This document shows, piece after piece, positions 1 to 64,000 of a stretch of 64,000 nt of DNA. The stretch's first letter is position 1; each line of letters starts with the position of its first letter. Below the pieces are notes generated by a model. The model made no database searches. It was not told the DNA's origin and worked only from the letters and a program-made list of their open reading frames with translations. Made by a program: the position numbers and the translations under genes. Source of the stretch: an uncultured Poribacteria bacterium (GTDB lineage Bacteria > Poribacteria > WGA-4E > WGA-3G); NCBI GenBank assembly GCA_951828385.1, contig OX639973.1, positions 1,426,001 through 1,490,000 of the forward strand, written 5' to 3'.

Positions 1-29
1 ATATCTTCTAAGCAGAAAAGGAGGTTCAT
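1..29 (-). CDS. IS4-family transposase, first nine codons
   Basis: The start codon (complement of 27-29) and the first codons match the transposase that starts at 50051 in the full copy. The rest of the gene lies left of the window, so its integrity cannot be judged. Confidence 0.8.
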
Positions 30-124
30 TTTTACTTTCCTTTCAAAAGTGTGGTTATTTCTGAAAGGATACCTACTTTTCTGCTTTTTGTCATCTTAAT
101 TCATAAAATTGTCCAAACTTTAGT
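1..124 (-). mobile_element. IS4-family insertion sequence, left end only (cut by window start)
   Basis: This stretch is the reverse complement of the left end of the complete insertion sequence at 49956-51355, so the window begins inside a second copy lying in the opposite orientation. The inverted-repeat tip (ACTAAAGTTTGGACAAT on the element strand) ends at 124. The next bases, ATAAATAA at 125-132, would be one half of the target duplication; the other half lies outside the window. Seen directly by matching the two stretches. Confidence 0.93.
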
Positions 125-160
125 ATAAATAAACGCCTATCATTAACAAAAAACTGGCTC

Positions 161-216
161 GTAGTTGCGCAATTCTGCGGCGTACTCGCCCAAATGCGAT
201 GTGCATTATTGCGCTC
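161..216. repeat. Palindrome GTAGTTGCGCAATTC/ATTGCGC interrupted by a 32-nt double-hairpin unit
   Basis: The two arms GCGCAATTC and ATTGCGC would join into an intact palindrome like the one at 41770-41790 if bases 176-207 were removed. Those 32 bases form two small stem-loops in a row (GGCG-TACT-CGCC, then AATGC-GATGT-GCATT) and recur with one substitution at 53217-53248. The rest of 125-351 shows no gene and no clear terminator. Confidence 0.8.
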
Positions 217-351
217 TTCCATGCTGATACTTCATAGAGTTCCAAAATCTCTATAATGCAACTTTATTTTTTAGATTTGGTATTATTATGTGTTGCCATC
301 AAAGTCAAATAACATTTGTTGGCAATTACCTAAACCATTATAGCAACAGAC

Positions 352-3351
352 TTACTTCCGTATTAACATTTTACGGGTTGCGGTGAAATCGCCTGCGGTG
401 AGCGTATAGAAATACAGACCACTTGCCACAGGTTCACCGATCATATTTCGACCGTCCCAATACGCTGCACGACTGCGGCTCTGATACAGACCCGCGGAGA
501 GATGTCCGAGTGATAGCGTCCAAACTAAAGCACCTTCCACACTATAGATCGTCAGTGTGACATCTGCGGGAGTCGCGAGCTGATAAGGTATCCAGGTTTC
601 AGGATTGAACGGGTTCGGATAGTTTGCCAAGAGTGCCGTTGCTTTCGGCACCGTCTCTGTCTTTCTCAGTGGCGTTAGGAGATTTTCAAGCACAGCGATT
701 CCTTTTTGAAAATGCGCATCTGTCGGGTTGAGTTGCTTGGCTCGGTCAATCCATCGTTGGAGACTTTCGGTTGTGGATACAGCAGCAGGGGCGGCGGCGG
801 CTGCCTCAAGTGCGTCTAAAACTGCGATGATGTCTTCACGGTTCACTTCACCGTCACCGTTGACATCGCCTGTAAGGGGTGTATCAGACCGACCAAAGTT
901 CTCAGCGACGATCATAAGATCTAACACATCCACGACACCATCACCGTTGACATCTGTCGCAGGCATAAACGCCGCGTAAAGCGTATAGTCGCCGGTCTTT
1001 TGCTCATCACTTTCGACTTTGATGTAATATGTCCCCGGTTCCACAACTTGTTCTATTCTGAAATTTAATGTTTCACCCCCGTTTTCATCGGCAGTTGTTG
1101 TGAGTGTGGTGCCATCACTGTTTTGCAAGGTGCCTATCGTCCCAAGGGTGCCTGTCGTTGTCGTCCAAAGTGTGAGTTGCCCCCGCACCTCTATTGGGAC
1201 CCTGAAGTAATCCACATCATTGCCGGGGTCTATCTTTGCTGTAAGGGATCCGCCCAGCAGCAGCGCGGTCGCTTCAACCTGTGTATTGCTATGGTCAACG
1301 GATGTGATGTTCCACAACAACATAGTGCCGTCATCACTCCCACTTGCGACTGTTTTGCCACCCGGACTAAACGCGACACTATTGACAGCAGCGGTATGTC
1401 CCTCAAGTGTGCCCATTCCTGTCTGCGTCCCAACATCCCACAAACGCACCGTGCCGTGCTGATCCCCACTGACGATTGTTTTTCCATCCGGATTGAACGC
1501 TACACTATTGACAGCAGCGGTATGTCCGTCAAGTCTACCTATTTCTGTCCGTGTATCCACATCCCATATCCGTACGGTGCGGTCATGACTCCCACTGACG
1601 ATTGTTTTTCCATCCGGACTGAACGCTACACTATTGACCCACCCGGTATGTCCTCGAAGTCTACCTATTTCTGTCTGTGTATCCACATCCCACAAACGCA
1701 CCGTGGCGTCAACACTCCCAGCAGTTGCGAGGGTGCGTCCATCCGGACTGAACGATACACTTTTGACCGCCCCGATATGCCCCCAAAGTTTGCCTATTTC
1801 CGTATCCGTATCCACATCCCACAAACGCACAATTCCTCTGTAGTTGTAAACGCCTACAATTGCAAGCGTGTGTCCATCGGGACTGAAAACAGCAATATTG
1901 ACCCAGTGGGACGGTATCTCAAGCGTGTCTATTTCTGTGTACGTAGCAGCATCCCGCAAACATATCACCTGCTGCCCACACCTACTTAAGATTGTTTTTC
2001 CATCCGGACTGAACGCTACATTTTCGTTACCAAACGATCTGTACCCCGTGTAGCTCCTGTCCCCCCAAGGATAAGTACGTGTGTCTATTTCCATCAGCGT
2101 AGCAACATCCCACATACGAATGTAGCGGCTGTAGATGGGGTTGTAATTACCGTCACTTGCTGCGATTTTTTTGCCATCCGGGCTGAACGATACACTCAAG
2201 ATAGCAGCGGTATGCTCATCATATATGTGTTCTATATTTTTTTTTTCTGCCTCAACAAGCGCATCAACAACCCACAAAACTTCCCATATATCCCATATAT
2301 CGTCGTCTATACCTGCTAACAGATTGTTTGTTGTGTGGTGCCTTCTTATTGTGCTTGTGCGGGTCTGCGTATTTACATCCCAGAAACGCACGTTGCTCCC
2401 GCCCGGAACCTCACATGCGATTGTATTTCCATCCGGACTGAACGATACACCCGTGACAGTGTGGGAAGTCACCTCAAGTATAGCTATTTCTGTCTGCGTA
2501 GCAACATCCCAGAAACGCACCGTGCCGTCATGACCTCCACTGGCGAATGTTTTGCTACCCGGACTGAACGATACACTATTGACAGCATCGGCATGTCCTT
2601 GAAGTATAGCTATTTCTGTTTGTGTCTCCACTTTCCACAAACGCACCGTGCCATCATGACTCCCACTTACAATTGTTTTGCCACCCGGACTGAAAGAGAC
2701 ACTACTGACATATCCGGTATGCCCTTCAAGTGTGCCTATTTCTGTTCGCTTGGACACATCCCATAAACGCACCCTGTTGTCCTGACCACCACTGGCGAGG
2801 GTGCGTCCATCCGGACTGAACGCTACACTCTCTAACGACCCTGTATGTCCTTCAAGTGTGTGTATTTGCTTCTGTGTCTCCACATCCCATAACCGCACGG
2901 TGTTATCATTATCCCGACTGGCGAGGGTGCGTCCATCCGGACTGAAAAATATAGTATCTGGTCCCCCAGTATGTCCCTCAAGTGTGCCTATTTCTGTCTG
3001 TGTAGCAACATCCCATAAACGCACCCTGTTGTCCTGACCACCACTGGCGAGGGTGCGTCCATCCGGACTGAACGCTACAGACTTTACCGTCCCGGTATGC
3101 CCGGTGAGCAGGGCAAGTGCTTCGCGTGTCTGTATATCATAAATCCATATACCGATCTGACTCGCCACAGCAAGCAACGCTCCATCTGATGAGCACGTTA
3201 TATCATTTTTCTCGCCTTTACCGAGCCGAGCTTTAGCACCATCGGGTAGTCCCCACTGCGTGTAGGGTTCATTTTCAGCAGTCGTACTCGATACATATAG
3301 AAACATTGAAACGATCAAGAACATCAGACCCAAAAACACTATGGGTTTCAT
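352..3351 (-). CDS. Secreted WD40 beta-propeller protein with PPC, dockerin and sorting tail
   Basis: Start chosen at the ATG complementing 3349-3351, which follows a GAAGG and opens a signal peptide ([17 protein letters not shown]). About thirteen WD40 blades follow (consensus [37 protein letters not shown]), several nearly identical at DNA level, then a pre-peptidase C-terminal-type beta domain (DYFRVPI...GTYYIKVES). Next come two dockerin-like EF-hand motifs ([28 protein letters not shown]) and an FlgD/Por-like C-terminal tail ([18 protein letters not shown] ... SGLYFYTL). The architecture suggests an exported or surface-attached scaffold; the ligand is unknown. The near-identical blades suggest recent repeat expansion. 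A longer start at 3408 is possible but adds residues before the signal peptide. Domain calls are firm, function is not. Confidence 0.9.
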   Translation of the reverse strand: [999 protein letters not shown]

Positions 3352-3486
3352 AACAATACCTTCGCTAAAAATGGAAGATTTGCCATAAGTAAGACTTACG
3401 CAAATCATTTTGTAGGCCGGGTTTGATGAAGATTAAACAATAATCTTTCGATTTTCGGATTTCCGAGAGGTGCTGAACCTCCGTAG

Positions 3487-3505
3487 GGGCGGGGTTTCCC
3501 CGCCC
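3487..3505. repeat. GC-rich hairpin (GGGCGGGG-TTT-CCCCGCCC)
   Basis: A perfect 8-bp stem with a 3-nt loop, preceded by CCGTAG like the other interspersed palindromes in this window. There is no T-run after it, so it is not a typical terminator. Confidence 0.75.
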
Positions 3506-3616
3506 GTCAGCGATGAACAATGAGCATATTTAATACTGAAAATTGCTTGATGAAAATTAAATAATACCATTTCTAAAAGTCTATACCGCATTAACCACAT
3601 CTTTCGCCCAAACCCC

Positions 3617-3645
3617 GGTAGGTGCGGTTTCCTAACCGCACCGGG
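3617..3645. repeat. Interspersed palindrome, GGTGCGGTTT/CCTAACCGCACC type
   Basis: CCGGTAGGTGCGGTTT at the left pairs with TAACCGCACCGGG at the right. This is the uninterrupted version of the palindrome at 53202-53264, which carries the 32-nt insert at precisely the point that corresponds to 3630|3631 here. Confidence 0.8.
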
Positions 3646-3703
3646 CATACCCCAAAACAGTTGATTCTTTTAAGAGGGATCATCAATTAGAATTGGTATA
3701 AGT

Positions 3704-3776
3704 ATTTCGGTAATTGTTACGGATCGCGAGCGAAGCTCGCTCCTACCATAAAAGGCTGCTGATGCATTACCGAATT
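3704..3776. repeat. Nested inverted repeat (ATTTCGGTAAT ... ATTACCGAATT)
   Basis: The outer arms at 3704-3714 and 3766-3776 enclose a second hairpin (GCGAGC-GAA-GCTCGC) near 3726-3741. The outer arms resemble those at 53173-53184/53274-53284, so outer arms and inner cargo appear to combine independently. Confidence 0.65.
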
Positions 3777-3853
3777 AAATTTTTATACTTCATGTAACCC
3801 CGCCCATTGTGAGTACGTATGTAGAGACGCATGAAAAATGCGTAAGTCCTAAC

Positions 3854-6829
3854 TTAATTCCGCGCTTCAGGTGTAACTGTCAGTTTTACGCGTTTTCCCT
3901 CTCGTAGCACAACAACCTCAACAGGTTCACCAATCTTCACAGCATCAAGCGCATAGGTATAGTCGTAGATATTGGTAATCTTTTGCCCACCAAATTCGAC
4001 GATGACATCGCCACCCTTTAAACCGGATTTATCGGCAGGGCCACCCGCGCGAACACCAGAGAGTTTAACACCCGTGCCTTCCGTTGTATAGTCGGGGATC
4101 GTCCCAAGATATGCACGGAGCGTATCACGACTCCCTTCCTCTGACTGACTCCGTTCTACTCGGACGTACTCTGGACGTTCATCAGCACTGATTAAGTCTA
4201 AAACGATACCGTGTGCGAAGTCCGAAATCCGCTCTATGCCATAGAAGTTAAGCGTCTCTGGGTCGTCTGTGGGTCGGTTATAGTCCTCGTGTCCACCGGT
4301 GAAGAAACTGAGTACCGGGACTTCCTTCGGATAAAAGGCAGTCACATCCGTTGGCAGATACGGATCCTCTTGGAGCGTCAGATTAAAACCGATGGGAATG
4401 TTCCGCTTTTCAATCAGTTTCGTCCACACAGAAGATGACCCCACGCCTTGCAAGATAAGTCTGTTTTCACGGAGTCGTCCGACCATATCAAAGTTGATGT
4501 ATGCCGCCACTTTCTCTAAAGGGATGATCGGATCGTTGACAAAGTGCGTAGATCCAATGAGTCCGAGTTCTTCACCCGACCAGAGCGCGAAGATGATCCC
4601 CCTGCGGAACTTTTCGGGGTATTTCTGGTATGCCTCACTGAGCGTGGTCGCCAATTCCAATACGACAGCGGTGCCGGAGGCATTATCATCCGCGCCGTTG
4701 TGAATCTGACCCTCTTCGCCTTTCCCCGCAAGTGAACCGATTTCACCATAACCGATATGGTCGTAGTGTGCACCGACAATAACATACTCAATGTCGTCTG
4801 TTACTTCCGGGGGTGGGAGCAGCGCGACGACATTTTGATCGGTTTTCTTAACTTTCTCAACCGAAACCACAATTTTGACTTTGACACCGGGCAACGGAAA
4901 TTGTCCGAGAAAGTGTGGATTTTCCACATCCAGCCCGGATTGAACATCTTTCAGATTTTTACCGGATGGCACAAAGAGCGCGTTTGCCACAGTATCGCTT
5001 ATGGATGCAGCGACAATCCCAGAATCCGCGAGGCTGCTATCAAAGTCAAGCGGAATTAACTTGCCTGCATTTGGAGAGTTGGGACCGGCAACGACGAGAA
5101 ACGCCTTTGCCCCCTGTTCCCGTGCTTGCATCGCTTTGTAGCGGAGTCCAGCATACCGATTTAATTGCTGGCGGCGTTCAGGTTCAACGCCTTCAGGAAC
5201 ATAGCGAAGCGCGACAACTATTTTGTCTTCCACGTCCAGACCCGCATAAGCATCATAACCTTCACCTAACTCGCCGGGGACAGTTAAACCATACCCAACA
5301 AAAACGACTTCACCCTCAACGACACCGTTCCGCGAGAAAGACAGCGGTTGGAAATCGCGTTCCACACTGAATTCCATCACCTGCTCGGAACCGTGCATCT
5401 GGCGTGTGATATGAAAGCGGTTCTCCTCCGCTATAATTCGTCTTCCCGCGGTGAATTCAAATTCTTGGAAGTAACTCGCTTCATCGCCGACAGGTTTGAG
5501 ATTAAGATGCGCAAATTGGGCAGCGATGTGCTTGGCTGCCAATGCTGCCCCCTTGGAGCCGGTCATTCTACCTTCCAATTCGTCAGACGCGAGAATTTCT
5601 ATGTGATGCCGAATGCCAATTCCTGTTAGCCCTGGGTGGATGGAAAACTCTGGTCCCGTCCTGACCTGCGGGATAAGGGTATTAACGCTCGGTGTTCCGA
5701 ATGCCTCTAACACTGCCTCCAGCGCGGCTTGGTGGTTCCACTCCGCGATATAAAGTTGCGAAACGCCTTGACTGTTTCGATTCGAGGTCCAGCACAACTG
5801 ATTTCCACTTGGAGAAAAGACAGGGAGTCCATCAAAACCGTCGGTCGAGGTAACCCGAACAGGTTCATGTCTACCTCTGCCATCAACGAGGTATAACTCA
5901 AAATTAGAAAACCCGAGCTTGTTAGAAGCGAAGATAACGTAAGCACCACTCGGATGGAAGTACGGTGCCCATGACATACTCTTGAAATCGGTCAGTCGCA
6001 GCCGATTTGAACCATCTATCCGCATCGTGTAAATGTCCGCTTGGCTGCCGTCAGGTGTGAAGTGCCGCCAGACGATATGCTGCCCATCCGGTGTAAAGAA
6101 GGGACCACCGTCATAGCCTGGTGCGTTCGTCAACCGGGTCTGATCTGACCCGTCGGCATTCATGATATAGATTTCGCCGAAATAGGACGGATCGACTTCC
6201 AGCTGCTTTAGATCCTTAGCGGAAAGTTGGGATTTAGGATATGCGTCTCGAAGCGAACAGAAAACAATACGCTTACCATCAGGAGAATACGAGGCTTCAG
6301 CATCGTAACCGGGCGCATCTGTCAGCTGCTTGAGGGTGCTGCCATCCCGATGTGCCGAGAAGATGTCCATCGCTTCATCGTAATCCCAACTGTAGCGACG
6401 CTCTTCTCCAGATGCTCGGAACTGCAATTCTTCTTCCTGTTTTGCTTTCGCGAAAGCGTCGTGGTGCGTCGAGGCGTAAAGCACCTCATCGGTCCCCGGT
6501 CGGAAGAAGGCACAAGTTGTTTTCCCGATACCGGTTGAGACGCGATGCGTATCACCGGTCAGCAGATTTAGCAGATAAATCTGATAGAACGGGTTATCCG
6601 GTTCACGCTCACTTTGGAAGATGAGCGCGTTGCCGTCTTCAGAGAAATAGCCTTCCCCGGCGCGCTTCCCGTCATAAGTGAGTTGTCGGATATTGCTGAG
6701 AAATCGTGATTCCGCCGGGGTGTGAGTCTCTGTTTCATCTGGCGTTGTCCGCTGTGCCACAACATCACTCGTTAGGAAGATAGTAAAGAATATTGCGTAG
6801 AACATCCAAATCCATTTGATGTAACGCAT
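3854..6829 (-). CDS. Secreted M28 zinc aminopeptidase with TolB-like propeller and PDZ domain
   Basis: Start set at the ATG complementing 6827-6829: it follows GGAGGG and begins a signal peptide (MRYIKWIWMFYAIFFTIFLTSDVVAQ). A PD40/TolB-type propeller comes first (repeated YSPDGKRIVF and FTPDGQHIVW strands), then a PA-like insert, then the M28 peptidase core. Zinc-site signatures are visible: VGAHYDHIGYG, NGADDNASG, WSGEELGLIGS, NFDMVGR and the late TGGHEDYNRPTD. A PDZ domain closes the protein (GVRAGGPADKSGLKGGDVIVEFGG). M28 enzymes release N-terminal amino acids. The propeller and PDZ probably gate or recruit substrate in the periplasm. All expected metal ligands appear present, so an active enzyme is likely. 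Confidence 0.9.
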   Translation of the reverse strand: MRYIKWIWMFYAIFFTIFLTSDVVAQRTTPDETETHTPAESRFLSNIRQLTYDGKRAGEGYFSEDGNALIFQSEREPDNPFYQIYLLNLLTGDTHRVSTGIGKTTCAFFRPGTDEVLYASTHHDAFAKAKQEEELQFRASGEERRYSWDYDEAMDIFSAHRDGSTLKQLTDAPGYDAEASYSPDGKRIVFCSLRDAYPKSQLSAKDLKQLEVDPSYFGEIYIMNADGSDQTRLTNAPGYDGGPFFTPDGQHIVWRHFTPDGSQADIYTMRIDGSNRLRLTDFKSMSWAPYFHPSGAYVIFASNKLGFSNFELYLVDGRGRHEPVRVTSTDGFDGLPVFSPSGNQLCWTSNRNSQGVSQLYIAEWNHQAALEAVLEAFGTPSVNTLIPQVRTGPEFSIHPGLTGIGIRHHIEILASDELEGRMTGSKGAALAAKHIAAQFAHLNLKPVGDEASYFQEFEFTAGRRIIAEENRFHITRQMHGSEQVMEFSVERDFQPLSFSRNGVVEGEVVFVGYGLTVPGELGEGYDAYAGLDVEDKIVVALRYVPEGVEPERRQQLNRYAGLRYKAMQAREQGAKAFLVVAGPNSPNAGKLIPLDFDSSLADSGIVAASISDTVANALFVPSGKNLKDVQSGLDVENPHFLGQFPLPGVKVKIVVSVEKVKKTDQNVVALLPPPEVTDDIEYVIVGAHYDHIGYGEIGSLAGKGEEGQIHNGADDNASGTAVVLELATTLSEAYQKYPEKFRRGIIFALWSGEELGLIGSTHFVNDPIIPLEKVAAYINFDMVGRLRENRLILQGVGSSSVWTKLIEKRNIPIGFNLTLQEDPYLPTDVTAFYPKEVPVLSFFTGGHEDYNRPTDDPETLNFYGIERISDFAHGIVLDLISADERPEYVRVERSQSEEGSRDTLRAYLGTIPDYTTEGTGVKLSGVRAGGPADKSGLKGGDVIVEFGGQKITNIYDYTYALDAVKIGEPVEVVVLREGKRVKLTVTPEARN

Positions 6830-6863
6830 CTCAATCCCTCCGCTCTTGATATAGCTTACCCGT

Positions 6864-7715
6864 TTATAGATATTCGGCTGCTTTCTGTTTAAGGAAGGCG
6901 AGACCGTCTGTTGCGAGGCTCTCGGCACTCGGTGCGATGTCACGCCAGATACATGTCGCAGCGGCGATTTCCTTGACAGCTGGCGTGAACGATTCGATTA
7001 CGAGCCATCTGTCATAGTTAACCTTTGCCAACGCCCCAAAAACGCCATCCCAATCGACAAGTCCTGTGCCGGGCGTGCCACGATCGTTTTCACAGCAGTG
7101 CATGTGATGCAAGAAATCGCCAGTTGCAATAATAGCCTCTGCCTGATTCTTTTCTTCAATGTTCATGTGGAATGTGTCCAGATGTACCTTGAAATACGGA
7201 CTATCCACCGCTTGACAAAGTTTAACAGCGTCTTCAGCGATATTGACGAAATAGGTTTCAAACCGGTTGAGCGGTTCACTCGCAAGGGTAACACCGTGTT
7301 TTCCACCGAATTCGGCGACCTCTCGTATCCCCTCAACGCACCAGTCCCATTCCTGTTCGTTTCTGGCGCGCCCAACGAGTTTACCGACAGCACTGTACAT
7401 CGGCCCAACGAGCGTATCGGCACCCAATTCAGCAACAATTTCACAACAACGTTTGAGATAGGTCTTTGCGTTCTCGCGAATCGCCGGATCTTCGTCAATC
7501 GGGTTCCTATCCCCGCCCATGATATTACACCCGATGGTCTCTAAACCGGTATCTTTCAGTAAGGCTTGCGTGTAAGGGATGTCCACCGTATCAGGATCAA
7601 AAATCGGGATTTCGACACCATCAAAACCCATTTCGGCGACTTTCGGAATCAGGTCTGCGGTTTCTCGATCAAATTTATCTGCCCAGAGTAGTAAATTGAC
7701 ACCAAATTTTGGCAT
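6864..7715 (-). CDS. Sugar phosphate isomerase/epimerase, D-tagatose/psicose 3-epimerase-like
   Basis: A 283-residue TIM-barrel protein. Motifs typical of the ketose 3-epimerase group can be read in order: ASEPLNRFE (catalytic Glu), HLDTFHMNIEE (metal Asp and His), HCCENDRGTPG and VIESF (second Glu). The family uses a divalent metal to epimerise free ketoses at C3, or acts on related polyols and inositol intermediates, so the exact sugar cannot be assigned. It starts 34 bp upstream of the M28 peptidase gene on the same strand and may be cotranscribed with it, though no functional tie is obvious. Confidence 0.85.
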   Translation of the reverse strand: MPKFGVNLLLWADKFDRETADLIPKVAEMGFDGVEIPIFDPDTVDIPYTQALLKDTGLETIGCNIMGGDRNPIDEDPAIRENAKTYLKRCCEIVAELGADTLVGPMYSAVGKLVGRARNEQEWDWCVEGIREVAEFGGKHGVTLASEPLNRFETYFVNIAEDAVKLCQAVDSPYFKVHLDTFHMNIEEKNQAEAIIATGDFLHHMHCCENDRGTPGTGLVDWDGVFGALAKVNYDRWLVIESFTPAVKEIAAATCIWRDIAPSAESLATDGLAFLKQKAAEYL

Positions 7716-7797
7716 TGTATTTTGTTCTCCTTATAATATGGAATGGAATGGACTATTTTCTCCAGTTTAGCGTAAACCGTACGTATTTTCAACACCG

Positions 7798-8709
7798 TTA
7801 CCGTTTCGCTAGCTCTGCACGGAGGCGTTCTAACTCCGCTGCGTCTACTTGTCGACGTCGCTCGGCTTCTGCTGCGATACGTTCGGCTTCTGCTGCAACA
7901 CGTTCGGCTTCTGCTGCGATACGTTCGGCTTCTGCTGCAACACGTTCGGCGTGCTGTCTGCGTGCTGTTTCTTCAGCGGCGCGGGTCTCAGCGGCGAGTC
8001 TGCGTTCGACTTCTGTCTCCGCCTGTCTCTCCGCGGTTTCCTTAAGGTGTTGCATTTCTATGGATGTAGAGATCGGCGTGCCATCTGGGAGATATGGACG
8101 TAAAAGCCGTATCTCCTCACCGGGTCGATACTCCCACTGCAAGCGAAGATTGAGTGCCTCGCTGAACAATGCCCCCGATGCATCGGGCTCAATCTCAATG
8201 ATATCTCCCGGATCCCGACACCGCCACCCCCGGAACACCTCAGATCTCTCCGTATCCGGCTGATGAATAAAATACTCTTGAACTCCCATATCCTGTAGAT
8301 ACACCGTAACCTTCTCATCCTCATCCTGACGCGCCGTGGCATCTGAAAGAAATTCAAAGACGACCGTCGGGACAGCCCCTTCTGCCCAGGTGTAAAAACT
8401 CCGACGCAGTGGTAGTTGCGTAGCACCCAGCACTACATACACATCCGGGGCGACGACCTTGGTGGTGTCGCCTTCACGGTAGTAGATGAAGTTATCGAGA
8501 CCGACATGGATGTTCTTATCGACTTGAAAGTATCGATAGATTTGGTCAAAAAAGGTGTGAGCCTGCACACCGTGGATCTCATTTGCTGGCATCGGGTGTT
8601 CGTCCTCATAGGGGTATCCTGGTATGTATTGGGTAGGGGTCCCAGTCGCTTTCGGAAAAACGGGCATGTATTTTCTTTGTTTGATTACAAAGTCGTCTAT
8701 CATGTTCAT
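7798..8709 (-). CDS. Uma2 (DUF820) family endonuclease with C-terminal coiled coil
   Basis: The N-terminal ~190 residues show the Uma2 PD-(D/E)XK-like fold (PDVYVVLGA, then VPTVVFEFLSDATARQDEDEK, then GVQEYFIHQPD). The last ~90 residues are a charged helix with repeated AEAER(I/V)AAE heptads encoded by near-identical tandem DNA units. Start at 8709 follows GGAGGAACCCC. Uma2 genes are often multicopy in cyanobacteria and poribacteria, and their role is unsettled. The conserved E and K suggest nuclease potential. The coil probably mediates oligomerisation and may vary in length by repeat slippage. Confidence 0.85.
   Translation of the reverse strand: MNMIDDFVIKQRKYMPVFPKATGTPTQYIPGYPYEDEHPMPANEIHGVQAHTFFDQIYRYFQVDKNIHVGLDNFIYYREGDTTKVVAPDVYVVLGATQLPLRRSFYTWAEGAVPTVVFEFLSDATARQDEDEKVTVYLQDMGVQEYFIHQPDTERSEVFRGWRCRDPGDIIEIEPDASGALFSEALNLRLQWEYRPGEEIRLLRPYLPDGTPISTSIEMQHLKETAERQAETEVERRLAAETRAAEETARRQHAERVAAEAERIAAEAERVAAEAERIAAEAERRRQVDAAELERLRAELAKR
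7860..7955. repeat. Tandem ~21-bp repeat encoding the Uma2 coiled coil
   Basis: Units like CTTCTGCTGCGATACGTTCGG recur head to tail about four and a half times with alternating GCGATA/GCAACA variants. They lie in frame within the Uma2 gene and encode AEAERIA/AEAERVA. Not a CRISPR array: there are no unique spacers. Confidence 0.85.
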
Positions 8710-8860
8710 GGGGTTCCTCCGTTTTTTTCAAGTAGGCGTATCTGTGTTGTCATTTTAGCACGAGACAGATATTTTATCCAGTAAAAATCTTTCGCGGGTG
8801 TGTAAAGTTTTTGAGGCGCGATGATGAGAACAGACACCGTTTATAGCATAAGTCGTGCAG

Positions 8861-10180
8861 CTACCAGGAATCACCGGATTTAAACAGGTATTTCGGTGCC
8901 AGCACTGTTAGCGATACGCCGCGTGCCACCAGAAGCAGTGTTAACGCGCCCCACAAACCGTGATTGCCAAAGGGCATTAGCAGATAGACTCCGCCTAAAA
9001 AAAGCAGGGTTGACAGCATCACAGAATTCCGCAGTGCTTTGGAAGCAGTTGCACCGAGAAAAATACCGTCCCAAATATAGGCAGCGACGTTGACAACAGG
9101 GGCGACAATTATCCAGATGAGATAGGGTTTCGCTTGCGCAATAAGCGGCTTCTGATCCGTGAAGAGATACAGTAATCGCTCCCCAAACAACATGAAAATT
9201 AACATAATCACGCCACCAAACAGAAACGACCAAAAGAAAATTTGACGCGTCGCGCCTTTCAGATTCGACATATCCCGCGCGCCCTTGTACTTACCGATGA
9301 GACTTTCCGCCGCAAAAGCGAGTCCATCAATCGCATAAGACATGAGATTGATAAACTGAAGCAGGATTGTGTTGATAGCAAGGACGGTATCACTTAAAGC
9401 GGCGGATTTCGCTGTGAACACGGCATGGCTAAACACGAGAAAACAGGTCCTGATGAAGATATCGCCGCTAATGTTAAGGAATCGCTTGAGTCTGGAAAAT
9501 GCCAAGATTTCTCGGAGGTCCCATGCCGGCAAAATACCGCGATAGTATCTCGAAAAAAATAAAACTGCTAAGAATAATCCGACATACTGTGCAATGACAG
9601 TTGCCAAAGCGACACCCTCTACCGTCATACCGAGCAACCGCACAAACACCAGATTCAGGGCGATATTGACGAGGTTCACCACAACCGTCAGTAGCATCGG
9701 ATAGCGGGCATTCTGTAACCCCAAAAAGACACCGTGAAAAGCGTGCAGACACAATGTTGCAGGCGCAGCATAGAGACGAATATGAAAATAGGCGCGGGCA
9801 AAGTGTTCTACTTCAGGACTTGCATCAATGAGAAGGAAACTGAGGTCAATCAGCTGCCACTGGAAGATAAAGAGGAACAGACTTGACGTAATGCCGATAC
9901 ATATCGCTCTCAGTAGCAAACGTCCGCATTCTGAGAGGTCTTTTTCGCCGAAGGCTTGCGCTGTCAGTCCTGTCGTCGCCATTCTGAGAAACCCGAAACC
10001 CCAATAGATGAAACTGAAGAGAATACCACCGATGCCGACAGCACCGAGATAGTATTCGGATTCCAACCGTCCCATCAATGCGGTATCCACCGCACCCAAA
10101 AGCGGGATAGAAAAATTGCTGACGATATTCGGAAGGGCGAGTCGATAGATTTCTTTATTGATATTCTCAGGGGTATGCAT
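8861..10180 (-). CDS. MATE family efflux transporter (DinF-like)
   Basis: A 439-residue polytopic membrane protein with about twelve predicted helices. The N-terminal signature IYRLALPNIVSNFSIPLLGAVDTALMGRL is typical of the DinF branch of MATE exporters, which move cationic drugs or toxins outward using Na+ or H+ gradients. Substrate unknown. It is the last of the minus-strand genes before the divergent restriction operon. The 305-bp gap to hsdM holds one hairpin and one 17-bp repeat but no gene. Confidence 0.88.
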   Translation of the reverse strand: MHTPENINKEIYRLALPNIVSNFSIPLLGAVDTALMGRLESEYYLGAVGIGGILFSFIYWGFGFLRMATTGLTAQAFGEKDLSECGRLLLRAICIGITSSLFLFIFQWQLIDLSFLLIDASPEVEHFARAYFHIRLYAAPATLCLHAFHGVFLGLQNARYPMLLTVVVNLVNIALNLVFVRLLGMTVEGVALATVIAQYVGLFLAVLFFSRYYRGILPAWDLREILAFSRLKRFLNISGDIFIRTCFLVFSHAVFTAKSAALSDTVLAINTILLQFINLMSYAIDGLAFAAESLIGKYKGARDMSNLKGATRQIFFWSFLFGGVIMLIFMLFGERLLYLFTDQKPLIAQAKPYLIWIIVAPVVNVAAYIWDGIFLGATASKALRNSVMLSTLLFLGGVYLLMPFGNHGLWGALTLLLVARGVSLTVLAPKYLFKSGDSW

Positions 10181-10375
10181 GGAGATGTCCGTTCCAGCTT
10201 CTGTCTTAGAGTCTACCGCAAATTATGCGCGAAGTCAAGGGATATTCTGCTGATGTTTTGACTTGATTTTTCCGTTGAAATCTGTTATCATTTTACCCAT
10301 AAATAACGCCAGTTTGATTAATCATTTCGGATATGTTGCAGCTCTATTTTCCTATCACACAACCGTGAATTGTAC

Positions 10376-10395
10376 CACAAACTTCCCAGTTTGTG
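10376..10395. repeat. Hairpin CACAAACT-TCCC-AGTTTGTG
   Basis: A perfect 8-bp stem with a 4-nt loop in the gap between the MATE gene and hsdM. It has no T-run. It could be a minor interspersed palindrome or an operator for the hsdM promoter. Confidence 0.6.
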
Positions 10396-10438
10396 CACTA
10401 TAGAACAGAAATTAACAGGCGCGCGACATAAGTCCAAC

Positions 10439-10455
10439 ATTTATCAAACTCACGT
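10439..10455 (+). repeat. 17-bp direct repeat flanking hsdM, upstream copy
   Basis: ATTTATCAAACTCACGT here is identical to 12280-12296, just downstream of hsdM. Its first ten bases, ATTTATCAAA, also occur in the terminal repeat of the IS at 48581-49940, so both may be remnants of IS ends. Confidence 0.65.
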
Positions 10456-10485
10456 ATAAATAGCATTACAAAGCGAAGGAGACGC

Positions 10486-12231
10486 ATGGCAAATTATCAA
10501 GAACTCGCAAATCTGGTTTGGACTGTAGCGGATGATGTGCTCAGAGGACTGTTCAAACCACACGAATACGGCGATATCACCCTCCCGTTTCTGGTGCTGC
10601 GCCGATTGGACTGCATCTTGGATGAAGACGATCGAAAAGATAAAGCGATCCAAAGTTACAATCAATTCAAAGATCAAGTATCCGAAGAAGCACTACCGCA
10701 GATTATCCTGAGAGAGATAAACGCCAGCTTCTACAACACCTCCCAATACGACCTCTCTCGACTGACAGAGGATCCGACCAACATCCGCCTCAATTTTGAG
10801 AACTACATCAATGGATTCAGCGAAGATGTCCGCGACATCATCGAAAACTTCAATCTTGATGGCTTTATCGAACGGCTTCACAAAAACAACCGGCTGTTCA
10901 TGTTCTGCGATAAGTTCACCGAAGTCGATTTGCATCCCGATAAGGTAGATAACCACATGATGGGGCAGGTCTTTGAGGAACTGCTCCGCCGATTCTCCGA
11001 GATGTCCAACGAAACGAGTGGCGAACATTACACGCCGCGGGATGTCGTGCGGTTATTGGTCTCGCTGCTGTTTGCGGAACACCGTGAAAACCTGCGCGGG
11101 CAGGGGCTTGTCCGCAGTATCTTCGATCCGTGTTGCGGGACGGGCGGCATGTTGACGATTGGGAAGGAGTACTTCCGTGAACAGATTAATCCGGATGCTG
11201 ATATTCGGCTGTTAGGACAGGAGCTGAACGCGCAGACTTATGCAATCTGCAAGTCGGATATGCTCATCACCGGGGAGGACGCTGACAGTATCCGACACGG
11301 CTCCAGTCTCTCTAATGACCAGTTTCAAGGGAAACGCTTTGATTACATGATAACAAATCCGCCCTTTGGTGTCAGTTGGAAGTCTGACGAAGGGGCGGTG
11401 AAAGCGGAAGCACAAACCGCCACCGGTAGATTCTCAGCGGGTACGCCTCGCTCTTCCGATGGGGCGTTGTTATTCCTGCAACACATGCTCTCCAAGATGG
11501 AGACCCACGGGAGTCGGGTCGGCATCGTCTTTAACGGATCGCCGCTTTTTACGGGGGATGCTGGCAGCGGTGAGAGTGAAATCCGACGTTGGATTATCGA
11601 AAACGACTGGCTGGAATGTATTATCGCGCTCCCTGAAAAATTGTTTTTCAACACCAGTATCGCCACCTATATCTGGATCTTAACGAACCGAAAATCGGAA
11701 AAACGACAAGGTAAGATCCAACTGATTAACGCCGTTGACTTTCATAGAGAGATGAAAAGAAATCTCGGCAGCAAGAGTGTTTTCATTTCCGATAGCCATA
11801 TCCGCCAAATCGCCGAATTGTACACCGACTTTGAAGAGACGGAACACGCCAAAATCTATCCAAACGACTTTTTCGGCTATACGAAGGTGACGGTAGAGAG
11901 ACCGCTCATAGAAAAACAGGAGATTCTCGGAGAGGAAACAGAAGTCGTTGTCACGGATAAGCAGGGCAATCCGAAACCAGATACCAAGCTGCGAGACTAT
12001 GAGCGCGTTCCGCTCACAGAAGACATTGAGAATTACTACCAACGAGAAGTGAAACCGCACGTGCCGGATAGTTGGATAGACAGAAAGAAGGATAAAATAG
12101 GCTACGAGATCAACTTCAATCGGTATTTCTACCAGTACACACCGCTGCGCTCACTGAAGGAGATTGCCGATGAATTGTTGGCACTGGAACGGAAAAGTGA
12201 AGGCTTACTGAATGAGGTTTTGAAGTATTGA
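10486..12231 (+). CDS. hsdM: Type I restriction-modification DNA methyltransferase subunit
   Basis: A 581-residue N6-adenine methyltransferase. It has the N-terminal HsdM helical domain, the AdoMet-binding motif DPCCGTGG (residues ~214-221) and the catalytic NPPF motif (~291-294). It starts after CGAAGGAGACGC. It would work with HsdS (17252-18406) to methylate the recognition sequence and with HsdR (18946-21930) to cut unmodified DNA. It is separated from hsdS by about 5 kb of inserted genes, and two decayed copies of its own 3' end lie within that stretch. A perfect promoter overlaps its stop codon. Confidence 0.95.
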   Translation: MANYQELANLVWTVADDVLRGLFKPHEYGDITLPFLVLRRLDCILDEDDRKDKAIQSYNQFKDQVSEEALPQIILREINASFYNTSQYDLSRLTEDPTNIRLNFENYINGFSEDVRDIIENFNLDGFIERLHKNNRLFMFCDKFTEVDLHPDKVDNHMMGQVFEELLRRFSEMSNETSGEHYTPRDVVRLLVSLLFAEHRENLRGQGLVRSIFDPCCGTGGMLTIGKEYFREQINPDADIRLLGQELNAQTYAICKSDMLITGEDADSIRHGSSLSNDQFQGKRFDYMITNPPFGVSWKSDEGAVKAEAQTATGRFSAGTPRSSDGALLFLQHMLSKMETHGSRVGIVFNGSPLFTGDAGSGESEIRRWIIENDWLECIIALPEKLFFNTSIATYIWILTNRKSEKRQGKIQLINAVDFHREMKRNLGSKSVFISDSHIRQIAELYTDFEETEHAKIYPNDFFGYTKVTVERPLIEKQEILGEETEVVVTDKQGNPKPDTKLRDYERVPLTEDIENYYQREVKPHVPDSWIDRKKDKIGYEINFNRYFYQYTPLRSLKEIADELLALERKSEGLLNEVLKY

Positions 12232-12256
12232 CAAATAGCAAATTTTATGGTATAAT
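12228..12256 (+). promoter_or_regulatory. Perfect consensus promoter overlapping the hsdM stop codon
   Basis: TTGACA at 12228-12233 and TATAAT at 12251-12256 with a 17-bp spacer: both hexamers and the spacing are the sigma-70 ideal. The hsdM stop codon TGA is part of the -35 box. It would drive the inserted genes starting with the GIY-YIG gene independently of hsdM. Confidence 0.85.
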
Positions 12257-12279
12257 TGTCACATAATTTGTTTCAGGGT

Positions 12280-12296
12280 ATTTATCAAACTCACGT
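12280..12296 (+). repeat. 17-bp direct repeat flanking hsdM, downstream copy
   Basis: Identical to 10439-10455. The two copies bracket hsdM and its trailing promoter as a 1.86-kb unit. Confidence 0.65.
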
Positions 12297-12402
12297 TTGA
12301 ACCAAACGATTTACTATCGTTGCTGCCCAATCCAAAAATAGTCGTAAAATACTTCCGAGAGTCGAAATAACTGATTTTCTATAATGCGAAAGGAGGCTAA
12401 AA

Positions 12403-12747
12403 ATGGCACGGATAGGACCGATGAATGTCACCGACGGTAACAAGAAATACCAATTTGTTGTTTACGATTTGGAGGGACCAGAATACAATGCGCCAGGGGT
12501 TTATATATTTTCAAAAGGCAGCCCTAATGTGCAAGGTGGAAACAATCACCAATTTTTATACATTGGTCAAACAGACGGTCTTAGAGATAGATTGGGGCCA
12601 GGTCATCATAAATGGGATGAAGCACTCAGTCATGGAATGAACTATATTTCTGTCTATGTACCTTACCCAGTCGAGTCATGCTCTAATATTGAGAAGCTTT
12701 TAGTTCAACATTTTAAACCACCTCTCAACGACCGGTTAATACGATAA
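12403..12747 (+). CDS. Small GIY-YIG domain protein
   Basis: At 114 residues the whole protein is a GIY-YIG nuclease fold: the GIY strand as GVYIF, the YIG strand as FLYIGQT, the following Arg (DRL), and a C-terminal NIEKLLVQHFKPPLN with the metal-binding Glu and terminal Asn typical of the family. A strong AAGGAGG precedes the ATG. Small single-domain GIY-YIG proteins are DNA nucleases or nuclease-like. Lying between hsdM and hsdS, it probably belongs to an inserted defence or mobile cassette. Which DNA it acts on is unknown. Confidence 0.82.
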   Translation: MARIGPMNVTDGNKKYQFVVYDLEGPEYNAPGVYIFSKGSPNVQGGNNHQFLYIGQTDGLRDRLGPGHHKWDEALSHGMNYISVYVPYPVESCSNIEKLLVQHFKPPLNDRLIR

Positions 12748-12794
12748 AGAAGACCCTTTAGGAAAATTAGGAGAGCATCCCCGCAAATGTAAAA

Positions 12795-12914
12795 GTAGGA
12801 CTTACGCAAATTGAGCAAATATTGGAAATTTAGACGCAAAAAGCGGCAATTTTGTCCTTTAAACCCTCTACCCCCTTATCAGGCGGACTTTAAGATGGCA
12901 TGCGTAAGTCCTAC
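12795..12914. repeat. MITE-like element with perfect 14-bp terminal inverted repeats, copy B
   Basis: GTAGGACTTACGCA at 12795-12808 and its exact inverse complement at 12901-12914 bound a 120-bp element with no coding capacity. It sits between the GIY-YIG and DUF2971 genes. The tips are shared with 3391-3851 and 48391-48519 but the interior is not. Confidence 0.82.
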
Positions 12915-12948
12915 GAAATTTATTTAGAGGATCAAAAAAGAATACAAA

Positions 12949-13932
12949 ATGCCCTACCAAGAAAGCCCCTACTTTGATACTCCATCCCACACAAAAACTT
13001 TATGGAGATACATGCATATAGATAAATTTATGTCAATGCTCAAAACACAGTTCCTTTATTTTCCGAAAATTACTGTATTTAATGACAAATATGAAGGTGA
13101 ACTATCAGATAAGTCCAGAACAGAAGTCTATAAAACAAACTTATTAAATGATAAAAATACACCTATAGAACAAGATGATGTTTTCCGAACGAGAAAAAAA
13201 GATATGGACGAGTATCCAGATGGGCTCGAAAAGAAACAAAGGTTATCTCTTATTCATTCATTTGATGCGCTACTAACAAGATTTTCAAAACACCTAATGT
13301 TTTGCAATTGCTGGTTTCTAAGAGATAATGAAAGTCATTCTATGTGGGCAGAATATGGGGATAAAAGTCCAACATCAATAGCAATTCAAACTACTGTCGG
13401 CGATCTCATCAATAGTTTTGAATTGACCGAATTCGACATCCATATAGGTACAGTAAAATATAAAGATTATGAAAATGAACATATTGAAGGTTATGAGGAC
13501 TTTACGTCAATAGACTTAAACAAGCCTGAAAACGTCCTCCAATTATTTTACGCACCTATTATGCAGAAAAGAAATGTATATGCCGACGAACACGAAGTCC
13601 GAGCTGTAATTTCCTTCGATTCTATATGTAACAAATACTTAGATCGGATTTACACTTCAGATATTCCTTTTTATACTGATAACCTATTTGAATATGACTT
13701 TTCATTGTTCAATGTCAGAAAAACTAACATATTGAAAGACATCCCTAAAGAAGGGCTCAATATAAATGTCAACTTAGGAACATTAATAAAGACTGTCGCA
13801 ATGTCCCCGTATGCAAACGGTTATTTTGACGAACCATTAAGAAAACTGATGGATGACAACAACCTTAATGGAGGCATGGTACGTATTTCTCAAATAGCAG
13901 AGGTCCTTGAAAAAGTTTCACTTATTGAATAA
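12949..13932 (+). CDS. DUF2971 domain protein
   Basis: A 327-residue soluble protein matching the DUF2971 pattern: LWRYMHIDKFMSMLKTQFLYFPK at the start, FNDKYEGELSD, then CNCWFLRDNESHSMWAEYGDKSPTSIAI in the middle and the late KRNVYADEHEVRAVI. The biochemical activity of the family is not established to my knowledge. Its members often occur in phage-defence and mobile regions, which fits the position inside a split type I operon. The local base composition is AT-richer than that of the housekeeping genes, suggesting transfer. Ribosome site is weak (GAGGA about 18 nt upstream). Confidence 0.82.
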   Translation: MPYQESPYFDTPSHTKTLWRYMHIDKFMSMLKTQFLYFPKITVFNDKYEGELSDKSRTEVYKTNLLNDKNTPIEQDDVFRTRKKDMDEYPDGLEKKQRLSLIHSFDALLTRFSKHLMFCNCWFLRDNESHSMWAEYGDKSPTSIAIQTTVGDLINSFELTEFDIHIGTVKYKDYENEHIEGYEDFTSIDLNKPENVLQLFYAPIMQKRNVYADEHEVRAVISFDSICNKYLDRIYTSDIPFYTDNLFEYDFSLFNVRKTNILKDIPKEGLNINVNLGTLIKTVAMSPYANGYFDEPLRKLMDDNNLNGGMVRISQIAEVLEKVSLIE

Positions 13933-14073
13933 CGGATTACTTGATATTACCCGAGAAACCACTTATTTTGCAAGTCGTAGATAGTCAAGGATCGAATTTC
14001 CGCGACGTATTCCATCGAAACGGCGTGACAATAGTGTTTATTTGCGAGGATGATATTCAACGATTGTATGGGA

Positions 14074-14124
14074 GCACTGGATCGGGAAAGTGAAAACTTG
14101 CTGAATGAGGTGTTGAGGTTCTGA
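14074..14124 (+). pseudogene. Remnant of an hsdM 3' end (second copy)
   Basis: An open stretch of 16 codons plus stop reads ALDRESENLLNEVLRF, against ALERKSEGLLNEVLKY at the end of the intact hsdM. Over 52 aligned bases I count about 42 identical. No methyltransferase sequence precedes it. The rest of 13933-14205 has no supported gene. Confidence 0.78.
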
Positions 14125-14205
14125 GAGATTATTGATTTGATGGCATACCATAAGTGATTGGGTTGTATAATATTATCGATTAAGCAGCAATTTGGGTTAT
14201 CAAAT

Positions 14206-15537
14206 ATGAAAAAGGTTACATCACAAAGCATTATAGGACAGCAGGGAGTCAACCACATTGAAAGAATTGTCCAAAAGATGGGATATGTTTGGCGACCTAC
14301 CCCCATATTTGATGTGGGAATAGATGGCGAGATTGAAATTCGTGACCCGACAACAGGTGAAATGACTAACGCAATTATTAAAGTTCAATCCAAAGCAACT
14401 ACTCGGCAATTTCAAGCTGAAACGAATCACTCATTTGAATATCTTTGCGAACAAAAAGACCTTGACTATTGGCTTCAAGGTAATGTGCCCATTATTCTTG
14501 TTGTATGCCGTCCTGAGACCAATGAGGCATATTGGGTTTCTGTCAGAGATTACTTCAGCACTCCTGCGACACAAAAGACCCGTAAAATTCTCTTTGACAA
14601 GCAACGTGACCGTTTTGACACCTCTTGCGCTGCCGGGCTAAAAAAACTTGCATTGCCTAAGGATTCCGGCATTTACTTTACTCCTCTGCAAAAAACCGAA
14701 ACACTCTATACAAACCTGCTCAAAGTAACATCCTTGGCACGGAAAATATATGTTGCTAGCACTAACTACCGGAGGCGCGGATCAGTATGGGATAAATTCT
14801 CCTCAATGGAAGTTAAGGTTGGTCCAGAGTGGATATTGACCGACAAGCAAATCGTTTCTTTTCACAACCTTAAGGAACCACCTTTCAGCGAGATTTGTGA
14901 TTTGGGTACGTGTGAAAGTTTTGACACACAAGAATGGGCAAATAGTAAAGATGAAGACATAAAGCGTCAATTTGTCCAATTGCTCAATAAATGCTTAGTG
15001 GGAAAAACACGGCTTCTTGGATTGGAGTTCAATAAAGCTCATCAACACTACTTCTTTCCGGCGACAAAAGAACTGAAGACTCAGGAAGTATCTTATTATG
15101 GCAGCAAGAAAAGGGTTAGTCGGGAAGTTTTCAAACAATATAGCAAAAAAGGCGATCCGAGTCAAAGGGCGTACTGTCGCCACTCAGCTTTTGAAGGTCA
15201 ATTTCTACGGCTTGGTGACGAGTGGTATTTGGAAATTACTCCGACTTATCATTTCACCTCAGATGGTTATAGAAAGGACAAGTTTCGCGAGGAGCGATTG
15301 CAAGGTATCAAACGTCTGGATCGGAATCCTGCAGTGTTAGGTCAATTACGCATGTGGGCAGTTTACCTTAGTCGACCTCAAGATTTACTTTCATTGAATT
15401 ACCCCTTTTTGCGTTTTGGACAGTTGGCAACGGTGGATATCAATGCTAGTCTTCTTGATGACGTTTGGTACAAATCGGAGGAAAAAGACAAATCAGTGGA
15501 AGAAAACACAGAGAACCAATTGAGGTTATTTGACTAA
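14206..15537 (+). CDS. DUF4365 (DREN) nuclease-APAZ fusion, effector of a short-Argonaute system
   Basis: The N-terminus is a DUF4365 PD-(D/E)XK nuclease: GQQGVNHIERIVQKMG, then FDVGIDGEIEI (acidic residue ~40) and IIKVQSKA (Q61, K63). The C-terminal half resembles APAZ, the part of short-Argonaute partners that mimics Ago N/PAZ regions: YCRHSAFEGQFLRLGDEWYLEITPTYHFTSDGY and GIKRLDRNPAVLGQLRMWA. Start chosen at 14206 (MKKVTSQSIIGQQG) because the family begins there; a longer TTG start at 14158 is possible. Its stop overlaps the Argonaute start (TAATG), so the two are translated together. In SPARDA-type systems this protein degrades nucleic acids when the Argonaute finds its target. Confidence 0.88.
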   Translation: MKKVTSQSIIGQQGVNHIERIVQKMGYVWRPTPIFDVGIDGEIEIRDPTTGEMTNAIIKVQSKATTRQFQAETNHSFEYLCEQKDLDYWLQGNVPIILVVCRPETNEAYWVSVRDYFSTPATQKTRKILFDKQRDRFDTSCAAGLKKLALPKDSGIYFTPLQKTETLYTNLLKVTSLARKIYVASTNYRRRGSVWDKFSSMEVKVGPEWILTDKQIVSFHNLKEPPFSEICDLGTCESFDTQEWANSKDEDIKRQFVQLLNKCLVGKTRLLGLEFNKAHQHYFFPATKELKTQEVSYYGSKKRVSREVFKQYSKKGDPSQRAYCRHSAFEGQFLRLGDEWYLEITPTYHFTSDGYRKDKFREERLQGIKRLDRNPAVLGQLRMWAVYLSRPQDLLSLNYPFLRFGQLATVDINASLLDDVWYKSEEKDKSVEENTENQLRLFD

Positions 15538-17006
15538 TGAAAACGGAATTTTTCCATGAACCAGAATTAGAATTTGGAATTGGTAGGCACATAGACATCA
15601 AATTTGGGTTGATGAATCACGGTCCCTTTGATTCTGATAACCCCCTTGCGCCCAAAAAAATCAAGCTAGGGATTGTTGGCACTCCTGAAACTATTGAAGG
15701 TATAGTAACTTGGTTTGAAAAATGTCGTGCCGGAATTCCAGCCAAACCGAGCAAACATCCTTACCTCTTTCCACACTTTCCCGGATTCGGTGAAGGAATG
15801 CCGCTCTGTGCCGATTTTGTGTTGGATAGCCAACTCCAACGCACTATTCCACAGATCCACTTTGATAAACTGTGTCAAGGACCTAAAACGGATGAAGTTC
15901 TCGAAAAAATTGCTCAATTGTATTTGGATGAAATTGAATATTTAGCAGAGAAAACGGTTGCAGATGTCCTTGTGTGTGCTTTTCCGTTCATTTTAGTCCA
16001 ATATCTTGATCAAGAAGAAGATGAAGTCATTGATGATACCGATGAAATTGATAGGGTGCCAGGGGTTGTAATTATTTCGTCTAAGTTCATTCTTCATGAC
16101 CATCTTAAAGCACAAGCTATGCAATTTGGAAAGCCGACGCAAATTATTCGTCCATCTACCTATGATGAGCGCAAACGACCTAAATCTAAAACAAAATCTG
16201 AAAATAAAAGATCGCTTCAAGATGAAGCGACCCGCGCGTGGAATCTATACACAGCTCTTTATTATAAGGCGGGTGGTACACCGTGGCGATTGGTACACGA
16301 CCCATCAGAATTATCAGCCTGCTATGTTGGTGTAGGTTTTTATAAAACTTTGGACGAAACAAGACTACTCACTAGTACAGCACAGGTGTTCAATGAGCGC
16401 GGAGAAGGTGTTATTCTGCGAGGCGGTACAGCACAAATCTCGAAGGACGATAAGCAAATTCACTTATCTGCCGAGGATGCTTATAACTTGCTCAAAAGTG
16501 CCTTGCAGATTTATCAGAAAGAACATAAGCACTTTCCAGCGCGAGTCGTCATTCATAAAAGTTCAAAACATAATGGAGATGAAATTAATGGTTTTGAGAA
16601 TGCCTTACGAGGTCACTCTATTGGACCTGAGTTAGCAGATTTTATAAGTGTAACACGCTCCAGTACGCGGCTGTTTCGTGGCAATCGCTACCCACCGCTA
16701 CGTGGGACTTTCTTGGACATGGAGGGAGAATACTTTGTGCTTTACACGAAGGGAAGTGTAGATTTCTTTTCCACCTACCCGGGAATGTATGTGCCAAAGC
16801 CTTTAGGGTTTCGCTGCGATCAAGTTGCTGAAACACCTACTTTTCTTGCTCAAGAAATTTTGACATTGACGAAAATGAATTGGAATAATACGCAGTTTGA
16901 CGGTGGAGAGCCAATTACGCTTCGTTGTGCCCGTCAAGTAGGGCAAATACTTAAGTACTTTGGTCCAAATGATCATTATCAACCGTATTACCGTTTTTAT
17001 ATGTGA
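15537..17006 (+). CDS. Short prokaryotic Argonaute (MID-PIWI), catalytically inactive
   Basis: This 489-residue protein has only MID and PIWI domains. The MID region includes ISSKFILHDHLKAQAMQFGKPTQII and LYYKAGGTPWRL (~242-252). The PIWI region shows FPARVVIH, RLFRGNRYPPLRGTF, LYTKGSVDFFSTYPGMYVP, LTKMNWNN (~444-451) and the family-typical C-terminus YYRFYM. Active Argonautes have an Asp where this one reads YVGVGFY (Gly ~267), and the HRDG-like site is HKSS (~340-343), so slicing is not expected. It should bind a guide and trigger the DUF4365-APAZ partner encoded just upstream. Frame and length fit known short Argonautes. Confidence 0.92.
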   Translation: MKTEFFHEPELEFGIGRHIDIKFGLMNHGPFDSDNPLAPKKIKLGIVGTPETIEGIVTWFEKCRAGIPAKPSKHPYLFPHFPGFGEGMPLCADFVLDSQLQRTIPQIHFDKLCQGPKTDEVLEKIAQLYLDEIEYLAEKTVADVLVCAFPFILVQYLDQEEDEVIDDTDEIDRVPGVVIISSKFILHDHLKAQAMQFGKPTQIIRPSTYDERKRPKSKTKSENKRSLQDEATRAWNLYTALYYKAGGTPWRLVHDPSELSACYVGVGFYKTLDETRLLTSTAQVFNERGEGVILRGGTAQISKDDKQIHLSAEDAYNLLKSALQIYQKEHKHFPARVVIHKSSKHNGDEINGFENALRGHSIGPELADFISVTRSSTRLFRGNRYPPLRGTFLDMEGEYFVLYTKGSVDFFSTYPGMYVPKPLGFRCDQVAETPTFLAQEILTLTKMNWNNTQFDGGEPITLRCARQVGQILKYFGPNDHYQPYYRFYM

Positions 17007-17025
17007 CTCATTCTACTCCATGCTG

Positions 17026-17068
17026 TTACTTGAACGGAAAAGTGAAGGTTTGCCAATGAGGTATTGGA
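17026..17068 (+). pseudogene. Remnant of an hsdM 3' end (third copy, frameshifted)
   Basis: CTTGAACGGAAAAGTGAAGG and AATGAGGT.TTGGAA match the last codons of hsdM (LERKSEGLLNEVL) with one base lost in the CTGAATG stretch, which breaks the frame. It lies directly after the Argonaute gene and before hsdS. Confidence 0.78.
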
Positions 17069-17129
17069 ATTATAAGGCGTTATCATGAATATAAAGAGAG
17101 TGGCGATGGTTTTGGAAGCGATGTTAATT

Positions 17130-17217
17130 GTCTGAATCAGGATTCTCAGAATAGTAAATGACAATGGATGAAGTCAATCCTGTTAATCTTAAAGTCCAGT
17201 AAAATCCAGATTCAGAC
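17130..17217. repeat. 88-bp inverted-repeat element ahead of hsdS
   Basis: GTCTGAATCAGGATT (17130-17144) pairs with AATCCAGATTCAGAC (17203-17217), 14 of 15 positions. Similar AATCCTGTTAATC-rich palindromes are widespread interspersed repeats in bacterial genomes. It sits 34 bp before the preferred hsdS start. Imperfect direct repeats (AGTGGCGATGGTTTTGGAAG and AGTGGTGATGTTTTTGGAGG) flank it, hinting at a duplication of the hsdS leader on insertion. Confidence 0.7.
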
Positions 17218-17251
17218 AGAAAGTGGTGATGTTTTTGGAGGAATTCAAATA

Positions 17252-18406
17252 GTGAAGCCTAGCCTTTTTAAACCTACTTTGCTTGGCAATGTACTGAAAT
17301 TCTTCAATGGTAAATCCATAAAGCCTGGAGGTGATGGAGAGTATCCAGTTTATGGCTCGAACGGTTTGATTGGACGAAGTTATGAATATACACATCAAAA
17401 CGGCTTGATTATTGGTCGTGTCGGGGCATATTGCGGAGCAATCAAACACTGCAAGACGCATTTTTGGGCTTCAGACAACACGATTGTGGTACAACCGAAA
17501 GATATTTCGTTTGACATTGAGTATATTTACTACTTGCTTGTAGGATTAAACTTAAATCGTTATGCAGGAGGGTCTGCACAACCACTATTAACACAGACTG
17601 TTATTCGACAAGTACCAACCTCAATACCTCCACTTCCCACGCAAACCCAAATCGCCAACTTCCTTGGCCGAAAAACCGAACAAATTGACGAACTCATCCG
17701 CATCAAAGAACGACAGATAGAACTGCTGCAGGAACAACGCACCGCCTTGATAAATCAGATTGTGACAAAGGGACTTGCCCCGAATGTGGAGATGAAACCG
17801 TCGGGCGTGGAATGGATTGGGGAAATACCAGCACATTGGACAATAGAGAAAATAAAACACGCTGCAACTCTCGTAAGTGAAAAATCTACCCCTGAGACAG
17901 AAGCCATAAAAATTTCACCTGAAAATGTTGAATCGGAAACCGGTAAAGTCCTGGATTTTTATAGTTCTTATGATGCAGTTGGTGTAAAATTTCAAGATGG
18001 GGATGTGCTATTTAACAAAATTCGTGTCTATCTCAACAAGGTAGTCTTTGCAAAATATGATGGGTACTCTCTTGGTGAAATGATAGTCATAAGACCTACT
18101 TTACAATGTATGGGTAAATATCTTTTCTATTTAATGCTATCTAATCGCTTCATTAGATACTGCGATTCTATATCTTACGGGGCAAAAATGCCACGGACAG
18201 CTATTGGTGATATTCTGAATGCAAAAATTCCTATACCTTTAGATCAGGAGAAGCTCCGAATCGCCAGCTTCCTTGACCGCAAAACCCAACAGATTGACGA
18301 ACTGATAGCAACAGAGCAGCGAAAAATTGAACTCCTCAAAGAATACCGGCAATCCCTCATCTCCGAAGCGGTGACCGGCAAGATAGATGTCCGAAACAAA
18401 GTTTAG
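17252..18406 (+). CDS. hsdS: Type I restriction-modification specificity subunit
   Basis: It has two target recognition domains, each followed by a long conserved helix: IANFLGRKTEQIDELIRIKE...LINQIVTKGL, then IASFLDRKTQQIDELIATEQ...SLISEAVTGKI. This is the two-half HsdS layout that recognises a bipartite sequence. I prefer the GTG at 17252 (VKPSLFKPTLLGNVLKF) because GGAGG lies 9 nt upstream. The in-frame ATG at 17168 lies inside the palindromic element and adds 28 unlikely residues. Which DNA sequence is recognised cannot be read from the protein. Separated from hsdM by inserted genes and remnants. Confidence 0.9.
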   Translation: MKPSLFKPTLLGNVLKFFNGKSIKPGGDGEYPVYGSNGLIGRSYEYTHQNGLIIGRVGAYCGAIKHCKTHFWASDNTIVVQPKDISFDIEYIYYLLVGLNLNRYAGGSAQPLLTQTVIRQVPTSIPPLPTQTQIANFLGRKTEQIDELIRIKERQIELLQEQRTALINQIVTKGLAPNVEMKPSGVEWIGEIPAHWTIEKIKHAATLVSEKSTPETEAIKISPENVESETGKVLDFYSSYDAVGVKFQDGDVLFNKIRVYLNKVVFAKYDGYSLGEMIVIRPTLQCMGKYLFYLMLSNRFIRYCDSISYGAKMPRTAIGDILNAKIPIPLDQEKLRIASFLDRKTQQIDELIATEQRKIELLKEYRQSLISEAVTGKIDVRNKV

Positions 18407-18533
18407 CCCCTATTTTTTCTTTTCTGATTCGGCGTGCGATACAGGATCATTCAATTGTCCGTTTTTGGGTGTTGTCCTTTTCGCAGGTGTTAATACTTAA
18501 TATATGTTATGCTTTAAAACAAACCGCAGAAAT

Positions 18534-18571
18534 TTTCGCAGCATTTCGCTAGATTTCGCAGCATTTCGCTA
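18534..18571 (+). promoter_or_regulatory. Two 18-bp direct repeats, period 20 bp (possible operator)
   Basis: TTTCGCAGCATTTCGCTA occurs at 18534-18551 and again at 18554-18571. The 20-bp period is about two helical turns, and the pair lies just upstream of a promoter-like sequence, which suits a cooperative regulator. Confidence 0.65.
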
Positions 18572-18578
18572 TATATCG

Positions 18579-18607
18579 TTGATTTTTCGGTATTTCTATG
18601 TTATACT
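18579..18607 (+). promoter_or_regulatory. Promoter-like site before the Rpn-tail ORF and hsdR
   Basis: TTGATT (18579-18584), a 17-bp spacer and TATACT (18602-18607). It would give a transcript starting ~20 bp before the ribosome site of the small ORF at 18635 and running into hsdR. Confidence 0.6.
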
Positions 18608-18634
18608 TTTCAAGATCATAAGGAGTTAGAAACG

Positions 18635-18871
18635 ATGGCACAGACAACAGCCGAGTTTCTCATAGAACAAGGCAAAGCAGAAGGCAAACAGGACGCGGTC
18701 CTCAAACTTTTGCGGCTCCGATTTCAGCACGTGCCAGAAGTGCTTTCACGTGAAATCAGTAACATCCACAACCTAACATTCCTCGACATACTCTTAGAAC
18801 AAGCCATGACAGCGCAAAGTTTAGAGGAAATAGATACGCAGTTCTCCTTAGAGTCTCCTCGAAACGATTGA
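18635..18871 (+). CDS. Small protein resembling the C-terminal tail of Rpn/PD-(D/E)XK proteins
   Basis: 78 residues, preceded by AAGGAG. The sequence AEFLIEQGKAEGKQDAVLKLLRLRFQHVPEVLSREI...LEEID looks like the helical DUF4351-like tail that ends many Rpn-family nucleases, without the nuclease domain. Short Rpn tail proteins made alone have been described as inhibitors of the full-length nuclease in other bacteria, but there is no full-length partner in the window. It is probably cotranscribed with hsdR 74 bp downstream. It could equally be a decayed gene. Confidence 0.65.
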   Translation: MAQTTAEFLIEQGKAEGKQDAVLKLLRLRFQHVPEVLSREISNIHNLTFLDILLEQAMTAQSLEEIDTQFSLESPRND

Positions 18872-18945
18872 TAGGATGATGACCCGGAGTTACGTGATCC
18901 CTATGATGCAGCGACAACCCTCATCTACTTAACGAGATTTAGACC

Positions 18946-21930
18946 ATGCTGAGGTATACAGAGACAGATTTTGAAGATCACATCGAAGAACACCTGAACC
19001 GATCTGGCTACCGGGTGTTACAATCTTATCACTACGATAAACCCCTCTGCCTGATACCTAATGAGACACTACAGTTCATTCAGAACACGCAACCGGAAAC
19101 ATATCAGAAATTAGAACGCCAGTATGGAGAGGATACACCTGCTAAACTCCTTGATCGTATAAGCAAACAGATTGCAAGTCGCGGGGTATTGGACGTATTG
19201 CGGCAAGGTGTCAAGGATCGGGGTTGTGATTTTACGCTGACCTACTTCCTCCCATCAAGTGGTATGAACCGCGACCATCAACGGCTCTACGCGCAGAACC
19301 GATTCTCCCTCATTCGACAACTGCATTACTCAGAACGGAACGAGAAATCGCTCGATATGGCCCTGTTTCTCAACGGTCTGCCCTTGGTAACGATAGAGCT
19401 AAAGAACAGCCTCACCGATCAGACGGTGACAGATGCGGAGAAACAGTACCGGACATCTCGGGATCCAAGGGAACCGTTGTTTAAATTCAAGCGGTGTCTG
19501 GTGCACTTCGCAGTCGGCAACGAGAAGGTTTCCATGACAACGCACTTGCAGGGTAGCAAGACACGCTTCTTTCCATTCAACAAGGGCATTGAAAACCCTG
19601 TGAACTCGAACGGTCATAAGACTGCCTATTTATGGGAAGACATCCTACACCCCGATAACCTCATGGCGTTAATCAACAACTTCATCTATGAGCAGGAGAC
19701 CACAGAAAAGGTTTACGATGACAAGATTAGTGCGGTGAGAGATGAAAAATCTCGTGTCCTCGTTTTCCCGCGATACCATCAACTTGATGTGATTCATCAA
19801 TTGGAAAAGGCTATCAAGAAAGAGGGAGTTGGAAATAACTACCTCATCCAACACACTACAGGAAGTGGGAAGTCAAACTCCATCGCGTGGTTGGCGCATC
19901 TGCTGACGCATCTGTACCGTTCCGCAACCGATACCAATCGGATTTTCGACTCCGTCATCGTAGTGACAGATCGGCGCATACTTGACAAGCAACTTCAGGA
20001 CACAATCAAGCAGTCGGAACAGGTCGCAGGTGTAGTGCATCCCGTCGTCAAGAACTCGGCACAACTCAGAGGTTACCTTGAATCCGGCAAAAGCATAATT
20101 ATCTCAACGATTCAGAAGTTCAGCGTGATTGCCGAGGAGATCGGCAAACTTAAAAGCAAGAAATTTGCTGTGATTATTGATGAAGCACACTCCTCACAGA
20201 GCGGTGAAGCAGCAAAAAACCTTAGAGTTTCGCTCTCAAAAGGGATAGAGGAAGACGTAGAAGATGATGACCCCGACGAGATAGAATCAGGTATAGACGC
20301 TAAAATCCTTGAACAGATGGAACAACGCCGAATGCAGGAGCATATCTCCTATTTCGGTTTCAGCGGCACACCGAAAAACAAGACATTAGAACTGTTTGGA
20401 CACAAGAACGAGGAAGGGATATTCACCCCGTTTCACACCTATTCCATGCACCAGAGTATCAGTGAAGGATTCACGCTCGACGTGCTGCAGAACTACACCA
20501 CCTTTAAGAGATATTTTCAACTCGTCAAAAACGTCTCGGAGGACAGAGAATACGAAAAGGCGCGAACACTCCGAGCACTGACCAATTACGTTGACCTGCA
20601 ACCCCATAGCATTGAAACCAAGACCCGGATTATCTTGGAACACTTCACCGAACACACCGCAAAGACAATCGAAGGGAAAGGACGCGCGATGCTGGTTACG
20701 CCGTCTCGACTGCACTGCGTCAGATATAAACGGGAATTTGATAAACAGATGCGGGAGATGAGACTGCCTTACGGGTGTCTGGTAGCCTTCAGCGACACAG
20801 TGCACGACACCGACAACGGGCAGGACTACACGGAAAACGGAATGAACGCGTTGCCACCAAGTACTTCCACTGCACATAGCTTCAAGGATCCGCAGTATCG
20901 GATTCTAATTGTCGCGAGCAAGTTTCAGACCGGTTTCGATGAGCCGATGCTACACACAATGTACGTCGATAAGCGGTTAGACGGGCTGCAATGTGTCCAG
21001 ACCTTGAGCCGTCTGAACCGTGTCGCCACCGGTAAAACCGATACGCTGGTGCTTGATTTCGTGAATGAACCGGAGCAGGTGCAGGAAGCGTTTCAGCAAT
21101 ACTATCAGACCACAACACTCGCGGAGGAGACCGACCCAAACCTATTGTATGACCTACAGAGTGAATTGGAGGGTTTTGGGCTCTACGATAAGGCGACCAT
21201 TGATGAATTCTGTCTTATCTTTTATGACCCTGACCAGCCTGACGAATTGCTACAAGGCGTTCTTGATGGTGTTGTTGAGCAGTGGGCAGCACTTGAAAGA
21301 GATGACAGAGAGGAATTTCGTTCCACCTTGCAGAGTTATATTCGCCTCTACGGATATATTTCACAGTTGATAACCTTCACCGATGTGGCGTTGGAGAAGT
21401 TGTATATCTTTGGGCGCAGTCTCAACAAGAAACTCCCGAAACGGGAACACTCCGATTTACAAGGGCTCCTCGATTCTGTAGATTTGGATTCCTTCCGTGT
21501 GCAGCGCATACATGACAGTCTACAACTGCCCCTTGAACCGGAGGATAGTGAGGTTCCAGGGATTGGCGGCGATGTCGCTACCGTCAGGGACCCTGAGCAG
21601 GATTTCCTCTCCAATATCCTTGACGCGCTGAACAGTGCCCATCACACAGATTTCACACCGGGAGATAAGGTTGACATCGCAACTATTCACCAAAAAGTGC
21701 AGGAAAACGAGGAACTTCGGCAGGTGATTGAAGGCGATAATACGGAGACCAATAAACGGTATAAGTTTGATCAGGTATTTGATGACATTTTACACGGTTT
21801 TATCAATAGTAAGTTCGATCTCTTCAAGAAATTATCACAACCAGAAATCAAGGCGGATCTCAAGCGTCAACTCTATCAAGCCTATCGTGAGCAACAGCCC
21901 TCCAATCTTGATTCAGACAACCCTTCATAA
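18946..21930 (+). CDS. hsdR: Type I restriction endonuclease subunit
   Basis: 994 residues. The N-terminal nuclease core ends in LPLVTIELKN (E-x-K at ~151-153). An SF2 translocase follows, with Walker A HTTGSGKS (~303-310), DEAH (~412-415), FSGTPKN, and the motif V/VI region ASKFQTGFDEPMLHTMYVDKRLDGLQCVQTLSRLNR. A helical C-terminal domain would bind HsdM. Length and motifs are complete, so the subunit looks functional. It completes the type I system with hsdM and hsdS despite the inserted cassettes. Confidence 0.95.
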   Translation: MLRYTETDFEDHIEEHLNRSGYRVLQSYHYDKPLCLIPNETLQFIQNTQPETYQKLERQYGEDTPAKLLDRISKQIASRGVLDVLRQGVKDRGCDFTLTYFLPSSGMNRDHQRLYAQNRFSLIRQLHYSERNEKSLDMALFLNGLPLVTIELKNSLTDQTVTDAEKQYRTSRDPREPLFKFKRCLVHFAVGNEKVSMTTHLQGSKTRFFPFNKGIENPVNSNGHKTAYLWEDILHPDNLMALINNFIYEQETTEKVYDDKISAVRDEKSRVLVFPRYHQLDVIHQLEKAIKKEGVGNNYLIQHTTGSGKSNSIAWLAHLLTHLYRSATDTNRIFDSVIVVTDRRILDKQLQDTIKQSEQVAGVVHPVVKNSAQLRGYLESGKSIIISTIQKFSVIAEEIGKLKSKKFAVIIDEAHSSQSGEAAKNLRVSLSKGIEEDVEDDDPDEIESGIDAKILEQMEQRRMQEHISYFGFSGTPKNKTLELFGHKNEEGIFTPFHTYSMHQSISEGFTLDVLQNYTTFKRYFQLVKNVSEDREYEKARTLRALTNYVDLQPHSIETKTRIILEHFTEHTAKTIEGKGRAMLVTPSRLHCVRYKREFDKQMREMRLPYGCLVAFSDTVHDTDNGQDYTENGMNALPPSTSTAHSFKDPQYRILIVASKFQTGFDEPMLHTMYVDKRLDGLQCVQTLSRLNRVATGKTDTLVLDFVNEPEQVQEAFQQYYQTTTLAEETDPNLLYDLQSELEGFGLYDKATIDEFCLIFYDPDQPDELLQGVLDGVVEQWAALERDDREEFRSTLQSYIRLYGYISQLITFTDVALEKLYIFGRSLNKKLPKREHSDLQGLLDSVDLDSFRVQRIHDSLQLPLEPEDSEVPGIGGDVATVRDPEQDFLSNILDALNSAHHTDFTPGDKVDIATIHQKVQENEELRQVIEGDNTETNKRYKFDQVFDDILHGFINSKFDLFKKLSQPEIKADLKRQLYQAYREQQPSNLDSDNPS

Positions 21931-22033
21931 ACCATAAGGCTACCGAAAAAATAAAAGGGAATCATCCCTCAATGCAACGAAGTAACAAATTCTGCCTATA
22001 CATGGCAGGATTTGTGTCGCGTTACATTTTTCT

Positions 22034-22062
22034 TTGTAATTTCGGAAGAAATTTAGTATACT
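22034..22062 (+). promoter_or_regulatory. Promoter giving a near-leaderless acyltransferase transcript
   Basis: TTGTAA (22034-22039), a 17-bp spacer and TATACT (22057-22062). Transcription would start around 22069, one to three bases before the ATG at 22071, and no Shine-Dalgarno sequence is present. Confidence 0.6.
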
Positions 22063-22070
22063 ATTTAACA

Positions 22071-22943
22071 ATGAAAGATTGGTATTATTCGTTTGCTGCC
22101 AAATTGATCGGATTCTGTGTATCTCGACTGCCGCGTCCTATAGCACTCGCTATCGGCGGCGGGTTGGGAACGCTTGTATTTTGGATCGCCTCCCAATATA
22201 GAGAATTGGCGTGTGAACATTTACGGTGTAGTTTGACGCTCTCGGATGAATGCTGTACCAGAACAATCGCTAAACAGTGCTTCCAACATCTCGGCAAGAC
22301 TGTCGTAGAGTTTATGCAGTTTCCTCGTTTGGGGAGCAAGCAAATCCAGCGATACGTCACTTTTGAAGGGATTGAGCATGTAGAGCAGGCACTCGCACAA
22401 GGCAAAGGCGCGATTATTTTAACAGGGCATTTCGGGAATTGGGAACTTCTCGCCGCCAGTATTTCGGCGACAGTCGCTCCGCTGACCCCGATTGTTCGCG
22501 AATTGCGTTCGCCGCGTTTAAACGCCCTGGTCTCGCATTACCGAGAAAAAGCCGGGTATGCAACTATTGACCGAGATACGGGGATACGTCAAGCCCTTCG
22601 ATGCCTCAGACGCAATGAGTTGCTCGGCATCGTCGCCGATGTTGATACGACTGTCAGCGGCGTTTTTGTCGACTTTTTTGGCAGGCGCGCCTATACACCC
22701 TATAGTCCGGTTGCTATTGCCCTCAAAACAGGGGCGGCAATATTACCGACGTTCATTATTCGTCAACCCGACGGTTCGCATCGCGCAGTCATTGAACCGC
22801 CTTTGGCGTTGAAACGGACGAGCACGAAAGAGAATGACCTTGTTGTCAATACACAAAAATTCACGAAAATTATTGAAGCCTATATCCGACAGTATCCTGC
22901 GCAATGGATTTGGATGCATCGACGGTGGAAAACACAGAATTAA
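22071..22943 (+). CDS. lpxL: Lipid A acyltransferase, LpxL/HtrB family
   Basis: A membrane-anchored acyltransferase that adds a secondary acyl chain to lipid A. The catalytic HX4E motif is GHFGNWELLAA (H120, E125), followed by RELRSPRLNALVSHYREKAGY and the PTFIIRQPDG segment. The C-terminal QYPAQWIWMHRRWK is typical. Start set at the ATG 22071 (MKDWYYSFAAKLIGF) rather than 22072 minus 33 codons, because the extra N-terminus is unlike the family and would overlap the promoter. First gene of a probable envelope operon with lptC, lptA and lptB. Confidence 0.88.
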   Translation: MKDWYYSFAAKLIGFCVSRLPRPIALAIGGGLGTLVFWIASQYRELACEHLRCSLTLSDECCTRTIAKQCFQHLGKTVVEFMQFPRLGSKQIQRYVTFEGIEHVEQALAQGKGAIILTGHFGNWELLAASISATVAPLTPIVRELRSPRLNALVSHYREKAGYATIDRDTGIRQALRCLRRNELLGIVADVDTTVSGVFVDFFGRRAYTPYSPVAIALKTGAAILPTFIIRQPDGSHRAVIEPPLALKRTSTKENDLVVNTQKFTKIIEAYIRQYPAQWIWMHRRWKTQN

Positions 22944-22965
22944 CCGCATTTTCATAGGGTTGTTT

Positions 22966-23514
22966 ATGTGTTTGCTGCTCAGTGTAACGTGTTGTAGAAG
23001 CACAGAAACCCCAGTCAGCGCGCCTGATGATTCTGTAGAAGCGGTCCCAAAGCAGAAACTGGACAGATTTTCTACACAACACACCGAGGCAGGTGTCCTT
23101 AAATGGACGCTTGTCGGGGATACTTCAACATTCCACGGAAGTTACATCGACGTGGAAAATCCGACTGTCCAGATTTTTGAAGACGGCGTTGTTTCTATTA
23201 CCTTGAATAGCCAGAAAGGCAGACAGTTTCTCAACGGCACTAAGAAGGACAGTCTGCACCTGACAGGGAAGGTCGTCGGTGTCAGTAAAGATGGAAAACT
23301 GTTTACTGAAATACTCCATTGGCAGAATCTCGCAGGTCGGTTGTATGCTCCGGATGAAGCCACAGTCGTGCGTGGAGATTCTACCTGGGTCGGAACAGAA
23401 ATGTTAGCGAATCCGACGCTTGAAACTATAAAAATGAAAAATAATCGATTCAACCTTTATCCTAAAGATGAGAAAGCCCATGAACATCATAAAACCCCAA
23501 TTGAACCAGAGTAG
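22966..23514 (+). CDS. lptC: LPS export protein LptC
   Basis: A short N-terminal hydrophobic segment (MCLLLSVTCCRST) precedes a periplasmic beta-jellyroll: GVLKWTLVGDTSTFHGSYIDVENPTVQIFEDGVVSITLNSQKG, then SLHLTGKVVGVSKDG. This is the LptC pattern. LptC bridges the inner-membrane LptBFG transporter to LptA. I prefer the ATG at 22966; an upstream in-frame start at 22834 would overlap the acyltransferase gene. Its 3' end overlaps the lptA start, supporting cotranslation. Confidence 0.82.
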   Translation: MCLLLSVTCCRSTETPVSAPDDSVEAVPKQKLDRFSTQHTEAGVLKWTLVGDTSTFHGSYIDVENPTVQIFEDGVVSITLNSQKGRQFLNGTKKDSLHLTGKVVGVSKDGKLFTEILHWQNLAGRLYAPDEATVVRGDSTWVGTEMLANPTLETIKMKNNRFNLYPKDEKAHEHHKTPIEPE

Positions 23515-24412
23515 GCGTGGACGTAGATCTCAAATCCACAAATTTTGTAATCTTTGTGTGTACGCAGGCTTCTTGACACTCTTTGTCTGCCTTGCCGCTC
23601 TAACGCTGAGTGCGGAGGATACAGAGACAGATGAGCGTTCTTCAGCCACTAAGGGTACGGAAACGCAAACGACAGAGAACACCGCACAGAAGGCTGCCCC
23701 TGCTGAAGATACGGGGGGCCCGGTAGAAGTCGATAAAGAACAAATCACCGGTACCTCGAACAGAATGGAGAGATATGATAAGGAAGGTATAACGATTCTT
23801 ATCGGCGAAGCCAAGACGGTCCGGTATGACGCACAAGGTGTTGAAATCGGGTTTCTCAACGCTGATAAAATTACGATGAAGAGTGACCCTGAAACTGACA
23901 CAACAATGGAAATTATCGCTGAGGGCAACGTAGAAATCCGTGATCAAGATATCTTCGCTACCTGTGACCATGCTATCATGAACAATCTGACGAATACCGT
24001 TACGCTCAAAGAGAATGTCGTCGTCTTACAAAACAAGGATAGACTGGAAACCAAACTTTTCACTTTCAATCGGACAACCGGTAAACAGACGGGCGAAGGC
24101 GGCGTTAAATTCAAAGTTAGCATTACGCAAGCGGCACCGATAAGCACAGAAACGGATGAGAATACCGAAAACAGTGAGCAGACTGGCGAAGAAAAAACTG
24201 ACGCAACCGCGCCTGAGAAAACAGAAACCAAGGCTGAAGAAGACAAAAAAGACACGGATGCCGAGGCGGAAAATGCAGACGCGGAAGAGAAATCTGATGC
24301 AGACACTGGAGACGCTGGAGACGCGGATTCCGAAGAAAAGACGGATACAGATACTGAAAATTCCGATGACGCTGATGCAGACGCTGAAACGGATGAATCC
24401 GAAAACGATTAA
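23468..24412 (+). CDS. lptA: LPS transport periplasmic protein LptA/OstA-like, with acidic tail
   Basis: A signal peptide (~30-50) is followed by an OstA beta-taco domain: ITGTSNRMERYDKEGITILIGEAKTVRYDAQGVEIGFLNADKITM, AEGNVEIRDQDIFATCDHAIMNNLTNTVTLKENVVVLQNKD. LptA bridges the periplasm carrying LPS. The last ~95 residues are a low-complexity Glu/Asp/Thr-rich tail not found in typical LptA, which is odd and may bind cations or interact with an assembly factor. An alternative ATG lies at 23480. Confidence 0.83.
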   Translation: MRKPMNIIKPQLNQSRRGRRSQIHKFCNLCVYAGFLTLFVCLAALTLSAEDTETDERSSATKGTETQTTENTAQKAAPAEDTGGPVEVDKEQITGTSNRMERYDKEGITILIGEAKTVRYDAQGVEIGFLNADKITMKSDPETDTTMEIIAEGNVEIRDQDIFATCDHAIMNNLTNTVTLKENVVVLQNKDRLETKLFTFNRTTGKQTGEGGVKFKVSITQAAPISTETDENTENSEQTGEEKTDATAPEKTETKAEEDKKDTDAEAENADAEEKSDADTGDAGDADSEEKTDTDTENSDDADADAETDESEND

Positions 24413-24537
24413 GCCATCGTGAAAAAAATATAAGAAGAACCACATTGTACGAAATATAAGGGGCAATTGGTCTCTGCTTTTCATCAGATTGACCTAATCG
24501 GTTAATCATAACAGCGGGAACACCATAGTTAAATATT

Positions 24538-25278
24538 GTGGCAATAGAATTACAAGCACACAGACTCGTAAAACGTTATACAAAGAACGGTCCTATTGTT
24601 GTTAATGAAGTGAGTCTATCGGTACAACAGGGTGAAGTTGTCGGGCTGCTCGGGCCCAACGGCGCGGGCAAATCAACGACGTTTTACATGGTCGTCGGAC
24701 TGATTCGCCCCAATTCAGGGAGAATCACCTATGCCGATAAAGACATCACCTTCTATCCGATGTATAGACGGGCGCGGCTCGGCATCGGTTATCTGGCACA
24801 AGAGACATCGATTTTCCGTAAATTGACGGTTCAACAGAACATTGAGGCGATCCTTGAGGCACAAAGCGTGCCTAAATCCGAACGCGGACCTCGTATCCAT
24901 GAACTGACAGACGAACTCGGCATCTCAAACCTGTTACCACGCAAGGCATACACACTATCTGGGGGGGAGTGTCGCCGGGCGGAAATAGCACGAGCCCTCG
25001 CGGCACAACCGGATTTCATTCTGCTTGATGAACCGCTTTCTGGAATAGATCCCATTGCCGTCGCAGACATTAAGCAGCTCATCTTGCATTTACGCGACCG
25101 CAACTTGGGAGTACTCATTACGGATCACAACGCCGCTGAAACGCTTGACATCGTTGACAGGGCATACATCATCGTTGATGGAAAAATCACGCTCGCGGGA
25201 ACACCTACAGAACTTGTTAATGACCCAACAGCAAGAGACCTCTATTTTGGACACAATTTCTCCTATCGGGTAGAGTAG
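24538..25278 (+). CDS. lptB: LPS export ABC transporter ATPase LptB
   Basis: A 246-residue ABC ATPase with GTG start. Walker A GPNGAGKSTTFYMV, Q-loop EETSIFRKLTV region (AQETSIFRKL), signature LSGGECRRAEIARAL, Walker B FILLDEPLSGIDP and switch His (ITDHN). The AQETSIFRKLTV stretch and downstream rpoN are typical of lptB. It energises LPS extraction from the inner membrane with LptF/G, which are not in this window. Confidence 0.93.
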   Translation: MAIELQAHRLVKRYTKNGPIVVNEVSLSVQQGEVVGLLGPNGAGKSTTFYMVVGLIRPNSGRITYADKDITFYPMYRRARLGIGYLAQETSIFRKLTVQQNIEAILEAQSVPKSERGPRIHELTDELGISNLLPRKAYTLSGGECRRAEIARALAAQPDFILLDEPLSGIDPIAVADIKQLILHLRDRNLGVLITDHNAAETLDIVDRAYIIVDGKITLAGTPTELVNDPTARDLYFGHNFSYRVE

Positions 25279-25302
25279 CAACGTGCAGCAACACCGAAGG
25301 AG

Positions 25303-27198
25303 ATGGATGAAATGTACAAAGCAAAACTTACCCAGACCCCTCAGCTGACGCAAAAAACGTCTATTACACCCAGATTACAACAAGCACTTAAAGTGCTGAA
25401 TATGCCGCTGCAAGAACTCACACATTTCATTCGTCAAAAACTTGAGGAGAATCCGTTTCTTGAACTTGAAGACGATTTTGAACTCGAAGACGATGAAGAA
25501 GTAGTCCCCGCCCCTGAAGAATTAGACCCTGCACCTGAATGGAACGAACCTGAAGGCAACCTCGATCAGGAAGATACTGCCGTTGATGTTGATTGGGAAA
25601 CGGCTTTTGAGGACCGCGTGTCACTCAGCGACCGAATGAACTCAAGACACTCAGACACTGATGACCCGCCCCCAGATGTGGTGTATGAGTGTTCGCTGCA
25701 CGATCACCTTGCTGAGCAACTGTCCCTTGCATCCGCCGACATCATCGCCACAGAGACGGAACGCGCAATTGCGGGACACATTCTTGGAAACCTTAACGAC
25801 GACGGGAAACTGGAGCTCAAACTGTTTCAAATGCCGTGCGAATACTTAACCGCATTGCACTCAGGCGAGATATCAGCAGAATTACACACTATTATTCAGA
25901 AAAAGTTACAAACCGAAACGGGCAATAATAATCTCAAATTCTCAAAAACCGCTACAATCACAAGGAAAAGGATAACGCACACACTCACCGAAAATGAAGG
26001 GGTGCCTATAAACTGTACATGGCACATTAACGACCCAGATAACAACAAGACTTATACCATCATATACGAACATACGCTGGAAAGTTGCAAACCCGCTCTG
26101 AATTTCTATCAACTCACGCTGGAAGATATCGCTGAATCGGTTGGATGTGAAACAACCCTCGTTGAAACGGTGCTTCGCGAGATACAAGATAACTTTGAAC
26201 CCATAGGCATCGCACACCGAGACACAAGAGAGGCGTTGCTCATCCAAATACGCAATCAGAAACCAGAAGAAATACACGCAGTAGCGGAAAGTTTAGGCGA
26301 TGAACCGTGGCAGTGTGAAGGTTTCCGAAATAAAAAGATGTCTGTACAATCTCTCGCACAAGAAATGATCAAAAATTACTACGACGCTTTTCTCAATCAG
26401 CAATGGCACTGCATCGCAGAGGCACTGAAAGTTGACATCCGAGTTATTGATACAGTCGTCAAGTGGGTAGGAAGACTATCGCCTTATCCAGGGCGCTACT
26501 TCAGCGATCCAACGACACGATCATTGAAGAAAACCTCTCGTATGGACACCATTACTCCAGATGTGGAGATACAATACCTCAACGGTAAATATCAGGCTAT
26601 TTCTGTAGACAATTATATCCCGCGCTTACAGATTAATCCTTACTATCTCAATTTAATGCGGAATCGACAGGAAGCGCTGGATGCTGAGGCAAAAGCATGG
26701 ATAGAAAAACGCTATCGTGATGCCGCAAATTTGCTCAGCAGTCTCGCGCAACGCGGTAGCACAATCGCCCGAGTTACCGAGGCGATCTTTGAAGTGCAAA
26801 CAGAATTCTTGACAGAAGGGGCTAAAAGTATCAAACCTTTAACGCTGAGGACGATAGCTGAAAGAATAGGTGTCCACGAATCAACTGTCAGTCGTGTGAC
26901 AAGCAATAAATACGTGCAAACGCCACACGGTATGTATCCGTTACGATTTTTCTTTAGTAATGAATTGGCAACAACACAAGGCGAAGCGATGTCTGCCAAA
27001 CAAGTGAAAAACCTCATTCAAGAAATGGTCAAGGCTGAGACACCCGCCAAACCGCTGAGTGATCAAGCAATCAGTAATGCCCTAAAAATAAAAGGCATCC
27101 TATTAGCGAGGCGGACTGTTCAGAAATATCGGGACGAATTAGGTATTCCAACATCACGTGAAAGATCTGCTGGTCATGCTGCGAGTCGCACGAATTGA
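25303..27198 (+). CDS. rpoN: RNA polymerase sigma-54 factor with an internal insertion
   Basis: N-terminal activator region TQKTSITPRLQQALKVLNMPLQEL, core-binding domain, HTH (TLRTIAERIGVHESTVSRVTSNKYVQTPHG) and the RpoN box ARRTVQKYRDELGIPTSRER are all present. It is 631 residues, long for the family. A block of about 100 residues (~171-270) splits the usual NDDG...L-EDIA stretch of the core-binding domain. Start follows GAAGGAGATGG. Adjacent to lptB and hpf as in many bacteria. Sigma-54 genes need enhancer-binding activators, none of which is in the window. Confidence 0.94.
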   Translation: MDEMYKAKLTQTPQLTQKTSITPRLQQALKVLNMPLQELTHFIRQKLEENPFLELEDDFELEDDEEVVPAPEELDPAPEWNEPEGNLDQEDTAVDVDWETAFEDRVSLSDRMNSRHSDTDDPPPDVVYECSLHDHLAEQLSLASADIIATETERAIAGHILGNLNDDGKLELKLFQMPCEYLTALHSGEISAELHTIIQKKLQTETGNNNLKFSKTATITRKRITHTLTENEGVPINCTWHINDPDNNKTYTIIYEHTLESCKPALNFYQLTLEDIAESVGCETTLVETVLREIQDNFEPIGIAHRDTREALLIQIRNQKPEEIHAVAESLGDEPWQCEGFRNKKMSVQSLAQEMIKNYYDAFLNQQWHCIAEALKVDIRVIDTVVKWVGRLSPYPGRYFSDPTTRSLKKTSRMDTITPDVEIQYLNGKYQAISVDNYIPRLQINPYYLNLMRNRQEALDAEAKAWIEKRYRDAANLLSSLAQRGSTIARVTEAIFEVQTEFLTEGAKSIKPLTLRTIAERIGVHESTVSRVTSNKYVQTPHGMYPLRFFFSNELATTQGEAMSAKQVKNLIQEMVKAETPAKPLSDQAISNALKIKGILLARRTVQKYRDELGIPTSRERSAGHAASRTN

Positions 27199-27281
27199 TA
27201 GTTGTTGGTGGTTGGAGAAAGGGTTGAAGGTTGCTTACTTTCAGCCTTGTTCCATCATACAGAAAAGAAGGGAGAAAGAAA

Positions 27282-27839
27282 ATGAAGATAACTTATTCCG
27301 GACATAACCTAAAAATCACTGATGATATTCATGCATACATCCTAAAACGTGCCGACAAAATTGAAACCCGTTTCGGAGATATGCTGGAATTGAACGTCGT
27401 CCTCAAATCTGAAAAGAATCGATTTGACGCGGAGATGATCGTGACAGCACCTCGCGTGTCGTTCTATGCAAAAAGTGAAACGCATGAGATCCTGTCGGCA
27501 TTAGACACTGTAACGGATAAGATTATCAGTCAGGTCCGTCGTTACAAGGATAGAGTCAAAGACCACCGGCATAACGCGCCACATCGAGAAGTCGTGGCAC
27601 AACTCAATCCCGACGACGTGGAAACTGCAATAGAACCTGATGGTACTGACGCACCTGTCATCGTAGCCACACAGGAGAAATTCGCAGCGAAACCACTGAC
27701 GGTCGCGGAAGCCGCAACGGAACTCCAAGCCTCAAATACCGCATTCCTGCTGTTTTTAAACGCGGAAACCCGGCAGGTAAATCTACTTTATGAAATGGAG
27801 CAGGGGACATACGGGTGGGTAGAACCACTCTTTGCCTAA
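27282..27839 (+). CDS. hpf: Ribosome hibernation promoting factor, long form
   Basis: The N-terminal HPF/RaiA domain (MKITYSGHNLKITDDIHAYILKRADKIETRFGD...) is followed by a linker and the C-terminal dimerisation domain of long HPF (KPLTVAEAATELQASNTAFLLFLNAETRQVNLLYE). Long HPF pairs 70S ribosomes into inactive 100S dimers in stationary phase. The ATG at 27282 has AAGGGAG upstream; the longer frame to 27231 adds unlikely residues. Confidence 0.92.
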   Translation: MKITYSGHNLKITDDIHAYILKRADKIETRFGDMLELNVVLKSEKNRFDAEMIVTAPRVSFYAKSETHEILSALDTVTDKIISQVRRYKDRVKDHRHNAPHREVVAQLNPDDVETAIEPDGTDAPVIVATQEKFAAKPLTVAEAATELQASNTAFLLFLNAETRQVNLLYEMEQGTYGWVEPLFA

Positions 27840-28062
27840 TGGTTATCGGTTCTCGGTTTTCAGTTAAGAGGTTTCTTTGTAACGATCTCTGCCCACTTGA
27901 AATATTTCAAAGCATCGATCAATTGTTACAGACCACTCTTAACCAACAACGGGCAACTAACGACTGTAAATATGAGGAATGGTTATCAATTATCAGTTAC
28001 AAGAGGAAACTGTTTTTAAACGAAAATCTCTTAACCGATAACTGACAACTGACAAGTAAAAA
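27840..28062. repeat. Intergenic stretch with degenerate GTTATCAGTTA-type repeats
   Basis: Copies of GGTTATCGGTTCTCGGTT and inverse relatives (CTCTTAACCGATAACTGACAACTGACA) make an imperfect inverted repeat between hpf and valS. Similar GGTTAATGGTTAATAG text recurs at 31209-31277. No gene seen. Confidence 0.55.
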
Positions 28063-30741
28063 ATGACGAATCTTCCGAAAATCTATGCCCCTCAAGAAAT
28101 TGAGGGGAAATGGTACCAATTTTGGCAAAAGAATGACTACTTCCACGCGGCGGCAACCTCCGAGAAACAGGCTTACGCAATTGTGATTCCACCGCCGAAT
28201 ATCACAGGCAGCCTCCACATCGGACACGCACTTGATAATACGCTCCAAGATTGCCTCATCCGATGGCGGCGCATGCAAGGGTATAACACGCTCTGGATGC
28301 CCGGTACCGATCACGCAGGTATCATGACTGAGCTCATTATGGAGCGAAAACTCGCCGATGAAGGCACCAGCCGCATCGCGCTCGGCAGAGAAAAGTTTGT
28401 CGAACGGATGTGGCAGTGGAAAGAGGAAACCAGCGACTATATCACCTCCCAACTCCAACAACTCGGATGCTCCTGCGATTGGGAACGTGAGCGATTCACT
28501 TATGATGAAGGGTCTTGTAAAGCGGTAAACACTGCCTTTGTCAAACTTTACAATCAAGGACTTATCTATCGTGATACTTACATGGCGAATTGGTGCCCAA
28601 ACTGCGTCACTGTCTTAAGTAACCTTGAAGTGGAACCGATTGAAGTAGACGGCAACTTTTACCATATCCGCTATCCTGTGAAAGAGAGTGATGTTGTCCT
28701 TGAAATCGCCACGACGCGTCCAGAGACAATGTTAGGTGACACGGCTGTCGCCGTGCATCCCGACGACGAGCGGTATCAACACGTTATTGGAAAAACAGCA
28801 CGCCTACCCCTCTGTGACAGGGAAATCCCGATAATCGCCGATGCCTATGTGGATAGAGAATTTGGGACCGGTGCCTTGAAAGTAACACCCGCCCACGATC
28901 CGAACGACTATGAAATCGGCTTGCGGCACGAACTCGAACAGCGGACGATCTTCACACAAGATGGACATATAAACGAAGCAGCACCGGAAAAATACGTCGG
29001 TTTATCTCGATGGAATTGTCGCAAACAGGTCGTCGAAGATTTGGAGAACTTAGATTATCTCGTCAAAATTGTCCCGCATCGGCACGCCGTTGGTCATCAC
29101 GACCGCTGTGGTACGGTTGTTGAGCCTGCTATATCCCCGCAATGGTTCATGAATGTCCGACCCCTCGCACAGCGCGCCATAGAAGCGTCTCAAAAAGGTG
29201 AAGTCCGGTTCATTCCAGAACGCGAGACCGATCGCTTCTACCACTGGATGGAGATTATCGAACCTTGGCCGATCTCACGTCAGCGTTGGTGGGGACATCG
29301 ACTCCCGATATGGTACTGTAACGCATGTGATGCTGTCGTCGCTGCGATGGAAACACCACAGCAATGCAAGTGTGGTGCCTCTGATTTTCGTCAAGATGAA
29401 GATGTCCTTGACACATGGTTCAGTTCAGGATTGTGGCCCTTCTCCACTATGGGCTGGCCAGAAGAGACGGAAGAACTGAAAACTTTTTACCCGACCTCTG
29501 TGCTTGTGAGCGGTTGGGACATTCTCTTCTTCTGGGTATCAAGAATGATAATGTTAGGACTCGGATGTATGGACAAGGTACCCTTCCAAACCGTCTATTT
29601 GCACGGGCTTGTCGCCGACGAAAAGGGACAAAAGATGAGCAAATCGAAAGGAAACAGCATCGACCCGTTAGAGACAATCGATACCTACGGGACGGATGCA
29701 TTCCGCTTCGCCCTTGCAAACGCGAGCACACCAAACCCTTATGTCTCGCTCCCAGAATCGCAGATTGAGTCCGGTAGACGCTTCGCCAATAAAATCTGGA
29801 ACGCTGCCCGGTTCATCCTGATGAATTTGGAAAAGCATCCCATCCCTGCAGGTGTGAAGGTGGTGAAAACCGAACAGGAACCCCTCGAAATAACATGGAT
29901 ACGGAGCCGCCTCAGCCATACTATTAAAACAACAACCGAAGCCCTCGAAAACTTCCGTTTCTACGAAGCGGCACAAACACTCTATGCTTTCCTTTGGCAT
30001 GAATTCTGTGATTGGTATCTCGAATTCGCTAAACAGCGAATCGCCCAAGAGAAGCCAGAGGCACTCTGGGTAGCTGCAGACGTTTTGGAACAGACAATGC
30101 GGCTCCTCCACCCACTCATGCCGTTCCTCACTGAGGAAATTTGGCAACAACTTCTACTGAACGGAACCGGTACGACCTCTCAGGCGGACACCTCTGTAAC
30201 AATCGCCGCTTGGCCAGAACCGAAAGACGAAAATTCGACAGCAGAAACGACAATGGCAACACTTATGGAAGTCATTGAAAGCATTCGGAGCATCCGAGGC
30301 GAACTGAACGTTCCGATTGGCGCGTCCGTAGAAGTCCATATCCAATCACCGAACAGTGAGGTGCGTGAGCGACTCGAAACGTACTTAGCACAGTACTTGC
30401 CCGCTTTCACACGTGTAGCAGGCATCACGATTGCTGAATCTCTACAAAAACCGCCTGCCTCCGCTGAAGCGGTTATCGGAGAACTCGCTATCTATATCCC
30501 GCTTGCCGATGTCATAGATCTCGACGCCGAACACGCAAGGCTTAGCAAACGCCATCAACAAGCAACGAAGGACGTAGTGTCGGCACAAAAGACGTTAGAT
30601 AATCCGAACTTCGTTCAGCGCGCGCCGGAAAAAGTCGTTGCACAAAAGAAGGCACAACTTCAACGTCTGCTGATAGAACAAGAGAAATTAGCGCGGAGCC
30701 TCGCTATGCTTACTGAATCAGGAGGTGAAAATGACGATTGA
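28063..30741 (+). CDS. valS: Valyl-tRNA synthetase
   Basis: 892-residue class I synthetase. The HIGH motif is at residues 52-55 (PPPNITGSLHIGHAL) and KMSKS at ~524-528 (KMSKSKGNSIDP). The CP1 editing domain (ATTRPETMLGDTAVAVHP) and the zinc-like CNACDAVV...CKCG cluster are present. The C-terminal coiled coil (LSKRHQQATKDVVSAQKTLDNPNFVQRAP) is typical of ValS. It overlaps the thioesterase start by 11 nt. Confidence 0.96.
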   Translation: MTNLPKIYAPQEIEGKWYQFWQKNDYFHAAATSEKQAYAIVIPPPNITGSLHIGHALDNTLQDCLIRWRRMQGYNTLWMPGTDHAGIMTELIMERKLADEGTSRIALGREKFVERMWQWKEETSDYITSQLQQLGCSCDWERERFTYDEGSCKAVNTAFVKLYNQGLIYRDTYMANWCPNCVTVLSNLEVEPIEVDGNFYHIRYPVKESDVVLEIATTRPETMLGDTAVAVHPDDERYQHVIGKTARLPLCDREIPIIADAYVDREFGTGALKVTPAHDPNDYEIGLRHELEQRTIFTQDGHINEAAPEKYVGLSRWNCRKQVVEDLENLDYLVKIVPHRHAVGHHDRCGTVVEPAISPQWFMNVRPLAQRAIEASQKGEVRFIPERETDRFYHWMEIIEPWPISRQRWWGHRLPIWYCNACDAVVAAMETPQQCKCGASDFRQDEDVLDTWFSSGLWPFSTMGWPEETEELKTFYPTSVLVSGWDILFFWVSRMIMLGLGCMDKVPFQTVYLHGLVADEKGQKMSKSKGNSIDPLETIDTYGTDAFRFALANASTPNPYVSLPESQIESGRRFANKIWNAARFILMNLEKHPIPAGVKVVKTEQEPLEITWIRSRLSHTIKTTTEALENFRFYEAAQTLYAFLWHEFCDWYLEFAKQRIAQEKPEALWVAADVLEQTMRLLHPLMPFLTEEIWQQLLLNGTGTTSQADTSVTIAAWPEPKDENSTAETTMATLMEVIESIRSIRGELNVPIGASVEVHIQSPNSEVRERLETYLAQYLPAFTRVAGITIAESLQKPPASAEAVIGELAIYIPLADVIDLDAEHARLSKRHQQATKDVVSAQKTLDNPNFVQRAPEKVVAQKKAQLQRLLIEQEKLARSLAMLTESGGENDD

Positions 30742-31162
30742 AAACAATGACAACTGCTTTGTTTGCGGTATGAAAAACCCATTTGGCTTTCAAGTAAAAC
30801 CTGAAATTACAGATGGGGGCGCGTCTGTCCGTATTGAATGTACTCCCGCTGAACACTTACAAGGGTGGGCAAATATTCTACACGGCGGCATCCTCAGCAC
30901 CCTATTGGATGAAGCTATTACCTACGTCGGAATAAGCACCTTTGATCAACATGCGGTAACAGCGCAACTTGAAGTCCGCTTCCGGAATCCAGCACCAACA
31001 GGTGTGAAACTCTTTGTTTGTGCTGAGCGTATTAAGGTTTCCAAGAGGTTAGTGGAAGCCAAAGCAGAGGTTACGCTGAGTGATGGTACGCTCATTGCAA
31101 CTGGCACAGGAAAAGTCGTACCGGTCAGTGACAGTTTTGCACCGAAAGTGCCGGCTCAGTAG
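30731..31162 (+). CDS. PaaI-like hotdog thioesterase
   Basis: 143 residues with a hotdog fold: NCFVCGMKNPFGFQ, then GWANILHGGILSTLLDEAITYVG (catalytic HGG...D helix) and VRFRNPAPTG. Family members hydrolyse acyl-CoA thioesters; the acyl group is unknown. The ATG 30731 is placed 4 nt after AGGAGGTG, inside the end of valS, so translation is probably coupled. Confidence 0.85.
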   Translation: MTIENNDNCFVCGMKNPFGFQVKPEITDGGASVRIECTPAEHLQGWANILHGGILSTLLDEAITYVGISTFDQHAVTAQLEVRFRNPAPTGVKLFVCAERIKVSKRLVEAKAEVTLSDGTLIATGTGKVVPVSDSFAPKVPAQ

Positions 31163-31208
31163 AAAATCCAGTGTCGCTCACAAGACTTGAAGCCTCGCCC
31201 GTTCTACG

Positions 31209-31277
31209 GTTAATGGTTAATAGTTAATGGGTAATGGTGATTGGTTAATGGGTAATAGTTAATGGGTAATGGGTAAG
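31209..31277. repeat. Tandem degenerate GGTTAATGGGTAATAGTTAAT repeat
   Basis: Repeated TTAATGG/TAATAGT words fill the gap before nadB. Low-complexity interspersed repeat with no coding potential. Confidence 0.7.
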
Positions 31278-31331
31278 ACCTCTTACCAACAACCATAACG
31301 GACGTAAAGGTTCCTGTTTTAGAAAGAATTT

Positions 31332-32999
31332 ATGGAAAATCCAACATCTGCGATGAACCCAGAGGCGCATTTGAGGTGGGATACCGATGTGCTTATCATC
31401 GGTAGTGGTGCTGCCGGGTTACGCGCTGCCCTCGCTGCGAGTGAGCACGCGAATGTAACGTTAATTACCAAAACGACACTGACAGAAAGCAACACGCACT
31501 ATGCCCAAGGCGGCATCGCTGTTGCCATGAACCTTGACGATACGATTGCTTTGCACATAAAAGATACCTGTGCTGCGGGTGCCGGGCTCTGCAACGTGGA
31601 CGCTGTTGAGATGATGGTATCTGAAGGCATCCCACGCGTTGCGGAACTCTTGGACTGGGGCGCGAACTTCGATTGGGAAGGAACGCTGCCGCGCTTTACA
31701 CGAGAAGCCGCCCACAGCCGCCGGCGGATTGTGCACAAGGGGGACGCAACCGGACGTGAAACAACAGATGTGCTTATCCAGCGCGTGCTAAATACGGAAC
31801 GTATCCACGTCTTGCAAAACACGTTCGCTATTGATCTACTGACAGACACGGATGTCGAGTCACAGGGCGAAGACGCTACCGCATGCTATGGTGTTACTGC
31901 AATTGTAGAAGAACAGATCGTCTGTATTCGCGCCAAAACCACAATTCTCGCGACCGGCGGACTTGGGCGGATTTACCCGTGTACTTCTAACCCAAAAGTC
32001 GCAACTGGCGACGGATTTGCTGCAGCGTGGCGTGCCGGATGCGAAATGATAGATATGGAATTCGTCCAGTTTCACCCAACCACGCTCTTCTTAGACGGGG
32101 CACCTAACTTTTTGATCTCGGAAGCGGTTAGAGGTGAAGGAGGCAAACTCTTGAGCATTCGCGGCGAACGCTTTATGGAGAAATATCACGAGCAAGGTGA
32201 ACTGGCACCGCGGGATGTCGTGAGCCGTGCCATTCAAAGCGAAATGGACTCGACAGGGTTCCCGTGCGTTTTCCTCGATATTACCCATAAACCCGAAGAT
32301 TTTATCCTTGAACGATTTCCGACCATCTCTGATACCACAAAACGCTACGGTCTCAATATTAATATGGACTTAATCCCCGTCCGTCCTGGCGCACATTTTA
32401 TGATGGGCGGCATCCGCACAAATACGGATACACAAACGAACCTCAAAGGGCTTTATGCTTGTGGAGAAGTCGCATGCACCGGGGTCCACGGTGCAAATCG
32501 TTTGGCAAGTAACTCTCTTCTTGAGTGCCTTGTCTACGGTGCCCGCGCTGGCAGAAATGCCGCAACATTTGCCCAATCACAACCTGATCACCCACCTACC
32601 ACACCGATCCCCAGTAACGTAGGAACGTCGCTTGCCGCGCACACTGATGGATCAGACAATACGCATACAGAAGCAATCAAAGATGTTATTCGAGAGACAC
32701 TCTGGAAGAATGTTAGCATCGAACGAAACGGCGAGGGCTTACAAGAAACCCTCGCCGAATTGCAAGATTTAATGGAAAGTTTAGGGAGCATACTAACAAA
32801 CCCAGAAGTCGCAGACGTAGCGACGGTAGAAACAGTGAATATGCTCAACGTCGCCTTGATGATAACGCAGTCTGCACTCGCCCGAACGGAAAGCCGCGGT
32901 GCCCATTACCGTACCGATTTTCCGACACAAGACAATACCGAATGGCAACGGCGTATTCTCATTACACGTGACAACACCACCGAAGCAATTTCCTTATAG
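31332..32999 (+). CDS. nadB: L-aspartate oxidase
   Basis: A flavoprotein of the succinate dehydrogenase/fumarate reductase family. The FAD-binding DVLIIGSGAAGLRAAL opens it, then THYAQGGIAVAM, RRIVHKGDATGRETTDVL, GGLGRIYPCTSNP, EFVQFHPTTLF, the capping-domain REAVRGEGG-like SEAVRGEGGKLL, and GVHGANRLASNSLLECLVYGARAG near the end. NadB oxidises aspartate to iminoaspartate, the first step of NAD synthesis. nadA and nadC are not adjacent. Length (555) and motifs indicate a functional enzyme. Confidence 0.93.
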   Translation: MENPTSAMNPEAHLRWDTDVLIIGSGAAGLRAALAASEHANVTLITKTTLTESNTHYAQGGIAVAMNLDDTIALHIKDTCAAGAGLCNVDAVEMMVSEGIPRVAELLDWGANFDWEGTLPRFTREAAHSRRRIVHKGDATGRETTDVLIQRVLNTERIHVLQNTFAIDLLTDTDVESQGEDATACYGVTAIVEEQIVCIRAKTTILATGGLGRIYPCTSNPKVATGDGFAAAWRAGCEMIDMEFVQFHPTTLFLDGAPNFLISEAVRGEGGKLLSIRGERFMEKYHEQGELAPRDVVSRAIQSEMDSTGFPCVFLDITHKPEDFILERFPTISDTTKRYGLNINMDLIPVRPGAHFMMGGIRTNTDTQTNLKGLYACGEVACTGVHGANRLASNSLLECLVYGARAGRNAATFAQSQPDHPPTTPIPSNVGTSLAAHTDGSDNTHTEAIKDVIRETLWKNVSIERNGEGLQETLAELQDLMESLGSILTNPEVADVATVETVNMLNVALMITQSALARTESRGAHYRTDFPTQDNTEWQRRILITRDNTTEAISL

Positions 33000-33006
33000 G
33001 GTACGC

Positions 33007-35286
33007 TCAAAAGCCTTCTAATCGCTTTTGCCCGATCTCCGTTGCCGAATTCACCGCGGGAGGTTCATCAGTTTTTCCATAGATTTCGACATAATTATGG
33101 TAACTGTCAATAACTTTCTTGATATGAAGCCGAGTTTCCCGAATCGTAATTTTCTCAACGAATAGGTCGATATCCTTAATATTTTTCGTTGACACCCATC
33201 GCTCCATCCGTCCGGGACCGCCGTTATACGCGCCGATGACCAGCATCGCATTGCCATCAAACCATGCGTTGAGTTCGCCAATATACTTCGTCCCCATCCG
33301 AATATTAATATCGGGCTGCTTAAGCATTGAAGTACGGAACCGTCGAATCTTGAGTTTCTGGGCGAGTTCTCTCCCAGTAGCAGGCATGATCTGCATAAGT
33401 CCAATCGCACCTGCCCAACTCACTGCATCAGCGTTGTATCGGCTCTCTTCCAAAATCATTGCCGCAATTAAGAAAGTATCAACGTTATACATCTTAGCAT
33501 ACTTCTCAACAGTGTCGGCATAGTAGCGCGGGTAGAGTTTATGGTGGAGTTTCTCCAGATCCGCGCGTGTCGCATTCGCGAAAGCAGGACTCTCAAGCGA
33601 CTTTTCAGTTACCTTCCGCGCTTTATCGTACATAGCGAGCCCTTCATAACATGCGATCAAATCATGAAAACATTTCCGCTCAGCGAGGGAAACCGTATTA
33701 ATGTGGTGATCCAATTGCGGGATAGCGTCTTCATAAAGCCTAAGTTCCATTAACATTGACACCTGTGGCGGACACGCCTGACGCTCCGGTAATTCCGCAT
33801 CTTGGACGGCTTTCGGCTCCAATTCGGAGCCATCAACCCCCAAAATTGCCTTTGCCCTTGCGGAGTAGTACCAGTATCGCGCCTCTGCCACTTCCTTGTA
33901 TAACTTCCGGGCAAGCGCGGGCTTGTTTTGACGTTCACGTATCTTTGCCATCCAAAAATGTGCACCCATTGCGTAGCGATTTCCGGGGAAGTGTTCCTTC
34001 AATCCTTTGAAAGCGTTGTAACTCTCTTCATAGCGGCGCTGGTCAAAACGCTGCCAACCTGTTCGCCATCCTGCCACGTCCGCATAAGGACTCTGCGGGG
34101 CAACTTCGATCAAACGTGAATACGCATCCAGTGCTAACTCTGATTGCTCCCGTTTCTCTCGGATTTGCGCGATATCGTACAACGCATCATCAACCAACTC
34201 GCTCTTAGGATAGGTTTTTACAAAATTCTCAAGTCGGGTGACGGCGGTTTTCAGATGCCCTTTCTGGCGATAACACTGCGCTATCTGATAGGTCGCGCGC
34301 GATATATAGCTGTTTTTTCCCCCGAGCGCAATCACAGCGTTAAAGTTCTTAATCGCCGTATTCGGCCACTTGCGTCCCTGATTACTCCGTCCGGTAAGAT
34401 AAAGCGCATGCGCACGCATAGCCAAATCTGCTGTTTTAGGTATCAGTGCCAACTCGCTCACGGCAGACCGCCATTGCCGAGTTGAAAAAAACACCATACC
34501 ACAATTAAGCCGATCTGTCGCAGTAAGTTTTAGGGATTTATGTTTTCTCACAAGCTGCTTCAACCGACCAAGGGACTCTCTCGCAACGCTATACGATTGC
34601 TTTTCTTTGATAAGTTCACGATAAGTATCAAACGCAGCAGAAATATTACCCAGTTCTTCATCACAGCGCGCGAAAGCAAAAGTCGCCTCTCTTGCATATT
34701 CCGGGTGTTTAACGATGTCTACTAAGTACGACTTCGCCGTTTCATACGCCTTCTGCTCAAGGTGTAGCTGCCCTAAAGCCCATTTTGCCCCTGCGCTATA
34801 GAAACTCGTCGGATAATCCTTGACAAGTTGCGTATACCACTTTATCGCCCGTCCTTTGTTGTTCATACTTTCGTAAAGCTGAGCAAGACGGTAGACAGCA
34901 CTGTCTGCCAACGCATAACTTAGCGAAGCAACCCGCGCATAGTGTCCAACCGCTTTTGGACGATTCCGAAGCTTCTCATAGTTATAACCGAGCGCATGAT
35001 GAATTTTCAGTTTTTCCGACTCCGGCAAATCCGATTGCAATAAGCCTTCGAGTTTTGAAACTGCGCGTCTGCGCTCTCCTTTATCAATGAGCGCAAAAGC
35101 TTCCTGCCATGTATCACTGCGTGCTTCTTCCGCGGAAGCCAATGTTCCCACCGCAAAGCAACTATAAGCGAGCAAAAGCAAACCCCAAAAGAACTTATGG
35201 ATTATAATGGAACCTAATATAATGCTTGGCTCTGTGCTTTCGCTGGACCGCATACGGTTTCTGCTAAAAAATTTTAGATGTTTCAT
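33007..35286 (-). CDS. Periplasmic lytic transglycosylase with TPR superhelix (Slt-like)
   Basis: The N-terminus carries an export signal (IIIHKFFWGLLLLAYSCFAVGTLASA). A long series of TPR-type helices follows (DNA repeats of Y..A..W..G..). The C-terminal SLT domain has the catalytic Glu in ILEESRYNADAVSWAGAIGLMQIMPATG (~613) and the AYNGGPGRMERW motif. Such enzymes cleave peptidoglycan between MurNAc and GlcNAc, forming 1,6-anhydro ends. Size (759) resembles Slt70. It converges with nadB, separated by only 7 bp. Confidence 0.9.
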   Translation of the reverse strand: MKHLKFFSRNRMRSSESTEPSIILGSIIIHKFFWGLLLLAYSCFAVGTLASAEEARSDTWQEAFALIDKGERRRAVSKLEGLLQSDLPESEKLKIHHALGYNYEKLRNRPKAVGHYARVASLSYALADSAVYRLAQLYESMNNKGRAIKWYTQLVKDYPTSFYSAGAKWALGQLHLEQKAYETAKSYLVDIVKHPEYAREATFAFARCDEELGNISAAFDTYRELIKEKQSYSVARESLGRLKQLVRKHKSLKLTATDRLNCGMVFFSTRQWRSAVSELALIPKTADLAMRAHALYLTGRSNQGRKWPNTAIKNFNAVIALGGKNSYISRATYQIAQCYRQKGHLKTAVTRLENFVKTYPKSELVDDALYDIAQIREKREQSELALDAYSRLIEVAPQSPYADVAGWRTGWQRFDQRRYEESYNAFKGLKEHFPGNRYAMGAHFWMAKIRERQNKPALARKLYKEVAEARYWYYSARAKAILGVDGSELEPKAVQDAELPERQACPPQVSMLMELRLYEDAIPQLDHHINTVSLAERKCFHDLIACYEGLAMYDKARKVTEKSLESPAFANATRADLEKLHHKLYPRYYADTVEKYAKMYNVDTFLIAAMILEESRYNADAVSWAGAIGLMQIMPATGRELAQKLKIRRFRTSMLKQPDINIRMGTKYIGELNAWFDGNAMLVIGAYNGGPGRMERWVSTKNIKDIDLFVEKITIRETRLHIKKVIDSYHNYVEIYGKTDEPPAVNSATEIGQKRLEGF

Positions 35287-35479
35287 TTCAACCTTCTTTG
35301 AGTCCTCCTGATATCAGTTCACATGGATTCAATAGAAATAATAATAGGTGGTGTCTTCTTTTCTTAGTTTCAATTGTAACGTCTACTATTGCTAAAAAGC
35401 AACAAAAAAGTGAATGAGAGTAAACATGGTCCTAAATAACAGAAATCACTTGCCAAATTTCGGGGCGTTATCTAATCTT

Positions 35480-35920
35480 CCGCTACAAAACCGAATCCTT
35501 TAGGTTTCGGATGTAGTAGCGGTCCCTTGAGTTGTGTCAAAAAACACTTGACAATTACCTAAAAAATTGGTATAATCATAGTGTATTCGGCATTGGTTGT
35601 GAGTTGATGCACTGGTATATTGCTTGATATTGAGACAACTACGTAAAAGCCTATACACCTCAGAAATATCTAAAATATGCTTGACATGTGTTCGGGAAAT
35701 CCAAGTCATGTTGTATCCCACGAGAATGTAAGAGGTTAATAGCCTTTCAGACACATCAAAATGCTCATAAGGCACTTCGGTGCGGGGTCGGGATAGCGTC
35801 CCTTGTGCTTAGGCATCGTAAGTCTTTCGTTTTTGACATTCTCAAAACAAAAGCAATGTCGTTTGAAGCCACAAATGCTTTCGCATAAAGTTTGCGGAAG
35901 CCCAATCCTTTAGGTTTGGG
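35480..35920 (+). mobile_element. Decayed IS200/IS605-like remnant bounded by ...AATCCTTTAGGTTT... hairpins
   Basis: A hairpin at 35480-35522 (CCGCTAC...GTAGCGG around CCGAA-TCCTTTAGG-TTTCGG) and one at 35901-35920 (CCCAATCC-TT-TAGGTTTGGG) resemble the subterminal hairpins of IS605-type elements. Before the second hairpin a forward frame ends in KAMSFEATNAFA-stop, like a degraded TnpB tail, but the reading frames are short and no intact TnpA or TnpB remains. The whole 35287-36003 gap has no supported gene. Confidence 0.5.
35548..35576 (+). promoter_or_regulatory. Perfect consensus promoter in a non-coding remnant
   Basis: TTGACA (35548-35553), 17-bp spacer, TATAAT (35571-35576). Both boxes are ideal, yet no ORF of substance follows before the aldo/keto reductase gene 430 bp downstream. 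It may drive a small RNA or be left over from the mobile element. Confidence 0.8.
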
Positions 35921-36003
35921 TCTATCACGTTACACTTAATTCAGAATTAACCGAATGTAGAATTTATCTTGAAAGTGTATCTTAGGAAATAAGGAGACAT
36001 CTG

Positions 36004-36777
36004 ATGGAAATTGTAGCACTTGGAAAAACAGGTTTAAATGTTTCACGGCTTGCGATTGGCACGGGGTCGAATGGTTGGAATGGGCGTTCAAATCAGACGG
36101 ATTTGGGGTTTGACACATTCCGAGACCTGCTGCTGTTTTCATACCAAAAGGGCGTAACGTTTTGGGATTCCGCCGATCAGTACGGGAGCCATCCACATGT
36201 CAAATCGGCACTCGAAGAATTACCGAGAGAGAGTGTTACCATCACCACAAAGACAACATCCCGCACACGGGAGACGGTCGAAGCAGACGTGAAGCGGTTT
36301 CTCAAAGAAATCGGCTCTGATTATGTAGATATTGTCCTGCTCCACTGCCTCACACAGGTAGACTGGCCACAACGCTACCCTGATGCAATGGAAGCACTTG
36401 TCCGTTGCAAAGAGCAGGGATTGATCCGTGCACACGGTGTCTCGTGCCACGACTACGGGGCATTCCAAACATCCGCAATGACGGAATGGGTTGACGTTGT
36501 CCTGGCTCGGATTAACCACGCTGGGGTTAGCATGGACGCATCGCCCGCGGACGTGATCCGCACGATGGAACAAATGGCATTTGCAGGCAAGGGTATTTAC
36601 GGTATGAAAGTCTTAGGCATGGGTAAATTGGCGAAAGATGCGGAGGACCAACGCGAAGCCATCGAATTCGTGATGAGTCTACCGTGTGTTCACGCTATGA
36701 CCATCGGTATGACTTCTGAGAGCGAAGTGGAAGCGAACGTCACTGTTGTCAACGAATTGTCAGAGAAAGCCTTATAG
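36004..36777 (+). CDS. Aldo/keto reductase
   Basis: 257 residues, shorter than the usual ~300. Catalytic residues can be placed: DSADQYG (Asp and Tyr), TTKTT (Lys) and LLHCL (His). The NADPH-binding C-terminus is GMTSESEVEANV. Start follows AAGGAGACATCTG. Substrate unknown. No operon partner: a palindrome-filled 258-bp gap separates it from gatB. Confidence 0.85.
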   Translation: MEIVALGKTGLNVSRLAIGTGSNGWNGRSNQTDLGFDTFRDLLLFSYQKGVTFWDSADQYGSHPHVKSALEELPRESVTITTKTTSRTRETVEADVKRFLKEIGSDYVDIVLLHCLTQVDWPQRYPDAMEALVRCKEQGLIRAHGVSCHDYGAFQTSAMTEWVDVVLARINHAGVSMDASPADVIRTMEQMAFAGKGIYGMKVLGMGKLAKDAEDQREAIEFVMSLPCVHAMTIGMTSESEVEANVTVVNELSEKAL

Positions 36778-36840
36778 AAGTTTCTTATTCTAAGGCAGCA
36801 CTGGCACCCGCTCCTCCACTCCATAAATAGTTTGGTAATT

Positions 36841-36894
36841 CGTGTCCTTAGATCCCGTAGGCGCGGTTTGCAACCGCGCCGGATCTTAGACACG
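36841..36894. repeat. Interspersed palindrome with GTAGGCGCGGTT core
   Basis: The inner stem GGCGCGGTT-TGC-AACCGCGCC (36860-36880) is enclosed by a second pair of arms, CGTGTC...TTAGATCC and GGATCTTA...GACACG. Same family as 3617-3645 and 53202-53264. Confidence 0.75.
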
Positions 36895-36989
36895 AACCTT
36901 GAATATTCCAAAATGCTTCGTGAGTCCCATAGGATTTAAAGGAAGCAGACTATTACCCTCAAAAACTTATAGACCGTATCGGAAAACGA

Positions 36990-37011
36990 CGATTGCCCAA
37001 CGGGGCAATCG
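36990..37011 (+). repeat. Hairpin upstream of gatB (CGATTGCCC/GGGCAATCG)
   Basis: A 9-bp perfect stem with a 4-nt loop, 25 bp before the gatB start. It has no T-run. It could affect gatB translation or be a small interspersed repeat. Confidence 0.6.
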
Positions 37012-37035
37012 TAGCGATGGACCCTATTTAAAAAA

Positions 37036-38481
37036 ATGGAAAAATATGAAATTGTTATCGGTTTGGAAATCCACGCCGAGTTATGCACAGAAAGTAAACT
37101 CTTCTGTAATTGCGCCTATACCTTCGGTGCATCGGCGAACGACTGCACCTGTCCAATCTGTTTAGGGATGCCGGGGACATTACCTGTCATCAATAGACGC
37201 GCCGTCGAATTTGCGGTTCGCGCCGGGCTGGCGATGGCGTGTGACATCACCCCTTCAAGTAAATTTGACCGGAAGAACTATTTCTATCCAGACCTACCGA
37301 AAAACTACCAAATTTCGCAATATGACATTCCGTTGTGTCAAAACGGACAGGTAACCTTTGAATTTGATGGAGAAATTCGGACTATCGCACTCCGTAGAAT
37401 CCATCTTGAAGAGGATGCAGGAAAATCTATTCACGCCGAAGTTACAGGCGATCCGACCCGTAGTTTCATGGACTTCAATCGTGCCGGTGTACCGCTCCTC
37501 GAAATTGTCAGCGAACCTGAACTGCACTCTCCCGAAGAAGCAATCGCCTATTGCCGCGCTGTTAAAGAAATCTTAGAATACATTGAAGTTAGCGACTGTA
37601 ACATGGAAGAGGGGAGCCTGCGATGCGAACCGAACCTCTCCCTACGTCCCAAAGGCAGTAAAGAGTTAGGTACGCGCACAGAGATTAAGAACAAAAACTC
37701 GTTCCAAGAACTGATGGATGCAATGGAATACGAGGTGAAACGGCAAGCACGGATTTTAGATGCCGGTGAAGAGGTCGTCCAAGAAACGCTCTTGTTTGAT
37801 CCAAGCACAGGTAAAACCGTAGCAATGCGCGGCAAGGAAGAAGCAGACGATTACCGCTACTTCCCCGAACCCGATCTCGTTCACGTCCAGATAAGTGATG
37901 AATGGGTTCAGGAGGCCCAACCGACGCTCCCGGAACTCCCCGCCGCGCGGCGCAAACGTTTCATTGCGGATTACGGCATCTCCGCCGAAAACGCCGAATT
38001 CCTGACAACCACCCGACCGCTCGCCGAATTCTTTGACGAAGCTGCACAACTCAGCGGCGAACCCGCTACCTGCGCAAACTGGATCATGGGTGACTTAACC
38101 CGACTCCTCAACACAGCAGAAATTGAGATTCAAGACTCGAAGGTCACACCCGCACATCTCAGTGAACTTATCCAGTTGATTGACAATGCGACCATCAGCG
38201 GTAAAATCGCTAAATCTGTGCTTGACGATGCCTTTGAGACAGGCAAAATGCCGAAAGAGATTGTCGCTGAAAAGGGTTTAGCACAGATTACGGATACCTC
38301 AGAGATAGAAGCCATTGTGTTACAGGTCGTAGAGGAGAACCCCGGTCCCGCCCAAGATTACCGCGACGGCACGAAGAAAGCGATTGGATTCCTCGTAGGA
38401 CAAGTAATGCGCGCCACTCGCGGAAAAGCAAACCCACAACTGGTAAACCAGATATTGGCGCGGGTGTTATCCGCTGAGTAA
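37036..38481 (+). CDS. gatB: Aspartyl/glutamyl-tRNA(Asn/Gln) amidotransferase subunit B
   Basis: MEKYEIVIGLEIHAELCTESKLFCNC is the GatB start, with the paired Cys zinc residues (CNCAYTFG..ANDCTCPICLGMPGTLPVIN). Then KNYFYPDLPKNYQISQ, HLEEDAGKS, MDFNRAGVPLLEIVSEPE, and the helical/YqeY tail. GatB makes Gln-tRNA or Asn-tRNA by amidating the mischarged tRNA with GatA and GatC, neither nearby. Complete at 481 residues. Confidence 0.96.
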   Translation: MEKYEIVIGLEIHAELCTESKLFCNCAYTFGASANDCTCPICLGMPGTLPVINRRAVEFAVRAGLAMACDITPSSKFDRKNYFYPDLPKNYQISQYDIPLCQNGQVTFEFDGEIRTIALRRIHLEEDAGKSIHAEVTGDPTRSFMDFNRAGVPLLEIVSEPELHSPEEAIAYCRAVKEILEYIEVSDCNMEEGSLRCEPNLSLRPKGSKELGTRTEIKNKNSFQELMDAMEYEVKRQARILDAGEEVVQETLLFDPSTGKTVAMRGKEEADDYRYFPEPDLVHVQISDEWVQEAQPTLPELPAARRKRFIADYGISAENAEFLTTTRPLAEFFDEAAQLSGEPATCANWIMGDLTRLLNTAEIEIQDSKVTPAHLSELIQLIDNATISGKIAKSVLDDAFETGKMPKEIVAEKGLAQITDTSEIEAIVLQVVEENPGPAQDYRDGTKKAIGFLVGQVMRATRGKANPQLVNQILARVLSAE

Positions 38482-38578
38482 CGTCCTGTTTCAAGATATT
38501 TGGGTGAGATCTCCATGCTTTCTTTATATCGGGTTTCAGGGTTAATCGCACTGGGGAAATTCAAATTATAACCAAGCC

Positions 38579-39670
38579 ATGACCACAGGACAGATTACCC
38601 TCACATCCGTAACAAAGCAGTTCGGCGATACCATCGCGGTTAACGATGTGTCACTCCAAATAGAGGGCGGGGAATTTTTCTCGCTACTCGGACCGAGCGG
38701 ATGCGGAAAAACGACAACACTACGCATTATCGGTGGGTTTGTATATCCTACTGCTGGGGAAGTCTACATCAACGGCGAATTGATGGCAGAAACACCCCCC
38801 TATCGCCGTCCCGTCAACACCGTTTTCCAAAATTACGCCTTGTTCCCGCATAAAACCGTCGCACAGAACATCGCATTCGGGCTACAGATGAAAAAGGCAT
38901 CGAAGGCAGAAACCTCAGATGCCGTTGAACGTTCTTTAGATTTGATTCAGTTGCAAGGATACGGCGACAGGAAACCGAGTGAACTCTCCGGTGGTGAGAG
39001 GCAGCGCGTAGCACTCGCGCGTGCTTTAATTAACGAACCGACGATCCTGCTGTTAGACGAACCGCTCTCTGCCCTTGACCTGAAACTCCGAAAACAGATG
39101 CAATTGGAACTCAAAGCGTTGCAACGCAAAGTCGGTATCACGTTTGTCTATGTTACGCACGATCAAGGCGAGGCGTTGGCACTGTCGGATCGGATTGCGG
39201 TGATGAACGACGGAAAAATCCTTCAAGTAGGAACGCCGTCCGAAATTTATGATTCGCCGCAGAGTCGTTTCGTCGCAGACTTTATCGGCACCTCCAACTT
39301 CCTTGAAGGAACACTCATCAGCGAGAATGAGATTACGCTGACAACGGCCCCCCCGCTTAAGATTATCTGCACATCAAACAACGATATGCCACCGCACACA
39401 TCTGTTACTGTCGCGATTCGTCCAGAACGTTTTGACTTGCGGACGACTCTCGCTTCTGATACTCCTAATTTCTTACGCGGCGTGATCCAAGACGAGAGTT
39501 ACCTCGGCACGACGCTGCAATACACCGTGCAGACAGACTACCCAACCCCACTCATTGCACACCAACAGAACACAGGCGCAAGAGACACACACCGCTTTCA
39601 ACGCGGCGATACCGTCTATCTACAATGGACTCCTGAGAACGCGATTGTCCTAAAAACAGACGAAGACTAA
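38579..39670 (+). CDS. ABC transporter ATPase, PotA/spermidine-putrescine type
   Basis: 363 residues. Walker A GPSGCGKTTTLRIIGG, signature LSGGERQRVALARAL, Walker B ILLLDEPLSALDLKLR, H-loop VTHDQGEA. A TOBE domain lies at the C-terminus (VAIRPERFDL...LGTTLQYTV). Such ATPases power importers for polyamines, Fe or similar solutes. The permease and binding-protein genes expected beside it are absent here, as the next gene is convergent and overlaps by 3 nt, so it is an orphan in this window. Confidence 0.87.
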   Translation: MTTGQITLTSVTKQFGDTIAVNDVSLQIEGGEFFSLLGPSGCGKTTTLRIIGGFVYPTAGEVYINGELMAETPPYRRPVNTVFQNYALFPHKTVAQNIAFGLQMKKASKAETSDAVERSLDLIQLQGYGDRKPSELSGGERQRVALARALINEPTILLLDEPLSALDLKLRKQMQLELKALQRKVGITFVYVTHDQGEALALSDRIAVMNDGKILQVGTPSEIYDSPQSRFVADFIGTSNFLEGTLISENEITLTTAPPLKIICTSNNDMPPHTSVTVAIRPERFDLRTTLASDTPNFLRGVIQDESYLGTTLQYTVQTDYPTPLIAHQQNTGARDTHRFQRGDTVYLQWTPENAIVLKTDED

Positions 39671-40665
39671 CTACCAGACAACGGCAGTCTAACTTTCCCG
39701 TTATCGCGCTGCTGCGAAGTTAAGAAGCCGATGATAATCTGGACGACTTTGTAACCCTCACTGCCAGGCGAAACCGGTTCCCCACCCTCTGCGACAATAC
39801 CGACTAACTCTCGTACCCCGGCAGGGATACCCGTCATATCCCATGACGGTGCCTCAATCGTTTCAACAACATCGTCTTGGTGGAGTGTAGCACCTTTGTC
39901 ACTGATAAGAATATAGCCGTTAGTGCCAACAATCTCTACACGGAACCCAGAGAGTGTCGTCTTCGGACCGCCAGCGTAGTAACCACGCACACCGTTCGCA
40001 AAGTGGATATACCCGTGCGCCGATGGCTCCGTTGCCGGCACATGTCCGCCATCGCCTTTATACGCGTTATAGTCCTCATAGCCGTCCTCTAATTCGGCAG
40101 TGACCCACTCTGGCTCCGAGTCAGCGAAATAGCAGATAGCATCGACGAGGTGTGTGCCGTTACGGAAAAGCATTGCGCGTCCGCCGCTCAACGTACCAAT
40201 GACATATTGAACATCCCCGATACGTCCACCACCGATGACGACATCATGCGTCTGCCGCCATAACGGTTGCCACCGACGCGTATGGTCGATCGACAGAATC
40301 GTACCGTTTCGCTCGGTTGCCTCTATCATTCTGTCTGCATCTTCAACACTCGTCGCCATCGGCTTTTCACAGAAGACACCTTTTACACCAGCGTTTGCCG
40401 CGTCAACGACAAGGTCGGCATGTCGGTGATCAGACGTTGCCACCGTCACGACATCCAAATTCTCAGCGGCGAGCATCTCCTGATGGTTGGTATACAAAGA
40501 GATGTTGCCCCAATTCTCCTGATATTTCTCTTTGAAAGCATCTAACGTGCTCTGAACAAAATCGCAGCCCGCGACTAACTCAACATTCGGCAGACCGACG
40601 ATCCCCGATGCATGTGTCGTACCGATACCGCTACAACCAATAACCCCAACGCGTAAATTTGCCAT
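39667..40665 (-). CDS. Gfo/Idh/MocA family oxidoreductase
   Basis: NAD(P)-binding Rossmann start (LRVGVIGCSGIGTTHASGI), then VFCEKPMATSVEDADRMIEA with the EKP motif, and a C-terminal alpha/beta domain. The family oxidises or reduces sugar-like substrates. Start placed at 40665 (MANLRVGV), 8 nt after GGAGG; the upstream GTG/ATG codons are too close to it. Substrate cannot be assigned. Convergent with the ABC ATPase. Confidence 0.87.
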   Translation of the reverse strand: MANLRVGVIGCSGIGTTHASGIVGLPNVELVAGCDFVQSTLDAFKEKYQENWGNISLYTNHQEMLAAENLDVVTVATSDHRHADLVVDAANAGVKGVFCEKPMATSVEDADRMIEATERNGTILSIDHTRRWQPLWRQTHDVVIGGGRIGDVQYVIGTLSGGRAMLFRNGTHLVDAICYFADSEPEWVTAELEDGYEDYNAYKGDGGHVPATEPSAHGYIHFANGVRGYYAGGPKTTLSGFRVEIVGTNGYILISDKGATLHQDDVVETIEAPSWDMTGIPAGVRELVGIVAEGGEPVSPGSEGYKVVQIIIGFLTSQQRDNGKVRLPLSGS

Positions 40666-40868
40666 GTCCATATCCTCCACTATCCTGGAATTTCATGCCA
40701 ATGTGTTTAACTTCTTTCCTCTGCGAAAAGATTGTATCCTGCAGCGGATTAGATGTCAAGTTTTTATGAGGCGTAGGCAGGCAAATTCTAAAACGATTTG
40801 ATATAAACCGTAAATTATGGTAGAATATCAATGCAAGATTAACAAATTTCATTATGGAGGATATTATT

Positions 40869-41108
40869 ATGGTTAGAATAGTTGCTAATCCGGGAATTCT
40901 TGGCGGAAAACCGATTGTTGAAGGCACGCGTTTGAGTGTTGAACACATATTAGGACTGTTAGCGTGCGGCATGTCACATGCGGAGATTATCGCAGACTAC
41001 CCAGATTTGACTGAAGAAAGCATTCGGGCTGTGCTCGGCTACGCAGCACGTGCATTAAAGAACGATATCGTCATAGATATGCCTTTTCCGCGCGAGGAAG
41101 CATCTTGA
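40869..41108 (+). CDS. DUF433 protein, probable antitoxin
   Basis: 79 residues: VANPGILGGKPIVEGTRLSVEHILGLLACGMSHAEIIADYPDLTEESIRAVLGYA is the DUF433 winged-helix pattern. In many genomes it is paired with a DUF5615 PIN-like gene as here. Start chosen at ATG 40869 with GGAGG 8 nt upstream. Its stop overlaps the next gene region, so the pair is one transcript. Confidence 0.85.
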   Translation: MVRIVANPGILGGKPIVEGTRLSVEHILGLLACGMSHAEIIADYPDLTEESIRAVLGYAARALKNDIVIDMPFPREEAS

Positions 41109-41110
41109 CA

Positions 41111-41470
41111 ATGTTACCCCCACTTGTTGCAGATGCAAATATTGCTTTTTCGGTGGTTCGATTCCTGAGGTCTCAAGGTATTGATGTGCTATATACTCGC
41201 GAAGAAGGCTGGCAGCATTATGAAGACAAAGAGATTCTGTCGAACGCGCACGCGATGCATCGATTTGTTTTAACACACGATTCTGATTTTGGACATCTCG
41301 CTGTTTATCTGAAACAGCCAGTTACTGGGATCATTCATCTGCAACCAGGTGAGCGTCCTGCGTCTGAAGTCATTGATGACTTGCAAGAGCTGCTCAAAAT
41401 GGAAGTGGATTGGACCCCGCCATTAATTGCAGTCTACAGATACGGGCGTTTGCGGATCCGCAGACTTTAG
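41111..41470 (+). CDS. DUF5615 PIN-like protein, probable toxin
   Basis: 119 residues with PIN-like acidic residues: LPPLVADANIAFSVVRFLRSQGIDVLYTREE, then HRFVLTHDSDFGHLA. These proteins resemble VapC RNases in fold and are encoded after DUF433, forming a likely toxin-antitoxin pair. Toxicity is not proven. A TTG at 41105 could serve as start instead; the ATG at 41111 gives the usual N-terminus. Confidence 0.82.
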   Translation: MLPPLVADANIAFSVVRFLRSQGIDVLYTREEGWQHYEDKEILSNAHAMHRFVLTHDSDFGHLAVYLKQPVTGIIHLQPGERPASEVIDDLQELLKMEVDWTPPLIAVYRYGRLRIRRL

Positions 41471-41531
41471 CAAAAAGGTAAAAAATATCGTTTTAAAAAG
41501 TTTAGACATCAACGAATGAATGGATTAATGC

Positions 41532-41732
41532 ATGGCACTTACATGGCACGGTCGAGAAGTGAAAATCTATAATGAATCAATTAGTGAACTTCTTAAAAAG
41601 ATTCCTGAGTTTGGAATGTATCCTTTCAGCATAGAAGAAGGTATTGAGAACGAACCATTATGCAGTCCTTCCTGTGTTAAGTTTCAATTAGAAATGGAAA
41701 TATTGTCGGGCGAGGGAAAGCAAATCCTCTAA
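41532..41732 (+). CDS. Small hypothetical protein
   Basis: 66 residues (MALTWHGREVKIYNESISELLKK...). I do not recognise a family, and no clear ribosome site precedes it. It lies 62 bp after the toxin-like gene on the same strand. It may be a real small gene or chance frame. Confidence 0.35.
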   Translation: MALTWHGREVKIYNESISELLKKIPEFGMYPFSIEEGIENEPLCSPSCVKFQLEMEILSGEGKQIL

Positions 41733-41769
41733 GGGGTATCTATATGAGGGTGGCACATAATTTTTGTTT

Positions 41770-41790
41770 GTAGTAACGCAATTCATTGCG
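41770..41790. repeat. Uninterrupted palindrome (GTAGTAACGCAATTCATTGCG)
   Basis: ACGCAAT-TC-ATTGCGT: this is the intact form of the palindrome that at 161-216 carries a 32-nt insert exactly after AATTC. A further small palindrome (GGGCGAT-GA-ATCACCC) follows to ~41815. Confidence 0.75.
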
Positions 41791-41849
41791 TATTTGTGTT
41801 TTACAACGGGCGATGAATCACCCTACTACGAACCAACGCAAACACTTAT

Positions 41850-42812
41850 CTAAAACCCATCCGTATACCAAAAAATATGATGCGATCTGATACCTTGTGC
41901 CAAAGATTGGGGTTGGTTGTGTAACAGATTCGGGATTGAATCAAATGAATTGGAAAGCGCATCGGGTTGATTGATACGATACATCGTACTGCCGTGTTCG
42001 TCAATTACGGATGCATTGAAACCGTCTGCGATAGGTGCCGGATAGACAACTTCAAGCGATGCCGCGTCCATCTGGACAATAATATTGGAGAGCATATCTT
42101 CAAAAAGTTGTTTACCTCTCTCTCGCGCAAAGGACGTTTCGGAAGCAATGAACTCTTTAATGTTCAGCTGATCTTCACGCCGGACAACGGAAACATAGCC
42201 TTCAATAACTCCATCACGTTCAGCAACCCAAGCGTTCGGCGACTCGCTCCGCACCCATTCCGTCCAATAAGCCATCTCGTCTCTGACAAAAGTGCCGTTG
42301 AATTTACGTGCGTACCCGTCGTAGAGATCGGCAATCCGTTTGACTTCGGCTGCATCATCAAAATTCGCTGGACGCACATCCCACGCCACCTGTTTTTTCG
42401 CAGTGAGCGGTTGTCTTGCATAGTAGCGCGGCACCTTCTCCCACCCTTCAATCGAATAGATACGTTGGCTGCCTTGAAGTGAAGACATAACTATATCGCG
42501 GGACTCCATGAACCGAATTGAATCCTTGAGAAGTTGTGTCGCAAGTCCACGCCGTCGGTATTCCGGATGCGTGCTGACTTCACCGATACCACCGACGGGC
42601 ACCGGTTCGCCGTGCAAAAACATCTTACGGATAAAAACGCGCACCGTGCTGACAATTGTGCCGTTGTCAACCGCGATTCGGATACCTTCGGGGTCCCGCC
42701 ACGGATCGTTATGCCAATGATTAGAAAAATATCGGCGACCGCCTGAAAAGACGTGCGTGACATGGTCCAGCCACGTCTCTAACTCATCAGGATAAAGTGC
42801 GCGAAACTCCAT
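41850..42812 (-). CDS. GNAT family N-acetyltransferase, Eis-like two-domain type
   Basis: 320 residues. The acetyl-CoA-binding motif VGGIGEVSTHPEYRRRGLATQLLKDSI lies in the first third and a second degenerate GNAT region follows (VSVVRREDQLNIKEFIAS). The length and two-domain form resemble Eis-type enzymes. Substrate unknown. It stands alone, downstream of the NHL gene on the same strand. Confidence 0.82.
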   Translation of the reverse strand: MEFRALYPDELETWLDHVTHVFSGGRRYFSNHWHNDPWRDPEGIRIAVDNGTIVSTVRVFIRKMFLHGEPVPVGGIGEVSTHPEYRRRGLATQLLKDSIRFMESRDIVMSSLQGSQRIYSIEGWEKVPRYYARQPLTAKKQVAWDVRPANFDDAAEVKRIADLYDGYARKFNGTFVRDEMAYWTEWVRSESPNAWVAERDGVIEGYVSVVRREDQLNIKEFIASETSFARERGKQLFEDMLSNIIVQMDAASLEVVYPAPIADGFNASVIDEHGSTMYRINQPDALSNSFDSIPNLLHNQPQSLAQGIRSHHIFWYTDGF

Positions 42813-42866
42813 ATTTATAGATAAACCTCGCTTTTAGAAACGGCACACGGACTGTGCCTACTACTT

Positions 42867-44882
42867 TTAAAACTTTATAGTCAACTCACCAAGGAACTGG
42901 CGCGCCTGATTACGGCTCCCAAACACTTCATAGAGATCTCCGGAAACATCGTAAAATCGCCGAATAAAATTGCGGCTCGTTTCTGCAGGATTGAGATCCG
43001 CATAACGGAGCCATAGATTTGTCCGCGACCAGATATCCCAATTCAATTCGATAACTGTGGAACTTGCATCGCCTGTATCCCTTCTACGCTGTTTGTTGAG
43101 ATCCGGATAGAGCGCATCCTGTGTCAAATCGGATGTACCGTCAACCCGCCCAACAGATATATTTAATTCCTTATACCGATACGGGTTCGGATTGGTGATA
43201 AATTTCAGATTCGCGGCGAAAGCGTTCTCTAACGCCTGTGTCTCAAAATCGTAACTATCTTCTCTTTTCGCAGGCGTGATATAACGTTCATCCTCCTCGC
43301 CGTACGTTAATTCATCAAGGAACGTCAAATGCCACCGCTCAGAGAGACTATACGTCCATCCAAATAGGTTTTTGAATTCCAATTGGTTGAGTTTATCTTC
43401 GACATCCGTGAAAATATCGATATCCTCATAATCTTCCGTATAATTGTTATGGAGATTGGCAGCACGCAGGCTATAAAAACCGTTCATGTGAGAAGGTTTC
43501 ACAGTAAACCCTGTAACGGAATATTGTGCGATGGTGAAATCGCTATCATCCCGTAGATAGAGATAGCCTGCAGCGTCAAGATCCAAGAAAGTCTGATCGT
43601 GTTTCTCTTCACTGAGTTGGTCCGTCTCATAAACAATCCGTCCAAGATACCGTCCGTTGTTATCAAATTTTTGGATACGTGAAATGACATTATGAAAGAG
43701 CGTCAGTCGGATGTCTTTGCGTTTCAACTCTTCAGCGAGTTCTGCTTTATCTTCTTCATCGGTTTCATCGACATAGTAGCGACTGTATTCTGCCTCTTCC
43801 AACAAGCGGACGCGTCTATTCAGGGCAGCGGTATCGGCAGCCACTGCAGGACTCTGTGCAAACGGACCGTATTGAGACCGTGTCGCATTCGTAATCGTAT
43901 CGGCGAGTTCCGCTTGACCCGGTGTGCTCTCCGTCAACCGCGTCAAGGTCGGTGAAAGAACAACGACCTCTGGCAGCCCGCCGACTTTTCTCCGAAATTG
44001 ACTGGCATCTTTAACAAGGATTTCACCAGAAGGCAGCGCAACAAGTGCCATCGGTTTCATGAATTCGCCGTTGCCGCGTCCTTTTCGTCCGAAACTGCCG
44101 AGGGATTTGCCTGCCGCATCAAACCTCACAACTCGGTGATTACCCGTATCCGCGATCAAGATGTTCCCTCGCGCATCAATTGCGATGTCGGAAGCATCCA
44201 TGTCAAATTCACCCTCGCCTGCGCCGTATCTACCGAAAGCGATCAGTTTTTCTCCATCGGCACCAAGCTTATGGACACGTCCCCGTTCCGCGTCTAAAAC
44301 GTAGAGTTCATTTTCGGCATTGAGCGCGACGCGGAGCACTCTGTCATAGCCTTTCGGTTGAATGGCAAAAGCACTTTTCCCAGCTTCGTCAATGATGACG
44401 TTCCCTGGCAACACAACCTTCGGAAGGACATCCATTGGATCAACAAAATAAGTATCTAACAACTCACCCATTCCACTAAATTTGTGGACACACGGCGCGA
44501 ACATGTAAACTTTAGGATCAGCAGTTTCAGCGATATGTTGTACGGTTGCATCAGCAACGTAGATATTCCCCGTGCTATCCACAGCGAGATGCCCAGGTTT
44601 CCGTAGGATATTGTCTGGAGATTCGGGGACTTCAGGAAACTGAAACAGAAATTCTCCGGTCGCCGACAACTTCTGAATCAGTCGGTTCTCGGTATCGCTG
44701 ACGTAGATATGTTGTTTATCAAAGGCGAGGTGTATATCTTTGCTAAACCGTCCTTGGGTTGAACCTTTACCAGCGAATTCACGCTCTAATTGGATAAAAT
44801 CAACTGAAAGTGCGGAGGGCAACCCGATGCATAGCGAACAGAAGATCGATAGAAATGCTAAGATAACAGTACGTTTCTTCAT
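42867..44882 (-). CDS. Secreted NHL-repeat propeller protein with probable outer-membrane barrel C-terminus
   Basis: The signal peptide (MKKRTVILAFLSIFCSLCIGLPSALS) is followed by NHL blades such as NIYVADATVQH, ELYVLDAERGRVHKLGADGEKLIAFGRYGAGEGEFDMDASDIAIDARGNILIADTGNHRVVRFDAAGK. The last ~200 residues are rich in alternating aromatic strands (WTYSLSERWHLTFLDELTYG, IELNWDIWSRTNLWLRYADL) and end in ...RQFLGELTIKF, with a C-terminal Phe as in outer-membrane beta-barrels. This suggests a propeller joined to a small barrel. No function can be assigned. Confidence 0.8.
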   Translation of the reverse strand: MKKRTVILAFLSIFCSLCIGLPSALSVDFIQLEREFAGKGSTQGRFSKDIHLAFDKQHIYVSDTENRLIQKLSATGEFLFQFPEVPESPDNILRKPGHLAVDSTGNIYVADATVQHIAETADPKVYMFAPCVHKFSGMGELLDTYFVDPMDVLPKVVLPGNVIIDEAGKSAFAIQPKGYDRVLRVALNAENELYVLDAERGRVHKLGADGEKLIAFGRYGAGEGEFDMDASDIAIDARGNILIADTGNHRVVRFDAAGKSLGSFGRKGRGNGEFMKPMALVALPSGEILVKDASQFRRKVGGLPEVVVLSPTLTRLTESTPGQAELADTITNATRSQYGPFAQSPAVAADTAALNRRVRLLEEAEYSRYYVDETDEEDKAELAEELKRKDIRLTLFHNVISRIQKFDNNGRYLGRIVYETDQLSEEKHDQTFLDLDAAGYLYLRDDSDFTIAQYSVTGFTVKPSHMNGFYSLRAANLHNNYTEDYEDIDIFTDVEDKLNQLEFKNLFGWTYSLSERWHLTFLDELTYGEEDERYITPAKREDSYDFETQALENAFAANLKFITNPNPYRYKELNISVGRVDGTSDLTQDALYPDLNKQRRRDTGDASSTVIELNWDIWSRTNLWLRYADLNPAETSRNFIRRFYDVSGDLYEVFGSRNQARQFLGELTIKF

Positions 44883-44946
44883 AATTTTCTATAGTGGTTA
44901 CTTTACGATTGTAGACTTCCATGGATCCACGAATAGACCGGTATTG

Positions 44947-45330
44947 TCATGGATTTACAATCTGTCGTTGCTTTAGTGATTCAATTTCGCGTGCAAGCTC
45001 TTCGATGCGTCTGTCTTGTTCGCGATCCTTTCTGCTGCGCCATGCGACGATGACTTGTGGGATACCTATGGCTACTATGATTATTCCCATTAACCAAGTG
45101 ATCTGTTTCTCAATCCCACCGACCCGTCCATTCAGTGATGCCATATTCTCTTTTACAGAGGCGATTTCTGATTTCATAGACGAGATTTCTGATTTTATGG
45201 GATTGACTTCATCTTCAATCTCCTCTTTAACGATCAAACGGATTTTGTCAAGGTCTTGATCCGTTAACTCACCGTAAGCGGACGACACAACGGTACAAAA
45301 TATTAGTAAGAAAAACAAAATAGTTTTCAT
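44947..45330 (-). CDS. Small membrane protein with signal peptide and coiled coils
   Basis: 127 residues: signal peptide (MKTILFFLLIFCTVVSSAYG), a coil with repeated IKSEISSMKSEIASVKENMASL, one transmembrane helix (ITWLMGIIIVAIGIPQVIVAW), then a second coil (DREQDRRIEELAREIESLKQ). No enzyme motif. Likely an oligomeric membrane scaffold; role unknown. Confidence 0.75.
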   Translation of the reverse strand: MKTILFFLLIFCTVVSSAYGELTDQDLDKIRLIVKEEIEDEVNPIKSEISSMKSEIASVKENMASLNGRVGGIEKQITWLMGIIIVAIGIPQVIVAWRSRKDREQDRRIEELAREIESLKQRQIVNP

Positions 45331-45352
45331 AGATTTGCCCTCCTTTGTATTT

Positions 45353-45459
45353 TAGGATTTACGCAAAATTCCTTCCTTTGTTTGCAGGATCAGAAGATTG
45401 GAAGCGTGGGAGGGCTTCCATCCTTTCATCTCCACTATCCGCTTTGTGTGTAAGTCTTG
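45353..45459. repeat. Possible degenerate MITE copy (GGATTTACGCA ... TGTGTAAGTCTT)
   Basis: The tips TAGGATTTACGCA and TGTGTAAGTCTT resemble the GGACTTACGCA tips of copies A-C with two to four mismatches per side. A small internal hairpin (GGAAGC...GCTTCC) lies between them. Confidence 0.5.
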
Positions 45460-45518
45460 TATAATATAATACGCGGTATTCACTTGAAATGTCAAGGCAA
45501 AACGCTCCAGACGCATGC

Positions 45519-47435
45519 CTAATCCGGCAAAATCCGATACCCCGTGCTAATCCCAGTAATCATGCCAATAATTGCCCAGAGTCCAGCACACGTCATCTCG
45601 CCGAGAACCAGCCCGAGGAATATAGGTCTCGCGCTCCGATACGCCCTCAGTCCGCCATATTTCACAATGCTAAACTTCAGCCCCCACCCCAAGAATATGG
45701 AGAACCAAAGTTTAAACGTCGCCCAAGAGCTGAGCATCGTATAACCGAGCGGATGCAGGGGCCACCACACAAAAGTTTGACGCATCCACATCAAAAAGAT
45801 CGTGAATCCGCTGCCGAATATCATAAACCCGGTGTTCGTCCAATTCGTGCTCGTCTTCGGACTTGTCAGAAGTCCTTCGAGTTGCCGCATAAACCAACTG
45901 CCCCCGGTATAAGGCGCGCCGTGTGCATAACTAATTTTGATTGCAGAATAATAGGAAACAGCAAGCCCGATAACCATCGCAACCGCCATCGCGACGAGGA
46001 GCTGCCGCCGTTTGACGCGCACCTCATCGGCTGCTTTCAACCCGTTCATGATGTTCGGCATCATAAATTCGCGGAGGTCTAACGTGAGACACACCGGATG
46101 CATCATTATCGAAGTCAATGTGGACGGATGGATTTTTGAAGTGCCGAGCGTCGTCAGGAAGAAACTCTGCGGTGAAAACGATGGATTGATGAACGGGATC
46201 CCGCCGTTGATTACCTGCCACGTCAGCACGATATACATCGCGAGTAGGAATAGAACAAAACCGAGCGCAAATAAGAGGGACATCCCCATCATGTGGTTGA
46301 AAAATACAAGCACACTGATACCACCGAGGAGTCCGAAGATTGTCACACTATGAGGGAGTGCCTCATCGGAAGGACGGAACTGGAGCATACTTTTTATGTG
46401 ATGCCGCGTCTTCCAAAGCGCGATGGCGACAAACGCCAGACACGCCCCTGCCTCTTGTGCCGCACTAAATGATTTACCTGTCCACTGCACACCCGGTCCC
46501 GAAGTGAGTTGGAAGCCGAGCATCACGCCTAATAGGCATTGCAGCTTGTAAAAGACAAAGAAAAACCAAATACTAAATGATACCTCTAAAGTAAGCAGAT
46601 AACTAAATCCGACCATCGACCAGAAGATAACAATCTGAAATGGACGTAAGGCACTCCAAGGACGTTCAACAAGGTACGGGTTGAGCCAAAAATCTCGCGG
46701 GATATGTGGCGCGTTCGGAAAAAACGTATGCAGACCGTTCATCGTATGCAGGAGCACGGGGAACGCGAACCCGAACCAGAGCGCGCTGTTCTTAAAAAGT
46801 GGACCGAGGCTACCGCTACCTTGCCCCGCCATTTCTGCTGGCAACTTAACGAGCGGGAAAGCGCAACGCTCGTACTCCACCCACTGCTTACGCAGTAGCA
46901 CAGAGAGGCAGATCATCACGAAATAGACGACCAGTACGTAGGCACTCCATGTCAAGATAGGGACGATCCAGGCACCCCACGGTACCGATTCGCCTGCGAA
47001 CAGTCCTTCAAAGAATGACTGTGCTGCGGTGTGATCTTGTACCACGCGCCAGTGTGGGATATAGTGGTGAAATAGCGATTCCCAGTCGTTTTCCGGCGTA
47101 GCAAGGTACTTATAAGCCACCATCGGGCTGAGGGCATAGCGCATCATCCCTGAAGACGGGATGCCTGCCGGCGCAAGCATGATACACCAAATCGTGACAA
47201 GCTCTCCGGGTGAAAATGCTGAGCCGGGATAGAATCGTTTCAAGAGAACGTTGATGCCCAACACGAAAATCGTTAGGACAAAGAAGGGCGCGACCGGAAA
47301 GTGCCCCCCTGCGAGGAAGATGTTACGGATAACGTAATCGTTGTAGGGCGCGAGAAGACATTCGGTCGTAGCACACGCCAAACCAATCAATACCGCACGC
47401 CATGTGAGACTATCTCGAACCTGTTGCTGAACCAA
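45519..47435 (-). CDS. DUF6785-type polytopic membrane protein
   Basis: 638 residues with about twelve to fourteen hydrophobic helices, opening with SLTWRAVLIGLACATTECLLAPYNDYVIRNIFLAGGHFPVAPFFV. The pattern fits the DUF6784/DUF6785 proteins common in Poribacteria and Planctomycetes and loosely resembles oligopeptide transporters. Substrate unknown. The likely start is TTG at 47433-47435, 7 nt after GGAAGG, as no nearby ATG fits. Confidence 0.72.
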   Translation of the reverse strand: MVQQQVRDSLTWRAVLIGLACATTECLLAPYNDYVIRNIFLAGGHFPVAPFFVLTIFVLGINVLLKRFYPGSAFSPGELVTIWCIMLAPAGIPSSGMMRYALSPMVAYKYLATPENDWESLFHHYIPHWRVVQDHTAAQSFFEGLFAGESVPWGAWIVPILTWSAYVLVVYFVMICLSVLLRKQWVEYERCAFPLVKLPAEMAGQGSGSLGPLFKNSALWFGFAFPVLLHTMNGLHTFFPNAPHIPRDFWLNPYLVERPWSALRPFQIVIFWSMVGFSYLLTLEVSFSIWFFFVFYKLQCLLGVMLGFQLTSGPGVQWTGKSFSAAQEAGACLAFVAIALWKTRHHIKSMLQFRPSDEALPHSVTIFGLLGGISVLVFFNHMMGMSLLFALGFVLFLLAMYIVLTWQVINGGIPFINPSFSPQSFFLTTLGTSKIHPSTLTSIMMHPVCLTLDLREFMMPNIMNGLKAADEVRVKRRQLLVAMAVAMVIGLAVSYYSAIKISYAHGAPYTGGSWFMRQLEGLLTSPKTSTNWTNTGFMIFGSGFTIFLMWMRQTFVWWPLHPLGYTMLSSWATFKLWFSIFLGWGLKFSIVKYGGLRAYRSARPIFLGLVLGEMTCAGLWAIIGMITGISTGYRILPD

Positions 47436-47573
47436 TGAGCTGCCTTCCTATTTCTATGCTGCCAATTTTCCAACAATCAGTATACCATATCCCCATCTTT
47501 TTCAATAGAATAATTTTGACAGACGGATTCCGTTCTTCTGTAAGAAGGATTTGTAACCCCGACAAAAAAAAAC

Positions 47574-47602
47574 TTGACTCCGATCCGAATCTACGTTAAA
47601 AT
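47574..47602 (+). promoter_or_regulatory. Promoter of the MNT-HEPN gene
   Basis: TTGACT (47574-47579), 17-bp spacer, TAAAAT (47597-47602). It lies 31 bp before the ATG, which has TAGGAG upstream. Confidence 0.65.
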
Positions 47603-47633
47603 CTAATACGAGTTCAATAGTAGGAGAAACACT

Positions 47634-48389
47634 ATGGTTACCCGGGAAGAGATTCAAGCGACGTGTAACGACATCGTGCGCGAGTTTACACCGCTACAAG
47701 TGATTCTTTTCGGCTCCTATGCCTACGGCACGCCTACAGAAGACTCGGATGTCGACCTGCTCGTTGTGATGGATATTCCGAAATCGGAATTTCGCAGCAA
47801 GGCTGTGGAGATTCAGCAACGCATTCCCCACCGCTTCCGTTTGGACCTTGTGGTGCGGTCGCCGGAAGAAATCGCATATCGCGTTTCGTATAACGACTGG
47901 TTCCTCCGTGATATCACTGAAAAAGGCGACTTTCTTTATGGGTCCGATGCGTATTACAATGTAGGAAATGGGCGAAGCACGCCGGACACTATCAAAAAGG
48001 AACAGGACTGCATGAACCCATTGACGTTGGAGTGGATAGAAAAAGCTGAAGAAGATTACAATTCAGCGAAGTGGCTTCTACAAGCCCCAGACCCCGGACA
48101 TAACTCTATCTGCTTCCATGCCCAACAGTGTATTGAAAAATATCTCAAGGCATGGCTTCAGGAGGCAGACATTCCCGTTCCCAGGACGCATGACCTTGAG
48201 GAATTGTTGGCGTTGATTGTGCCGACGCTGCCTGATTGGTCGCAGTGGCAGCCTGATCTTAAGAGAATCACCGAGTATGCGGTAGATTCCCGCTATCCCG
48301 GTGATTCAGCAACTGCTGACGACACACAACACGCCATGCATGTATGTGAGGCGGTGCGCCAAGCCGTTCGTACCTCACTGAAACTTTAA
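47634..48389 (+). CDS. Nucleotidyltransferase-HEPN fusion (MNT-HEPN in one chain)
   Basis: The N-terminus is a minimal nucleotidyltransferase: LFGSYAYGTPTEDSDVDLLVV with GS (27-28) and D39-x-D41. From ~125 a HEPN domain follows (EWIEKAEEDYNSAKWLLQ...CFHAQQCIEKYLKAWLQEADIPVPRTHDLEELLALI ... DSRYPGD). These are usually two genes of a toxin-antitoxin pair in which the MNT adenylylates or AMPylates the HEPN RNase. Here they are one polypeptide. An Rx4-6H RNase motif is not evident in the HEPN half, so toxicity is uncertain. Confidence 0.87.
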   Translation: MVTREEIQATCNDIVREFTPLQVILFGSYAYGTPTEDSDVDLLVVMDIPKSEFRSKAVEIQQRIPHRFRLDLVVRSPEEIAYRVSYNDWFLRDITEKGDFLYGSDAYYNVGNGRSTPDTIKKEQDCMNPLTLEWIEKAEEDYNSAKWLLQAPDPGHNSICFHAQQCIEKYLKAWLQEADIPVPRTHDLEELLALIVPTLPDWSQWQPDLKRITEYAVDSRYPGDSATADDTQHAMHVCEAVRQAVRTSLKL

Positions 48390-48390
48390 T

Positions 48391-48519
48391 AGGACTTACG
48401 CATGTCGCTCTTTTGTAGCATAACCTGTTAGGTTGTGCCACCAGAACGTCTATGTTTTTTCAGGATGCTCCTTCTCACAGAGCGTCCTACCATCCTACGG
48501 TCAAAATTGCGTAAGTCCT
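48391..48519. repeat. MITE-like element with AGGACTTACGCA terminal inverted repeats, copy C
   Basis: AGGACTTACGCA (48391-48402) and TGCGTAAGTCCT (48508-48519) are exact inverses. It starts one base after the MNT-HEPN stop codon. Internal hairpins (AACCT-GTT-AGGTT and GGATGCTC...GAGCGTCC) differ from the interiors of copies A and B. Confidence 0.78.
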
Positions 48520-48580
48520 GTAATCTTAGTTTTATATAGACATAATTATTTTAATTTGACAAATAAAAAAATATACTATA

Positions 48581-49940
48581 CTGACATTTATCAAAAGTTG
48601 TGTTAGAGCAAGATTTATCAAGGTTCTTTAGGTATAAGTTCGTGAAAATGCGTTATAAAATCAGTGAGTATCTGTCTTTCTCCAGTGAGTTGAAGTTGTA
48701 TTTGATGAAATGTCCGGCGTTCTGCGATGCTCACTTGGAGCAACATCAGGTAACTCATCACTTTTATACCGAGACTGACATACGCCCCTTCTCTACTTTC
48801 GAGACTCATCGCGGAGACGTGCAAACTCGACTTCAAATACCGCCAAAACTGTTCAATACCGTGGTGTTGGGACCAAATCCTAAGTGCTTCGCAGGTGCGT
48901 AGTGGCTTCCCAAAGACTAAGAGGGTTCGTATCTTGCCACGATCTCGAAAAAAGATGACGACACACTCACCAAAAGTTGGACTTTCCGCCTTTAGACGAC
49001 AGACAGGTTTATCGCACCCCCATTGATCTTCACGCAACTCTACGTCTTTTTTATGAACCGAAAGTTTCGCAGTTGTATCACCGATACACATCACATAGTT
49101 GTTTTTTCCATGAACGAGTATAGAAGCAAACCCTAACTCTGATAAGGAAACCTCAACGAGTTTTCGGCTGCCATACCACGAATCAAAGGTGATCGGATAC
49201 TTTCTCAAATCAATCTCGTGTGCGTCAAAGAACTCTAAGACGTCTGTGAGCATCGCCATAACAAGGGTAGGTTTATCTGTGTTGCCACGTCCCTGTTTAG
49301 AAACAAGGCGCATGTCTAAGGGAAGCACGATACCGCCAACCTTGAGAGTGATCCCTAAGACGTTCTGACACCAGATAGAAGTATTGTGTTTTGTTGACCA
49401 ATAGTTTGAACAGTAAGATAGCGTTTCTCCGTCCCGAGGCAGATTCGTATCATCAACGCTGATCGTGATACACCGCCGCGATTGCGTTGAAGCACTTTTG
49501 CTTTCTGCGTCTTTGATGAAATCGAGAGCCATTGCAGAGCCGAGCCGCAGATTCAAACACTTCGCATGATACAGACTCAGCGCACCTATGTCCCGATAAA
49601 GCCTTGCTTTCGGGAGTTCCAAAGCATCAGCAACTTGATTCGGATTGTAAAGACCAAAGAGATGGCAAACACTCAGGACGAGCAGCGTTTCAACGACTTG
49701 CCACCTCATACGCTGAAAGTAAGAAAAAAGAAGGTCTTGAAAAAAGATTGTAGATTTGATAAAGTGATCCTGCATGAAATGTTCTCCTTGTGTGACTCAA
49801 AGGTGATTCTCTGAGTCATTAGGATGCCATTTCATGCGCTAAAAATCAAGCAACTTTTTCAAAACCAACGCATTTTCATCTTGCTATACCTACTATCTCT
49901 TGATTATTATTGCCTCCAGGATAACTTTGATAAATATCAG
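48581..49940 (-). mobile_element. Complete 1360-bp insertion sequence with 5-bp target duplication
   Basis: The ends CTGACATTTATCAAAAGTT (48581-) and CTGATATTTATCAAAGTT (inverse, to 49940) are imperfect inverted repeats. CTATA occurs immediately outside both ends (48576-48580 and 49941-49945), a clean target-site duplication. One transposase gene fills the element. It lies 15 bp from the next IS. Confidence 0.88.
48618..49775 (-). CDS. DDE transposase of the 1360-bp IS
   Basis: 385 residues. The acidic triad is readable: ITISVDDTNLPRDGE (D), PITFDSWYGSRK (D) and HHGIEQFWRYLKSSL (E with K seven residues later). It belongs to the IS4-like DDE group. The 5-bp duplication suggests an ISH3-type subgroup, but I cannot settle the family by eye. 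The frame is intact, so the element may be mobile. Confidence 0.85.
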   Translation of the reverse strand: MQDHFIKSTIFFQDLLFSYFQRMRWQVVETLLVLSVCHLFGLYNPNQVADALELPKARLYRDIGALSLYHAKCLNLRLGSAMALDFIKDAESKSASTQSRRCITISVDDTNLPRDGETLSYCSNYWSTKHNTSIWCQNVLGITLKVGGIVLPLDMRLVSKQGRGNTDKPTLVMAMLTDVLEFFDAHEIDLRKYPITFDSWYGSRKLVEVSLSELGFASILVHGKNNYVMCIGDTTAKLSVHKKDVELREDQWGCDKPVCRLKAESPTFGECVVIFFRDRGKIRTLLVFGKPLRTCEALRIWSQHHGIEQFWRYLKSSLHVSAMSLESREGAYVSLGIKVMSYLMLLQVSIAERRTFHQIQLQLTGERQILTDFITHFHELIPKEP

Positions 49941-49955
49941 CTATATTATAACTTT

Positions 49956-51355
49956 ACTAAAGTTTGGACAATTTTATGAATTAAGATGACAAAAAGCAGA
50001 AAAGTAGGTATCCTTTCAGAAATAACCACACTTTTGAAAGGAAAGTAAAAATGAACCTCCTTTTCTGCTTAGAAGATATTCTATCGTATTTTCGTCCTTT
50101 ATTCAACCTACAAAACTTCGCACTGTTCCAAGCGATGATCTGTGGCTTTATTGCCAATACACACGGTGGCACCCTCACCCGTCTTTATCAATCAAGTTTC
50201 TCGAAGACGAAGTATTGGTCTTTTACGAAGTTTCTCTCCCGAGGGGAGTGGGACGTTAATGCTGTCGCTGCACGGCTTGTTGCGAAGATACAGGAGGTGT
50301 TTCCTCATTGGGTTTATGTTTATGATCTCACGAGTGCCGTAAAAACAGGCAAGAGACAATTTGGACTGCATTTCTTCCGCAACTTCAAGTATCAAAAGGG
50401 TCGCGTGAATCAATCAAAGTTTCACTTCGGACATGAGTTTGCTGCTTTGGGGCTGCTTTGCGAAACTCCGAGACAATGGATCCTGTTTCCTGTTTGGGTC
50501 AGACTCATCGTGGCGGAGAAACTCCGAGACAAAGGCGATGCGGTATTGAAACGTATCTTTTCAAGAATCCCTCGGGGACTCGTCATCTTTGATAGAGGGT
50601 TCGCCCGCCGGAAAGTCTTTCAAACGCTTTTGGCACTCAAACACCAGATCTTGTGTCGTGCGAAGTCCAATGCCGTCTTCTATCGTATGCCTAAACGTCG
50701 CAAACGTCCCGGCCCCGGACGTCCCAAGAAATACGGAGACCGTCTAAACATCAGACGTTTGCGGTATAAAGTCGTCTCCATAATGGGCAAAGACTCTCAG
50801 GTGGCTTCACAGATCGTCCGGACGAAAATGTGTCCCGCAGATGTGCGCCTCGTTGTTATACGAACAAAACCTAAACCTTCAAAGCCGTATCAATATTTTT
50901 CTGTCTTTACAACCGATTTGACGCTTGAGATACCGAAGATCGTTGAATACTATCGCCACAGGTGGCAGATAGAGACCGCATTTCGAGATGCCAAGCAACA
51001 CTTCGGCTTCAGCGGCTATCAGGTGAAATCTCGCAAAAGCATCAATCGTTTTCTCCAAATGAGTTTCGTCGCAGCATCTCTAACAAAGTTGATCTTTTCT
51101 ATGCCAGAAATGACGAAGAAACACCTCAGTGTTCAAGAGGTCTGTGAACAACTCGGTATTCATTGGTATAAACCCAAGAAACTCACGCAAGGACTTCGTG
51201 TCGCTTATCTTCAAGCACAAATTGGGTGGCTCCGATTTTCTACGAGTTCCAAAGAAAAAACAAACTCGCAGAATATTCAGACTCAGACACCACAGGATAA
51301 CGCACTGCCTTTTGACAAGGCAGCATGAAATCTATAATATTGTCCAAACTTTAGT
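49956..51355 (+). mobile_element. Complete 1400-bp IS4-family insertion sequence with 8-bp target duplication
   Basis: Terminal inverted repeats ACTAAAGTTTGGACAAT (49956-49972) and ATTGTCCAAACTTTAGT (51339-51355). ATAACTTT flanks both sides (49948-49955 and 51356-51363). A second copy, inverted, begins at the left edge of the window. Both copies match in the shared stretch, so transposition was recent. Confidence 0.94.
50051..51328 (+). CDS. IS4-family transposase
   Basis: 425 residues with the YREK signature of IS4 transposases: YRHRWQIETAFRDAK (Y-2-R-3-E-6-K), and an earlier DRGF catalytic-Asp segment (GLVIFDRGFARRK). YVYDLTSAVKTGK may hold the first Asp. A GAAAGGAAAG ribosome site precedes the ATG. 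Intact frame. Confidence 0.92.
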   Translation: MNLLFCLEDILSYFRPLFNLQNFALFQAMICGFIANTHGGTLTRLYQSSFSKTKYWSFTKFLSRGEWDVNAVAARLVAKIQEVFPHWVYVYDLTSAVKTGKRQFGLHFFRNFKYQKGRVNQSKFHFGHEFAALGLLCETPRQWILFPVWVRLIVAEKLRDKGDAVLKRIFSRIPRGLVIFDRGFARRKVFQTLLALKHQILCRAKSNAVFYRMPKRRKRPGPGRPKKYGDRLNIRRLRYKVVSIMGKDSQVASQIVRTKMCPADVRLVVIRTKPKPSKPYQYFSVFTTDLTLEIPKIVEYYRHRWQIETAFRDAKQHFGFSGYQVKSRKSINRFLQMSFVAASLTKLIFSMPEMTKKHLSVQEVCEQLGIHWYKPKKLTQGLRVAYLQAQIGWLRFSTSSKEKTNSQNIQTQTPQDNALPFDKAA

Positions 51356-51681
51356 ATAACTTTATAACTGACAGATCTTTGGACAAAAGTAGCAACTTCG
51401 GTTAACGATTAATAATCCTAAGGCAATCGAAAAAATATTGATAAAAAGCGGCATTTTGGGGCATGCGTTTTACCAATTGCGTACCCTAATGGCTGCTCGA
51501 AACCGTCCATAAGGTGACAACTATGCAAAACGGACACATCAATATTAACTGCACCCAACGGATTTTACCGATACACCAGGTCTATGGTGTATGCGTTGCC
51601 GCTGTGCGCTGCGTGTCTATAGGTGCGTTGCTTTTGCGTATTATTAACGCTAAGTTAACTATGCTGTCTGCAGGGTTAACG

Positions 51682-51692
51682 CCCCCCCCCCC
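51682..51692 (+). repeat. C11 homopolymer in a putative promoter spacer
   Basis: Eleven consecutive C bases directly after TTAACG. Homopolymers of this length slip in replication and in sequencing alike. Confidence 0.75.
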
Positions 51693-51761
51693 GCTTAATA
51701 AATAATAAGTATTATATTTCACAAGATGGTATAGCCTTCAGAGACGTTCTATCTTTGTCAT

Positions 51762-51790
51762 GCCTGCGCGCTTCGTTGCAGGCTGTTTTT
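51762..51790 (+). terminator. Intrinsic terminator-like hairpin
   Basis: GCCTGC (51762-51767) pairs with GCAGGC (51778-51783) and is followed by TGTTTTT. It lies ~60 bp before the lipoprotein ATG, so it could end an upstream transcript or attenuate the cluster. Confidence 0.6.
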
Positions 51791-51850
51791 GTTACACGGA
51801 AGCAGTGCACAACTTACTTTATCAACAGAAGGAGTTTGAAAAACAATATC

Positions 51851-52372
51851 ATGAAACGGCATAAAATATTTCCATGGCAAATTTACGCGTTTGTTTTACT
51901 CTTTGGCCTTATGTTCTCCTTAATAGGCGGCTGCCAAGCCGGTAAGAAGACAGACGAAACGGAGGTGCCGGTACCACCAGAGCCTAAGGTAGAGCCACGC
52001 TATAAACAAGGGACTGTGTTGCTTATCAGATCAGGAGGCTATAGTTACCTTGCACACGTGACAGCAGATACCCTCCCCGATGCCACACAAGTCCCCGTAC
52101 ACGTCTTTAATGAGAATATCCACGGCACCATCGGCGGTACCGTGGGGTTTGAAGCGGTTACTACCACGCGAGAAAAGCCGCCAGAAGGCTGGGGTACACG
52201 GAAAGTCGCTTTAGAATACTTTGATGGTACCTCATGGACATATACAATGGATGCCCTCGAAGCCGAGGACTACTATATCTTCACAGACAAGGAAGGCGGG
52301 CTACACCGGTTGGAATTCGCAAACGTCCGATTTTCATCCCCAGTCCGTCTGAGGAATGGAGGCACAGAGTGA
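51851..52372 (+). CDS. Lipoprotein with the cluster-specific GWGTRK domain (first copy)
   Basis: Start at ATG 51851 (MKRHKIFPWQIYAF) gives a lipoprotein signal ending LIGGC (Cys28). After a short PVPPEP linker comes a ~115-residue domain: TVLLIRSGGYSYLAHVTADTLPDATQVPVHVFNEN...KPPEGWGTRKVALEYFDGTSWTYTMDALEAEDYYIF...LEFANVRF. The same domain recurs in the next gene and at the end of the caspase protein at 59386. I know no named family for it. The gene overlaps the next by GTGA, so both are coexpressed. Confidence 0.8.
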   Translation: MKRHKIFPWQIYAFVLLFGLMFSLIGGCQAGKKTDETEVPVPPEPKVEPRYKQGTVLLIRSGGYSYLAHVTADTLPDATQVPVHVFNENIHGTIGGTVGFEAVTTTREKPPEGWGTRKVALEYFDGTSWTYTMDALEAEDYYIFTDKEGGLHRLEFANVRFSSPVRLRNGGTE

Positions 52373-53139
52373 AAAAAATGAAAGCAGTTAAAAATAGAAG
52401 CGTGTCTAAACACAGCATACTGAGAATCGGGTATTGTCTCATCGTCTTGGTGCTCACAGGTCTCCTCTGTATTATGCCAGCTTGCCAACCTTCAGCAGAT
52501 AAAGATGGCAACACTGAGAAACCCGACACCGAGGAAGAGGCGGAGACACCACCACCCGACACTGAGGAAGATGCGGAAACGCCGCCACCCGACGTAGAGG
52601 ATGACAAGCCACCACCGGAGGAGGAGACACCCCCACCCGATACCGAGGAAGAGGCGGAGACACCACCACCGGAGGACGAAACACCTCCACCCGACACCGA
52701 CGTAGAGGATGACAAGCCACCACCGGAGGACGAAACGCCGCCACCCGACACCGAGGAAGAGGACGAAACACCAGACGTTACACTCCTTTACAAAGCAGAC
52801 ACGTTACTGCTTGTCAAATGGGATACCCATAGTTACCTCGCGCGGGTTACGGAGGATACTTTCAAAAATGCTACGGAAGTCTCGATTCATGTCTTCAACG
52901 AGAAAGCTCGAAACGTACTTGGTGGTAATATCGCAATAGCAAACGTTGTGACAATCCGAAAAGAACCCCAAGACGGTTGGGGTACCCGGAAAGTCGCCTT
53001 GGAGTACTTCGATGGAACGCAGTGGCACTATACCATGAAAGCACTTGAAAGTGTAGACCACTACACTGTCCCCAATGATGCCTCAGGCGAGCAACGCGTC
53101 GAATTCGAGAATGTGCGATTCGACATCATCAGCCAGTGA
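52369..53139 (+). CDS. Lipoprotein with acidic PPPD-repeat stalk and GWGTRK domain (second copy)
   Basis: Start at GTG 52369, 6 nt after GGAGG and overlapping the upstream stop. Lipobox MPAC (Cys39). Residues ~50-135 are a stalk of repeated ETPPPDTEEE/DVEDDKPPP units, encoded by near-identical DNA and prone to length change. The C-terminal domain parallels the first lipoprotein (LLLVKWDTHSYLARVTEDTF...DGWGTRKVALEYFDGTQWHYTMKALESVDHY...VEFENVRF). The protein would display the domain away from the membrane surface. Function unknown. Confidence 0.82.
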   Translation: MKKMKAVKNRSVSKHSILRIGYCLIVLVLTGLLCIMPACQPSADKDGNTEKPDTEEEAETPPPDTEEDAETPPPDVEDDKPPPEEETPPPDTEEEAETPPPEDETPPPDTDVEDDKPPPEDETPPPDTEEEDETPDVTLLYKADTLLLVKWDTHSYLARVTEDTFKNATEVSIHVFNEKARNVLGGNIAIANVVTIRKEPQDGWGTRKVALEYFDGTQWHYTMKALESVDHYTVPNDASGEQRVEFENVRFDIISQ

Positions 53140-53172
53140 AGTAACTGTACTTCGTATGAAGTTTAATAAAAT

Positions 53173-53284
53173 ATTTGGGTAATTCTATGTTACCCCAAAC
53201 CCGGTAGGTGCGGTTTTGCGGCGTACTCGCCCAAATGCGATCTGCATTCCTAACCGCACCGGGCGTTGGCAAAAATTACCCAAT
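53173..53284. repeat. Three-level nested palindrome carrying the 32-nt double hairpin
   Basis: Outer arms ATTTGGGTAATT (53173-53184) and AATTACCCAAT (53274-53284) enclose CCCGGTAGGTGCGGTTT and CCTAACCGCACCGGGC. In the centre of that lies the 32-nt unit (53217-53248) made of GGCG-TACT-CGCC and AATGC-GATCT-GCATT. It fills most of the gap between the second lipoprotein and the first caspase gene. Confidence 0.8.
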
Positions 53285-53348
53285 TAAATGGTACTATGTC
53301 TAAATAGATGGCAACTTATGTCATCTTATCCTATAAAGGAGATAATAG

Positions 53349-54731
53349 ATGTTTTTAAGAAAGTTTTCTCTTATACCAACGCTGCTGTTTGTCTTCTGTG
53401 GACTCGTTCTGGGTACACCTAATGTGGAAGCACAAACAGTCCATGCACTCGTTGTCGTTATGAATGCAGACGAAACGGTTGGGAGGGGCATGGAAATAAA
53501 CCTTGACAAAATTAATGAATTCTTGGATAAAGAGGTTAAAAGCCAATACCAAGTTCGGAAGACCATCTTCCGCAGTTCAGCCCGTCAAACGACACCGGAT
53601 GCGCTGCTGCAGTGGATTCGAAATCTCAGACCCGCAGCAGATGATGTCGTTTTTTTCTACTACGGCGGGCACGGTGGCATGGTGAGTAAGACAGACCAGC
53701 GTACTTATCTCTATTTGACAGACGGTATATTGTACCGGGATAAAATTGAGGAAGTTATGCGGAAGGTTTCCTGCCGCTTGAAACTCATTATTACGGATTG
53801 CTGCAGCAGCTATCCATCCTCAGATAGCGGCGTAATGAGCCTCACTGATTATGGAACGGTTGTTGGAAGAAACCACATTACTGATCTCTTTGGTAAACAT
53901 GAAGGTTTGTTGCACGTCAATGGTACCACTGAGGGCAGCTACGGGTGGGTTAACCTCAATCGCGGCGGTTACTTTACAACCAGCCTGATGCACTCGATCG
54001 ATCCCCGCACAGATAGCAACAGAGACGGTTTTTTGGAATGGCATGAGGTCTTGCAAGTCGCAGAAGCAGTTACGCAAGAAACCTTTAACAGCCATTATTC
54101 TTCTATTGAGGATAAATACAAGAACGACCCGCAGACAAAACTCCAGACCCCGAAAGTCTATTCCACGCCTATACCGGTGCACTGGGACCGCCGCGACAAC
54201 CCTGACGACAGAGATGTCGCAAGCGGACTTTGGGAACTTGAAAACCGAAGTTCCGATATCCGGCTGGTTCTTAAACCCAGCAGGCAGGATTATCGATTGA
54301 GGGACTATCTGACGATCCGACTAGAAGCAGACAGAGATTGTTATATAACTCTGTTCAATTGGGAAGCAGACGGCACCTTCAAACAACTGTTTCCAAACAA
54401 ATTTGACACCAACAACTTCATCCGAGCCGGTAGCTCCATTGATTTCCCAACGCGCGACTCTGACTTTGACATCAGACTCTCCGGACCGGAAGGCATAGAA
54501 CGCTTAAAACTTGTCGCTGTACGCAGTAAAGCCGTCAGTGATAGAATTAACAGCGTACTCCCAAGGGGAGGAGAGGCCTTTGGCAACGCGAAAGCCGGTG
54601 ATGGAAAAATCAAAAGGATGGCAGATATCGAAGGACGAGTTAGCAAAGAAGGCAAAATCGCAGAAATTCTGCGGGATATAGATGCCAGGGATTGGGCTAT
54701 TGATAATGCCACAATTGACTTGAGACGTTGA
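53349..54731 (+). CDS. Exported caspase-like protease with DUF4384 domain (active dyad present)
   Basis: Signal peptide (MFLRKFSLIPTLLFVFCGLVLG). Caspase fold: VHALVVVMNADETVG, then DDVVFFYYGGHGGM with catalytic His108, and RLKLIITDCCSSYPS with catalytic Cys152. The small-subunit part has GGYFTTSLMHSIDPRTDSNRDGFLEWHEVL, with an EF-hand-like Asp loop. A DUF4384 domain follows (YRLRDYLTIRLEADRDCYITLFNWEADGTFKQLFPNKFD...). Caspase-DUF4384 proteins are known from cyanobacteria and other bacteria. First of five caspase paralogues in this cluster. Start follows GGAGATAATAG. Confidence 0.9.
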   Translation: MFLRKFSLIPTLLFVFCGLVLGTPNVEAQTVHALVVVMNADETVGRGMEINLDKINEFLDKEVKSQYQVRKTIFRSSARQTTPDALLQWIRNLRPAADDVVFFYYGGHGGMVSKTDQRTYLYLTDGILYRDKIEEVMRKVSCRLKLIITDCCSSYPSSDSGVMSLTDYGTVVGRNHITDLFGKHEGLLHVNGTTEGSYGWVNLNRGGYFTTSLMHSIDPRTDSNRDGFLEWHEVLQVAEAVTQETFNSHYSSIEDKYKNDPQTKLQTPKVYSTPIPVHWDRRDNPDDRDVASGLWELENRSSDIRLVLKPSRQDYRLRDYLTIRLEADRDCYITLFNWEADGTFKQLFPNKFDTNNFIRAGSSIDFPTRDSDFDIRLSGPEGIERLKLVAVRSKAVSDRINSVLPRGGEAFGNAKAGDGKIKRMADIEGRVSKEGKIAEILRDIDARDWAIDNATIDLRR

Positions 54732-54748
54732 GATGCACAACCACAACG

Positions 54749-54804
54749 GATGAAGGAGAGCTGCTTTTGATACCGGCGCACTGGTGTCAAAAGCAGCTTC
54801 ATCC
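54749..54804 (+). repeat. Long hairpin between the first two caspase genes
   Basis: GGATGAAG..AGCTGCTTTTGATACC pairs with GGTGTCAAAAGCAGCTTCATCC around an 8-nt loop, over 20 base pairs with few mismatches. There is no T-run, so it is more likely an mRNA processing or stability element than a terminator. Confidence 0.7.
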
Positions 54805-54833
54805 CAACGCTCGTTAGAAAAGGAGCTATAGAT

Positions 54834-56183
54834 ATGAATTATGCACACAGACAACCTATGCGCAAAACATGTTCCAGGCTCACGGCTGTATTTGTCGGCA
54901 CATTGTTCTGCCTGACCTTTATGACTTCAACGAGATACGCAAACGCAGAAACCCTGCACGCGCTCCTCGTGATTATGGATACGAGTCCGCTTCTCGGCAC
55001 GACGATGCAAGCCAATGAGGCGAATATTACACATCTCCTACGTATCATAGAGCGAGAAAGCGGCATGCAGGTACGGAAGAAGCGTCTCCGAGAATCACGG
55101 CATGAAGCCCGAATCGCTAACATTCGCGACTGGCTCAACACAATACAACTCCACGAGGATGATGTGCTCTTTCTCTATTTCAGCAGCACTGGAAAAGCCC
55201 TCGGTACACAACCTACTGAAGAGTATCTCGCTTTACAAGATGGACTCCTCTATCAGTCCGATTTGCGAAGAGATATGCAACACACCCCCACTTGTCGACT
55301 GAAACTCCTTGTGACAGATCGGTGTGATGACATCGTGGAAATCCCGGAAGACCTGCACCCGCATGCCCCAGCGGACACCGTCAAAATTGATGCCCTCTTT
55401 CGTAAACATCAAGGCTTTCTACATCTCACGAGTGCAACAGGCAACGAATTCGGATGGGCTGATGCCCGGGAAGGCGGACTCCTCACGTACGCCCTCCTCC
55501 ATACAATCGACGCAGACGCAGACGTTCACCCCAACACTTGGAAATACCTCTTTAAAGACATTCAGAAAACAACTGACGAACTGTTTCAACGCGCATATCC
55601 GAACTTATCCGTTTACACAAAGGAACGCATCAAAGAAAGCGGAATTAAACACCAAACCCCTAAAGCTTACGCACTGCCGACACACATTGAGAGTGACGCT
55701 CCAAGGGGAACGGAAACGCTCTGGGCCTTCACGAATCCAGACGCTCCCTTCAGCCTTCGGGTAGGACCGAATAAAAAGGAATATCAGCGTTATGAGTACA
55801 TCACCTTCGGTATCGAACTCAAACAAGATGCCTACGTCGTCATACTGAATTGGGCTGCTGATGGTCAGTTTAAATGTCTCTTGCCCAATACGAAGCAGGA
55901 GGATAATTGGATGCCAGCCGGGCAGCACCTGATCCCCAATCGGGACTCCACTTTTGATATCAAACTTAAAAGGGCCGGTACTGAAAAATTTAAAATCCTC
56001 GCACTTCGCGTCCGTGAAGATAGCTCCGCTATTGCGCGCCTCTTCCCACCTAACGACGAAGGCGTGTCAGGGCAACGGCGAACAGCCCTAGAAGGCGACA
56101 TCTTACGGATTCTTCAAAATATGTCTACACAGGATTGGGGCGAATCCAGTTTTGCCATCCAAGTCCACGAGGCAGAACGCTAA
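54834..56183 (+). CDS. Caspase-like protein lacking the catalytic His, with DUF4384 domain (predicted pseudocaspase)
   Basis: Colinear with the preceding gene: signal peptide, ETLHALLVIMDTSP start strand, DUF4384 C-terminus (YQRYEYITFGIELKQDAYVVILNWAADGQFKCLLPN). Where the paralogue has YYGGHGG this protein has LYFSSTG, so the His is replaced by Thr119, while Cys164 remains in LVTDRCDD. It should therefore be inactive or act as a regulatory partner. The protein is too intact (no stops, conserved frame) for simple decay. Confidence 0.87.
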   Translation: MNYAHRQPMRKTCSRLTAVFVGTLFCLTFMTSTRYANAETLHALLVIMDTSPLLGTTMQANEANITHLLRIIERESGMQVRKKRLRESRHEARIANIRDWLNTIQLHEDDVLFLYFSSTGKALGTQPTEEYLALQDGLLYQSDLRRDMQHTPTCRLKLLVTDRCDDIVEIPEDLHPHAPADTVKIDALFRKHQGFLHLTSATGNEFGWADAREGGLLTYALLHTIDADADVHPNTWKYLFKDIQKTTDELFQRAYPNLSVYTKERIKESGIKHQTPKAYALPTHIESDAPRGTETLWAFTNPDAPFSLRVGPNKKEYQRYEYITFGIELKQDAYVVILNWAADGQFKCLLPNTKQEDNWMPAGQHLIPNRDSTFDIKLKRAGTEKFKILALRVREDSSAIARLFPPNDEGVSGQRRTALEGDILRILQNMSTQDWGESSFAIQVHEAER

Positions 56184-56279
56184 ACAACTACCAATAACGG
56201 AGATACACCGCACCAGCTGGACTAATGGCTTGCAAGGACGTGATCCTTCATGAAATGCACCTCTCAGGAGATAAACTTT

Positions 56280-57914
56280 ATGAGAACTAAACACCCGTTA
56301 TATCTGACGCTACTCCTCTGTAGCCTCCTCTTAGCATACACGAGCACCGCAGACGCACAAAAAGTGCACGCCTGCCTCATTTTGCTCGGAAATGATCCCG
56401 ATCAGAACTTCATAACTTCTGTAAGGATAAATGAAGATGCCATGATCGGGTTGATGGAAATCGTCTCACGCAACGCTGATGTCCACATGACGCTGATGAA
56501 GTCTGAACCGGGACGTAGAGGCGAAGTGAGAAACACGCACCTCGTGAACACTGAGACAAGGGCTGAGGACTTCCCAAAACAACTCGGCATTATCAAACCC
56601 GCCCAAGTCACCGAATGGATTCGGAATCTGAAAGTCGGTGCCTCGGATACCGTCTTCGTCTATTTCAACGGGCACGGCAAGATGGATAGATACGGCACGC
56701 ATCAACTCCATTTTGACAAAACCAAGCGGCTTGCGCGGGATGTCCTTCTGGAAGCGTTACAGGAGAAGCCGTGCCGCCTGAAACTGCTCATCACCGATAC
56801 CTGTAGCGAAGTCACACGCGGCACACACCCTGCAGGCGGAGCTTACCTCGCACAGTATGGGGACACGGAAGCCAAACCGCAATTCTATGCCCGGAACCTC
56901 TTCCTTGAACATACCGGTATCCTTGACATTACGGCGACTTCGCCTGAAATCCGCACGGCGAGCGACACGGATAAGGCATTCGGAGATGCGGAAGTCGGTG
57001 GGTTTTTCACCTATGCGCTGACGAACGCACTCGTGCCTACCGCGGATACCAACAGCGACGACTTTCTTTCGTGGGAGGAGGCGTTCGCTGAAACCGAAGC
57101 GGGGACGAAACGGCTCTGTGAGAAGCAGCCGCTGTTGAAAGCGCAAAACATCATCCAGAAGCCTGTTTACCATGGAGATTTGCCAATACGTGCGGAACTC
57201 GCTACAGATACTTTTGCGGATATGGTGCTAATCCCCGCAGGCGAGTTTCAGATGGGCAGCAACGATGGTGATCCCGATGAACACCCGGTGCATACGGTTT
57301 ATGTGGATGCGTTCTATATGGATAAGTATGAGGTGACGGTGGGTCAGTATAAGGCGTTTGTTCAGTCCACTGGGCATCGTTCACCGGATTGGAATCGGGT
57401 TGCCAAATATTCTCCCACGCCTCAACACCCGATGATTAATGTAAGTTGGTATGATGCGATGGCGTATGCGAAATGGGCGGGCAAGCGGCTCCCGACGGAG
57501 GCGGAATGGGAAAAAGCTGCGCGTGGCGGTTTAGTCGGTAAAGCGTATCCAAACGGGAATACGCTAACGGCACGAGATGCTAACTATAACGATAATGTTG
57601 GTGGTCCCACGCCTGTGGGCAGTTATGGTGCGAACGGGTATGGTTTATACGATATGATGGGGAATGTGTCGGAATGGTGTCTGGATGCGTACAATAGAGA
57701 TTTTTATCAGGAATCATCGGCGCGGAATCCCATCTCTGGTGGAAGCATTACTTCTATAACAGATAACTATACACAAATTAAGTCTTCCCGCGTGCTGCGC
57801 GGCGGCTCCTGGGTCGGTAGTGCTCCGTACGTGCGGGCCGCCTCCCGCCACAACCATTCGCCAACGCTTACGAGCGTCACCTACGGTTTTCGTTGTGCGA
57901 GGGCTGTTAAGTAG
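56280..57914 (+). CDS. Exported caspase fused to FGE/C-type-lectin-like domain, copy 1
   Basis: Start at ATG 56280 (CAGGAGATAAACTTT upstream). Signal peptide, caspase core with His132 (FVYFNGHGKMDRYG) and Cys175 (LLITDTCSEVTRG), then from ~312 an FGE-sulfatase fold (ADMVLIPAGEFQMGSNDGDPDEHPVHTVYVDAFYMDKYEVTVGQYKAF ... GKRLPTEAEWEKAARGG ... NGYGLYDMMGNVSEWCLDAY). The active-site cysteines of true formylglycine-generating enzyme are missing in RVLRGGSWVGSAPYVRAASR, so it is a binding scaffold. The C-terminal ~35 codons are hypervariable relative to the paralogue at 61449. Confidence 0.9.
   Translation: MRTKHPLYLTLLLCSLLLAYTSTADAQKVHACLILLGNDPDQNFITSVRINEDAMIGLMEIVSRNADVHMTLMKSEPGRRGEVRNTHLVNTETRAEDFPKQLGIIKPAQVTEWIRNLKVGASDTVFVYFNGHGKMDRYGTHQLHFDKTKRLARDVLLEALQEKPCRLKLLITDTCSEVTRGTHPAGGAYLAQYGDTEAKPQFYARNLFLEHTGILDITATSPEIRTASDTDKAFGDAEVGGFFTYALTNALVPTADTNSDDFLSWEEAFAETEAGTKRLCEKQPLLKAQNIIQKPVYHGDLPIRAELATDTFADMVLIPAGEFQMGSNDGDPDEHPVHTVYVDAFYMDKYEVTVGQYKAFVQSTGHRSPDWNRVAKYSPTPQHPMINVSWYDAMAYAKWAGKRLPTEAEWEKAARGGLVGKAYPNGNTLTARDANYNDNVGGPTPVGSYGANGYGLYDMMGNVSEWCLDAYNRDFYQESSARNPISGGSITSITDNYTQIKSSRVLRGGSWVGSAPYVRAASRHNHSPTLTSVTYGFRCARAVK
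57783..57884 (+). other. Candidate DGR variable region, copy 1
   Basis: C-terminal codons of the FGE domain, aligned to 62991-63095. Differences are concentrated at codon positions 1 and 2, and both copies are followed by the same GGTTTTCGTTGTGCGAGG stretch (57885-57902). No template repeat or reverse transcriptase is in the window. Confidence 0.6.
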
Positions 57915-57948
57915 ATACTTAACTCTTAAATACTTAACTCCTTGTTCG

Positions 57949-57967
57949 CCACCTGCGTAGCAGGTGG
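57949..57967 (+). repeat. Hairpin CCACCTGC-GTA-GCAGGTGG downstream of copy 1
   Basis: A perfect 8-bp stem 35 bp after the stop codon. The same stem follows the paralogue at 63153-63173. DGR targets often carry a hairpin after the variable region, but it could also be an ordinary interspersed palindrome. Confidence 0.7.
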
Positions 57968-58189
57968 GGCGCGCTCCAAAATTGCGTAACCCTTATCCTA
58001 ACATAATTTTTATGGTCAATGCCTTCGCCACTTATCTGCATTTGCGTTGAATGGATATGTCCAAAATAGAACCGATGTGTCTGTGATGTTTGATGAGGCA
58101 GGGAACCGATCCTACGAAAGCAGGCATCTAATTTACCCAAATGCTATGTAGCAAGTAAACAGACGTAAATCGTAATAGGAGGTTGCAAA

Positions 58190-59308
58190 ATGACTGAAAA
58201 ACAGAAAACTGTTCTATCAGTTCTATCAATTGATGGAGGTGGGATCCGCGGTATTATCCCAGCAATGATTTTGGCCGAAATCGAAGGGCGAACCCTCCGA
58301 GAAATTCGGCGATTGATAGACGGAAATGGAACGGCAGAGAATAGAAGACCCAAACTTCATAACGCGATTTCCAAGATCGTTAAGACTGAAAATGGTAAGG
58401 ATTTCATTCCTGTTTCTAAACTATTCAATTTGGTTGCCGGGGCCTCAACCGGAGGTATCCTTGCCTTGGCACTTACTGTGCCAGATCCACAGGATAAAAA
58501 GCAGCCCAAGTACACTGCGGCGAAGCTGGCTAACTTATATGAAGCAGATGGGAAAAAAATCTTCCGCCGCTTACCTGGAATAAGTTCAATAGCAAGGTTC
58601 TTGAAAGTAAAGTACTCGTCAAAGGGAATTAAGTGTGTTTTAAATGGACGCTTTAGAGAAACCAGACTCAGCGAGGCTCTGATCCCTGTGCTAATTCCGA
58701 GTTATGAAATGATACAACAGCGCGCATGGTTCTTCAGAAGCACACGCGCGGCAGCAGACGAAACGCAGAGCACTTGTGATTTCCTGATGAAAGATGTCGC
58801 CCTAGCAACTTCCGCTGCACCAACCTATTTTAGCCGACACCAAATGGATGCCACAGACGATGAGAAACGGACATACAAAGCGGAATTTATTGATGGCGGT
58901 ATCTACGCGAATCACCCTGCAATGTGTGCTTTTGTTGAAGCCAGAGACATGACAGGTAAGGATATTTTGCTCGTTTCGTTAGGGACCGGAGAGCGTTCTT
59001 CTTTTCCAAAAGGGGGACCAAGATCCGGATTTATCTTTTGGGCAAGACGAATTTTCAACGTGATTTTCGATGGAGCCAGTGATACAGTGAGGTATCAATT
59101 AGAGCGGTTTATAACTGATTGTAGAAGGTTTTATCGATTTCAGCCTGTACTAACCGGCAAGAATATAGAACTCGACGATGTAGGAGCTATGACGGAACTA
59201 AAAGAGGTCGCTAAAGAATTTATTAAACAGGAAGATAGTAGGTTGGAAGAATTGTGCTGTTGCCTAGCTAAACGGTTCTTGAATCAATTGGAGGATGAAA
59301 ATTCCTAA
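58190..59308 (+). CDS. Patatin-like phospholipase
   Basis: 372 residues with the Ser-Asp dyad of patatins: oxyanion loop SIDGGGIRGIIPAMIL (DGGGIRG), nucleophile GASTGG (Ser86), and DGG at FIDGGIYANHPA (Asp235). It hydrolyses acyl esters of membrane phospholipids in related proteins and serves as effector in several defence systems. There is no signal peptide, unlike its neighbours, so it acts inside the cell or on the inner membrane. Start follows AGGAGGTTGCAAA. It sits between two exported caspase genes, hinting that the cluster acts on the membrane as well. Confidence 0.9.
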   Translation: MTEKQKTVLSVLSIDGGGIRGIIPAMILAEIEGRTLREIRRLIDGNGTAENRRPKLHNAISKIVKTENGKDFIPVSKLFNLVAGASTGGILALALTVPDPQDKKQPKYTAAKLANLYEADGKKIFRRLPGISSIARFLKVKYSSKGIKCVLNGRFRETRLSEALIPVLIPSYEMIQQRAWFFRSTRAAADETQSTCDFLMKDVALATSAAPTYFSRHQMDATDDEKRTYKAEFIDGGIYANHPAMCAFVEARDMTGKDILLVSLGTGERSSFPKGGPRSGFIFWARRIFNVIFDGASDTVRYQLERFITDCRRFYRFQPVLTGKNIELDDVGAMTELKEVAKEFIKQEDSRLEELCCCLAKRFLNQLEDENS

Positions 59309-59385
59309 GTGCCGAAAACCCCTATGCCGAGGGAACAGCACCGTAGTATGGTTAAAACGTTGAAAAAACAATACGGAGGAAAACA

Positions 59386-61380
59386 ATGCAAAGCACAATT
59401 CGCAGTATTTTTATCACGACGCTACTTTTCTGCTTGAACACTTTCATGACCCCTGTGGCATTTGCAGCGGGGATAGACGTAGTAGTAGATGGAGTAAGCT
59501 TTTCAATCGCAGAGAGAGAAGGTTTTCTTCGGACGAGTCCCATACAACCCGACATTATCCTCAATGCAGGGGAATTAGGGTACTACCGTTTCACGGACGA
59601 TCAGAACCGACTCACGGCAGCGGATCTCATCAAAATTCGCCCCGAACTCCGTGATTTAATTCATGCGCTGCGTCAAGAACGGGGCAACGGTTTTCAAATC
59701 ATTGATGGACTCCGCACGCCGCAACACAATATCTATCGCTGGGCAGCGTGGTTGAACGAACACCCCAGACAACTCAAAATGCTAAACGCACGCGGATACC
59801 AGAGCTGGGCGGAATGGATCGCCGCCTCACAGACCATCCCCGGCAGCGTCTCTCTACAGAGCAAACACCAGACAGGAGACGCGGCGGAGGTTACGTGGGA
59901 GGGTCTCAACACCACTACGGAGAGACACCGTGACATGATCGCAGACTACATCACCGAACTCGGCGGGAAGTCTGAAGGCACCCCCCTCTTCAAAACCATC
60001 GCAGTGGAAAACGATGGGAAACCTGCGTTCCGTATCGTTTATCAACCCAGTGAAGCACCACCGCTGCCAGCCCTTGACCAAATCGGTACTCGATTCACCG
60101 CACCTTATCTGGATGTAAACGCTGTTTCTCAAAAGCCAGACGAAGGAACGCCAACTATCCATGCACTCCTCTTCTCTGATCCCAGAGACATGCCTATAAC
60201 AAAGAATATAGATGAGATGGCAGGGTTCCTCCTGGACCTTAAAGAATCTCTCAAGTGCACCCTCAATCTGGACGTTTGGGCTGCCGATGCGGCACCTATA
60301 GACAGCAAACGGCTTTTGGCGTGGATTGACACCCTTCAGACCCAGGATGACGACATCGTTTTTGTTTATTACACAGGGCACGGCGGCGCGGATCCCGAAA
60401 CACGCGAGCTTTATCTGACGCTTAGTGGCGACACCCACTTGCCACGAAAACAAGTCGCGGAGGCACTCAAGGCACTTCCCTGCCGCCTAAAAATCCTGCT
60501 AACAGACAGCGGATCCTTCGGCCCGATGGTAACAGAGACACCTGAGGACACCTCCAGTGATGCAATCCATCACAGAGGGACAACCCCTACACCGTCCTTG
60601 TGGCCTGCTACATTTCGACACCTGTTTTTACAACATGAGGGGTTTTTGAACCTCACTGCTGCGACTGAAGGAGAACATGCCTACGCTATCGAAGAGGCGG
60701 CGTTTTATGAGGGGTTTTTGAGCCTCACTGCTGCGACTGAAGGAGAACATGCCTACGCTATCGAAGAGGCGGCGTTTTTTACGACCGCGTTCCTTTCTGC
60801 GATCCGCGGCTACGCAGATGAAAATGCGGATGGATTTGTGTCTTGGGAAGAAGTCTTTCACGTCACCCGTAGTGGAACAATATCAACAGGCACGGCATTT
60901 TTAGAAGACAAAACCCAGCGTCCTAAGTACTACGGCGAACTTCCGAAACGCACGACACCAAATACCAAAAAATCCGCACCGCTTTTTGATTCCGAACACA
61001 TCGTCTATATAAAAGGTGGTGCCGAAGGTGAGACCAGCAGCTACGCCTACCTCGCCCAATTAATAGACCCATCGGCAGAACCTGCCGAAACTGTAGCGGT
61101 TTATATCTTCAACGAAGAACTTCGCAAAAAACTTGGCGACACAATCCCCGCTGCCTTCATACTCGCTGAACGCACGATGCCAAAGGACGGATGGGGAACA
61201 AGCCAAGTTATGCTCAGCTTCTATAGAAACGATGCCTGGATACATACCCTGGAAGCCACTGTTTTTGAAGACTACTACCTACTCCCAGAACGTCTTAAAA
61301 ATGAACCCCTTCAAGGACCACGCAAAGTTGGACTCGGCGAGGTCCGAGTCACAATACCGGTGACATACGAACATGACTAA
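59386..61380 (+). CDS. Exported M15-like, caspase-like (Cys lost) and GWGTRK-domain fusion
   Basis: Signal peptide, then an M15/murein-peptidase-like domain (GNGFQIIDGLRTPQHN ... SLQSKHQTGDAAEVTW, ~100-220), in which the usual SxHxxGxAxD ends in Glu. A caspase core follows: His332 is kept (IVFVYYTGHGGADP), but the Cys site reads LLTDSGSFGP, so Gly376 stands where Cys is expected. A tandem 24-residue duplication lies at ~418-465. The C-terminus is the GWGTRK domain of the two lipoproteins (YAYLAQLIDPSAEPAETVAVYIFNEE ... PKDGWGTSQVMLSFYRNDAWIHTLEATVFEDYYLL). Predicted pseudocaspase that also links the caspase and lipoprotein parts of the cluster. Confidence 0.86.
   Translation: MQSTIRSIFITTLLFCLNTFMTPVAFAAGIDVVVDGVSFSIAEREGFLRTSPIQPDIILNAGELGYYRFTDDQNRLTAADLIKIRPELRDLIHALRQERGNGFQIIDGLRTPQHNIYRWAAWLNEHPRQLKMLNARGYQSWAEWIAASQTIPGSVSLQSKHQTGDAAEVTWEGLNTTTERHRDMIADYITELGGKSEGTPLFKTIAVENDGKPAFRIVYQPSEAPPLPALDQIGTRFTAPYLDVNAVSQKPDEGTPTIHALLFSDPRDMPITKNIDEMAGFLLDLKESLKCTLNLDVWAADAAPIDSKRLLAWIDTLQTQDDDIVFVYYTGHGGADPETRELYLTLSGDTHLPRKQVAEALKALPCRLKILLTDSGSFGPMVTETPEDTSSDAIHHRGTTPTPSLWPATFRHLFLQHEGFLNLTAATEGEHAYAIEEAAFYEGFLSLTAATEGEHAYAIEEAAFFTTAFLSAIRGYADENADGFVSWEEVFHVTRSGTISTGTAFLEDKTQRPKYYGELPKRTTPNTKKSAPLFDSEHIVYIKGGAEGETSSYAYLAQLIDPSAEPAETVAVYIFNEELRKKLGDTIPAAFILAERTMPKDGWGTSQVMLSFYRNDAWIHTLEATVFEDYYLLPERLKNEPLQGPRKVGLGEVRVTIPVTYEHD
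60637..60780 (+). repeat. Tandem 72-bp duplication inside the caspase fusion
   Basis: Two adjacent 72-bp units (60637-60708 and 60709-60780) encode EGFLNLTAATEGEHAYAIEEAAFY and EGFLSL...AAFF. I count two differing bases, so it is recent. Confidence 0.93.
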
Positions 61381-61448
61381 GACCTGTTGGCACCTGGTCA
61401 TCGAGGCTATGGTGCCTCGTGAAACGCACCTCTCAGGAGATAAACTTT

Positions 61449-63128
61449 ATGAGAACTAAACACCCGTTATATCTGACGCTACTCCTCTGTAGTCTCCTCT
61501 TCGCATACACGAGCAGCGCAGATGCCCAAAAAGTGCACGCCTGCCTCATTCTCCTCGGAAATGATCCCGATCAGAACTTCATAACTTCCGTAAGGATAAA
61601 TGAAGATGCCATGATCGGGTTGATGGAAATCGTCTCACGCAACGCTGAGGTCCACATGACGCTGATGAAGTCTGAACCGGGACGTAGAGGCGAAGTGAGA
61701 AACGCGCACCTCGTGAACACTGAGATAAGGGCTGAGGACTTCCCAAAACAACGCGACATTATCAAACCCGCCCAAGTCACCGAATGGGTTCGGAATCTGA
61801 AAGTCGGTGCCTCGGATACCGTCTTCGTCTATTTCAACGGGCACGGCAAGATGGATAGATACGGCAGGCATCAGCTCCTTTTTGACAAAACCAAGCGGCT
61901 TGCGCGGGATGTCCTTCTGGAGGCGTTGGATGAGAAGCCGTGCCGCCTGAAACTGCTCATCACCGATACCTGTAGCGAAGTCTCGCGAGGCCCCCCCCCC
62001 GCAGGCGGAGACTACCTCGCACAGTATGGAGACACTGAAGCCAAACCCCAATTCTATGCCCGGAACCTCTTCCTTGAACATACCGGCAGCCTTGACATCA
62101 CCGCGACTTCGCCTGAAATCCGCACGGACAGCGACACGGATAAGGCATACGGAGATGCGAAGGTGGGTGGGTTTTTCACCTATGCGCTGACGAGTGCGCT
62201 GGTGCCTACCGCGGATACCAACAGCGACGACTTTCTTTCGTGGGAGGAGGCGTTCGCTGAAACCCAAGCGGGGACGAAACGGCTCTGTGAGAACCATCCG
62301 CTGTTGAAAGCGCAAAATATCATCCAGAAGCCTGTTTACGATGGAGACTTGCCAATGCGTGCGGAACTCGTGGATCCTTTTGCGGATATGGTGCTGATCC
62401 CCGCTGGCGAGTTTCAGATGGGCAGCAACGAGGGTGCCAACAATGAACAACCTGTGCATACCGTCTATATCGATGCGTTCTATATGGATACGTATGAGGT
62501 GACGAATGCACAGTTCAAAAAGTTCGTGGATGCCAACCCGCAGTGGCAAAAAGACCGCATTGACGATAGGTTCCACGACGGCGATCACCTCTTCTACTGG
62601 AAGGGGAACAACTATCCGAGTGGGAAAGCCGATCACCCTGTTGTTTTTGTGAGTTGGTATGCGGCGATGGCTTACGCTGAGTGGGCGGGTAAGCGGTTGC
62701 CGACGGAGGCTGAATGGGAGAAAGCCGCACGCGGCGGGTTAAAGGGTCAAAAATATCCGTGGGGCAACACGATAAACGCAAACCAAGCAAACTACTATGA
62801 TAATGTTAATGATACCACCTCTGTGGGTAGTTATGCACCGAACGGGTATGGTTTGCACGATATGGCGGGGAATGTGTGGGAATGGTGTCTGGATGCGTAC
62901 AATAGAGATTTTTATCGTGAATCATCGGCGCGGAATCCCATCTCTGGTGGAAGCATTACTTCTATAACAGATAACTATACTAATAATAAGTATTTCCGCG
63001 TGCTGCGCGGCGGTGCCTGGTACGATAATGCAACTCACGTGCGGTGCGCCCAGCGCCTCTACTATGCGCCCTCGCTTACGAACATCTACTTCTTCGGTTT
63101 TCGTTGTGCGAGGACTGTATCCCCTTAA
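61449..63128 (+). CDS. Exported caspase fused to FGE/C-type-lectin-like domain, copy 2
   Basis: Paralogue of the gene at 56280, near-identical from the ribosome site (CAGGAGATAAACTTT) through the caspase domain (His132, Cys175). The first half of the FGE domain has diverged, with the longer KFVDANPQWQKDRIDDRFHDGDHL segment absent from copy 1. Then an almost identical run (CLDAYNRDFY.ESSARNPISGGSITSITDNYT) leads into the variable C-terminus (RVLRGGAWYDNATHVRCAQRLYYAPSLTNIYFFGFRC). A C10 tract interrupts the caspase part after the catalytic Cys. Probably active as a caspase. Confidence 0.9.
   Translation: MRTKHPLYLTLLLCSLLFAYTSSADAQKVHACLILLGNDPDQNFITSVRINEDAMIGLMEIVSRNAEVHMTLMKSEPGRRGEVRNAHLVNTEIRAEDFPKQRDIIKPAQVTEWVRNLKVGASDTVFVYFNGHGKMDRYGRHQLLFDKTKRLARDVLLEALDEKPCRLKLLITDTCSEVSRGPPPAGGDYLAQYGDTEAKPQFYARNLFLEHTGSLDITATSPEIRTDSDTDKAYGDAKVGGFFTYALTSALVPTADTNSDDFLSWEEAFAETQAGTKRLCENHPLLKAQNIIQKPVYDGDLPMRAELVDPFADMVLIPAGEFQMGSNEGANNEQPVHTVYIDAFYMDTYEVTNAQFKKFVDANPQWQKDRIDDRFHDGDHLFYWKGNNYPSGKADHPVVFVSWYAAMAYAEWAGKRLPTEAEWEKAARGGLKGQKYPWGNTINANQANYYDNVNDTTSVGSYAPNGYGLHDMAGNVWEWCLDAYNRDFYRESSARNPISGGSITSITDNYTNNKYFRVLRGGAWYDNATHVRCAQRLYYAPSLTNIYFFGFRCARTVSP
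61991..62000 (+). repeat. C10 homopolymer within the caspase coding region
   Basis: Encodes RGPPPAGG in frame as given. The paralogue has a mixed sequence (ACGCGGCACACACCCTGC) at this place. A one-base slip would truncate the protein just after the catalytic Cys. Confidence 0.8.
62991..63095 (+). other. Candidate DGR variable region, copy 2
   Basis: Counterpart of 57783-57884, one codon longer. It begins right after an almost unchanged upstream stretch and ends at the identical GGTTTTCGTTGTGCGAGG (63096-63113). Confidence 0.6.
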
Positions 63129-63152
63129 ATCTTAACTACTTAACACCTTATT

Positions 63153-63173
63153 CCCACCTGCGTAGCAGGTGGG
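63153..63173 (+). repeat. Hairpin CCCACCTGC-GTA-GCAGGTGGG downstream of copy 2
   Basis: A perfect 9-bp stem, 24 bp after the stop codon, with the same core as 57949-57967. The rest of 63129-63345 has no supported gene. Confidence 0.7.
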
Positions 63174-63345
63174 ACGGCACCCCAAAATGGGTATTACTTA
63201 ACTGATGTTTCAAAACTTTATGTTGAAAATATGATGTTATTCCGTGGCACCTGGGATGTGTGGAGAAATTCCCGCGCCCCACGTGCAGCACGGAAAACCT
63301 AGTGCTGCAAGATGGAACTATTGTTGGAGAATAAGGAGTAGACGC

Positions 63346-64000
63346 ATGCGAACGATGTTGGAGAAAAAGAAACTTCTCTATAAACTCTTTACCTTTTTCT
63401 TACTATTTATGCTCAGCCTTTGCACAGGGTGCAGCCTCAACACCCTCGGAAACGTCGGCAACACCCTCATAGAAGCCGCAAGCGATGTCAATATTTTCAC
63501 CGACGCGGAGGAGCTGCAATTTGGACAGGCGTTCGTCGCACAGCATGAGCAACAAATAAAACTTTATACGGATCCCGTCGTGACGAACTATATCAACGAA
63601 CTCGGGCAATCCCTCGTGCGGCACAGTAAACGGAAGAATATCCGTTACACCTTTAAAGTGGTTGATACGAAAGGGGTGAATGCGTATGCTGTACCGGGCG
63701 GTTTTATTTATGTTCACCTGGATCTCATCCGAGCATCGAAAACTGAGTCGGAACTTGCTGCCGTGATCGGACACGAAATTGGACATATTGTCGGACAGCA
63801 TTCCATGAAACGGCTCACGCAGGTTTACGGCATTGAAATTCTCAAACAATTGATTTTAGATGAAGACGACAGTATACTCAAAAAGGTTGTCGCGGAGGTC
63901 CTCGCGGCAGGTTTGCTTTTCAGATACAGTCGTGACCACGAGCGTGAATCAGATTTTTATGGCGTACAGAATGTCTATGATGCAGGTATCAATCCGGAGG
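63346..64000 (+). CDS. M48 family metalloprotease lipoprotein (3' end beyond window)
   Basis: Start ATG 63346 with AAGGAGTAGACGC upstream. Lipoprotein signal FMLSLCTGC (Cys29). The zinc site is GHEIGHIVGQH (HEIGH 143-147) and the third ligand is in HERESDFYG (Glu199). NAYAVPGGFIYVHLDLI is a typical M48 strand. M48 lipoproteins such as BepA and LoiP degrade or fold outer-membrane proteins. At least 218 residues are present, and the frame runs off the window. It follows the caspase cluster on the same strand. Confidence 0.92.
   Translation, partial: MRTMLEKKKLLYKLFTFFLLFMLSLCTGCSLNTLGNVGNTLIEAASDVNIFTDAEELQFGQAFVAQHEQQIKLYTDPVVTNYINELGQSLVRHSKRKNIRYTFKVVDTKGVNAYAVPGGFIYVHLDLIRASKTESELAAVIGHEIGHIVGQHSMKRLTQVYGIEILKQLILDEDDSILKKVVAEVLAAGLLFRYSRDHERESDFYGVQNVYDAGINPE

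Follow-up and report, generated by a model that had tools for sequence, protein, structure and literature searches.

The element described here is probably a palindrome-associated transposable element (PATE), i.e., a non-autonomous transposable element of the IS200/IS605 type, whose product would be a chimeric omega-RNA and which would employ TnpA and TnpB proteins in trans. It appears to be a parasite that supplies a guide RNA only and no protein. The element lies in the 64-kb window analyzed in this work (G000:C1:1426001-1490000), which is part of the 6.66-Mb single-contig genome of a Candidatus Poribacteria sponge symbiont.

In a related genome, G005, the corresponding site (L147) is empty and consists of GGGCGTTAT directly followed by GTTACACT, with the right flank beginning GTTACAC, i.e., the two flanks of the window joined exactly. 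The element limits are therefore 35472-35928 (457 bp), rather than the 35480-35930 given in the first-pass annotation, and the insertion occurred 3' of TTAT without target-site duplication. Insertion 3' of a short target and without duplication is a trait of IS200/IS605 elements. A search of the own genome with positions 35400-36000 yielded 28 matches, namely this copy, nine near-full-length copies and many end-only matches, several of which adjoin tnpB genes. When aligned, the ten near-full-length copies, with identities of 98-84% to the one in the window, have a sharp left end after TTAT and a sharp right end in TCTATCAC; the other copies are preceded by T/GTTAT, the interior is conserved more than the left end, and the flanking guide segment is different at each copy. 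One additional copy is diverged. The element lacks a transposase gene and carries subterminal palindromes at both ends, the hairpins at 35488-35510 and 35898-35920, which are 87% alike and confirm the IS605-type hairpin noted previously. The window element is an intact, multicopy mobile element and not the degraded remnant that it had been taken for, and its copies, sharp ends, empty site and copy-specific guides form the pattern of a selfish element with recent activity. A search of a phage collection with the element gave no match, which speaks against a phage origin.

Contig 75 of G005 (L133/L147) also contains an independent insertion of the same family, about 190 bp from the insertion site of the window, at the 5' end of the same lytic-transglycosylase-like gene; the window represents the empty allele of this insertion.

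Table 1. Coordinates of the element, its promoter and the predicted RNA, in window positions.
Feature	Position	Strand	Remarks
Target site TTAT, also candidate TAM	35468..35471	+	Element directly 3' of TTAT; empty site in G005
Whole non-autonomous IS200/IS605-type element	35472..35928	+	457 bp; ends set by ten own-genome copies and the empty site
Left end with subterminal hairpin 35488-35510	35472..35530	+	Resembles left ends of same-genome tnpB elements
Sigma70-type promoter TTGACA-N17-TATAAT	35548..35576	+	-35 at 35548-35553, -10 at 35571-35576, both exact
Predicted non-coding RNA	35583..35928	+	346 nt; guide added from flank; predicted start G35583, within helix P1
Conserved RNA head	35583..35675	+	Covariation; matches of covariance model R1
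Head P1	35583-35586/35653-35656 and 35589-35591/35649-35651	+	Outer part covarying; GGC/GCC part read by eye
Head P2	35599-35606/35636-35642	+	Covariation
Head P2a hairpin	35609-35613/35619-35623	+	Covariation
Head P3, pseudoknot with P2	35626-35634/35659-35670	+	Covariation
Middle structured domain, helices 5-8	35676..35768	+	Covariation analysis of the whole type-A RNA
Omega-RNA-like scaffold	35769..35928	+	Homologous to tnpB 3' end and right end from ~35790
Match to the final codons of type-A tnpB genes (..KSTNAFA*)	35846..35889	+	Sequence match
Right end: subterminal hairpin and terminal TCTATCAC	35898..35928	+	Identical end in tnpB elements L032, L034, L036, L039
Predicted guide segment, outside the element	35929..35944	+	16 nt shown; inferred from omega-RNA architecture (PMC10278001, PMC10097598)

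The promoter, which had been described as perfect, is indeed exact at 35548-35576, and only two sites combining TTGACA and TATAAT with a spacer of 16-18 nt are found in the 64-kb window, compared to 0.05 expected from shuffles. The exact consensus is present in only 2 of the 10 own-genome copies; in most relatives, a -10-like sequence is found about as far from the RNA head. As judged from its sequence, this is the element's own left-end promoter, like those of tnpB elements. The second exact TTGACA-N17-TATAAT of the window, at 12228-12256, overlaps with the 3' terminus of a reading frame; inspection of its surroundings revealed no IS605-type ends. Upstream of the head, AAAC-N15/16-CGTCTAA, which looks like an ECF-sigma promoter, takes the place of the sigma70-type promoter in 17 of 58 elements (e.g., L029, L040, L115, L122, L156), and the family appears to swap promoters together with the left end.

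In agreement with the earlier statement that no real ORF follows the promoter, the ORFs between it and 35928 have no Pfam match at E<=1, and those of 35-91 aa inside the element were rejected as genes because they belong to no Pfam family and one-base indels between copies break their frames. Comparative analysis points instead to a structured RNA. G35583 is located at the usual distance from the -10, and the GTAT at this position pairs with ATAC after a conserved GCC. This outer part of P1 is complete in 51 of 58 elements, compared to 28 expected after reshuffling, and its pairs vary among these elements (GTAT/ATAC, GTGT/ACAC, GTGT/GCAC, GCAG/TTGC and others). Within the head, 94.6% of the cells of P2, P2a and P3 are paired, 10 of 16 pairs show changes on both sides, and the covariation score of 0.442 compares to at most 0.171 with slid partners and is reached by none of 500 shuffles. 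For the whole type-A RNA (defined by its right end, see below), 87 pairs have 97.9% of cells paired, with double changes in 27 pairs vs. 12.9 in shuffles and a covariation score of 0.234 vs. at most 0.073 with slid partners; because this structure was derived in part from the tested alignment itself, the slid control favors it and the shuffle control is the fairer one, and related sequences can also exceed shuffles. Given these pairing and covariation statistics, the identification of the element interior as a structured RNA is well supported. Given also that the promoter is present and that the predicted 5' end of the RNA lies in P1, transcription would run from this promoter into the predicted RNA.

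The head is shared well beyond the window. The covariance model R1 detects 11 copies in the own genome and 104 copies in 25 of the 85 genomes of the phylum, with a patchy distribution within two genera of one family only, and the head motif has 41 matches in a contig database, all in Poribacteria MAGs. Many head matches in G039 and G042 are at contig edges (e.g., G042:C27:7-90 and C28:7-90), as expected when near-identical recent copies break assemblies. A search with R1 of 74 tnpB/tnpA loci of the own genome produced no convincing match (best E 0.2), so the possibility that the head is a piece of a tnpB coding sequence was discarded. The relatives have three types of right ends, type A (TCTATCAC), type B (GTATGTCAA) and type C (GGGTACC..TGAC), the head is common to all three, and each type seems, by sequence comparison, to resemble a different tnpB group. 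One copy, L030 (G000:C1:5025467-5025835), is chimeric, with a type-A head and right end and a type-B-like middle and loop, which suggests recombination between element types.

The 3' part of the RNA links the element to TnpB. The TnpB-like tail peptide mentioned in the first-pass annotation is real at the DNA level: the last ~140-147 nt of the type-A tail match four tnpB genes of the same genome with E-values of 1e-14 to 1e-16, in a region that starts 117 nt upstream of the tnpB stop codon and extends through the right end. The earlier reading had been staked on a resemblance between the right end and TnpB elements; this resemblance was found, and in this respect that reading stands. The type-C tail matches its tnpB group with E 1e-29, and the type-B tail shows weak similarity to a tnpB tail (E 3.5e-5). 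Known omega-RNAs have base pairs between the nucleotides that precede the guide and a segment located further upstream (PMC10097598), as well as a terminal scaffold hairpin at most 10 nt from the guide (PMC10278001). In the window element, the loop at 35792-35796 (GATAG) is complementary to 35922-35926 (CTATC), which directly precede the predicted guide, and the right-end hairpin 35898-35920 ends 8 nt before the element end, i.e., less than 10 nt from the guide. Among type-A elements, this pseudoknot (GRUAG/CUAUC) has five pairs in 12 of 19 cases and four of the five in the other 7 of 19; the type-B counterpart (GRCAU/AUGUC) is formed in 16 of 16; examination of type C for a pre-guide pseudoknot found none, and other pairings are possible there. 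The type-A tnpB genes have a matching GGUAG loop, whose stem differs in sequence. Sequence comparison thus supports the identity of the RNA as a TnpB-type guide RNA, and the best explanation of its architecture appears to be a chimeric omega-RNA that consists of the head, the middle domain and a 3' omega-RNA scaffold. The head may protect or stabilize the RNA, assist its folding, or improve its loading onto TnpB or its share of TnpB; it could also impair rather than help TnpB use because it has no counterpart in the omega-RNAs compared.

Potential partners are encoded in the same genome, where the TnpB domain PF07282 is matched 55 times (54 above the cut-off and one below) and the Y1 TnpA domain 12 times; the TnpB load is very high relative to that of TnpA. 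Each end of the window copy matches tnpB elements of its own genome. The type-A tnpB genes L032, L034, L036 and L039 share the right end TCTATCAC with the element, and all four TnpBs keep the D-E-D residues (by motif). Elements of the L011/L016 type, with both tnpA and tnpB, have the left end found in copies L029 and L030, and tnpA+tnpB elements of the L010/L012/L013 type have both ends as in the type-C relatives. We saw no tnpA element with the exact type-A right end; the tnpA elements that match at the left end finish in GTATGTCAA. Type-A TnpB is present in 7 of the 8 genomes that carry type-A elements, which is weak support given the genus base rate of 23 of 37; no type-A TnpB was found in G003 (89% complete), which has a type-A element.

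Mobility, the ends, the RNA structure, the scaffold homology and the pre-guide pseudoknot are read from the sequence, while transcription, the use of TnpA and TnpB in trans and the cutting of the donor site are what we infer. Under this scheme, the left-end promoter would drive the synthesis of an RNA of about 346 nt, with the pseudoknotted head followed by the middle domain, the omega-RNA scaffold and then flanking sequence as the guide (35929 onward, downstream of the right end). TnpA of an autonomous relative would excise the element and insert it 3' of TTAT, and TnpB of a relative, for which there are four type-A genes in the genome, would load the element RNA in trans. After excision, by analogy with the general TnpB model (PMC10278001), TnpB would cut the re-sealed donor site beside TTAT, and repair would restore the element. 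The guides differ from copy to copy and therefore imply no fixed host target. More tentatively, and with somewhat less than even confidence, we propose that a lineage of guide-RNA-only elements coupled one dedicated and conserved pseudoknotted RNA module with omega-RNA scaffolds from three or more different TnpB groups and so parasitizes several RNA-guided nucleases in trans for its own retention.

Alternatively, the RNA might be a decoy or regulator that binds TnpB (or TnpA) and titrates or represses autonomous elements, with the head as its active part, which we consider rather unlikely. The head is indeed the part common to all three right-end types and lacks a counterpart in the tnpB loci that were searched, and the tnpB mRNAs of this genome start with a different pseudoknotted leader, which makes control of tnpB at the RNA level plausible. 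However, a pure decoy would have no need of the pre-guide pseudoknot or of a right end that extends to the guide boundary, and the scaffold retains both, an objection softened by the fact that the right end is required for transposition as well.

Another possibility is that the conserved RNA acts alone, e.g., as a ribozyme or an intron, with the TnpB-like tail kept as a transposon end only. The RNA is large and pseudoknotted, and in IStrons, ends of the IS605 type are joined to a group I intron (PMC4227781). This explanation is nevertheless very unlikely: Rfam has no match to the element at the gathering score, HEARO and group I introns included, and nothing convincing at E<=5, where two sRNA families are the only hits, with scores well under their gathering scores; an internal promoter seems to set the start of the RNA, whose 5' end is paired in P1, whereas an intron needs both exons; and the tail homology reaches ~100 nt into the tnpB coding sequence and includes the pseudoknot, beyond the needs of a transposon end. 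The helix order of the head, as read by eye, does not fit an HDV-like or a hammerhead ribozyme.

The domestication of the RNA for a fixed host role, the idea put forward in the first-pass annotation, seems highly improbable. The promoter is strong and exact and the RNA highly conserved, and the idea holds with regard to derivation from IS605/TnpB, an omega-RNA-like 3' end and a fitly placed promoter; against domestication itself stand the polymorphic insertion, with its empty site, the ten copies, which include multiple recent ones, and the copy-specific guides. Scarcely any credit is due to a decayed remnant or an ends-only MITE without RNA function: no protein is encoded and ends-only PATEs are known (PMC3119063, PMC7290912), but the strong covariation, with double changes in 27 of the 87 pairs, as well as a middle conserved more than the left end, refute this reading as far as covariation shows.

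Thus, the favored interpretation remains a PATE that makes a chimeric omega-RNA. PATEs have been described in Haloquadratum walsbyi (PMC3119063) and Halanaerobium hydrogeniformans (PMC7290912) and, according to the accessible text of these papers, share with the window element the lack of a transposase, IS605-like ends, subterminal palindromes, the absence of target duplication and the multicopy state. Some PATEs are described there as deletion derivatives with fused ends (PMC3119063, PMC7290912), and the Halanaerobium PATE keeps the last 58 nt of tnpB together with the right end (PMC7290912). In contrast, a predicted gene for a conserved structured RNA occupies the interior of the window element; it has a promoter of its own and a 5' head that is absent from the tnpB loci searched. 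No promoter-driven, conserved long guide-RNA gene with a 5' domain common to several right-end types was found in the accessible text of the PATE papers (PMC3119063, PMC7290912). Like the omega-RNA (reRNA) of TnpB, the element RNA has a scaffold that ends at the right end, a predicted guide from the flank, a 3' hairpin near the guide and a pre-guide pseudoknot (PMC10278001, PMC10097598), but it has no tnpB in cis, has its own promoter, is ~346 rather than ~106-116 nt long and has a conserved pseudoknotted 5' head that is absent from the tnpB loci searched. TldRs, relatives of TnpB that act as transcription factors with guide RNAs, likewise represent a TnpB-derived guide RNA system; they are regulators with a defined target, whereas the element guides merely match the flank of their own insertion (PMC13418256). 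A fixed locus and a conserved guide would be TldR-like traits; here, the locus is empty in G005 and the guides differ.

Omega-RNAs of the IscB type carry the guide at the 5' end. Standalone IscB omega-RNAs, i.e., guide RNAs without an adjoining nuclease gene, were reportedly described by Altae-Tran et al. in 2021. By that account, the two systems are alike in the lack of an adjoining nuclease gene, and they differ in that the guide of the element would be at the 3' end, as in TnpB. Transposase-free IS605 derivatives and TnpB omega-RNAs are thus already known, and what differs here is the predicted promoter-driven long guide-RNA gene with a shared 5' domain. Our search of the accessible literature found no paper that combines Poribacteria and TnpB.

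A role attributed to TnpB is the retention of IS605-type elements, for which it cuts re-sealed donor sites as directed by a guide that the element encodes. If the benefit of such retention can be obtained in trans, then protein-less elements that consist of a guide RNA only should evolve. The family described here looks like such a case: it comprises dozens of natural copies with several right-end types and includes a new RNA domain. It offers a direct test of the hijacking of TnpB-mediated retention, as well as a naturally occurring long omega-RNA architecture for further study.

The tnpB mRNAs of this genome possess a conserved structured leader of ~95 nt, located between the left-end promoter and the tnpB start, with the pattern GTATCA..GGCAGACA..TGTCTGCC..TGATAC and a pseudoknot (L034, L042, L053, L056, L064, L066, L080, L086, L087 and others). 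Both this leader and the element head are pseudoknotted, but their helix order differs, and we do not claim homology between the two. Rfam at a permissive threshold gave nothing meaningful for eight tnpB loci. Among 17 distinct leaders, 16 form a perfect pseudoknot helix of 6-8 bp, for which more than 10 sequence variants exist, and the leader is possibly involved in tnpB autoregulation.
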